DNA of 31,466 bases from a virus: IMG/VR virus record IMGVR_UViG_3300037963_000354, positions 1 to 31,466 of that record. One strand, written 5' to 3'. Below, one piece after another: positions 1 to 31,466 of the stretch; position 1 is the first letter of the stretch; every line of letters begins with the position of its first letter. A model generated the notes under the pieces. The model made no database searches and was not told the origin of the DNA. It was given only the letters and a program-made list of their open reading frames with translations. Position numbers and translations under genes: made by a program.

Positions 1-17
1 CCTTCCCTTTATTTTTT

Positions 18-254
18 TTAATTTTCTACTGTATAATTTTCTTTTAAAAATTCTACAACACATTCTTCATCAGGTGTACAAAAAGTATTACCACCCATGT
101 TCCAAGATATTGTGAACAAATCTTTTTCATAAGTTCCATGTAATACACCTTTTTTTGTGTTTGTCATTATTAACATTCCATTGCTCTTGAAGTTTTTAGT
201 ATCTTCTTTAGCATATTTTGTAAGTATTGTGTTTAAGTTTTTCATAGTTTTCAT
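18..254 (-). CDS. hypothetical protein, 78 aa
   Basis: I do not recognise a family. The product is small and soluble with no membrane segment or signal peptide; it has an acidic stretch ending in Cys near its C-terminus (PDEEC). The ATG at 254 is chosen because a TAnnTTTG promoter motif lies 14-21 bases upstream; an in-frame ATG at 245 is an alternative. The first codons encode MKTMK, the same start as the unrelated rightward gene at 11870. It is monocistronic or the head of a short unit: the joined-ends terminator lies just downstream. Confidence 0.6.
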   Translation of the reverse strand: MKTMKNLNTILTKYAKEDTKNFKSNGMLIMTNTKKGVLHGTYEKDLFTISWNMGGNTFCTPDEECVVEFLKENYTVEN

Positions 255-267
255 TTTTAATTATATT

Positions 268-275
268 CAAATATA
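268..275 (-). promoter_or_regulatory. Bacteroidota-type -7 box TATATTTG
   Basis: The plus strand reads CAAATATA, so the minus strand has TATATTTG, an exact match to TAnnTTTG. It ends 13 bases before the ATG at 254. No clear -33 TTG is seen. Confidence 0.5.
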
Positions 276-302
276 AAAAAATTTTTAATAATAAAAAAAT
301 TT

Positions 303-452
303 TTATATAATTTTTTTTAAATATTTTCTAAAGTGCCATTTAAGATAGTATAAGGCATATATTATGACTGGTGAAGTGTATAATATTGTCCATAAATTAG
401 GATGCCAATGCTCACCACAGAATCCAAGAAAGTGTTTTACAAACTCAATCAT
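303..452 (-). CDS. small single-helix membrane protein, 49 aa
   Basis: The reading frame runs from ATG at 452 to TAA at 303-305. The product starts MIEFVKHFLGFCGEHWHPN, followed by a hydrophobic stretch of about 16 residues (ILYTSPVIIYALYYL) and a basic tail with several Lys and Arg, giving a one-helix membrane protein with the C-terminus probably in the cytoplasm. The His/Cys/Trp-rich N-terminal segment (FCGEHWHPN) looks selected rather than random. It fills an otherwise empty gap in the leftward arm. Function unknown. Confidence 0.6.
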   Translation of the reverse strand: MIEFVKHFLGFCGEHWHPNLWTILYTSPVIIYALYYLKWHFRKYLKKII

Positions 453-469
453 ATACTAATATAAAAAAA

Positions 470-520
470 AAGTGCCTTTGACTAAGGTGCTTCCAAACAT
501 CCTATTAATCTTAGGCACTT
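470..520 (-). terminator. long hairpin with T-tract after the SSB-like gene
   Basis: On the minus strand AAGTGCCT (520-513) pairs with AGGCACTT (477-470), followed by a run of T. The 35-nt loop contains further complementary pieces (CTAAG and CTTAG) that compete with the outer stem. It lies 26 bases beyond the stop of the gene at 546-803 and just before the ATG at 452, so it may terminate or attenuate. Confidence 0.55.
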
Positions 521-545
521 ACCAAACTATGAAATGTATGATATT

Positions 546-803
546 TTAAAAAGGCATATCACTAGCCTTGTCTTCTACTGTCTTTGCTGGTGTAAAATCA
601 TTCCATGCTACATACAAATCTTGTCCAGCTTTTAGTTTGTTCTTTAATTTTCCTACTGTAAGATTTAAAAATTTTCTATCACCTACCTTCTGAATACAAT
701 TTGGATTCTCTGCAAGTTTATTCAAATCTATTTGTATGTTAGAAAAATCACCATACTTCCCACTCTTAGTCCATCCACTACCTAAATATAATTTATTACT
801 CAT
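546..803 (-). CDS. small protein with an SSB-like acidic C-terminal tip, 85 aa
   Basis: The product is short, with alternating polar and hydrophobic segments consistent with a small beta-rich (possibly OB-like) fold. It ends in an acidic linker and the tip SDMPF. Single-stranded-DNA-binding proteins end in the similar DDIPF, which recruits replication and repair partners. The body is much shorter than a normal SSB (about 110 residues for the OB fold alone), so assignment as an SSB is inference. It starts at the TAATG overlap with the stop of the upstream gene and is followed by a hairpin terminator. A RecE-like exonuclease lies in the same arm, fitting a recombination role. Confidence 0.55.
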   Translation of the reverse strand: MSNKLYLGSGWTKSGKYGDFSNIQIDLNKLAENPNCIQKVGDRKFLNLTVGKLKNKLKAGQDLYVAWNDFTPAKTVEDKASDMPF

Positions 804-994
804 TATTTTAAAAGTTTATTGTTATTGTTATACTTCTTACCAGTTGCACAATAGTATGCAATTTCACTTGCAGTATCTATTATAGTATCAATGGTAATAT
901 CTTCATTGCCTTGCCCAGCCTTAATCTTCCAAAAGTCTATAGATGCTTTTATGGAACTCTGTCTTATTATACTCTTTTGAACATCTTCCATCAT
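803..994 (-). CDS. hypothetical early protein, 63 aa
   Basis: No family recognised. The product begins with two Met residues (ATG at 994 and 991), both compatible with the ATGA overlap with the upstream regulator gene, and ends in an Asn/Lys-rich tail. It contains the helical stretch ITIDTIIDTASEIAYYCATG. Its tight overlaps (ATGA upstream, TAATG downstream) mean it is translated coupled to the HTH regulator and the SSB-like protein in one leftward transcript. Confidence 0.55.
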   Translation of the reverse strand: MMEDVQKSIIRQSSIKASIDFWKIKAGQGNEDITIDTIIDTASEIAYYCATGKKYNNNNKLLK

Positions 995-1182
995 AAATCT
1001 ATTCTAAGGTTTTTGATAAATCCAGCCCTTGCAAGTTTCTTTAATTCTGATATTTTAAAGCTATCAGGATTGTTAAACTTATTGTACATTGTCATCAATG
1101 TCACATCAATCTTGTTAGCTAATTTTTGCTTGTCAAGTTTCATCTCCTTGAGACGACCTTCCAGTATTTCTTTAGTCAACAT
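991..1182 (-). CDS. small helix-turn-helix regulator, Cro/XRE-like, 63 aa
   Basis: Residues about 9-45 fit a helix-turn-helix of the Cro/XRE kind: a first helix (LKEMKLD), a second helix (KQKLANKI), a turn, a recognition helix (TLMTMYNKF) and a trailing helix (ISELKKLARA). The whole protein is barely more than the DNA-binding domain, as for Cro. It is the first gene of the leftward arm and sits next to a control region with three copies of a palindromic 11-mer that are good candidates for its operators. A TAnnTTTG box ends only 4 bases before its ATG, so its mRNA may be leaderless. DNA binding is inferred from sequence pattern and context. Confidence 0.7.
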   Translation of the reverse strand: MLTKEILEGRLKEMKLDKQKLANKIDVTLMTMYNKFNNPDSFKISELKKLARAGFIKNLRIDL

Positions 1183-1186
1183 GAAA

Positions 1187-1194
1187 CAAATTTA
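1187..1194 (-). promoter_or_regulatory. leftward promoter -7 box TAAATTTG
   Basis: The plus strand reads CAAATTTA, giving TAAATTTG on the minus strand, matching TAnnTTTG. Only 4 bases separate it from the start codon at 1182, implying a leaderless or nearly leaderless transcript for the HTH regulator. Confidence 0.5.
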
Positions 1195-1258
1195 TAAAAT
1201 TATTTTTAATTATTATAATTTTTTTTTAAATTTATTTTTATAGTGTAATGATTAGCAC

Positions 1259-1328
1259 TTACAATGTAATTACTATTATTTTTTATATATAAAAAATAAT
1301 TATTACAATGTAAATAGTTACAATGTAA
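1259..1328. promoter_or_regulatory. three palindromic 11-bp operator- or iteron-like repeats
   Basis: TTACAATGTAA occurs exactly at 1259-1269, 1303-1313 and 1318-1328. Each is a palindrome of TTACA and TGTAA around one central base, as expected for a dimeric regulator. A half-site (TGTAAT) lies at 1244-1249. Start-to-start spacings are 44 and 15 bp. They lie in the only divergent intergenic region, between the HTH gene and the first rightward gene. They may be operators for the HTH protein or iterons of an origin. Confidence 0.65.
1275..1300. repeat. 26-bp perfect AT-only palindrome
   Basis: The segment is its own reverse complement over all 26 bases and contains only A and T. It begins ATTATTTTTT and centres on TATATA at 1287/1288. 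It lies between the first and second TTACAATGTAA repeats. Such a segment could melt easily or hold divergent promoters; no exact TAnnTTTG box was found for the rightward gene. Confidence 0.6.
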
Positions 1329-1348
1329 TTATATAAAATAATAAAAAA

Positions 1349-1648
1349 ATGGAATTAACAAAAGAGAAAATACAAAAATTTATTAATGAATTTGAAACTA
1401 ATCCAATTACTGTAAAGTGGATAGAATCAGTAGAGAATAGGGGGAAGTTTCAGAGGGAAATGGATAAAGAATTTTTTGATTTAGCTAAGGATACTATTAA
1501 TAGATTAATTAAATTAATAATTCTTATGAATACCCTAGATGATAGCACAAACAAAATTACTAATGCTATCAAAAATGAACAAGAAAAATATCTTGGTATA
1601 ATAGATGATTTAGAAAACACACTTATAAAAATAAAAAATGCCAATTAA
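1349..1648 (+). CDS. hypothetical helical protein, 99 aa, first gene of the rightward arm
   Basis: The product is almost entirely charged alpha-helix with heptad-like spacing over its second half (IIDDLENTLIKIKNAN at the end) and no membrane segment. I do not recognise a family. The ATG at 1349 follows an A-rich leader directly after the repeat region, and the gene overlaps the start of the helicase gene by 11 bases. First-gene position and coupling to a helicase suggest a replication accessory role such as a loader or origin factor, but this is inference from place only. Confidence 0.6.
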   Translation: MELTKEKIQKFINEFETNPITVKWIESVENRGKFQREMDKEFFDLAKDTINRLIKLIILMNTLDDSTNKITNAIKNEQEKYLGIIDDLENTLIKIKNAN

Positions 1649-2585
1649 AGTAAAAGATTTTGATGACATATTAAAAAAGGATTATAATAAGAATGCTTGT
1701 AAAGAAGTATTTGTATCTGATATAAAAGATAAATTATTTTCTTACTATGAAGAAGGATACCCTATGGGTGAGACATCTCACATAAAAGGATTAGATGAAA
1801 ATTTTAGATGGAGAAAGGGTTACTTATATTGCTTTAGTGGTTATCCACAAAGTGGGAAAAGTGAAATACTAAATTATCTAAGCATATTAAGGGCATATCA
1901 TTATGGTGATAAAATTATGATGTACTCACCTGAAACTAATACTGCTGAACTTGTGCTGAATCTATGCCAAGCATTTCTTGGTAAGAATGTAAATCCAAAT
2001 TATGCTGACAAATGTAGTGAAGATGAAATGAATAAAGCATTAGAGTTTATTGGAAGTCATTTTGCATTTTTAGAAAACAATGATGAAATGCCAACTATCA
2101 ATTCATTAGTTGACAAATTTGAAGAATATACTGAACAAGGTTATAATAATTTTATTATTGACCCACTCAACTGGGTAGTAGAATCTAATGCTGGTGATAG
2201 CAATATGTATCAATACTTGAAGTTAACATTAACTATATTAAAACAATTTGCAAAAAAGACTGATAGCATCATGACTTACGTTGAGCATCCTAAAACTCCA
2301 CAAGCTGTAAGAGGTGTAATACCACGCGCCACAGCATTTTCTTTGGCTGGTGGTACAATGCATTTTAATAAAGTAGATTGCATGGTAGTAATGCATAGAA
2401 TCAAAGATGATGAAGTAGAAGATAGAGTAAAGGGAAGTAATTTAGTTGAAGGATTACTTTTAAATATGGAGAAACATATTAAATTTGTAGAGTTTGAAAC
2501 TGTTAAAATGAAGTCTCAAAGATTAAATGGTACTTTAGGAAGCTGTTTCATACAATATGATTTAAAAACTGGTAGATATAAATAA
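1638..2585 (+). CDS. RecA-fold replicative helicase-like ATPase (DnaB/Twinkle type)
   Basis: The product (315 aa) has a Walker A motif GYPQSGKS at residues 68-75 and a Walker B strand NFIIDPLNW at 171-179 (Asp175). A later GVIPRATAFSLAGG segment and a basic C-terminus are like those of DnaB/T7 gp4/Twinkle helicase domains. There is no N-terminal primase or DnaB N-terminal domain, so it is a minimal helicase core. Such proteins form rings and unwind DNA at the fork; the phage would rely on host primase and polymerase, since neither is visible here. The gene overlaps its upstream neighbour by 11 bases and lies beside the candidate origin. Confidence 0.8.
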   Translation: MPIKVKDFDDILKKDYNKNACKEVFVSDIKDKLFSYYEEGYPMGETSHIKGLDENFRWRKGYLYCFSGYPQSGKSEILNYLSILRAYHYGDKIMMYSPETNTAELVLNLCQAFLGKNVNPNYADKCSEDEMNKALEFIGSHFAFLENNDEMPTINSLVDKFEEYTEQGYNNFIIDPLNWVVESNAGDSNMYQYLKLTLTILKQFAKKTDSIMTYVEHPKTPQAVRGVIPRATAFSLAGGTMHFNKVDCMVVMHRIKDDEVEDRVKGSNLVEGLLLNMEKHIKFVEFETVKMKSQRLNGTLGSCFIQYDLKTGRYK

Positions 2586-2591
2586 ATAATT

Positions 2592-2789
2592 ATGACACAA
2601 GAGCAGGCGTTACAGATAATCGTTCAGGTTTGCGAAAAGGGAAACAAGAATGGTTTGTTTACTTTATCTGAAAGTTCATTAGTTTTACAGGCTTTAGAGC
2701 AGTTCGGGGTTACACCACCTACTGTAGAAGAAGTAAAACAAGATGAAGAAGCAGAAGAAGTATCAGAGACAAAAGAAGTTAAAGAGTAA
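2592..2789 (+). CDS. small acidic-tailed protein, 65 aa, probably highly expressed
   Basis: The N-terminal 40 residues look like two helices (MTQEQALQIIVQVCEKG, then a SESSLVLQALEQFG helix), and the last 25 residues are a run of Glu, Lys and Val. I recall similar short proteins in phages of this kind, without known function. Its codons differ from its neighbours: GCG, CAG, GTT CGG-type choices are frequent in a genome that mostly uses A/T-ending codons, as in the capsid gene. A strong terminator follows 66 bases after the stop. Both points suggest a very abundant product. Confidence 0.65.
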   Translation: MTQEQALQIIVQVCEKGNKNGLFTLSESSLVLQALEQFGVTPPTVEEVKQDEEAEEVSETKEVKE

Positions 2790-2850
2790 CTACTATTATT
2801 CTGATAATGACAATGAAATACTAGGCAAGACAGATAACCCTTGCCGTACT

Positions 2851-3051
2851 ATGATAAACCTCTTTACTGTGTTTAGAAATAATCACAATAAAGAGGTTTT
2901 TTTTGATATTGATAATCCAAAAAAAATAATAATTGATAAACAAAAATCACTACTGTACATGGAAAAAGATAATAGTAAGCTATACAAATATCAGGGAATT
3001 GCTATTACAAGAAAAGATTTTATCATACTTTTGGGATGTGAGGAGAAATAA
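2851..3051 (+). CDS. possible small hypothetical protein, 66 aa
   Basis: From ATG at 2851 the frame gives a mixed-charge protein ending YQGIAITRKDFIILLGCEEK, which reads like a genuine small soluble protein. No family recognised. Its first 16 codons coincide with a strong terminator hairpin, which is odd; an internal ATG at 2959 would give a 30-residue product clear of the hairpin. It overlaps the next frame by 14 bases if that one starts at GTG 3038. An extension of the frame upstream to 2743 overlaps the 65-aa gene and is unlikely to be used. Confidence 0.4.
   Translation: MINLFTVFRNNHNKEVFFDIDNPKKIIIDKQKSLLYMEKDNSKLYKYQGIAITRKDFIILLGCEEK
2856..2904 (+). terminator. strong intrinsic terminator
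   Basis: AAACCTCTTTA at 2856-2866 pairs perfectly with TAAAGAGGTTT at 2889-2899 (11 bp, 22-nt loop), and the T run continues to 2904. It would end the transcript of the 65-aa gene. It overlaps the 5' end of a possible small gene starting at 2851. Confidence 0.75.
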
Positions 3052-3319
3052 AGAGCAATTATTTGACATATTCCATAGATACATAAGACATCAAAAAAAC
3101 AAAGCCAAAGCTGGTAAATATGATTATGGTGATGATGTAGAAACATATAAGATGATATTTGCTTTAGCTGAACTGTTCCCAGTAGATGAAAAATATTATA
3201 GAGATGAACCACAAGTAGAATTATATTTAAAAGAACTTTGGTATCTCTATTTTTTTTTTAAAGAAAGTATAGATGGACATCATGTAAAATATTCAAACAT
3301 AGTTGCTAAATATTGTTAA
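3038..3319 (+). CDS. hypothetical protein, about 93 aa
   Basis: The convincing part is after the stop of the previous gene: helices rich in aromatic and charged residues (LFDIFHRYIRHQKNKAKAG, KMIFALAELFPVDEKYY, LKELWYLYFFF). No known family is recognised. The only in-frame start that does not extend deep into the upstream gene is GTG at 3038; an ATG at 2933 would add 35 residues read out of frame from the upstream gene. The gene lies directly before the ParB-like gene and ends one base before its ATG, so it is part of that operon. Confidence 0.5.
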   Translation: MRRNKEQLFDIFHRYIRHQKNKAKAGKYDYGDDVETYKMIFALAELFPVDEKYYRDEPQVELYLKELWYLYFFFKESIDGHHVKYSNIVAKYC

Positions 3320-3320
3320 T

Positions 3321-4058
3321 ATGAGAAAGAAAGTAAACATAAAAGAGATTATACCAAATAATGAAAACCCTAGAACAATATCCAAAAAGAACTTTAATAA
3401 ATTAGTCAAGTCAATAAAAGACTTCCCACAGATGTTAGACAAAAGACCATTAGTAGTAGATGAAGATATGGTTGTTCTTGGTGGTAACATGAGGCTAAAA
3501 GCATTACAGAAAGCTGGTGTACAAGAAGTATTAATAGATGTAGCAGAAGGCTGGACTGAAGAACAAAAGAAAGAATTTATAGTAAAAGACAATGTAGGAT
3601 TTGGAGACTGGGATTGGGATATACTTGCTAATGAATGGGATATAGATAAATTAAATGAATGGGGATTAGAAGTTAATTTTACAGAAGATGATGTAGATGA
3701 AAAATATACAGCTAAAATTATAGCACCTACATATAAACCTAGCAACACAAAGCCTGATATTAAAGATGTTTTAGATACACAAAAAACAATGCAGTTCATA
3801 GAAGAAATAAAGAAATCAAAACTGACTAATGAACAAAAAGAATTTTTAGTTTATGCTAGTTATAGACACTTAGTATTTGATTATTCTAAGATTGCAGATT
3901 TATATGCACACTCTGACAAAGATATGCAAGAGATGATGGAGAAGTTAGCATTGATTATTATTGACTTCAATAAAGCTGTAGAGAATGGATATGTAGAGTT
4001 ATCAAAAAAGATTGCAGACATTTATAAAACAGAGGGAATATTAGAGCATGGAAAATAA
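3321..4058 (+). CDS. ParB-like nuclease-fold protein
   Basis: Residues about 5-90 form a ParB/Srx-like domain: IKEIIPNNENPRTISKKN, a helix, then PLVVDEDMVVLGGNMRLKAL, where GGNMR corresponds to the GxHR-type nucleotide-binding signature of the family. The C-terminal half (from about residue 155) is an all-helical region that I cannot name. ParB-domain proteins recur beside DNA-modification enzymes and terminases in phages, and here the gene is followed, with an 11-base overlap, by a glycosyltransferase of the TET-associated type. The ATG at 3321 is preferred over TTG at 3303, which would overlap the upstream gene. Role in marking or sensing modified DNA is inference. Confidence 0.75.
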   Translation: MRKKVNIKEIIPNNENPRTISKKNFNKLVKSIKDFPQMLDKRPLVVDEDMVVLGGNMRLKALQKAGVQEVLIDVAEGWTEEQKKEFIVKDNVGFGDWDWDILANEWDIDKLNEWGLEVNFTEDDVDEKYTAKIIAPTYKPSNTKPDIKDVLDTQKTMQFIEEIKKSKLTNEQKEFLVYASYRHLVFDYSKIADLYAHSDKDMQEMMEKLALIIIDFNKAVENGYVELSKKIADIYKTEGILEHGK

Positions 4059-4899
4059 AGACTTTACAATTTTTATATTATCATTTGGCAGACCACATAA
4101 TGTTAAAACATATAGAACATTAAATAGATTTGGATATACTGGTACTAAATATATTATCTGTTCTACAGATGATAAAAAGCTAAATGAATACAAACAAAAA
4201 TATAAAGATGAAGTTTTAGTATTTGATAAAGATAAAGTACAACAAGATATTGGTGATAACTTTACACATCAGAACACAGTATTATATGCAAGAAATATTG
4301 CTTTTGATTTAGCAAAAGAATTAGGGTACACTTACTTTCTTGTATTAGATGATGATTATACAGATTTCTCATACAGATTTGATGATAACTTTGAATATAA
4401 AACTGGTAGAGCCTATATCAAAAATCTAGATAAGATATTAGATGCACTACTAGATTATTATAAATCTATAGATGCAAAGTCAATAGCTATTTCACAAAAT
4501 GGTGACTGGATTGGTGGTATCCAAAATGGTCATGCAAGACAATTAAAGATGAGAAGAAAGGCAATGAATAGTTTTTTCTGTAGTACAGAAAGACCATTCA
4601 AATATTTTGGTAGAATGAATGATGATGTAAATACTTATGTTAAACTTGGTAGTGTTGGTGATTTATTTTTAACTATTATGAATGTATCATTAAAACAAAC
4701 AGATACACAATCTAACAAAGGTGGCTTGACAGAAATGTATTTGAATGCTGGTACATATACTAAATCATTTTATACAGTAATGTATTCACCTGATTGTGCT
4801 AAAATATCTGTATTGAATACTAATAATAGTAGGATACATCATAAAATCAACTGGAATAATGCAGTACCATGTTTAATATCAGATACTTATAAAAAATAA
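4048..4899 (+). CDS. TET-associated-type glycosyltransferase (TAGT-like)
   Basis: The product (283 aa) begins with a GT-A-like strand and loop (FTIFILSFGRPHNVKTYRTL) and has a DxD-type metal-binding triad DDD at residues 101-103 within YFLVLDDDYTDF. It ends with a conserved-looking SRIHHKINWNNAVPC segment. This combination is what I know from the glycosyltransferases encoded next to TET/JBP oxygenases in phages, where they glycosylate modified bases in the phage DNA. No oxygenase or base hydroxymethylase is visible in this window, so the acceptor is unknown; it could be a base made by the host or by an unrecognised enzyme. A protein or surface-glycan target is the alternative. Overlaps the ParB-like gene by 11 bases. 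Confidence 0.72.
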   Translation: MENKDFTIFILSFGRPHNVKTYRTLNRFGYTGTKYIICSTDDKKLNEYKQKYKDEVLVFDKDKVQQDIGDNFTHQNTVLYARNIAFDLAKELGYTYFLVLDDDYTDFSYRFDDNFEYKTGRAYIKNLDKILDALLDYYKSIDAKSIAISQNGDWIGGIQNGHARQLKMRRKAMNSFFCSTERPFKYFGRMNDDVNTYVKLGSVGDLFLTIMNVSLKQTDTQSNKGGLTEMYLNAGTYTKSFYTVMYSPDCAKISVLNTNNSRIHHKINWNNAVPCLISDTYKK

Positions 4900-4902
4900 T
4901 AA

Positions 4903-4910
4903 TACTTTTG
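4903..4910 (+). promoter_or_regulatory. -7 box TACTTTTG before the terminase genes
   Basis: Exact TAnnTTTG match ending 4 bases before the ATG at 4915, implying a leaderless or nearly leaderless transcript. No -33 TTG is clear. Confidence 0.5.
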
Positions 4911-4914
4911 TAAT

Positions 4915-5271
4915 ATGAAAAGCAACAAAATACAACATACTAAAAAAGCACTACTGCAAGGATTGGAAAAATCTTTAGGTGTTGTCACTACTGCTTGTAA
5001 AAAAGTAGGTATAGATAGAACTACATTCTATAGATATTACAAAGATGATAAAGAGTTTGCTAAACAAGTAGATGATTTAAGTAATGTTGCTAAGGACTTT
5101 GCTGAAAGTCAACTGTTCAAACAAATACAAGATGGTAATCCAACTGCAACTATATTCTACCTAAAGACAAAAGCTAAGGATAGAGGCTATGTGGAACGAC
5201 AAGAATTAAATGTCAATGGTTCTGTAGAAAGTAAATTAATTGAATGGAAACCAGCAGAAAAAAAGAAGTAG
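4915..5271 (+). CDS. terS: terminase small subunit (HTH DNA-packaging protein)
   Basis: The 118-residue product has an N-terminal helix-turn-helix (KALLQGLEKSLGVVTTACKK, then VGIDRTTFYRYYKDDKEF) followed by a helical region and the segment NPTATIFYLKTKAKDRGYVERQ, a pattern common in small terminase proteins of Bacteroidota and Firmicutes phages. It recognises phage DNA and regulates the large subunit. It overlaps the large terminase gene by 28 bases. Its size fits the family. A TAnnTTTG box directly precedes it, so packaging and head genes appear to begin here as a transcription unit. Confidence 0.75.
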   Translation: MKSNKIQHTKKALLQGLEKSLGVVTTACKKVGIDRTTFYRYYKDDKEFAKQVDDLSNVAKDFAESQLFKQIQDGNPTATIFYLKTKAKDRGYVERQELNVNGSVESKLIEWKPAEKKK

Positions 5272-6428
5272 TTGAATGTAATGTTCAATTTTATCAAACA
5301 ATCAATAGCAACAAAAGAATAATCATACATCAGGGTTCATCTAGGTCAGGTAAGACGTATGCACTCTGCCAGTATATCATATACTTATTAACAACAAGAA
5401 AGGACAAACTTGTAATAACTATTGCTAGAAAAACACTTCCAGCATTAAAGGGTTCTGTTTATAGAGACTTTATAGAGATAGCACAAAAGGTAGGCATATA
5501 TTATATGGCAGAAATAAACAAAGCTGAACTTACTTTTAAGTATAAAAATCATTTAGTAGAATTTATATCATTAGATAATGAGATGAAGGTTAGGGGGCGA
5601 AAGAGAAATATATGTTGGCTCAACGAAGCAAATGAGTTCCATCTATCTGACTTTGAACAATTAGCATTAAGAACAAGTGAAAGAATACTGTGTGACTTTA
5701 ACCCATCTGATGTTATACATTGGTTATATGATATTAGCAATAGGTCTGATGCAAAATTGTTTATTACAACTTTTGAAGATAATGCCTTCTTAGATGTAGA
5801 AATAAAAAAAGAAATATTAAGAATGAAAGAAACAGATGCTGATAGATGGAGGGTATTTGGATTAGGTCTAAGGGCAAACTTTAAAACTGGTGCTATTTAT
5901 GACAACTGGAATTGGATTGATTATAAAGACTTTTTAGATAAAGAACATTGTGAGGTTGCTTATGGAATGGACTTTGGTTTTAGCAACGACCCAACGACAC
6001 TTATAGAAATAAGAAGAAAGAATGATAGATTGTATGTGCATGAATTGTTATATAAGAAAGGACTAACAAACCAAGACATATATAATGAAGTAAAAGAATT
6101 AGGTATAAATGAAGAAATAATAATTTGCGATTCTGCTGAACCTAAATCTATTGAGGAATTAAAAAGGTTTGGTTTGTATGTCAAGCCCTCACAAAAAGGA
6201 AAAGATAGTGTACTAAATGGAATATCTACAATAAAAGAATATACTGTATATGCATCTAAAGAAAGCAAAAATCTTTTTACCGAGTATCAATATTATGTAT
6301 GGGAATCTAACAGGGATGGTGATAGAATAAATAAGATAAAGCAAAATGGTCAAGACCATCTAATGGATGCACTTAGATATGGTACAACAACTGGTCTTGC
6401 TAGACAAAGAGATTTTATCATAGTTTAA
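5244..6428 (+). CDS. terL: terminase large subunit
   Basis: The 394-residue product carries the packaging ATPase and nuclease domains. Walker A is GSSRSGKT at residues 31-38, and Walker B with the catalytic Glu is ICWLNEAN at 123-130 (Glu128). The RNase H-like nuclease has Asp243 in GMDFGFSNDP, Asp296 in IIICDSAEP, and Asp371/Asp375 in GQDHLMDALRYG. This order and length match the PBSX/terminase_3 group. The enzyme pumps and cuts DNA at the portal. ATG 5244 is the only reasonable start and overlaps the small subunit gene by 28 bases. Confidence 0.93.
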   Translation: METSRKKEVVECNVQFYQTINSNKRIIIHQGSSRSGKTYALCQYIIYLLTTRKDKLVITIARKTLPALKGSVYRDFIEIAQKVGIYYMAEINKAELTFKYKNHLVEFISLDNEMKVRGRKRNICWLNEANEFHLSDFEQLALRTSERILCDFNPSDVIHWLYDISNRSDAKLFITTFEDNAFLDVEIKKEILRMKETDADRWRVFGLGLRANFKTGAIYDNWNWIDYKDFLDKEHCEVAYGMDFGFSNDPTTLIEIRRKNDRLYVHELLYKKGLTNQDIYNEVKELGINEEIIICDSAEPKSIEELKRFGLYVKPSQKGKDSVLNGISTIKEYTVYASKESKNLFTEYQYYVWESNRDGDRINKIKQNGQDHLMDALRYGTTTGLARQRDFIIV

Positions 6429-6438
6429 ATAAATTTAG

Positions 6439-6446
6439 TATTTTTG
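6439..6446 (+). promoter_or_regulatory. -7 box TATTTTTG before the portal gene
   Basis: Matches TAnnTTTG and is followed by GAAAATAAA, the same extension found after the box at 9776-9783. The box ends 16 bases before the ATG at 6463. Confidence 0.5.
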
Positions 6447-6462
6447 AAAATAAATTCTATAT

Positions 6463-8736
6463 ATGGCAAGTTTTCTCCAAAGGTTAAGGAATGGATTAAA
6501 GGCATTTAATCAACAAGGTACTAATGAATCTTACAATAGGTTCATATATAATCACATAGGTAATTCTGCAATTTCTAATAATGAATACAATGATGACTAC
6601 ATTGAAAAAGGTTATGCATATAACCCAACAATATATTCATTAATACAATTAATATCAAAGTCTGCTATTACTGTACCTTATAATATTTATAAGAAAGTAG
6701 ATGAAAATGCAATGAAAGAATATAAATCATTGACATCTGACACATTAAATGAAGAATCATTATTAAAAGCTAAACTATTAAGAAAGCATACATTAGAAGA
6801 AGTACAGCATTCTGCATTAGGTAAATTATTAGAAAGACCAAACCCAGCACAATCTTGGGCTGTATTCTTAGAAGAAATGGTTGGATTTGGTAAGCTGACT
6901 GGTAATAGATATGTGTATGGAATCTCACCTGAAAATGGAGAAAACAAAAATATCTATTATCAATTATATAATCTTCCAGCACATCTAATAGAAATTAAAT
7001 CTGATGGAATATTTAAACCAGTCAATAAATATACTATGATGTATAATGATAATAAGTATGATTTAGATGCTGAAGAAGTATTACATATAGCTGACTTCAA
7101 TCCTGATTATTCTAATGATGGTACACATTTATATGGTCAATCACCAATACAAGCTGGTATGAGGGTACTTACTACAAGCAATGAGGCTGTAGAAACAAAT
7201 CTAAAATTCTTACATAATCAATCTGCTAGAGGTATGCTGACACCTGATGATGACCAATTAACACCTACGCAAGCACAACAAATGAAGGATGCATTTAGAA
7301 GAAACTTTCAGGGAAGTAAGTCTGCAAATGATGTAATGATTACTGGTAAGAAGTTTAGCTGGATAAACTTTGGACTATCTACATCTGACCTACAATTATT
7401 AGAATCATATAATGCAACTATAAAAGACTTATGTAATTTATATGGTGTGCCAGTTCAACTTCTAAATAACACAGAATCAACTACTTATGATAATTATAGA
7501 ACTGCTAGAAAAGTATTATTTACTAATGCTATCATTCCTGAATTAAATAAAATTAGAGATGAATTTAATAGATGGTTAGTTCCACAATATGGTGAGGACT
7601 TGTACTTTGATTTTGATTATAGTGCTGTACCTGAATTAATGCCTGAACAAGAGAAACTTGTAGATACACTTTCTAAGTCTTACTGGCTTACATCAAATGA
7701 AAAAAGACAAGCACAAGGATATGGAGTAGATGATGATAACCCTATAATGGATGACTACCTTGTACCATCTAATCTATTGCCAGTATCTGATTTAGATATG
7801 GGTGTAAAAGATGATGTTGCTTTTCCTGAAATAGAAGAACCTGAAGAAGAAGTAGTAGAAGAAGAAGTAATAGAAGAAGTTATTGTAGAAGAAGAAAAAC
7901 AAGAGATGACTGCAAAGCTAAGAAAGGCATTGCAAAAAAAAGCTGATGACCATAATGAAAAAGTAGGTGATGCTAAAACAAAGAAAACAAATGTAAGAAC
8001 TTTATATGCTGTATATAAGAGGGGAATCGGGGCGTTCAGGACGAATCCTCAATCGGTTAGACCTACTGTAAGTTCTCCTGAACAATGGGCAATGGCAAGA
8101 GTAAATTCATTTTTATATGCATTAAGAAATGGTAAATTCAGAAGTGGTAGGCATGACCAAGACTTATTGCCTGAAGGACATCCTATGTCAACAAAGAAAA
8201 ATTTAAAAGCTATAAATGATGAAGTGTATTCTACTGAAGAAGAAGCACAAGATAGAGCAAGTGAAATTGGTTGTGAATTAATACATTCACATGAAACTGA
8301 AGATGGTACTGTTTATATGCCATGTGGAGACATGAATGAATTAGAAGATGCATTATCAAAATATTATCATGATGATGAAGAAGAAAGAAAACAAGAATAC
8401 TATGATGATTACCCAAAGTCTGTAAGAAAGAATGCTGAAAGAGGTAAGTCTATAAATGAAGAACACAATAATCCTTGCGCAACACTTGTTGGAAAAGGTC
8501 GTGCTACTGATTTAATTGCTGGAAAGCCATTGTCATTATCAATAGTGAAAAAGACATTTGCATATCTATCACGTGCTCATGAATATGTTACTGGAGAATA
8601 CCTAGATGAAAAAGGAAAGCCAATTTGTGGTGATGTATCCTATGCTTTGTGGGGTGGTGACATAAGAGCAACTAAAGTAGAAGATGATGCAATGTGGAAA
8701 TGGTGTAAAAGAATAATTGACAAAAGTGAAAAATAA
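6463..8736 (+). CDS. portal protein fused to two extra C-terminal domains
   Basis: Residues about 30-440 are an HK97/SPP1-type portal: GYAYNPTIYSLIQLISKSA, the ARGMLTPDDD region, LLESYNATIKDLCNLYGVP and LPVSDLD near the end. A strongly acidic linker of Glu and Val follows (about 455-480). Next is a domain (about 485-570) with RGIGAFRTNPQSVRP and EQWAMARVNSFLYALRNG, found in diverse viral proteins (I recall DUF5824-like). A last domain (about 645-757) has YPKSVRKNAERG, CATLVGKGRATDL and VSYALWGGD, usually seen in head-protease or other virion accessory proteins. Typical portals have 400-500 residues, so 757 is long. The gene abuts the MuF-like gene (TAATG overlap). Confidence 0.85.
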   Translation: MASFLQRLRNGLKAFNQQGTNESYNRFIYNHIGNSAISNNEYNDDYIEKGYAYNPTIYSLIQLISKSAITVPYNIYKKVDENAMKEYKSLTSDTLNEESLLKAKLLRKHTLEEVQHSALGKLLERPNPAQSWAVFLEEMVGFGKLTGNRYVYGISPENGENKNIYYQLYNLPAHLIEIKSDGIFKPVNKYTMMYNDNKYDLDAEEVLHIADFNPDYSNDGTHLYGQSPIQAGMRVLTTSNEAVETNLKFLHNQSARGMLTPDDDQLTPTQAQQMKDAFRRNFQGSKSANDVMITGKKFSWINFGLSTSDLQLLESYNATIKDLCNLYGVPVQLLNNTESTTYDNYRTARKVLFTNAIIPELNKIRDEFNRWLVPQYGEDLYFDFDYSAVPELMPEQEKLVDTLSKSYWLTSNEKRQAQGYGVDDDNPIMDDYLVPSNLLPVSDLDMGVKDDVAFPEIEEPEEEVVEEEVIEEVIVEEEKQEMTAKLRKALQKKADDHNEKVGDAKTKKTNVRTLYAVYKRGIGAFRTNPQSVRPTVSSPEQWAMARVNSFLYALRNGKFRSGRHDQDLLPEGHPMSTKKNLKAINDEVYSTEEEAQDRASEIGCELIHSHETEDGTVYMPCGDMNELEDALSKYYHDDEEERKQEYYDDYPKSVRKNAERGKSINEEHNNPCATLVGKGRATDLIAGKPLSLSIVKKTFAYLSRAHEYVTGEYLDEKGKPICGDVSYALWGGDIRATKVEDDAMWKWCKRIIDKSEK

Positions 8737-9752
8737 TGCCATTACCAAAGCCAAGACCACAAGAATCTGATAATCAGTTTATGAGTAGGTGTATGATAGA
8801 TGATACAATGTCATCTGAATACCCTAATAGAAATCAAAGATATGCTGTGTGCAATAATCTATTAACACAAAAAAAGATTGAGACAAAGCAAAATGCAAAT
8901 AAAATATCTAAGCAATTTGGCAAACAAATAAAAATTGCTCAAAAGAAAAACTATCCTTTGGTTTATAAATATTACATGGACAATTATAAGAAGGCTATGG
9001 AGTTTTATAAAACTGATGATACTGTAAGCAATCCTAACTTCAATACACTATTTCAAGAAAAAGAAATGACTGAAATGTATAAACAAATGTATAGGCAAAC
9101 TGGATTGAGGTTTTATTTTTGGTACAGAAAATACTTCAAGCTATTTGTGGAGAAGCTAAATAAGATAGAAGTAGATAGATTGATAGATAAAATAGAAAGA
9201 GGACAAAAGCTAACAAGAAGGGAATTAGAAAACTTAGAATCTACTGTACTAAATGGAATGGATAGGTATGCAACACAAAGAACAAATTACTTGGCACTTG
9301 CATCACAAGTGACATCTGTAAGTGGTGTTGCTAGAGAAACACTTAAAAAAGTAATTAGAGAATTGACTGCTGATGAAAGGTTTATGTCTTTAGGTTTAGA
9401 GCCAAGAGTAAAAGAAGTAATGAAAAGACTAGATTATAAATCTAGATGGATGACTAGAAGAATTGTACAGACAGAAACAACTGCCGCGGCAAATAATGGT
9501 ATTTCATTGTCAGCACAAGATGTTTATGGTAAAGATAATCTATTTAAAAAGTGGGTAGCTGGTGGTAACAATATTAGAGATACTCATGCCTCTGCCAGTA
9601 TAGTATATCAAAAGACACCAATAGAAGATGGAAAGCCATATATTGTTGGTTCTTCATATTTAATGTTTCCCGGTGATACTTCTATGGGTGCATTAGCAAA
9701 AGAAATAATAAATTGTAAATGTGTTTCATTGCCTATTATTAAAATAGACTAA
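8736..9752 (+). CDS. MuF-like head morphogenesis (minor capsid) protein
   Basis: The 338-residue product starts with a Cys-containing module (SRCMIDDTMSSEYPNRNQR, then AVCNN, residues about 17-42) that recurs at the ends of phage head proteins. A helical middle follows, and then a C-terminal MuF-like domain with RIVQTETTAAANNG, KKWVAGGNNIRDTHASAS and a final Cys pair CKC in EIINCKCVSLP. MuF proteins sit inside or at the portal vertex and act in head assembly or early DNA entry. It follows the portal directly and precedes the prohead protease, the standard order. Confidence 0.85.
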   Translation: MPLPKPRPQESDNQFMSRCMIDDTMSSEYPNRNQRYAVCNNLLTQKKIETKQNANKISKQFGKQIKIAQKKNYPLVYKYYMDNYKKAMEFYKTDDTVSNPNFNTLFQEKEMTEMYKQMYRQTGLRFYFWYRKYFKLFVEKLNKIEVDRLIDKIERGQKLTRRELENLESTVLNGMDRYATQRTNYLALASQVTSVSGVARETLKKVIRELTADERFMSLGLEPRVKEVMKRLDYKSRWMTRRIVQTETTAAANNGISLSAQDVYGKDNLFKKWVAGGNNIRDTHASASIVYQKTPIEDGKPYIVGSSYLMFPGDTSMGALAKEIINCKCVSLPIIKID

Positions 9753-9775
9753 AAACATCTTATTAAAAATTATAC

Positions 9776-9783
9776 TAATTTTG
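9776..9783 (+). promoter_or_regulatory. -7 box TAATTTTG before the prohead protease gene
   Basis: Matches TAnnTTTG; followed by GAAAATAAA as at 6447-6455. Ends 17 bases before the ATG at 9801. Confidence 0.5.
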
Positions 9784-9800
9784 AAAATAAAATTTAGATT

Positions 9801-10511
9801 ATGAGTAATGTAATATATAAACAAGGTCAAATAAGTGACATAGATGAAAACTTAGGGATTGTAAAAGGTTATGGTTCTGTATTTGGAAACAAAGATTCTG
9901 ATAATGATATAATAGAAAAAGGTGCTTATAGAAGAACAATTAAGAACAATGGTTCTAGAGTTAAGTATTTATATCAGCATGACATTACAAAGCCTATAGG
10001 TAAAATGAAAGAACTCTATGAAGATGAAAAGGGTTTAGTGTTCGTAGCTGAAGTTCCAAAAACTACATTTGGTAATGAGGTATTGGAACTCATGAAATAT
10101 GGCGTAATTGACGAGAACAGCGTTGGAATAATGCCAGTCAAAAAAGACTATGATGAAGATGGAATAAGAGTTATAAAAGAAGCAAAGCTATATGAGATTT
10201 CTGCTGTTACAATAGCGGCAAATGATGAGGCTAAGATATTAGAGGTTAAAGGTGAATATGATAACATTGATTACCTCACAAAGAGATTTGATAATTTAAT
10301 TAAAGTAATTAGAAAAGGTAATGTTTCTGATGACTTAGGTTATCTTATTGAATATGAATTAGAAGTTATAAAATCTTTGATTGCTCGTGATAATACACAC
10401 CAATCTGATGAGGAACTAACTCGTGATAATACACACTTAGAAACCAAAGAAGATAATACAACTTCAGATTCAATAATTAATTATATGTTTAACAATTTAA
10501 ATTCAAAATAA
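9801..10511 (+). CDS. HK97-family prohead protease (S78)
   Basis: The 236-residue product matches the herpesvirus-assemblin-fold protease of HK97 phages. It has GYGSVFGNKDSDNDIIEKGA at 23-42, the catalytic His60 in YLYQHD, the nucleophile Ser107 in DENSVGIMP, and Glu132 in LYEISAVTI. It cleaves the capsid N-terminal scaffold domain and itself during maturation. After about residue 195 comes an acidic tail with two copies of a short repeat (RDNTH), encoded by an exact 17-bp direct repeat. Its stop overlaps the capsid start (TAATG). Confidence 0.9.
   Translation: MSNVIYKQGQISDIDENLGIVKGYGSVFGNKDSDNDIIEKGAYRRTIKNNGSRVKYLYQHDITKPIGKMKELYEDEKGLVFVAEVPKTTFGNEVLELMKYGVIDENSVGIMPVKKDYDEDGIRVIKEAKLYEISAVTIAANDEAKILEVKGEYDNIDYLTKRFDNLIKVIRKGNVSDDLGYLIEYELEVIKSLIARDNTHQSDEELTRDNTHLETKEDNTTSDSIINYMFNNLNSK
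10384..10436 (+). repeat. 17-bp direct repeat inside the protease gene
   Basis: CTCGTGATAATACACAC occurs exactly at 10384-10400 and 10420-10436. The period of 36 bp keeps frame, so the protein tail holds two RDNTH segments. It suggests a recent in-frame duplication by slippage or recombination. Confidence 0.8.
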
Positions 10512-11728
10512 TGGATGAGAATATAAAAAAGCAGTTAGACGATATTTGTAATGTTATTGATGAGAAGCTAGAGAAATCTGCTAAATCAATCAAAGATAAT
10601 GTTAACAATGAAGTTGATACTGTAATTAAAGGTGAGGTTAAGAACCTTACTGAAAAGCATTCAGAGATAGTTGAAAGATTAGACAAGATGGAAGTTGAAA
10701 ATAAGAAAGACAACTTTGATAATGTTTATAGAACTAAATCTGAAGCATTTGGTGATGCACTTAATAAAAGTGAATCATTCAAAGCAATGAGAGATGGCTC
10801 TGTAGGAAACGCATCATTAGAATTAAAAGCAGATGTTTTAATATCATCTGATTTTGCTGGTGCTAGTTCTTCTAGAGATGCTACTGGTGTTGAAAGAGTC
10901 GAGGGCATAAAGCGCGACCCAAGCAACGTCACAAACATGATGGGGATTATCCCAGTTGGTTCAACAAGTTCCAATGTAATTAGATATGTCAAAGAATCAG
11001 CTTATACTGATAATGCGGCAAATGTTGCAGAAGGTTCAGCGCCAACGGATAGTGAGTTCCAATTAACCGCTGAAGATGCAGTAGTTCAAAAGACTTCTGC
11101 TGTAATGACAATTTCACAAGAGATGCTCGATGATACTCCAGCACTTTCTTCGTACTTGTCACAAAGACTTCCAGCGAAAATTAATACTGTAATTGATGAC
11201 CAGTTAATAGGTGGTTCAGGAAGTTCTCCTAATTTATTAGGATTAATGAATGGTGGTACTACTTTCGCGGCTGGTGGGTTTGCTAATGCGATTGAATCAG
11301 CACAAGAACTAGACGTTTTATATGTTGCTATGAATCAGTTAGCATTGTCTAACTACGCGGCTAATGGTATTGTTTTAAATCCAACTGACTTCCATAAAAT
11401 CGCACTTTTAAAGGACACGACTAACGAATACCTAAGAGGTAATTCTCTAGTATCTGCAGACGGTTTCTTTAGAATCAATGGCGTTCCGGTTTACATGAAT
11501 AATAAAATGGCGGCTGGAAACTTTGTTGTAGCTGATTTTTCTCAAGCATCACAAGTGTGGCAAAGAGAAGGATTAAGAGTTGACTTTGGTTATGAGAACA
11601 ATGATAACTTTGATAAATACTTAGTGTCTGTTAGAGGAATTGCTAGAATAGCGCATTCTATCTACTTACCTAAAGGTATTGTTAAGGGTGCATTCTCAAC
11701 TGCTAAAACAGCGTTAGAGACTTCATAA
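10511..11728 (+). CDS. major capsid protein, HK97 fold
   Basis: The 405-residue product has an N-terminal charged coiled-coil segment (about 1-85) typical of the scaffold (delta) domain that is cut off by the protease. The HK97-like capsid domain then follows, with EGSAPTDSEFQLTAEDAVVQ, SQEMLDDTPALSSYLSQRL, a NGIVLNPTDFHKIALLKD segment and a C-terminal VSVRGIARIAH strand. It builds the icosahedral shell. The gene has many G/C-ending codons (GCG, GTC, AAC, CGC) compared with its neighbours, as expected for the most highly translated gene, and is followed directly by an intrinsic terminator. Confidence 0.93.
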   Translation: MDENIKKQLDDICNVIDEKLEKSAKSIKDNVNNEVDTVIKGEVKNLTEKHSEIVERLDKMEVENKKDNFDNVYRTKSEAFGDALNKSESFKAMRDGSVGNASLELKADVLISSDFAGASSSRDATGVERVEGIKRDPSNVTNMMGIIPVGSTSSNVIRYVKESAYTDNAANVAEGSAPTDSEFQLTAEDAVVQKTSAVMTISQEMLDDTPALSSYLSQRLPAKINTVIDDQLIGGSGSSPNLLGLMNGGTTFAAGGFANAIESAQELDVLYVAMNQLALSNYAANGIVLNPTDFHKIALLKDTTNEYLRGNSLVSADGFFRINGVPVYMNNKMAAGNFVVADFSQASQVWQREGLRVDFGYENNDNFDKYLVSVRGIARIAHSIYLPKGIVKGAFSTAKTALETS

Positions 11729-11752
11729 TAAGTAATACTTATTAGAATAAGA

Positions 11753-11782
11753 AAGGGGGTTATTTTAACCCTCTTTTTTTTT
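11753..11782 (+). terminator. intrinsic terminator after the capsid gene
   Basis: AAGGGGGTTA at 11753-11762 pairs with TAACCCTCTT at 11766-11775 (10 bp with one G-T pair, 3-nt loop), and the T run continues to 11782. Just before it, 11726-11744 is a 19-nt palindrome overlapping the capsid stop codon. Confidence 0.85.
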
Positions 11783-11869
11783 GCCAAAAAAAATAATTAA
11801 AAAAAATTTTAAAAATATTTTGTTTTTATTAAAAAAATTTTTAAATTGAATTATAATTAAAAATTAAAA

Positions 11870-12184
11870 ATGAAAACTATGAAAACAATAAACAAATTAA
11901 AATTTAATCACATTGAAGATTTAGGTTCAGGTGTTGAAGTAGCACACATGACTTTAGATATTAAAATCAATAAAAATTATGATTTTTCTCAATATGTAAC
12001 ATTATCATCTACTGGGGTTTCATTAAGAATCCACAGCAGTCTTTTAACACATGAAATATATCATTTAATGAAATGGTTAGATGAAAAAGATGAAGATGAT
12101 GTAAGTAATGAAATTAAAATAATGAGATATGCTAAAGAGATGATTAAAGCAAATCAAAAACTAAAAACAGTAGAATCTTTATAA
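11870..12184 (+). CDS. hypothetical protein, 104 aa
   Basis: No family is recognised. The product is soluble, with beta-like segments in the first half (VEVAHMTLDIKINK, YVTLSSTGVSLRIHSS) and a helical, acidic second half (MKWLDEKDEDDVSNE). ATG at 11870 is used; ATG at 11879 is possible. It stands alone between the capsid terminator and a tRNA-like hairpin element, in an extremely AT-rich setting without an exact TAnnTTTG box. Because it interrupts the head-gene series, it may be an inserted extra gene rather than a virion part. Confidence 0.6.
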   Translation: MKTMKTINKLKFNHIEDLGSGVEVAHMTLDIKINKNYDFSQYVTLSSTGVSLRIHSSLLTHEIYHLMKWLDEKDEDDVSNEIKIMRYAKEMIKANQKLKTVESL

Positions 12185-12230
12185 AAGCTAAAATGGTTGT
12201 AGGGTGGTTCAATTCCACCCTTAGCTTCAA
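12185..12230 (+). ncRNA. tRNA-like minihelix (acceptor plus T-arm), function unknown
   Basis: AAGCTAA at 12185-12191 pairs perfectly with TTAGCTT at 12221-12227. Inside, GGGTGG (12202-12207) pairs with CCACCC (12215-12220) around the loop TTCAATT, which fits the tRNA T-loop consensus TTCRANY with its G-C closing pair. The two stems would stack to 13 bp, and CAA follows the 3' end. About 10 unpaired bases (12192-12201) replace the D and anticodon arms. The element begins right after the stop of the preceding gene. There is no T-tract, so it is not an ordinary terminator. Confidence 0.5.
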
Positions 12231-12253
12231 TGCAATTTTGCAGATAATTAAAA

Positions 12254-12610
12254 ATGAAAATTATGAGAACGATGGAACAAGATGGAGTTGTATACAGATA
12301 TGGATTTGAAGAAGGTAGTAAATTTTGGGCTAATGGTATTGGCGCAATAGAAAATGATACACTACAAAAGGCTTCAGATTCAGACCTATTACAATGGTAC
12401 TATAATGCTTATGTAACTTACTCGGAAGCATTAGGACACCATAAAACGGAATGTAACAGAGAGTTGAAAGAGTTGTATGCAAAAGAACTCGATAAAAGAG
12501 GAATCTTTTATAAGGGCATGGCATACACTAATAATTTAGAGGAGGGTGAGACTGCTGGTAATTATAGTAAATATAATACTGGAGTTAAAAATGGTGATGG
12601 GAGTTATTAA
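12254..12610 (+). CDS. hypothetical protein, 118 aa
   Basis: I do not recognise a family. The product starts MKIMRTMEQDGVVYRYG, has a helical middle with Tyr and His (YYNAYVTYSEALGHHKTECN, ELKELYAKELDKRG) and ends in a flexible Gly/Asn/Tyr-rich tail (KYNTGVKNGDGSY). It lies between the tRNA-like element and a hairpin terminator, within the head-gene region. A virion accessory or moron-like role is possible, but nothing in the sequence decides. Confidence 0.6.
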   Translation: MKIMRTMEQDGVVYRYGFEEGSKFWANGIGAIENDTLQKASDSDLLQWYYNAYVTYSEALGHHKTECNRELKELYAKELDKRGIFYKGMAYTNNLEEGETAGNYSKYNTGVKNGDGSY

Positions 12611-12640
12611 ATAAATAAAAAATACTACGGTGTTTTAAGG

Positions 12641-12667
12641 GCAACTAAATTAGTTGCTCTTTTTTTT
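12641..12667 (+). terminator. intrinsic terminator
   Basis: GCAACTA at 12641-12647 pairs with TAGTTGC at 12651-12657 (7 bp, 3-nt loop), followed by CTCTTTTTTT. It ends the transcript of the 118-aa gene; a promoter box begins within the same T-rich stretch. Confidence 0.85.
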
Positions 12668-12674
12668 TATCTTT
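12667..12674 (+). promoter_or_regulatory. -7 box TATCTTTG before the connector genes
   Basis: Exact TAnnTTTG match, 23 bases before the ATG at 12698 and immediately after a terminator. This makes it one of the better supported promoters in the window. Confidence 0.6.
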
Positions 12675-12697
12675 GTTAAAATCAAAATTTATGTATT

Positions 12698-12886
12698 ATG
12701 AAAATTAAATGTAAAATAGAAATAACTAAAGATGGTATAGATTACAAAGCTGGAAGCATTGTAGATGTACCAAGTGAAAATGTTTCTAAATGGATTGCTA
12801 AAGGATGGGGTGAAAAGGTAGATACTAAAGAAGAAAAAGCAACTAAAGAAACAAAAGAGTTTAAAGGGAAAAAAGAAAGCAAGTAA
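12698..12886 (+). CDS. small head-region protein with Lys/Glu tail, 62 aa
   Basis: The first 40 residues have the pattern of a small beta-barrel-like domain (CKIEITKDGIDYKAGSIVDV, then VSKWIAKGWGEKV), and the rest is a Lys/Glu/Thr-rich tail. Short proteins like this often lie just before the head-tail connector in siphophages, but the role is unknown. It shares its TAATG junction with the connector gene and follows a promoter box and terminator, so it starts a new operon of head-completion genes. Confidence 0.6.
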   Translation: MKIKCKIEITKDGIDYKAGSIVDVPSENVSKWIAKGWGEKVDTKEEKATKETKEFKGKKESK

Positions 12887-13449
12887 TGATTAGTGTTCAA
12901 ATTGATTCAACTACTGGAAGTGAAATAGTTTCATCTTCTGAATTAAAAAGCTATGCAAGAATAGAAACATCTGATGATGATACTATTGTAGCTAATATGA
13001 TTGTTTCTGCTAGACTGAAATGTGAGGCAATAATAAATAGAGATATTGTTGCTAAGACAAGAAGTCTATTCATTAGCAATGTTAATACTTCAGGAGAATA
13101 TGGTAACTTATATAAAAGAAGGTCAAAGATAGTTTTACCTTATGCACCTATTAGTGCTATCACAAGTGTGCAAACACAAGCAAGTGATGGTTCACTTTCA
13201 AATATTAATTATGAATCATTTGGATTAGAAGATAGATATGTAGAAATATCTAGTGCTATTCACAAGAACATTAAAATTGTTTACACTACTGCTGGTCTTG
13301 GTTATGATGACTTAAAAAATGCTATCAAAATGTTAGCCTCAACTTATTATGATAATAGAGAAAACTTTGTAAAAGGTAAGACTGTAAATGAAATACCTAA
13401 TGATGTACAAAGCATTCTGTCACCTTATATTTATTACAATGAGTTATGA
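12886..13449 (+). CDS. head-tail connector protein, gp6/gp15-like
   Basis: The 187-residue product has the pattern of phage connector proteins: an N-terminal helical bundle (SELKSYARIETSDDDTIVANMI, followed by a helix ending CEAIINRDI) and a beta-rich middle with LPYAPISAITSVQT. A C-terminal helix (LKNAIKMLASTYYDNREN) is followed by a last segment ending IYYNEL. Proteins of this family form the ring below the portal. It overlaps the adaptor gene by 4 bases and sits in the usual order. Confidence 0.8.
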   Translation: MISVQIDSTTGSEIVSSSELKSYARIETSDDDTIVANMIVSARLKCEAIINRDIVAKTRSLFISNVNTSGEYGNLYKRRSKIVLPYAPISAITSVQTQASDGSLSNINYESFGLEDRYVEISSAIHKNIKIVYTTAGLGYDDLKNAIKMLASTYYDNRENFVKGKTVNEIPNDVQSILSPYIYYNEL

Positions 13450-13775
13450 TAAATGCAAGTGATTTAAGATATAGGGTTACTGTTAAAAGAAATACAAATA
13501 GTGCTGATGGTTATGGTGGCTTTACATCATCACAATCTACTGTAGGAACATTTTGGGCAGATAGAAAATTTACAGATGGTCAAATGATTTTTAGAGATGG
13601 CAAAAGAATTTTGCAAACTGGTATTGAATTAACTCTTAGAAAAAATACTGCAACTACAAACATTCAAAGAGGTGATGTGCTATTACTTACTAATGATAGC
13701 AACCAATATAGAATCAATCAAATGTATGAAGAAGATTTATATACTTATAAGATATTAGCTGATAAACAACAATGA
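13446..13775 (+). CDS. head-tail adaptor (head closure) protein
   Basis: The 109-residue product has the hallmarks of the SPP1 gp16-like head-tail joining family: LRYRVTVKRNTNSADGYGGF near the N-terminus, FWADRKFTDG and a beta strand ending in a QYRINQMYEED segment. These proteins close the head after packaging and provide the docking surface for the tail. It overlaps the connector gene by 4 bases, and the next gene starts at 13777, one base beyond its stop. Confidence 0.8.
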   Translation: MINASDLRYRVTVKRNTNSADGYGGFTSSQSTVGTFWADRKFTDGQMIFRDGKRILQTGIELTLRKNTATTNIQRGDVLLLTNDSNQYRINQMYEEDLYTYKILADKQQ

Positions 13776-13776
13776 T

Positions 13777-14151
13777 ATGGCAAGAAAGTCAGGAATAGAA
13801 TTGAGGACATCTGATAAAATAAGGTTCAATAGAAAAATGAGAAACCTTAGAAGGTTTGTAAAACCAACACAAGGTTTTGATATGGAACTAAAAAAATATG
13901 TTTCTAGAATTGCTGAAATATCTACTGAATTTGTGCCAGTCATTACTGGTAATTTAAGACAATCATTATTCTTAGAAAGTAAAGCATTCAATTATGTAGT
14001 AGGATATAAAATAGATTATGCTGTATTTGTAGAATTTGGTAAAGCTGGTAGAGGTAGCATACAAGGTAGAAAGCCATTCTTTAGACCAGCAATTAAAATG
14101 GCTACCTTTGAGTTTATAAAGAGTATAAGAAGTAAATTAAGAGATATATGA
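13777..14151 (+). CDS. HK97 gp10-like head-tail protein
   Basis: The 124-residue product fits the HK97 gp10 family: FVPVITGNLRQSLFLESK followed by YVVGYKIDYAVFVEFG and the RKPFFRPAIKMA segment, the usual P-x-TGNLR, YA-xx-VEFG and F-x-PA sequence of motifs. It belongs to the neck or tail-completion layer. It overlaps the next gene by 4 bases (ATGA). Confidence 0.85.
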   Translation: MARKSGIELRTSDKIRFNRKMRNLRRFVKPTQGFDMELKKYVSRIAEISTEFVPVITGNLRQSLFLESKAFNYVVGYKIDYAVFVEFGKAGRGSIQGRKPFFRPAIKMATFEFIKSIRSKLRDI

Positions 14152-14582
14152 AAGATGCAAGTCATATTATTAGAAAAGAAGTTTTTACTGCTTTAAATGG
14201 CAACATAACATTAAATAGTGCTAATGTACCAGTTTATAATGTTGTGCCATCTTCTGCTAGTGAGCCTTATATACTAATTACTTCTATAAGTAATTTAATC
14301 TTTGATGATATAAAAGACACTTACTTAAACAACATACAAACACAAGTAGAAATTGTAACTGCTTTTGATACTAATACTGGTGGTCAATTAGATGCTAACT
14401 TAGGCATGAATCAAATTACTCAAAGATTAATTTCTAGAAATACATTCTTTGATTTAAGTTCAGATAACTTTAAATGCATTTCTGCTCAAAATGATGGTAT
14501 AACATATATTACTGAAGATACAGAGACACAAACAATCTATAGAGGTATATTAACTTTTTCAAATCTTGTTGAAGAATTATGA
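14148..14582 (+). CDS. tail completion/terminator protein (DUF3168-like)
   Basis: The 144-residue product follows the pattern of DUF3168/gpU-type tail terminators. It has an N-terminal helix (IIRKEVFTALNGN), NVPVYNVVPSSASEPYILI, a long strand containing QTQVEIVTAFDT, a helix (MNQITQRLISRN) and a final strand reporting GILTFSN. Such proteins cap the tail tube and join it to the neck. It overlaps both neighbours by 4 bases. It closes the head-tail series before the lysis genes interrupt the tail genes. Confidence 0.75.
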   Translation: MKDASHIIRKEVFTALNGNITLNSANVPVYNVVPSSASEPYILITSISNLIFDDIKDTYLNNIQTQVEIVTAFDTNTGGQLDANLGMNQITQRLISRNTFFDLSSDNFKCISAQNDGITYITEDTETQTIYRGILTFSNLVEEL

Positions 14583-15055
14583 GATTAGAGTTGTACAGAT
14601 ATAGTTCAGAAAAAGATAGTACCTTAGGGCTAATATTTTTAGTAGATGATGAAACAAACAAAAAAGATTTTTTATGCTTTACTCTTGAAGATGAAAAACG
14701 TGAGGTCAAAGTTTATGGAGAAACTCGCATACCTGAAGGCACTTATAAGATTAAATACAGAAAGGAAGGCGGTTACCACAATAAATACTCAAAGCGTTTT
14801 CCAAACATTCATAGAGGTATGCTACACATTACTGACGTTCCTAACTTTGAGTATATTCTTATTCATTGTGGTAATGATACTAGCCACACACACGGTTGCA
14901 TCCTTGTTGGCGATGTTATATCACAAAATACTAACAAAGAGCCGTTTCTAGGGCAATCATCAAATTGTTACAAAAGAATTTATCCAATTATTGCTGATAT
15001 ACTAGAATCTCAAAAACATCTATCAATTAAAATTATTAATTTTGAAGAAATCTAA
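14579..15055 (+). CDS. DUF5675-like protein, candidate cell-wall enzyme
   Basis: The 158-residue product contains the features I know from DUF5675 proteins: LEDEKREVK, TRIPEGTYKIKYR and HRGMLHITDVPNFEYILIH, then GNDTSHTHGCILVG. The last part has His96 and the triplet His105-Gly106-Cys107 after Thr104, resembling the S/T-HGC active site of L,D-transpeptidases. The enzyme may therefore act on peptidoglycan, as endolysin or wall-modifying partner of the holin downstream. Catalysis is inferred. The gene overlaps the tail-completion gene by 4 bases. Confidence 0.75.
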   Translation: MRLELYRYSSEKDSTLGLIFLVDDETNKKDFLCFTLEDEKREVKVYGETRIPEGTYKIKYRKEGGYHNKYSKRFPNIHRGMLHITDVPNFEYILIHCGNDTSHTHGCILVGDVISQNTNKEPFLGQSSNCYKRIYPIIADILESQKHLSIKIINFEEI

Positions 15056-15065
15056 ATCACAAAAC

Positions 15066-15368
15066 ATGGATGATATAACAAACAAAAAAGTTGCTTTGGA
15101 CGTTGACGGAGATGGCAAAAGCGATATCAAAATAGATATAAAATTTTTAGGATTATTGGTAGGTGGTATTATATCATTAACTATGACATATTCACAATTA
15201 ACTGCTGAAATAGAAGTGGCTAAGACATTGCCTGAATATAAGATAGAACAAGATGATACTAAAGTAATAAATCAAAAAATAGATTACTTAATCAAAGAAC
15301 TAGAAAAATACGAAGAACAAACTAACAGAAGATTAAATAGTTTAGAAGATAAAGTTTATAAAAAATGA
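15066..15368 (+). CDS. single-TM protein with coiled coil, lysis region, 100 aa
   Basis: The N-terminus has an Asp-rich DVDGDGKSD segment that resembles a calcium-binding loop. A transmembrane helix follows (FLGLLVGGIISLTMTY, about 29-44), then a long charged coiled-coil tail (DYLIKELEKYEEQTNRRLNS). One-TM proteins with a coiled coil next to a holin are often antiholin-, hemolysin XhlA- or spanin-like. ATG at 15066 is chosen; TTG at 15042 would overlap the upstream gene. It overlaps the next gene by 4 bases. Confidence 0.65.
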   Translation: MDDITNKKVALDVDGDGKSDIKIDIKFLGLLVGGIISLTMTYSQLTAEIEVAKTLPEYKIEQDDTKVINQKIDYLIKELEKYEEQTNRRLNSLEDKVYKK

Positions 15369-15685
15369 TTGCTAAAATCTTCTTTGTAATTTTAGCATTA
15401 AATAATATTACATTTAAAGTGGATGGTCTTACTTGTAGTATGTGTTCATTAAATGTTCAGAAACAATTAGAAAAAGTTTACTTTATAGAAAGTGTTGAAG
15501 CTGACATTGAAGAAGTCACTTACAAAGTACAATTAAAAAAAAATCATTATATTGATTTTTATGCTATAGCAAATGCTGTAACAGATGCTGGATTTAGCAT
15601 AAATAAAGAATCATTAAATGTAGGTACTAAAAATACAAATGATTTTTGGAAGAATAGTAACTATATAATTTGGAAGAACGAATGA
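15365..15685 (+). CDS. exported heavy-metal-associated (HMA) domain protein
   Basis: The 106-residue product begins with a short hydrophobic signal-like segment (MIAKIFFVILALNN). It then has an HMA domain: FKVDGLTCSMCSLNVQKQLE with the metal-binding Cys24-x-x-Cys27, a helix, VEADIEEV, and a closing helix ending DAGFSINKESL. HMA domains bind Cu(I), Hg(II) or Zn(II) and pass them between proteins. This domain would sit in the periplasm. It lies between membrane-protein genes of the lysis cassette, overlapping its neighbours by 4 bases, so it may be a host-derived cargo gene or have a lysis-related or metal-scavenging role. Confidence 0.75.
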   Translation: MIAKIFFVILALNNITFKVDGLTCSMCSLNVQKQLEKVYFIESVEADIEEVTYKVQLKKNHYIDFYAIANAVTDAGFSINKESLNVGTKNTNDFWKNSNYIIWKNE

Positions 15686-15873
15686 AATTATTAAGTGATA
15701 TAAATTTATCTGAAAGTGATGTTAACAAACAATTAAGGGTTAATCAAACCATATCAAAAATAAATACACTAATGGATGTAGCTGATGGCTTAAAAGAATG
15801 GGAAGGTGTACAAAGAATAGAAATTTTTTTAAGAATAGAAACAAAATTAATTGATTTAATAGATGAATTGTAA
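15682..15873 (+). CDS. hypothetical protein of the lysis cassette, 63 aa
   Basis: The product is a helical, soluble, mildly acidic protein (LLSDINLSESDVNKQLRVN, then TISKINTLMDVADGLKEW) with no membrane segment. No family recognised. ATG at 15682 is chosen because it overlaps the upstream TGA as ATGA; a TTG at 15670 would add four residues. Its stop overlaps the start of the 26-residue membrane peptide (TAATG), so it is translated in a chain with the lysis genes. Confidence 0.6.
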   Translation: MKLLSDINLSESDVNKQLRVNQTISKINTLMDVADGLKEWEGVQRIEIFLRIETKLIDLIDEL

Positions 15874-15953
15874 TGCTTGTAGAATCTGTATTTATGGTAA
15901 TTGCTTTTGCAATTAGTATGTTGCTCATAGGTGTTTTTTTAAGAGATGAATAA
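15873..15953 (+). CDS. 26-aa single-helix membrane peptide
   Basis: From ATG at 15873 (TAATG overlap with the upstream stop) the frame encodes MLVESVFMVIAFAISMLLIG followed by VFLRDE. This is a single hydrophobic helix with an acidic start and a charged end. It overlaps the holin start at 15946 by 8 bases. The precise coupling on both sides argues that it is translated. A pinholin- or antiholin-like function is possible. Confidence 0.6.
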   Translation: MLVESVFMVIAFAISMLLIGVFLRDE

Positions 15954-16332
15954 AATATTTGAAAAAATTTTTGGAGAAACCACAAAAGGTATAGCTGATA
16001 TAGTAGATAGGTTTGTCATGACTAAAGAGGACAAGCATAAGGCAAACCAAGAAATACAACAACTCTTTCAATCCTTTGAAATAGAAATGCAAAAGAATAC
16101 TACTGAAAGATGGAAGTATGATTCTACATCTGATAGTTGGTTATCTAAAAACATAAGACCATTGGTATTGCTAATATTAGTAGTAAGTACAATATTGCTT
16201 GTATTTGTAGATGCTGGTAAAATATCTTTTGAGGTAAAAGAAAGCTGGGTAGATTTATTACAAATAGTTTTGATTACTGTTATAGGTGCATACTTTGGAA
16301 GTCGTGGCTTGGAAAAGTATAAGCAAAAGTAA
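15946..16332 (+). CDS. holin, 3TM family-like
   Basis: The 128-residue product has a charged N-terminal half (VDRFVMTKEDKHKANQEI) and then the recognisable WLSKNIRPLVLLILVVST segment. At least two transmembrane helices follow (about 70-89 and 103-117), and the tail is basic and short. The arrangement TTERWKYDSTSDSWLSKNIR before the first helix is typical of the 3TM phage holin family. It would open the inner membrane so that the wall enzyme can act. It overlaps the 26-aa peptide gene by 8 bases and the next small gene by one base (TAATG). Confidence 0.8.
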   Translation: MNKIFEKIFGETTKGIADIVDRFVMTKEDKHKANQEIQQLFQSFEIEMQKNTTERWKYDSTSDSWLSKNIRPLVLLILVVSTILLVFVDAGKISFEVKESWVDLLQIVLITVIGAYFGSRGLEKYKQK

Positions 16333-16472
16333 TGGCTAAAAGATTTTTTCCAAAAGCATACGAGCATAAACCAAAAAAGAAAAGAAAAGGAATACATAGT
16401 AAAAATAGAAACACAAATCAAAAAAGTGGAAAATACTATAAAGGTTCAAAATACAGAGGTCAAGGAAGGTAA
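16332..16472 (+). CDS. 46-aa very basic peptide
   Basis: The frame begins at an ATG in a TAATG overlap with the holin stop and encodes MAKRFFPKAYEHKPKKKRKG followed by an Asn/Lys/Gly-rich tail (NTNQKSGKYYKGSKYRGQGR). About a third of residues are Lys or Arg and there is no hydrophobic core, so it should be unstructured and may bind nucleic acid or membranes. It overlaps the HNH gene by 47 bases in a different frame. No family recognised. Confidence 0.55.
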   Translation: MAKRFFPKAYEHKPKKKRKGIHSKNRNTNQKSGKYYKGSKYRGQGR

Positions 16473-16866
16473 GATTTGTGCTACTTGTAAAGAATATAAA
16501 CCATTACATAGATACTACAAAAGGGAAAATAGGAAACCTGAAATTCATTGTAGAGATTGCAGAAACAAACAAAGAGAAAAAAACCATAGGCATTGGAAAC
16601 AAGAATTTATTTATAAATTATCTGAACACATAGAGATTAAATGTGTAAAATGTGGTTATGATAAAAACTTTTCTGCATTAGACTTTCACCATACAAAAAG
16701 AAAAAAATTTGCAATAGCTAGAGAAATTAGAAACTTGTCCAAAAAAAACTTTACTGATGGTAGAGTTGACATGATTTTATATGAAATTTTAGCTAAGTGT
16801 GAGATACTATGTGCTAACTGTCATAGAGTGCATCACAACAAGCATATTATGAAAATGAAAAAATAG
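16426..16866 (+). CDS. HNH endonuclease with zinc-binding Cys pairs
   Basis: The 146-residue product has an N-terminal Cys4 zinc knuckle (CATC at 18-21, CRDC at 42-45). An HNH nuclease domain follows: CVKCGY (73-78), LDFHH (85-89) and CANCHRVHH (129-137). The Cys residues would bind a structural zinc, and His88/His89 belong to the catalytic ββα-metal site. HNH enzymes in phages act in packaging or as homing endonucleases. It starts with GTG at 16426, inside the basic peptide gene, which is unusual and fits a later insertion. It lies between the lysis cassette and the fibre promoter. Confidence 0.8.
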   Translation: MENTIKVQNTEVKEGKICATCKEYKPLHRYYKRENRKPEIHCRDCRNKQREKNHRHWKQEFIYKLSEHIEIKCVKCGYDKNFSALDFHHTKRKKFAIAREIRNLSKKNFTDGRVDMILYEILAKCEILCANCHRVHHNKHIMKMKK

Positions 16867-16874
16867 TATATTTG
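16867..16874 (+). promoter_or_regulatory. -7 box TATATTTG before the fibre gene
   Basis: Exact TAnnTTTG match ending 16 bases before the ATG at 16891, directly after the HNH stop codon. Confidence 0.55.
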
Positions 16875-16890
16875 TAAATAAAATATTCTT

Positions 16891-19800
16891 ATGGGAACTA
16901 CTCTTACTGGAAAAAATATATCAGCTTCGTATTTAGGTTTATTAAAAACTACTGACAATGCGGTTATAGGCTCAACTGCAAAAAGACTTACAGATGGTAA
17001 TGGTACTGATTCACCATTGTTTTTATCTACATCTCAATTAGGTATTGGTGTTACACCTACTGAAGCATTAACCATTTCTAGTGGTAACATACAATTATCT
17101 AATGATAATAAATTACAATTTGGTACAAGTGATGTATTTATAAAAGGTACAACTGCTACAGATAATATTCAAATAGGTTTACAAGGTGCAACTAAATTAA
17201 CACTACATCAAACAAATGGATTGACACTTGCTCAATATGGTAGTGGTTCAATTACTGGTACAGTTACACAAAGATTAGGTGTTACTTCTAGTGGTCAAGT
17301 TGTTGAAATACCTATTGGAAGTGGTGCTGTCGATGGTAGTGGTACGGCAGGTAAGATTACAAAGTGGTCGGATTCTGACACAATTACTGATTCAATAATG
17401 TCTGAAAGTGGTTCAACAATAGAGATTGCAGGTGGTGGTGGTAATGGGCAATTGAATCTTACAAGGACAAGTGGAGTAACATTATTTAACCAAGCACAAG
17501 CAAGTGTTGGTGTTATTGGAACTTCAACAAATCATAGATTAGATTTTAAGTCAAATAATACAACTGCTTTAACCATAGATACTTCACAAAGAGTTGGTGT
17601 TGGTATAAGTTCGCCTGATGCTCCGTTACACATACTTAAAGCATCAAGTGGTGCAAATATTGTTACTGCATTAAAATTAGACCCAGATGATGCAACTGTA
17701 GGTTCAGGAACTTCAATAGATTTCAATGCTTCTTCTACAAACACAGGGGCTTCTTTAGTGGGTGCAAGAATTGTTGGTGCAAGGGAAGGTGGTAATGCAA
17801 GTGGATTTTTAGCATTTTACACTTCACCTGATTCAAGTGGTTCTGTTCCTTTAGAACGATTGCGACTAGATGCAAGTGGTAGATTAGGCATAGGTACTTC
17901 ATCGCCTGCGACTGGATATCAATTAACTTTATCAGGTAGCTCTACTGCTGGGTTGGTGTTAAATGATACTGGACAAAGTGGGAATTATCAAATAGCGGCT
18001 AATGGTACTACTTCATATTGGAGATTTGATGGGGACAATGCTAAATCAATATCTTTAAATAGCACAGGTTTAGTTGGAATTGGAGTTATAAACGCTTCTT
18101 CAAAACTTCACGTAACAGATGGAGGAACACCACCAACCATATCAGGTACATACCTTATTTCAGCAACTTCTGCAAGTAATGCAGGAATACAAATTAATGC
18201 AGGAAATACTTCTGCAAGTATTATTGCTTTTGGTGATACTAACTCACAAGACGTGGGTGTTATTCGTTATGACCATAGTGATAATCACATGCGATTTGAC
18301 ACTAATGGTTCAGAACGTATGCGTATCTTATCAGACGGAAAAGTTGGTATAAATACATCAAGTGCTGACAATTTTCTTCACGTAAATTCAGGCACAACAA
18401 ATGTTACCTCAAAATTTGAAAGCACAGATGCAACTTCATATATAAATATTATAGACAATGCGTCAGCAGTTTATGGTGTCTTATTAGGAGTTACAGGAAA
18501 TGATTTTCATATAACGACTGGTGCTTCTACAGGAACTACATTAAACGAAAGGTTACGGGTTACTTCTTCAGGTGATGTAGGAATTGGAACTGATTCGCCT
18601 AATTCTTTACTTTCCGTCGGTGGTACGTTTACAGCTACTACTGCAAAACCAACTGTTGCAGTTGTTGATACAACAAGTGGTGGTTCTTTAGGAATTAGAG
18701 GTCAATCGCCTATTCTAGCATTTGATAGAACTGCAAGTGGAACTCCAAAAATATTAATGGATAGTGGTGGTTTAGAATTTAAAGATGGTACTTTAGATTC
18801 CGAAGGAAGTGTTAATGTAAAAATTGATTCGTCAGGTAATCTTGGGCTGGGAACTTCATCGCCTGATGTAGCAGGATTTCCTTCAAGTACACTTACAGTA
18901 GAAGGTAGTTCAACAAATTATGGTGCATTTGAATTAGGTTCTGCAAGTCAAACAAGTGCTAATGGTAGGTTAGGTGAGATTAGATTTTATAATAAAGAAT
19001 CTGCAAACCCTTATGGTTTTGCAAGTATAAGAGGTTTAAGAGGTTCATCTGCTGGTGATTCACATATTACTTTCTTCACATCATCATCTAATACTGGTTC
19101 AGAACGTATGCGTATCTTATCAGGTGGTCAAGTATCAATAGGTGGCACTTTGACAACTGCAAAATTAAATGTATTATCAGCTACTTATGAAATATTAAGA
19201 TTACACGAAACAGATAGTGGAGGTGGTTTATTAAGATGGACAAATGTAGATGATACAAATGGATGGTATGCAGGAATAACTGGAGGTGAAAAATTTGGTA
19301 TTTCAAGAAATACAGACCCTGATACTGGGGCTGAATTTATCATAAAACAAACTGGTGAGATAGGCATCGGAACTGCATCTCCTGATAGACAATTACACAT
19401 CTCTGATGATGTAACTGGTATAAATATACAAGCTACTACTGGTGATGCCTTTGTTGAATATACAACTGCTGATAATAATGCTTTTATAGGTTTAGACAAT
19501 TCTTTAAATCTTTTAAAAATAAATAATACAAATTCTTTAGGTAGTGCAAATCATTTAGCAATAAACACATCAGGCAACATAGGAATTGGAATAGCTCCAA
19601 CAAGAGATTTTCATTTACACAGAAGCACTTTACCTGATATACATATTACAAATAACGATTCAGGTTCAACTTCTACTGATGGTGCTACTCTTACATTAGA
19701 TGCTTTAGATTTCTTAATACAAAATAGAGAAGCTGGTAATATGAGATTTAATGTTAATGGTTCAGAACGTGCAAGAATTACAAGTGCTGGACAACTTGGC

Positions 19801-21498
19801 GTAGGTGTTACCAGCCCTTCAAATAAAGTTCACATTTATGATGCTACTTCAGATGCACCTTTAAGGATTGAATCAGGCGATGGGTATGTTGGAATAAAAT
19901 TTAAAGACCCTGATAATGATGATAATTTATTTTATAGGGGTGATATAGAATCTTTTTATTTTACTGGTGCAAGATTAGGCATAAATGATTCAAGCCCTGA
20001 TTATGCTTTGAGTGTAAATTCATCTGACTCGCAATCGTATGCACACTTTATAAATACAAGTACTGGAAATACTGCAAGTGATGGAACAAATGTAGGTGTA
20101 AATGGTTCTGATTTTTATATATGGCAAAGAGAAAATGCAAGTGCTATAGTTGGCACAAGTGCTACAGAAAGATTTAGAGTATCGGGTAATGGCAATTTCA
20201 TTATTGGTAATACTGTAGTAAATCCAGCTAGCGGATTTTCTGACCAAAAAGGCTTTGGCTATGAATTTTCAAGTGGTCATACACAAATTGCTACTACGTC
20301 AGATAATGTTGCATTAACTATAGGAAAAAATAATGCAAATGATGGAAGTATTATTGAAATAAGAAAAGAAAGTACAGTTATAGGAACTTTTGGAAGCAAC
20401 ACAACTGGTGGTCAACCATTATTAGATATTAGTGCAAATAGTTCAAATGGTAACATGAGATTTTTGACTGCTGGAAGTGAACGAGTTCGCATAACGAGTG
20501 GTGGAAATGTAGGCATAGGTGAGACGGCTCCTGCAACAACATTAGATGTGAGAGGAGCGGGTTCTGTTTCAAATCCAGCTTCAAGTGGTACGACTGTAAG
20601 TACTGGGACAAGATTTAGATTAGGGCAAAGCACAAGTCAAACTAGAGTTTTAGATTTTGGGATAGGAAGTTCATCTCATGGTGCTTGGTTACAAGGTACA
20701 GACAGAAGTGATTTAGGCACTAAAATGCCTATTGCTTTAAATCCAAATGGTGGTGATATAAGTATCGGAAAAGTTGCACCTAATTTTAAATTAGATATTC
20801 ATAATTCAAATACCTCTACAGCAGTTTATCAGCAATTCAGTAATGGTACAACTGGCTCTGCAAGTAGTGATGGTACAGTTTTAGGTATTGATGCAGATGG
20901 TGATTTCTTAATCAATAATCAAGAAGCTAAAACTATAAAATTATTTACTTCTGATTCAGAACGTTTACGAGTTGGAAGCGGTGGAAATGTATCTATTAAT
21001 AATACAGTTGATAAAGGTAAATTGTCAGTTTGGGGAAGCTTAACAGTTGGCTCAACATACGATGATTCTGATATTACAGTTACTGAAACTGGTGATGATA
21101 TAAGTGTTACTGCCGCTAGAGGTGGTTACATAGATGTACTTGTTCCAATGCAAGGAACAACTACACAAAACTGTACTGTAACTTTTACCTATGCAAAAGT
21201 TGGTTGGGCATCTTGGTCTTTAGATTATGAGTTTGCAAGTACAGATGGATTTACAAAGGGCTTTGTGGGTGGATATAATAATAACAGTAATGGTAATGAA
21301 GGAGCAACAACTTTCGAGGGTATAGATGTATCATTAGCAGTAACAAATAGTGGGCAAAGTACTATTGTTACTTTTACTTTTGCAGGAGCAGCGGGTATGG
21401 GTATACATCCAATGGCAAAATTTAGATATGCACAAAGTGGTGGTGATGGTATGCCAAGAGCAGACAGAGTTACTGTAGCTTATGTTGATGGAAGTTAA
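16891..21498 (+). CDS. giant repeat-rich tail fibre protein, 1535 aa
   Basis: The protein is built of about 16 diverged repeats of 70-110 residues. Each contains an SERMRI(L/T)S-like segment followed by G-x-(V/L)GIGTSSP and a short strand (LHI, LTVEG, LDVRG). These repeats are known from fibres of marine and Bacteroidota phages and form elongated trimeric beta structures. The N-terminus (MGTTLTGKNISASYLGLLK) is probably the virion-attachment end. The C-terminus (about 1430-1535) is a different, repeat-free beta domain (FTYAKVGWASWSLDYEFAS) likely to bind the receptor; no S74 chaperone is seen. It lies upstream of the tube and tape measure genes, not at the usual end of the tail module, and has its own promoter box. 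Confidence 0.85.
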   Translation: MGTTLTGKNISASYLGLLKTTDNAVIGSTAKRLTDGNGTDSPLFLSTSQLGIGVTPTEALTISSGNIQLSNDNKLQFGTSDVFIKGTTATDNIQIGLQGATKLTLHQTNGLTLAQYGSGSITGTVTQRLGVTSSGQVVEIPIGSGAVDGSGTAGKITKWSDSDTITDSIMSESGSTIEIAGGGGNGQLNLTRTSGVTLFNQAQASVGVIGTSTNHRLDFKSNNTTALTIDTSQRVGVGISSPDAPLHILKASSGANIVTALKLDPDDATVGSGTSIDFNASSTNTGASLVGARIVGAREGGNASGFLAFYTSPDSSGSVPLERLRLDASGRLGIGTSSPATGYQLTLSGSSTAGLVLNDTGQSGNYQIAANGTTSYWRFDGDNAKSISLNSTGLVGIGVINASSKLHVTDGGTPPTISGTYLISATSASNAGIQINAGNTSASIIAFGDTNSQDVGVIRYDHSDNHMRFDTNGSERMRILSDGKVGINTSSADNFLHVNSGTTNVTSKFESTDATSYINIIDNASAVYGVLLGVTGNDFHITTGASTGTTLNERLRVTSSGDVGIGTDSPNSLLSVGGTFTATTAKPTVAVVDTTSGGSLGIRGQSPILAFDRTASGTPKILMDSGGLEFKDGTLDSEGSVNVKIDSSGNLGLGTSSPDVAGFPSSTLTVEGSSTNYGAFELGSASQTSANGRLGEIRFYNKESANPYGFASIRGLRGSSAGDSHITFFTSSSNTGSERMRILSGGQVSIGGTLTTAKLNVLSATYEILRLHETDSGGGLLRWTNVDDTNGWYAGITGGEKFGISRNTDPDTGAEFIIKQTGEIGIGTASPDRQLHISDDVTGINIQATTGDAFVEYTTADNNAFIGLDNSLNLLKINNTNSLGSANHLAINTSGNIGIGIAPTRDFHLHRSTLPDIHITNNDSGSTSTDGATLTLDALDFLIQNREAGNMRFNVNGSERARITSAGQLGVGVTSPSNKVHIYDATSDAPLRIESGDGYVGIKFKDPDNDDNLFYRGDIESFYFTGARLGINDSSPDYALSVNSSDSQSYAHFINTSTGNTASDGTNVGVNGSDFYIWQRENASAIVGTSATERFRVSGNGNFIIGNTVVNPASGFSDQKGFGYEFSSGHTQIATTSDNVALTIGKNNANDGSIIEIRKESTVIGTFGSNTTGGQPLLDISANSSNGNMRFLTAGSERVRITSGGNVGIGETAPATTLDVRGAGSVSNPASSGTTVSTGTRFRLGQSTSQTRVLDFGIGSSSHGAWLQGTDRSDLGTKMPIALNPNGGDISIGKVAPNFKLDIHNSNTSTAVYQQFSNGTTGSASSDGTVLGIDADGDFLINNQEAKTIKLFTSDSERLRVGSGGNVSINNTVDKGKLSVWGSLTVGSTYDDSDITVTETGDDISVTAARGGYIDVLVPMQGTTTQNCTVTFTYAKVGWASWSLDYEFASTDGFTKGFVGGYNNNSNGNEGATTFEGIDVSLAVTNSGQSTIVTFTFAGAAGMGIHPMAKFRYAQSGGDGMPRADRVTVAYVDGS
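18306..19123 (+). repeat. 29-bp exact repeat within the fibre gene
   Basis: The 29-base segment at 18306-18334, starting TGGTTCAGAACG, is identical to 19095-19123 and encodes GSERMRILS. It uses CGT for Arg where the rest of the genome prefers AGA. Related but diverged copies occur near 19757 and 20956. Identity at synonymous sites suggests recent duplication or recombination between repeats. Confidence 0.8.
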
Positions 21499-21512
21499 AA
21501 GTAAAAAAGTGT

Positions 21513-21520
21513 TATATTTG
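21513..21520 (+). promoter_or_regulatory. -7 box TATATTTG before the 129-aa gene
   Basis: Exact TAnnTTTG match ending 21 bases before the ATG at 21542. A TTG occurs at 21485-21487, 25 bases upstream of the box, slightly too far for a normal -33 element. Confidence 0.5.
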
Positions 21521-21541
21521 TATAAATTAAAATAAAAAATT

Positions 21542-21931
21542 ATGGCTAATACTTACTCTTGGAATTGCAAAACAGTCGATTGCTACCCTACTTTTGACAA
21601 ACAAACTGATGTTGTTTATAACGTACATTGGAGAATTACTGCAACAAGTTCTAAAAAAGATGGTGAGGGTAACCCATATATTGCAAGTTCTTATGGAACA
21701 CAATCTATTTCTACAGATGATATTAAAGACTTCATACCATTTGCAGACCTAACAAATGCAACTGTTACTGGATGGGTTGAAACAACTATGGGTGATGATG
21801 AGGTTGCTGAATTAAAAAGCAACTTAGATTCTAATATTGAATTACAGATTAACCCAACTTCAGTTACACTTACCTTAGAAGATGAGGATAGTGTTGCAGA
21901 AGAAAAATCATCTGAAAAAGAATCTGAATAA
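21542..21931 (+). CDS. conserved tail-region protein, 129 aa (DUF7936-like)
   Basis: The product begins with SWNCKTVDCYPTFDKQTDVV and VHWRITATS, then has YGTQSISTDDIKDFIPFADL, VTGWVETTMGDDEV and an INPTSVTLTL end before an acidic Glu/Ser tail. I recall the pattern W-x-(4)-D-C-Y-P and YGTQ...F-P-(Y/F)-ADLT...V-GW in small proteins encoded near tail fibres of marine phages, without a known function. It may be a fibre-associated, decoration or assembly protein. It has its own promoter box and stands between the fibre and tail tube genes. Confidence 0.65.
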   Translation: MANTYSWNCKTVDCYPTFDKQTDVVYNVHWRITATSSKKDGEGNPYIASSYGTQSISTDDIKDFIPFADLTNATVTGWVETTMGDDEVAELKSNLDSNIELQINPTSVTLTLEDEDSVAEEKSSEKESE

Positions 21932-21954
21932 AAATAATTTTAATATTGTTTCTT

Positions 21955-21962
21955 TAGTTTTG
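21955..21962 (+). promoter_or_regulatory. -7 box TAGTTTTG before the tail tube gene
   Basis: Exact TAnnTTTG match, 35 bases before the ATG at 21998, the longest leader among the matches found. Confidence 0.5.
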
Positions 21963-21997
21963 TAGTATTATATGTTTAACAATTAAATTTTAATACT

Positions 21998-22426
21998 ATG
22001 CCTTCAACTGGTTTAATGAACGGAACTACCGTTGTATTAAGTATCAAAAATGCTGATGGTGGGAGTTATTCTCCTATTGGTCATGCAACTTCATCTTCAA
22101 TAAGTTATTCTTTAGACACACCTGATGCTACATCAAAAGATTCAGGTGGTTATAGAGAAATTATTGCTGGAACTAGGTCACTAGATTTTAGTTTTGATGG
22201 TTTTGTAGCTTACGATGATGCAACAAATCTTGAAGAATTAATGGTGTTTATAAATAATAGAACAAAAGTTAATTGCAAGTTTGCAACTGCCTTAACTGGT
22301 GATGTTGTTTATTCTTGTGATGGCTTTTTAACATCAATAGAATATAGTGCAGAGAGTGAATCTCCAGTATCATATTCAGGGAGTTTTTCTTCAACTGGTA
22401 GTGTAACTATTGGTACTAATTCTTAA
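21998..22426 (+). CDS. major tail tube protein (TP901-1 type)
   Basis: The 142-residue product fits the TP901-1-like tube family: MNGTTVVLSIKN, IGHATSSSISYSLDTPDATS followed by KDSGGYREIIAGTRSLDFSF, and the closing DGFLTSIEYSAESESPVSYS strand. Rings of this protein form the tail tube. It is beta-rich, the usual length for a siphophage tube subunit, and is followed by the chaperone pair and tape measure, the standard tail order. Confidence 0.85.
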   Translation: MPSTGLMNGTTVVLSIKNADGGSYSPIGHATSSSISYSLDTPDATSKDSGGYREIIAGTRSLDFSFDGFVAYDDATNLEELMVFINNRTKVNCKFATALTGDVVYSCDGFLTSIEYSAESESPVSYSGSFSSTGSVTIGTNS

Positions 22427-22435
22427 TTTTTAATT

Positions 22436-22452
22436 TACAATTATTAATTGTA
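22436..22452. repeat. 17-nt palindrome upstream of the tail chaperone gene
   Basis: TACAATTATTAATTGTA is self-complementary around a central T at 22444. It lies 11-27 bases before the ATG at 22463 and covers a TTG that could otherwise act as a start. It could form a weak hairpin near the start codon or bind a dimeric protein. Confidence 0.35.
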
Positions 22453-22462
22453 CATTTACTTA

Positions 22463-22831
22463 ATGAATAGTAAAAGAGGTTACGTAGAGGTAGAGATTGG
22501 AGGGAAACTAAGAACCCTCCACTTCTCTATGAATTTTTGGTGTCACTTTACTGACACATTAAACATAGGTCTTAATGATTTAGATAAATTCTTTACTAAA
22601 GGAATTAATGTTTCAACAATAAGGGCTTTAATATATTCAGGTTTAATTGCTTATGACCAAGAAGAAAGAAACAATATTGATTATACTATTTATGATGTTG
22701 GCTCTTGGCTTGAAGATTTTGATTCAGAGCAACTTACCAAAGTTATGAATACACTTTCTCAATCTAGAATTTTGGGCAATGACCTAAATATGGGTATTCA
22801 AAGGAACAATAAAAATCAAAAAAAAAAGTAG
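22463..22831 (+). CDS. tail assembly chaperone, short (G-like) form, 122 aa
   Basis: The product has the sequence pattern of phage tail assembly chaperones: VEIGGKLRTLHFSMNFWCHF, then a helical region (LDKFFTKGINVSTIRALIYS, GLIAYDQEERNNIDYTIYDV) and the Lys-rich end NKNQKKK. Such proteins coat the tape measure during tail assembly. ATG at 22463 is preferred to TTG at 22448. The last codons lie in a run of ten A residues followed by G and TAG, forming the slippery heptamer A_AAA_AAG that fuses it to the downstream frame. Confidence 0.75.
   Translation: MNSKRGYVEVEIGGKLRTLHFSMNFWCHFTDTLNIGLNDLDKFFTKGINVSTIRALIYSGLIAYDQEERNNIDYTIYDVGSWLEDFDSEQLTKVMNTLSQSRILGNDLNMGIQRNNKNQKKK
22822..22828 (+). 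promoter_or_regulatory. -1 ribosomal frameshift site A_AAA_AAG
   Basis: The zero-frame codons AAA (22823-22825) and AAG (22826-22828) precede TAG at 22829-22831. A -1 slip on the canonical X_XXY_YYZ heptamer continues with GTA GAT GGT at 22828 and stays open to 23166. This matches the G/GT arrangement of siphophage chaperones. Confidence 0.75.
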
Positions 22832-23166
22832 ATGGTGATAGTTGGGAATTAATCCTAGATTATTACATAGGTCAATGTGGTTTACATCCTGATACATTTT
22901 GGAAAAATACTTTAAATGAAAATATAAGGCTTTCAGAATCCTTCCAAATAAAACAAAATTTAGAATGGGAAAGGCTAAGATATTTAGCAACCATGATGAT
23001 AAATCTAAAAGCTACTAAATCATCACAAAGAATACAACCTAGTAAATTATTCAAATTACCACAAGATGCTAAGGACAATATTCCAAAAGCAAAACCATTA
23101 TCTAAAGAGCAATTAGATTCACTAATTGATAAATGGAATAACATTAAAGAATGGAAAAAAACGTAA
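22828..23166 (+). CDS. frameshifted (T) extension of the tail assembly chaperone
   Basis: This frame encodes 112 further residues (VDGDSWELILDYYIGQCG at its start and NNIKEWKKT at its end) and has no plausible start codon near its beginning. It should therefore be made only as the C-terminal part of a fusion of about 234 residues through a -1 slip at 22822-22828. The content is typical of T domains: a helical start with Cys-Gly (DYYIGQCGLHPDTFW), WERLRYLATMMINLK and a charged end. The T domain recruits the tail tube protein to the tape measure. The next gene, after a promoter box, is the tape measure. Confidence 0.75.
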   Translation, partial: VDGDSWELILDYYIGQCGLHPDTFWKNTLNENIRLSESFQIKQNLEWERLRYLATMMINLKATKSSQRIQPSKLFKLPQDAKDNIPKAKPLSKEQLDSLIDKWNNIKEWKKT

Positions 23167-23179
23167 GTTCTAAAATATT

Positions 23180-23187
23180 TATATTTG
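23180..23187 (+). promoter_or_regulatory. -7 box TATATTTG before the tape measure gene
   Basis: Exact TAnnTTTG match ending 16 bases before the ATG at 23204. Confidence 0.55.
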
Positions 23188-23203
23188 TTTCTAAATATTT
23201 CTT

Positions 23204-25546
23204 ATGTTAGGACAAGAACGATTACACTATAGAGTTACTGGTGATGCAAAAGGATTTAAAGGTGCTATTCAAACATCTCAAAAATCACTTAATGGTTTTC
23301 AAAATCAAATTAAAGGAGTTGCTAGTAATTTAAAACTTTTGATGACTGGTGCTTTAGTGGGTGCTGGTTATCAATCTGTAAGACTAGCAAAAGACTTCAC
23401 CAAATCCATGACACAAATAAAAGCACTTGTAGGAGTTGCTAGTGATGAAGTGGATGCAATGGGTGAAAGTGCTAGAAAAATGGCAGTAAATACTGGTGTA
23501 AGTGCAAATGAGGCGGCTGAAGCATTGTTCTTTATTACCTCTGCTGGTCTAAGAGGTAAAGATGCAATGGCTGTTCTAGAGCAATCTTTGAAGGCGGCAT
23601 CAGTTGGATTGGGTGAAACAAAGGTTGTTGCGGACCTAGCGACCTCTGCCCTTAATGCGTATGGTGTTGAAAACTTAACTGCAAGTGATGCGACAGATGT
23701 TTTAGTGTCTGCTGTAAGAGAAGGTAAGTTAGAGGCTAGTGAACTAGGTGATTCAATGGGTAGAGTTCTACCTATAGCATCACAACTTGGAGTAGACTTC
23801 CATGAAGTTGGTGGTGCATTCGCGGCAATGTCAAGAACTGGTACTAATGCGGCAGAGGCATCTACTGCGATAAAAGGAATATTACTTGGATTAATAAAAC
23901 CAACTGAAAAAGGTAGGCAAGAACTTAGAAAAATGAACCTTTCTTATGAGGGTTTAAGAAAACAACTAAAAGAAGAAGGACTACTGTCATTACTAGAAAC
24001 TTTAAAATTAAATTTTGAAGGTAATGTAGAAGCTCAACAAAATGTCTTTAATAATAGTAGAGCATTACTTGGTGTAATGGATTTACTTGGTAAGGGTATT
24101 GATAGCACTAGAGTTATAATGGATAATATGTCTAAATCTACTGGTGCAACTGAAACTGCATTTGAAGATTCTAAGTCTGCATCTAAAGATTATGATATTG
24201 AAATAGCCAAACTAAATGACCACTTATTAGAGATTGGACAAACTACCTTACCATTAGTAAACAAAGGATTAAGATTTTTAAACTTTTTGTTAGGTGGTAA
24301 ACCTGATGATAGAAGTGCTGTAGAAATTGCTTTAGATAGATTAGATAAATTACAAAAAAAAGTTGACCAAACTACTGGTGCTTTAGAATACTGGCAAAAG
24401 AAAGGATTAGAAGGAGAAAAAATACAAAGATTTATTGATGCAGTAGAAGAAGCAAAAGCAAATTTAGAAAAACAAAAATTAGTTGTAGAAGAATTAACAA
24501 CTGAATTAGATAATCTAGATAAACAAACAGATAAAAATTCTGATTCTAATAATGATAATGTAGAAACCATAAAAAATCTCAATGAAGAATATGATAATTA
24601 TTTAGAAAAAATAAAAGAACTACAAAATGCTGAAAAAATATTAGGTGATGAATTTGATTTAACAAACGAAAGCATAAAACTTACACAAGAAACTTTAATA
24701 GAATTATTAAATCTTGGCAAAGAAAATACTTTAGCATTTGGACAACTAACTGAAGAACTAAGAAAACTACAAAGTTTAGAAGCTGTAGACCTTGCTGAAA
24801 AGATGGGTGATGAAGCTGATTTAGAATTTGATGATGTCATAGATTTTTCTGAACTAGAAAAAGAATTAGAAAATGTTAAAACATTTAGAGATGAATTAAA
24901 TGCAATTAATGAACAAGCTAATGCTGATTTATCACAATCAGTAGATAGTATGTTTGAAGAACAAAACCAAAAAAGGTTACAACAATTCCAAAGTTTTCAA
25001 CAACAAGTCCAACAAGTAGCTGGTATTATGCAACAACATTTAGTTGGATTATCTGACCAATTTATTGCTAGTCTTGGTTTAGCTAATGAAGGCATACAAG
25101 GTATTGTGCAAAGTATGTTAAAAGTATTGATGCAATTAGCAATACAATCAATAATCAATGCGGCAGTTTCTAAGGCTTTAGCTAAAGGACAAGTAGCATC
25201 ACAATTCTCTACAGCACAAGCTGGTGCAATATCTTCTGCAACAAATACTGCATCATTGATACCGGGTGGATTCTTTGCATTACCGGGCATGATAGCAGCG
25301 GCTACATCATTGGTTGGTGGTGCTTTTGCTGGACTTACTGCCTTTGCTGAAGGTGGTATTGTGACTAGACCAGTTATGGGTCTTGTAGGTGAGGCTGGCG
25401 CTGAAGCTATTATACCATTAGAAAAATTACCACATTTAATGAATGCTAGTCAAGGCACACAAAAAGGTCAATTTACACTAAGAGGTCAAGACCTAGTTTT
25501 AGCATTAGAAAGGGCTGGTGATTTTAGAACAAGGATAACTGGTTAA
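23204..25546 (+). CDS. tail tape measure protein, 780 aa
   Basis: Residues about 60-270 form the TP901-type tape-measure core (DFTKSMTQIKALVGVASDEV, SANEAAEALFFITSAGLRGK, LGDSMGRVLPIASQLGVDFH). Long coiled coils follow (about 385-610), then a hydrophobic region (about 640-725, including GGFFALPGMIAAATSLVGGA) and the terminal VGEAGAEAIIPLEKL typical of tape measures. Length sets tail length: at roughly 0.15 nm per residue the tail would be near 115 nm, a siphovirus tail. The N-terminal core is rich in GCG and CTA codons unlike the coiled-coil part. It ends 4 bases before the next gene. Confidence 0.92.
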   Translation: MLGQERLHYRVTGDAKGFKGAIQTSQKSLNGFQNQIKGVASNLKLLMTGALVGAGYQSVRLAKDFTKSMTQIKALVGVASDEVDAMGESARKMAVNTGVSANEAAEALFFITSAGLRGKDAMAVLEQSLKAASVGLGETKVVADLATSALNAYGVENLTASDATDVLVSAVREGKLEASELGDSMGRVLPIASQLGVDFHEVGGAFAAMSRTGTNAAEASTAIKGILLGLIKPTEKGRQELRKMNLSYEGLRKQLKEEGLLSLLETLKLNFEGNVEAQQNVFNNSRALLGVMDLLGKGIDSTRVIMDNMSKSTGATETAFEDSKSASKDYDIEIAKLNDHLLEIGQTTLPLVNKGLRFLNFLLGGKPDDRSAVEIALDRLDKLQKKVDQTTGALEYWQKKGLEGEKIQRFIDAVEEAKANLEKQKLVVEELTTELDNLDKQTDKNSDSNNDNVETIKNLNEEYDNYLEKIKELQNAEKILGDEFDLTNESIKLTQETLIELLNLGKENTLAFGQLTEELRKLQSLEAVDLAEKMGDEADLEFDDVIDFSELEKELENVKTFRDELNAINEQANADLSQSVDSMFEEQNQKRLQQFQSFQQQVQQVAGIMQQHLVGLSDQFIASLGLANEGIQGIVQSMLKVLMQLAIQSIINAAVSKALAKGQVASQFSTAQAGAISSATNTASLIPGGFFALPGMIAAATSLVGGAFAGLTAFAEGGIVTRPVMGLVGEAGAEAIIPLEKLPHLMNASQGTQKGQFTLRGQDLVLALERAGDFRTRITG

Positions 25547-25550
25547 GATT

Positions 25551-27932
25551 ATGGCATACGGTGAATTGTTTAGAGTGAATTTCTTTGATACTGATGAAAA
25601 TAAATTTTTATTAGAAATATTAGAAGATGGATATACTGGTGCTATTTCAACTAATTTAATACTCGGACCAAATCCAGTTGTAGTATCATACCAGCAAGAT
25701 GATGATTTCTTTTCACCAATCATAGGTAGTTCATGTAAGTTTCAATTTTATGTGGATGAAAATACTGGAACAAAAACATGGGAGTTATCTGATTCAAATT
25801 GGAATCTTACTGATTTCTTATGGAATGCTGAAGGTAGCATACAATTTTTAGAACCACAAAATGATAGACAATTCCAAACAATAGTAAGTTCACAAGTATT
25901 AAATGGAACAAGTGATGCTTATGCTGTAGCAAGTAGATTAAAAGATACATCTGTAAATTTTACAAATTCATTAAAAGTTGGAGACATAGTAATAAATACA
26001 ACCACAAGTGATAGAACAACTGTAGCCCAAGTTAGTAGTGATACAATAATAAAATTATCTGCTGATATTTTTTCTAGTGCTGGTGGTGAAAGCTATGAAA
26101 TATATAGAAAATATTGGAGTGGATTTATTGTACAAGATTCATTTAATTTACCATTACAACCATATCCATTCTTGGTAGAGGCTTATGCTAGTGATTTATT
26201 AGGAACTATAGATGGTTATGATTATGGATTATCTACAACAAGACCTTCTGCTAAAGATGCGATTACTGAATGTTTAAGACAAATCAATTTAGAAAATGGA
26301 CAAGGGGATAGTGGTAAGTCATTAGATTTTTCTTATAAATATCTATGTAGAATTTTTCAAAATTCTGCTGATGGGGCGAGTGTCACAAAAGGCAATCCAT
26401 TTTCACAAACTTATATTAATAATGTTGAAGCATTTAAAGACCAAAATGGCAACCCTTTAGATTGTAAGTTTATATTAAGCAGTTTGCTAAAAATGTTTAA
26501 CTGTAGAATATTTCAACATGAAAGCACATGGACTATAATAAGTAATGATGCATTGTCACTTTCTGCCTTTGACCAAAACTATTCTTCTTCAAATCCATCA
26601 CAATTTTTAACTTATGATAAAAATGGTGGTAATGAAATAGCACTATCATTAACTAATGGTGAGGTGGTAAAGAATATTAATAGTACAACTAATGCTGATA
26701 CCATACAACCTTTAAATGGTGACTTGTCTAAAAGTATTAGGAGACCAGCTATTAGAAATAGAGTTAATGTAAATATAAAAAACACATTAACTGATTTAAT
26801 TGTAAATGGTAACTTTGAAAGTACATCAGCACCATCAGGTTCTATTCCAGCAGATGCTTATGCAATTAATACATGGTCAATAACTGATACTGCTACAACA
26901 TTTGCAATAGATAAAGATACTGCTACTTATGGCATTACACCATACCAAGCTAACAAATGTTTTTTACACATTGGTAATGACACAAGTGGTGGTGGTGCAT
27001 CTAACATAATTGCAACAAATAGTTCTGCAAGTATTAGTAATACTTTTAATGATACACAATTTAGCTTTGCGTTACAAGCTGACCAACCAGCAACTTATGA
27101 TGGTAATTTATTAGATTACTTTTTTTACTTTAAAATATATGTTGACCCAACAAGCGGTAGTAATTATTATTATTCTATTATTGACAATGAATGGAAAACT
27201 GCATCTACAACTATTAATAATATAAGAGGTTCTACTGCAAATGAATGGGTAAGATATAACTTTACATTAACACCACCACCAGTTACTGGTACTTTATATG
27301 TAGAACTCTATGAGCCTGAAGAAGCTAACTTTCCTAGTGGCACTTCTTTTAGATTGTATTTAGACCAAATAGAATTTTCTTCTACAACTGAATTAGAATT
27401 TTATTCTACTCTTACAAAAATATCAGAACCTACTTATAGAAATAATAGTGGGGTTGTACCACCATTTGATTTAAGATTCGGTCAGATAGAAGATACTGGA
27501 TACTCAAATTGTCTTGTAAATAGTGCTGGTAGTCATATAACAAGCTACCAACACTTTGATAATAATTATGCTGAAGATTTAGAAATATTGATGTGTAGAT
27601 TAAGATTGTCTGATGTTAGTACAAACAATGGTAGATATGAAGGTACATATAGAAAAATAAAAGATAGTAGTGGATTCTTAACACCTATTACTATGTTGAC
27701 ATTCCCAAAGATGAATTTCACTACAATGCCTGATAATACTGACCAAACTGCTATAGATAATTTAGAATATAATATTGCAAAGAATAGATACAAATTAAGA
27801 ACACATACACCTAATCAAACAAATCTTACTGCATTTAGTGATGTATCATTTACTAGAGGTTACTTTGATTCAAGACCTGAAGATAGTGCTGACCCATTAT
27901 TACAATATTCATACTTTAGAAGAAGTAACTAA
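25551..27932 (+). CDS. distal tail protein with carbohydrate-binding-like domain, 793 aa
   Basis: The N-terminal third (GELFRVNFFDTDENKFLLEI, VVVSYQQDDDFFSPIIGSSC) resembles proteins at the tail tip of Bacteroidota phages. From about residue 415 to 608 a jelly-roll-like module begins with LIVNGNFESTSAPSG and contains TWSITD, FYFKIYVDPTSG and YLDQIEF. The N-G-x-F-E opening and the Trp are usual in CBM4/9-type carbohydrate-binding modules. The C-terminus (YFDSRPEDSADPLLQYSYF) is short. It probably binds surface glycans or builds the tip. It is the last gene of the rightward arm. Confidence 0.7.
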   Translation: MAYGELFRVNFFDTDENKFLLEILEDGYTGAISTNLILGPNPVVVSYQQDDDFFSPIIGSSCKFQFYVDENTGTKTWELSDSNWNLTDFLWNAEGSIQFLEPQNDRQFQTIVSSQVLNGTSDAYAVASRLKDTSVNFTNSLKVGDIVINTTTSDRTTVAQVSSDTIIKLSADIFSSAGGESYEIYRKYWSGFIVQDSFNLPLQPYPFLVEAYASDLLGTIDGYDYGLSTTRPSAKDAITECLRQINLENGQGDSGKSLDFSYKYLCRIFQNSADGASVTKGNPFSQTYINNVEAFKDQNGNPLDCKFILSSLLKMFNCRIFQHESTWTIISNDALSLSAFDQNYSSSNPSQFLTYDKNGGNEIALSLTNGEVVKNINSTTNADTIQPLNGDLSKSIRRPAIRNRVNVNIKNTLTDLIVNGNFESTSAPSGSIPADAYAINTWSITDTATTFAIDKDTATYGITPYQANKCFLHIGNDTSGGGASNIIATNSSASISNTFNDTQFSFALQADQPATYDGNLLDYFFYFKIYVDPTSGSNYYYSIIDNEWKTASTTINNIRGSTANEWVRYNFTLTPPPVTGTLYVELYEPEEANFPSGTSFRLYLDQIEFSSTTELEFYSTLTKISEPTYRNNSGVVPPFDLRFGQIEDTGYSNCLVNSAGSHITSYQHFDNNYAEDLEILMCRLRLSDVSTNNGRYEGTYRKIKDSSGFLTPITMLTFPKMNFTTMPDNTDQTAIDNLEYNIAKNRYKLRTHTPNQTNLTAFSDVSFTRGYFDSRPEDSADPLLQYSYFRRSN

Positions 27933-27956
27933 AAAAGGCTACCCATAAGAGTAGCC
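27931..27956 (-). terminator. terminator of the leftward arm at the convergent junction
   Basis: GGCTAC at 27937-27942 and GTAGCC at 27951-27956 form a 6-bp hairpin with an 8-nt loop. On the minus strand it is followed by six T residues (complement of AAAAAA at 27931-27936). On the plus strand no T-tract follows. It therefore stops leftward transcription just before it would enter the tail gene. Confidence 0.75.
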
Positions 27957-27984
27957 CAAAAATGAAAAATCAAAGATAGCTATT

Positions 27985-28377
27985 TTAAGCTAATATTTTT
28001 TCAATGTTATACTTTTCTCCATACATAAAGAGAAACTCTGTTAAATCACTTCTAAATGCCTTAGATTCTCCTTTGTTATATAATCCAATAACCTTACAGT
28101 CTTTTAAATATATTGTCTCATGAGACATAGTATTGTGTTCACAATAAACAACACTACCAATCTTACCACAATCTTCCCAAGCATCTATTATTCTTTCTAG
28201 CATCATTCTCTGACCTAATGGAACTTTAACACCTACTTTTTTTAATTCAAATAATAATAAATACTTGGAATCAAATTCTAAAACTGCATCAATATCTGAT
28301 GGATGTATTTTGCCATTTTGTACACCTTTAAAATCAATTATTTGTTTTGCTCTGTTTGGATGCTTTATTAATCCCAT
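27985..28377 (-). CDS. PD-(D/E)XK nuclease-like protein, 130 aa
   Basis: The product has a compact nuclease-fold signature: HPSDIDAVLEFDSKYLLLFELKK with Asp30 (or Asp28), then Glu44-x-Lys46 on the next strand, the classical D...ExK metal site. A helix (LGQRMMLERIIDAWE) and strands containing SVVYCEH follow. It may be a DNA nuclease acting in recombination, repair or host DNA breakdown. It is the last gene of the leftward arm and overlaps the upstream gene by 44 bases. No specific family name is certain. Confidence 0.6.
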   Translation of the reverse strand: MGLIKHPNRAKQIIDFKGVQNGKIHPSDIDAVLEFDSKYLLLFELKKVGVKVPLGQRMMLERIIDAWEDCGKIGSVVYCEHNTMSHETIYLKDCKVIGLYNKGESKAFRSDLTEFLFMYGEKYNIEKILA

Positions 28378-28540
28378 TCTCTAACTTTTTTAAACTGTCA
28401 TCTTCTACCTTAATAAAATCCTTTAATATTTTAAGCTGTTCTTTATATACTTCAATTATTTCTCTTCTATGTTTTAAATCATGCATATTGTCTGAACAAC
28501 TATCTAGAAAATGTTTCTTTATCAATTCAGAGATTTGCAT
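28334..28540 (-). CDS. hypothetical coiled-coil protein, 68 aa
   Basis: The product is helical and charged (REIIEVYKEQLKILKDFIKV followed by EDDSLKKLENGINKASKQ), suggesting a coiled coil, with no membrane segment. No family recognised. It begins inside the end of the upstream gene (19-base overlap) and overlaps the downstream nuclease gene by 44 bases. These long overlaps are typical of the compact early region. Confidence 0.55.
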   Translation of the reverse strand: MQISELIKKHFLDSCSDNMHDLKHRREIIEVYKEQLKILKDFIKVEDDSLKKLENGINKASKQSKTNN

Positions 28541-28776
28541 AGTTTTAATTTAGCTTTTAGTTGTCTTTGTTCTTGGTTTAATCTTCTTTTTTCTAATGTA
28601 ATATACTGAATTCTTCTTTCTATTATATAATCTAAAGAATCTGTAATTTCATTTGCTGGTAAACTGATGCTGTAAAGTTCATCAGTTTCAGTCATACCTT
28701 CAAAAATTATATCATTCTCATGATTCCAAAGGACATTTACACTTCTCATTGTAATATATTTACTTGGACTACTCAT
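28522..28776 (-). CDS. hypothetical protein, 84 aa
   Basis: ATG at 28776 is chosen because it overlaps the stop of the 29-residue membrane peptide gene as ATGA; an upstream GTG at 28800 would add 8 residues inside that gene. The product has a beta-like first half (SVNVLWNHENDIIFEGMTE, LYSISLP) and a long basic helix at the end (IERRIQYITLEKRRLNQEQR). The helix could mediate dimerisation or nucleic-acid contact. No family recognised. Confidence 0.55.
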   Translation of the reverse strand: MSSPSKYITMRSVNVLWNHENDIIFEGMTETDELYSISLPANEITDSLDYIIERRIQYITLEKRRLNQEQRQLKAKLKLCKSLN

Positions 28777-28862
28777 GATACTAAAATTAAAGCAAACCAC
28801 AACAAGTAAAACAAAACTGTAAGGAATAAAAATCCTTTAATAATTTCTATATTCTTTTTCAT
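28773..28862 (-). CDS. 29-aa single-helix membrane peptide
   Basis: The frame from ATG at 28862 encodes MKKNIEIIKGFLFLTVLFYL and then LWFALILVS. It is a basic N-terminus followed by one hydrophobic helix to the end, so it is predicted to insert N-in. Its stop overlaps the next start as ATGA, which supports translation. Such peptides can modulate membrane enzymes or exclude other phages, but nothing shows the role here. Confidence 0.55.
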   Translation of the reverse strand: MKKNIEIIKGFLFLTVLFYLLWFALILVS

Positions 28863-28868
28863 TTTTTT

Positions 28869-28991
28869 TTATTTACAAAATTTACACACACCATTTTTTC
28901 TAGGTACTGTTCTATAACAATTATTTCTAGTGCATAACCAAATGCTAAAAAACTTTCTAATAATTGTTCTTATATATTTATACATCATCAT
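28869..28991 (-). CDS. 40-aa Cys-rich mini-protein
   Basis: The frame starts at the first of three consecutive ATG codons (28991), overlapping the upstream stop as ATGA, and encodes MMMYKYIRTIIRKFFSIWLC followed by TRNNCYRTVPRKNGVCKFCK. Four Cys residues are arranged as C-x4-C and C-x2-C with 11 residues between, which could bind one zinc ion. A basic aromatic helix precedes them. No family recognised; a nucleic-acid-binding or host-takeover role is possible. Confidence 0.55.
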   Translation of the reverse strand: MMMYKYIRTIIRKFFSIWLCTRNNCYRTVPRKNGVCKFCK

Positions 28992-29269
28992 TCATCATGT
29001 TTTATGTAGGCAACTACTTTTAAACTAACTGCTTCACAATCTGTATCAATATCTAAATAGGACAAGTGAGAATCCCAAATGTCAGGATTATCAGCTTTCT
29101 GTATTTCAAACCAAATAGGCTTAGAATATCTACTTGCTCTTGTTTCATATATTTCTTCTGCAAGAGTTTTCATTGATACAACATCTTCTGTTATTGTTGT
29201 ATCTCTTTTTCTTTTTTCTAATTGCTTATGTGCATCAGAAAATGGTATTATTTCACTTATCTTTTTCAT
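28988..29269 (-). CDS. hypothetical protein, 93 aa
   Basis: The product has a charged helical start (SDAHKQLEKRKRDTTITEDV), a middle helix (LAEEIYETRASRYSKPIWF) and an acidic beta-like end (WDSHLSYLDIDTDCEAVSLK). No membrane segment. No family recognised. ATG at 29269 lies inside the end of the upstream 55-residue gene (17-base overlap), and the stop overlaps the next start, so it is part of the coupled early operon. Confidence 0.55.
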   Translation of the reverse strand: MKKISEIIPFSDAHKQLEKRKRDTTITEDVVSMKTLAEEIYETRASRYSKPIWFEIQKADNPDIWDSHLSYLDIDTDCEAVSLKVVAYIKHDE

Positions 29270-29420
29270 AGTATTTAATTAAGTTATTTATTTTTAATTC
29301 AACTGCATCCCACATATCAGATTCAAACTCACTTGTTGACCATTCTATGTATTGTCTGCAAGTCTCTTTCATTACTTGTAAATCTTTTTTTTGATTTATA
29401 AATTTGCTATAATGTTTCAT
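29253..29420 (-). CDS. hypothetical protein, 55 aa
   Basis: The frame from ATG at 29420 (TAATG overlap with the upstream stop) encodes MKHYSKFINQKKDLQVMKET and a helical remainder ending INNLIKYYEKDK. The stop TGA at 29255-29253 falls inside the following gene. The product is soluble, helical and has one Cys and two Trp. No family recognised. The start overlap on one side and the stop inside the next gene argue for real translation. Confidence 0.55.
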   Translation of the reverse strand: MKHYSKFINQKKDLQVMKETCRQYIEWSTSEFESDMWDAVELKINNLIKYYEKDK

Positions 29421-29647
29421 TATTTACACTTTACAACTAAAGCCCTATCATCTACAACCATTTCTAATTTACCTTGCTTTTGCAAGTCTAATAAAGGCTT
29501 ATAATGTTCTGATAAATGCAAAACCTTTAACATTCCCTTAGCTGACTGTGGCTCTTTGCTTTCACTATCATCTAAAGAAACATAATACAATCCATCTTCT
29601 ACTTTTTCAAAGTAAGTATATTCTACTAATTCATCTAAATATTTCAT
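29420..29647 (-). CDS. hypothetical protein, 75 aa
   Basis: The product is acidic with beta-like stretches (YTYFEKVEDGLYYVSLDDSE) and a C-terminal segment (KQGKLEMVVDDRALVVKC). No family recognised. It is the first gene after a promoter box and probably leads the operon of overlapping small genes that runs down to the terminator at 27936. Confidence 0.55.
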   Translation of the reverse strand: MKYLDELVEYTYFEKVEDGLYYVSLDDSESKEPQSAKGMLKVLHLSEHYKPLLDLQKQGKLEMVVDDRALVVKCK

Positions 29648-29674
29648 TTTTTATTATTTTAATTTAACAATAAT

Positions 29675-29682
29675 CAAATTTA
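29675..29682 (-). promoter_or_regulatory. -7 box TAAATTTG leading the small-gene operon
   Basis: The plus strand reads CAAATTTA, giving TAAATTTG on the minus strand, identical to the box at 1194-1187. It ends 27 bases before the ATG at 29647 in an AT-only gap. Confidence 0.5.
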
Positions 29683-29723
29683 AAAAAAATTTTAATAAAT
29701 ACAAAATATTTTTAAAATATTTT

Positions 29724-30074
29724 TTAATAAGGTTTGATAATATTATTATCTGTGAGCATTTCTAGAATCTCCAACCAGTCATTTTTTTCCATAATTACAT
29801 ACTCCCTACCACCTTGTCTTTTGTGATAGATTAATTTATACAATGGTTTGTTGGGTCTCATTTGGTCTAGTATCTTATGATAGCTAGGATTGTTGGTTGT
29901 AGCCTTACATTGAATTGCAAAGGGGTCAGTTCCTACTAAATCTATTTTAGCATTGTCAATCATCTTAGATGCATACCTAGAAGTTTCACAAAACTTCCAT
30001 CCAAAGTTTCTAAATTCTTTCCGTATTGCTCTTTCGTAATCGTGACCCTTTCTTCGTGATTTCATTCCGGACAT
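29724..30074 (-). CDS. Holliday-junction-resolvase-like nuclease (PD-(D/E)XK), 116 aa
   Basis: From ATG at 30074 the product reads KSRRKGHDYERAIRKEF (Glu14), then KIDLVG with Asp45 and AIQCKAT with Gln55-x-Lys57. This is the E...D...(E/Q)xK metal site of Hjc/Hjr-type resolvases, including the basic N-terminal RRKG before the first Glu. It would resolve branched DNA before packaging or in recombination together with the exonuclease of the same arm. ATG at 30065 is an equally good start; a GTG at 30092 is less likely. Confidence 0.75.
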   Translation of the reverse strand: MSGMKSRRKGHDYERAIRKEFRNFGWKFCETSRYASKMIDNAKIDLVGTDPFAIQCKATTNNPSYHKILDQMRPNKPLYKLIYHKRQGGREYVIMEKNDWLEILEMLTDNNIIKPY

Positions 30075-30138
30075 AGAATAAAGATAACACACCTACTAAG
30101 ATAATTGCAACAATTTTAATTATTCTTTTTTTTACCAT
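30010..30138 (-). CDS. possible 42-aa membrane peptide overlapping the resolvase start
   Basis: The frame from ATG at 30138 encodes MVKKRIIKIVAIILVGVLSL and a basic tail (RNEITKKGSRLRKSN). One clear transmembrane helix is flanked by Lys and Arg. It overlaps the end of the upstream gene by 23 bases and the start of the resolvase by 65. It bridges the only gap in this tightly overlapping gene series. The overlaps limit certainty. Confidence 0.35.
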   Translation of the reverse strand: MVKKRIIKIVAIILVGVLSLFYVRNEITKKGSRLRKSNTERI

Positions 30139-30442
30139 CTCTTTCTACAAACAATGCATAACCCAAATAACAATAATTGATTATGTCTGAAAACCTTGAA
30201 TGAATAGGCTCTGACTTTTTAAGATTAGCATTCTTTAAATGTGCATATACAGATTGCACTTGCTTTTCAAAAAATGTAGCCCACACTTTTAGTGAAGATG
30301 TGTTTAATCTATCTGCTGTAGATTTAAAATTATTTAATACATCTTCATCTTCATTTGTGTATTCAGGTCTTTTGTTTGCCATTATATCAAATGAATATTC
30401 ATTTAATTGTTTTACTAATTTGTCAAATTCTTTTTGTGTCAT
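30116..30442 (-). CDS. protein resembling nucleotide-modification-associated domain 1, 108 aa
   Basis: The product is all-helical, with KRPEYTNEDEDVLNNFKSTA, LKVWATFFEKQVQSVYAHLK and SEPIHSRFSDIINYCYLGYA. The pattern R-x-x-Y...DVL-NF+...K+...EPI--R--D-INY matches small phage proteins that I recall being annotated as nucleotide modification associated domain 1 (DUF1599 group), which resembles helical NTP-pyrophosphatases with acidic residues at the metal site. If right, it would act on nucleotides linked to modified DNA, fitting the glycosyltransferase of the other arm. It overlaps the upstream gene by 4 bases. The family call comes from memory of the pattern. Confidence 0.55.
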   Translation of the reverse strand: MTQKEFDKLVKQLNEYSFDIMANKRPEYTNEDEDVLNNFKSTADRLNTSSLKVWATFFEKQVQSVYAHLKNANLKKSEPIHSRFSDIINYCYLGYALFVERDGKKKNN

Positions 30443-30687
30443 AATACTTTTTTTAATACATCATATTTGATAGGGTCAAGTTCTTTTATCTTGCTTAGAT
30501 ATATAAGCTGTTCTTGTTTTACTTGTTCTCTTTCTTCATCTGTACTATCAATGCCTAATGTACATTCAAGATTAGCCATCGCTTGCATAAGAGCATCTAT
30601 CTTTGCTCTTATTACTTTGTTTGTGTTGTAACTTCCAAACAATTTTCTTTTTTCATGTTGTGATAAATCATCTGTTGTTGGTGTCAT
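30439..30687 (-). CDS. hypothetical protein, 82 aa
   Basis: The product is soluble and helical (VIRAKIDALMQAMANLECTL, EEREQVKQEQLIYLSKIKEL) and begins with a Thr-rich stretch (MTPTTDDLSQHEKRK). No family recognised. It overlaps the exonuclease gene and the following gene by 4 bases each, so its product is made together with the exonuclease and may assist it, a role inferred only from position. Confidence 0.55.
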   Translation of the reverse strand: MTPTTDDLSQHEKRKLFGSYNTNKVIRAKIDALMQAMANLECTLGIDSTDEEREQVKQEQLIYLSKIKELDPIKYDVLKKVL

Positions 30688-31439
30688 AATATTAAACTTC
30701 CATCTTTATTAAATTGTTCCCAATAGAAACTTCCAACATTGTTAGTTTCTAAATATTCTTTCCAGCTATTAAAAGCAATTCTCCAAGCATCTCTACCATA
30801 TTCTATCATATCTTCACTCATAGCAAATACCTCTACTGTATATGGGTATTTATTTTCTATGGTAATAAATCTAAATTTAGCTGGGTCATATCCAAGTGCC
30901 TCACTATAGAAACACGCTTGAAGATGATATGCAAAATTATATACTTGACTTTTAAAAAATCTTGGACTAGCATCACTTGTAGTCTTAATGTCAATAATAT
31001 AATCATTATCTTTAATGCCATCAGGTCTCACCCTTACTGGCACTTTATCTATTGTGCCATAATAAGAAACTTCTGTTTCTGTTAATCGTTGAACTAAACT
31101 CTTTGCCAAACTATGACCATTGAAATTCTTTTTAATCTTTTCTATAGCTTCTTGTTCTTCTTGTTTAATTATAATTTTTCCTTTGTTATTATCAAAGAAA
31201 TCTTGTTTTATCTTTTTGCCTTCTTTTGTTCTTGCATTAAATTCAGGAAGAACTGCAATATCATTAGAATCTTCTAGCAATGCTGAATGAACTGCACTAC
31301 CAAAGTTCATAGCATCTGTCATTTTAAATACACTATTAAGATGATGATATACTGATTTCTTATAGATAGTTTTAAGACCACTCGCACTTATTGATTTGTG
31401 CGAATGGTATTCATCATTTGTGTCTTTAATTCTTTTCAT
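30684..31439 (-). CDS. RecE/RecB-like PD-(D/E)XK exonuclease
   Basis: The 251-residue product has the complete RecB-like nuclease pattern: MNFGSAVHSALLEDSND with His51, TETEVSYYGTIDK with Glu123, VRPDG (Asp140) and IIDIKTTSDASPR with Asp150-x-Lys152. A Q-x-x-x-Y motif (LQACFY) follows on the next helix. It resembles the C-terminal nuclease of RecE and phage DUF3799 proteins, which degrade one strand of double-stranded DNA for single-strand annealing. A partner annealing protein was not recognised, though the SSB-tail-like protein is a candidate. It is the first gene after the terminator formed by the joined ends. Confidence 0.8.
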   Translation of the reverse strand: MKRIKDTNDEYHSHKSISASGLKTIYKKSVYHHLNSVFKMTDAMNFGSAVHSALLEDSNDIAVLPEFNARTKEGKKIKQDFFDNNKGKIIIKQEEQEAIEKIKKNFNGHSLAKSLVQRLTETEVSYYGTIDKVPVRVRPDGIKDNDYIIDIKTTSDASPRFFKSQVYNFAYHLQACFYSEALGYDPAKFRFITIENKYPYTVEVFAMSEDMIEYGRDAWRIAFNSWKEYLETNNVGSFYWEQFNKDGSLIL

Positions 31440-31451
31440 AATAAAAAAAAA

Positions 31452-31466
31452 GAAGGGTATAAACCC
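31452..31466 (-). terminator. half of an intrinsic terminator split by the contig ends
   Basis: GAAGGG at 31452-31457 pairs with CCCTTC made of base 31466 plus bases 1-5 when the two ends are joined. On the minus strand the resulting 6-bp hairpin (8-nt loop) is followed directly by nine T residues (complement of the A run at 31443-31451). It would lie between the leftward gene ending at 18 and the exonuclease gene starting at 31439. Neither half makes a terminator alone, which supports circularity. Confidence 0.6.

Follow-up and report, generated by a model that had tools for sequence, protein, structure and literature searches.

A candidate phage DNA-glycosylation cassette that joins a TAGT-type glycosyltransferase to a near-obligate partner domain

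Phage DNA glycosyltransferases act, to our knowledge, on a base hydroxyl or on a sugar that is already present. The phage DNA hypermodification systems that Iyer et al. reportedly described in 2013 combine TET/JBP enzymes with TET-associated-type glycosyltransferases (TAGTs), and like the locus described here they consist of phage genes near the terminase that include ParB-like proteins and a TAGT-family glycosyltransferase (GT). They differ from it in that no TET/JBP is found in the window, by which we mean the whole 31,466-nucleotide stretch of viral DNA analyzed (IMG/VR record IMGVR_UViG_3300037963_000354, linear, without completeness estimate and possibly incomplete), nor in 72 records of relatives. 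In phage T6, the β-glucosyl-HMC-α-glucosyltransferase is a TAGT that adds a second glucose to glucosyl-hmC in DNA (PMC13216743, PMC13390438). The T6 enzyme shares PF20691 and the GT-A fold with the window GT; T6, however, makes hmC and has a first GT, neither of which was found here (the profile searches covering hmC synthesis), and the partner domain described below, the CTD, belongs to the clade of the window GT. The T4 α-glucosyltransferase is also a DNA glycosyltransferase and binds the replication clamp gp45 (PMC13216743), but has a GT-B fold and acts on hmC. ParBc proteins occur in phage DNA-modification (CmoX) clusters (PMC12783734), and a 2026 paper, which regards solitary TAGTs (those without α- or β-GT) as potentially novel transferases, counts them in 288 of 753 phage genomes (PMC13216743). 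Neither a TAGT standing alone nor a ParB-type protein in a DNA-modification cluster of a phage is, then, new. Of the CTD, the alternation of ParB and clamp peptide and the exchange with methyltransferases set out below, no description was found in a literature consisting mostly of publications outside subscription journals and of main texts.

The locus runs on the + strand in the order ParB-like gene, TAGT GT, TerS and TerL. The ParB-like ORF occupies 3321-4058 (ATG at 3321, with an upstream TTG at 3303 as a possible start), and its 3′ end overlaps the start of the GT ORF (4048-4899) by 11 bases; the terminase small subunit TerS (4915-5271; phrog_309, E = 1.6e-13) and large subunit TerL (5244-6428; PF04466, E = 2e-22; PF17288, E = 2e-15) follow. 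Overlapping ParB-like and TAGT-type genes upstream of a terminase were what the initial annotation of this DNA had described, and both the layout and the identity of the GT were confirmed, the latter by matches to PF20691 (E = 8.2e-33, 114.5 bits, cutoff 27.5) and phrog_842 (E = 1.9e-71). Because it recurs in well over 100 loci, the ParB-like/TAGT arrangement is not due to chance. Ten of the remaining small and flanking ORFs were scanned and gave nuclease-type and chance matches only, and PADLOC returned no match for the GT or the CTD. A nucleotide-modification-associated domain 1 that had been read into a small protein in the other arm (30116-30442, − strand) was rejected, PF07659 matching 20 residues at E = 0.076 and 13.8 bits (cutoff 25); this protein matches phrog_6802 (function unknown, E = 2.2e-14) and falls outside the proposed system. 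Elsewhere in the window, a small protein at 15365-15685, among lysis-like genes, resembles by eye a heavy-metal-associated domain (GLTCSMC).

A structure-based search, proposed earlier for the GT and for the C-terminal part of the ParB protein, settled the fold of the GT and gave no single acceptor. The AlphaFold2 model of the GT (pLDDT 92, pTM 0.90) matched GT-A enzymes in Foldseek (E down to 1.2e-5), the acidic DxD region is intact with D101-D103 conserved, and the residues conserved in the GT family are likewise intact (R15, R82, D102, D103, Q150, D153, K171, M173, N174, D193, H264 and H265). The closest solved folds have mixed acceptors (sugar, protein, nucleoside and peptide; TM ≤0.54); among them are the protein glycosyltransferases COLGALT1 and GalNAc-T2 and, at TM ≤0.50, AvpGT, a nucleoside 3′-O-glucosyltransferase (PMC11959488). 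A sequence search for solved relatives of the GT found none. Judged from the model, the nearest solved folds do not point to DNA as the acceptor, and this is not decisive. The CTD was modeled as helical and had no PDB match at E < 1. The Q150, KxMN and HH positions of the CTD-linked GTs examined have no counterpart in the T6 TAGT; of these GTs, that of phage c5 is a partial exception, deviating at Q150, D153 and N174. Most of the residues common to CTD-linked GTs are missing from the T6 TAGT and from the second GTs of tandem loci, which fits a primary acceptor for the CTD-linked enzymes, with c5 again the partial exception. Such tandem TAGT genes, the second without the CTD-linked motif, were seen in loci L033, L036, L027, L017, L172 and L131, and their sequences suggest a disaccharide. 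Deep branches of the GT tree (FastTree) are weakly supported, and no claim is built on them.

The N-terminal domain of the ParB-like protein (aa 1-115; 3321-3665, + strand), our proposed DNA tether, is of the ParB/Srx type. The protein matches phrog_620 (E = 2.8e-33) and phrog_498, a DNA methyltransferase family (E = 4e-25), and PADLOC assigns the ParB part to a type II methyltransferase model. As a single sequence it reaches 17.1 bits against Pfam ParB_N, below the cutoff of 26.3; the family profile matches solved ParB/Noc structures with E down to 9e-11, which identifies a ParB/Srx N-terminal domain. No ParA match was seen among the window ORFs covered by a general, not ParA-directed, scan.

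The near-constant neighbor of the GT is the region behind this domain (CTD; ~110 aa, about aa 129-235; 3705-4025, + strand), which almost always adjoins the GT in relatives and for which we propose the role of a GT-binding adaptor. It lies immediately upstream of the GT in 173 of 179 GT loci sampled; of the six exceptions, five lie at contig edges and one, in Nocardia phage NTR1, has a GT start that was called wrongly. Scanning independently with the CTD as seed yielded 82 CTD ORFs, 75 adjoining a GT, one at a contig edge and six without an adjacent GT. When five of these six were mapped, each proved to have a GT no more than a few genes away; the unmapped one, L269, has the same CTD score as L268. 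More than 40 loci have a CTD without a ParB match, some of these ORFs being cut by a contig edge. Where all three parts are present, distances correlate at r = 0.45 between CTD and GT versus 0.22 between ParB and GT (95% of bootstrap differences 0.09-0.34), and the ParB-GT value drops to 0.04 with the CTD held constant. No natural CTD-GT fusion was found. On this comparative sequence evidence, the real partner of the GT is the CTD, in a near-obligate pairing, rather than ParB. The partnership of ParB and TAGT from which the initial annotation had started therefore holds insofar as the two genes recur side by side, but its key member is the CTD behind ParB and not the ParB domain itself, which is absent in dozens of loci and is ruled out as an essential GT partner.

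Q..[LIM]F is a bacterial sliding-clamp-binding pattern, and CTDs without ParB often start with MKQxNLFG-like peptides. In a first sample, the pattern occurs in 24 of 35 ParB-less CTDs versus 9 of 1704 background ORFs, and a slightly different pattern, counted over the whole protein, in 1 of 131 ParB+CTD proteins. For the second sample the counts are 36 of 79 versus 5 of 618 background ORFs, and 17 of 39 for non-redundant proteins. The motif is short, and the sequences are related by descent, so that a p-value for the second sample overstates their independence. Among 113 CTD-alone loci, a clamp gene lies within 5 kb in 33 and PolA in 37 (families checked by PF00712, E = 1.5e-7, and PF00476, E = 4.6e-92). 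The 134 ParB+CTD loci have neither within 5 kb and lie near TerL in 82 cases; as the clamp queries were taken from CTD-alone loci, distant clamps elsewhere could be missed. In these sequences, ParB and the putative clamp-binding peptide appear to substitute for each other in front of the CTD. A clamp-bound DNA glycosyltransferase has a precedent in the T4 α-GT, which copurifies with gp45 and is known to bind it (PMC13216743), with the difference that here the clamp peptide sits on a separate putative adaptor, the CTD of relatives, the window itself having ParB. In one further locus, the PolA upstream of the CTD (L267:498-2798) begins with a clamp-binding-like peptide of its own, MPQIDLFGDI.

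Relatives of the window phage, collected via TerL, hold in the slot before TerS ParB-CTD plus GT, a ParB-methyltransferase fusion, ParB plus an ABC-GNAT protein, ParB alone, or nothing. The methyltransferases are ParB-N6/N4 DNA methyltransferase fusions (PF01555, E = 5e-30). As in the ParB-fused methyltransferases of phrog_498, the same ParB-like domain precedes the catalytic module, with 93-97 of 115 residues identical in four close relatives and 85 of 115 in a fifth (74-84%); the window differs from these and from the CmoX clusters in that its module is CTD+GT, and theirs a methyltransferase or carboxymethyltransferase. When window 2400-5400 was compared by blastn with L188, identity was 81% as far as 3681 and 85% from 4890 onward, and the stretch between gave no match; the breakpoints lie at 3681/4906 in L185 and at 3737/4885 in L203. 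These positions define an exchanged cassette (3682-4890, + strand) that comprises the CTD and the whole GT, and because of them we regard CTD+GT as a unit replacing the catalytic domain of a DNA methyltransferase behind a common ParB. The ABC-GNAT protein also replaces CTD+GT in close relatives; it is an ABC-ATPase fused to a GNAT acetyltransferase, beside the ParB gene in the same slot (L190:487-1557, L203:2549-3619), and is likely another DNA-modification module. In L183, whose TerL is 92% identical to that of the window, the slot contains a TET/JBP (PF12851, E = 3.6e-29), a glutamine amidotransferase, a GNAT, an amino acid:DNA transferase (ADDT) and a P-loop kinase, in a cluster (757-3982) with a ParB-type gene at its head. 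Searching with this TET gave similar clusters in L228, L229, L232, L234, L235, L238 and L240, with other genes in L228 where GATase, GNAT and ADDT stand; in several records the contig reaches the terminase genes, and there the cluster precedes them. None of the 10 records in which this lineage's TET cluster was found has a TAGT. Within the E. coli lineage the slot simply has or lacks the cassette, and no methyltransferase exchange was recognized there (other upstream genes not being profiled). For cryoconite phages, earlier work describes variable islands with many DNA methyltransferases as well as a variable stretch near the terminase that includes ParB (PMC7468147).

The swap with a methyltransferase or ABC-GNAT protein, and the TET cluster in the same slot, point to DNA as the substrate of the GT. 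Were the acceptor a protein instead, be it one of the virion, the terminase or the CTD/ParB protein, the tether would merely localize the enzyme; the ParB forms do adjoin the terminase, and the solved GT-A neighbors include the two protein glycosyltransferases named above. We consider this improbable because a DNA methyltransferase domain takes the place of CTD+GT exactly, and because another relative has the TET/ADDT cluster in the slot; the clamp/PolA form is ill-suited to a late modification of virion proteins. Phage GTs often modify host surface polysaccharide, and with many relatives lying in prophages of bacterial genomes the GT could alter a host glycan and so exclude other phages. Such seroconversion would have no use for DNA tethers or for an exchange with methyltransferases, however, and the arrangement also occurs in phages annotated without integrase (c5, the Vibrio pv27 region, Nocardia NTR1), so that we give this explanation very little credence. 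Protein or glycan acceptors are less likely than DNA.

If DNA is the acceptor, the question is how it is made ready for the sugar. The initial annotation saw no TET/JBP, hydroxymethylase or methyltransferase, and among the window ORFs scanned no TET, hydroxymethylase or cytosine methyltransferase appeared. Absence from a record of unestimated completeness is weak evidence, and it is the comparative data that carry the point. The Tet_JBP profile found nothing in 56 and 18 records of relatives, that is, in 0 of 72 distinct records (two being shared, several being E. coli near-duplicates and many being fragments), and detected 8 of 8 TET-holding records as positive control. C5-methyltransferases were found in 0 of the 56, and thymidylate-synthase-type enzymes, whose superfamily includes dCMP hydroxymethylase, in one of the 56 and none of the 18 (1 of 72 distinct), which speaks against hmC synthesis. 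The absence of TET is real, but a loss peculiar to the window phage is ruled out, and in the sequences sampled members of this TAGT clade as a rule go without TET. The window was also compared with c5, jlb1, NTR1, HHTV-2 and a Porphyromonas phage, four of these five being recorded as complete. The GT is the sole family linked by sequence in all six distant phages, the ParB/CTD gene being linked in four by phmmer and in six by alignment; no other gene family, and no candidate enzyme, is common to them. The annotations of the complete small relatives c5 and jlb1 contain no candidate base-activating enzyme.

Some CTD-GT loci do add radical SAM enzymes, P-loop kinases or a second GT. Radical SAM enzymes in the cassette (L009:8862-9824; L033, L036, L089, L131, L267, L281) possibly edit the sugar or the base. 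P-loop kinase-like domains occur fused to the GT, fused to ParB-CTD or between CTD and GTs (L032:6498-7901; L136:13086-14381; L266:4435-4995), and L284:2646-6388 encodes a CTD, a CofD-like protein, a MobA-like NTP transferase and a GT in one run, a possible source of a phage-made nucleotide-sugar donor.

Two chemistries can be weighed against these data, both with DNA as the acceptor. In the first, an unrecognized phage or host enzyme activates the base, and the GT completes a two-step hypermodification; this is a sub-case of DNA glycosylation, with the same place of action and different chemistry. The phage DNA glycosyltransferases known so far require a hydroxyl as their handle (PMC13216743, PMC13390438), and the radical SAM, kinase and CofD/NTP-transferase genes of some loci could belong to such a hidden step. 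Set against this are the profile counts given above, the six phages that share no enzyme besides the GT and its partner, and the host enzyme that would be required in Lactobacillus, Nocardia and Haloarcula alike; we hold it to be plausible, if short of probable. In the second, CTD+TAGT would glycosylate an ordinary DNA base directly, for example at an exocyclic amine, with no hydroxylated or methylated intermediate. This we put forward tentatively, as the more doubtful of the two; were it correct, one-step DNA glycosylation, an equally tentative proposition, would occur across phages of haloarchaea and of many bacterial phyla. With no enzyme found that is known to prepare DNA for a sugar, the chemistry may be new.

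Whichever chemistry applies, the pair is probably a self-contained phage DNA-glycosylation cassette acting by a tether-adaptor-transferase mechanism. These gradings are judgments and not calculated, and that for action on DNA contains those for the ordinary and the activated base. DNA modification, which the initial annotation had suggested as the function, is well backed, on independent evidence, by the methyltransferase-domain exchange, the TET cluster in the slot and two alternative DNA tethers, and receives no support from NMAD1. In the mechanism we propose, the CTD would bind and position the TAGT-type GT-A enzyme, and the part preceding it would bring the complex to DNA, by the ParB-like domain in the window or by the N-terminal clamp-binding peptide in other phages. 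The GT would then take a sugar from a nucleotide-sugar of the host and attach it to phage DNA, the clamp form during replication and the ParB form, beside the terminase, before packaging, and the product may protect against restriction or other DNA-sensing defenses. We infer from sequence comparison and gene context that DNA is the acceptor and that the CTD contacts the GT, and likewise the source of the sugar and its protective effect.

If this proposal is true, phage DNA glycosylation would be far more widespread than T-even phages and TET systems suggest, and it would have a modular design of tether, adaptor and transferase that is exchangeable for a methyltransferase. Solitary TAGTs would thereby gain a proposed function, and the question whether a hydroxylated base is required before a sugar can be placed on phage DNA would become testable.
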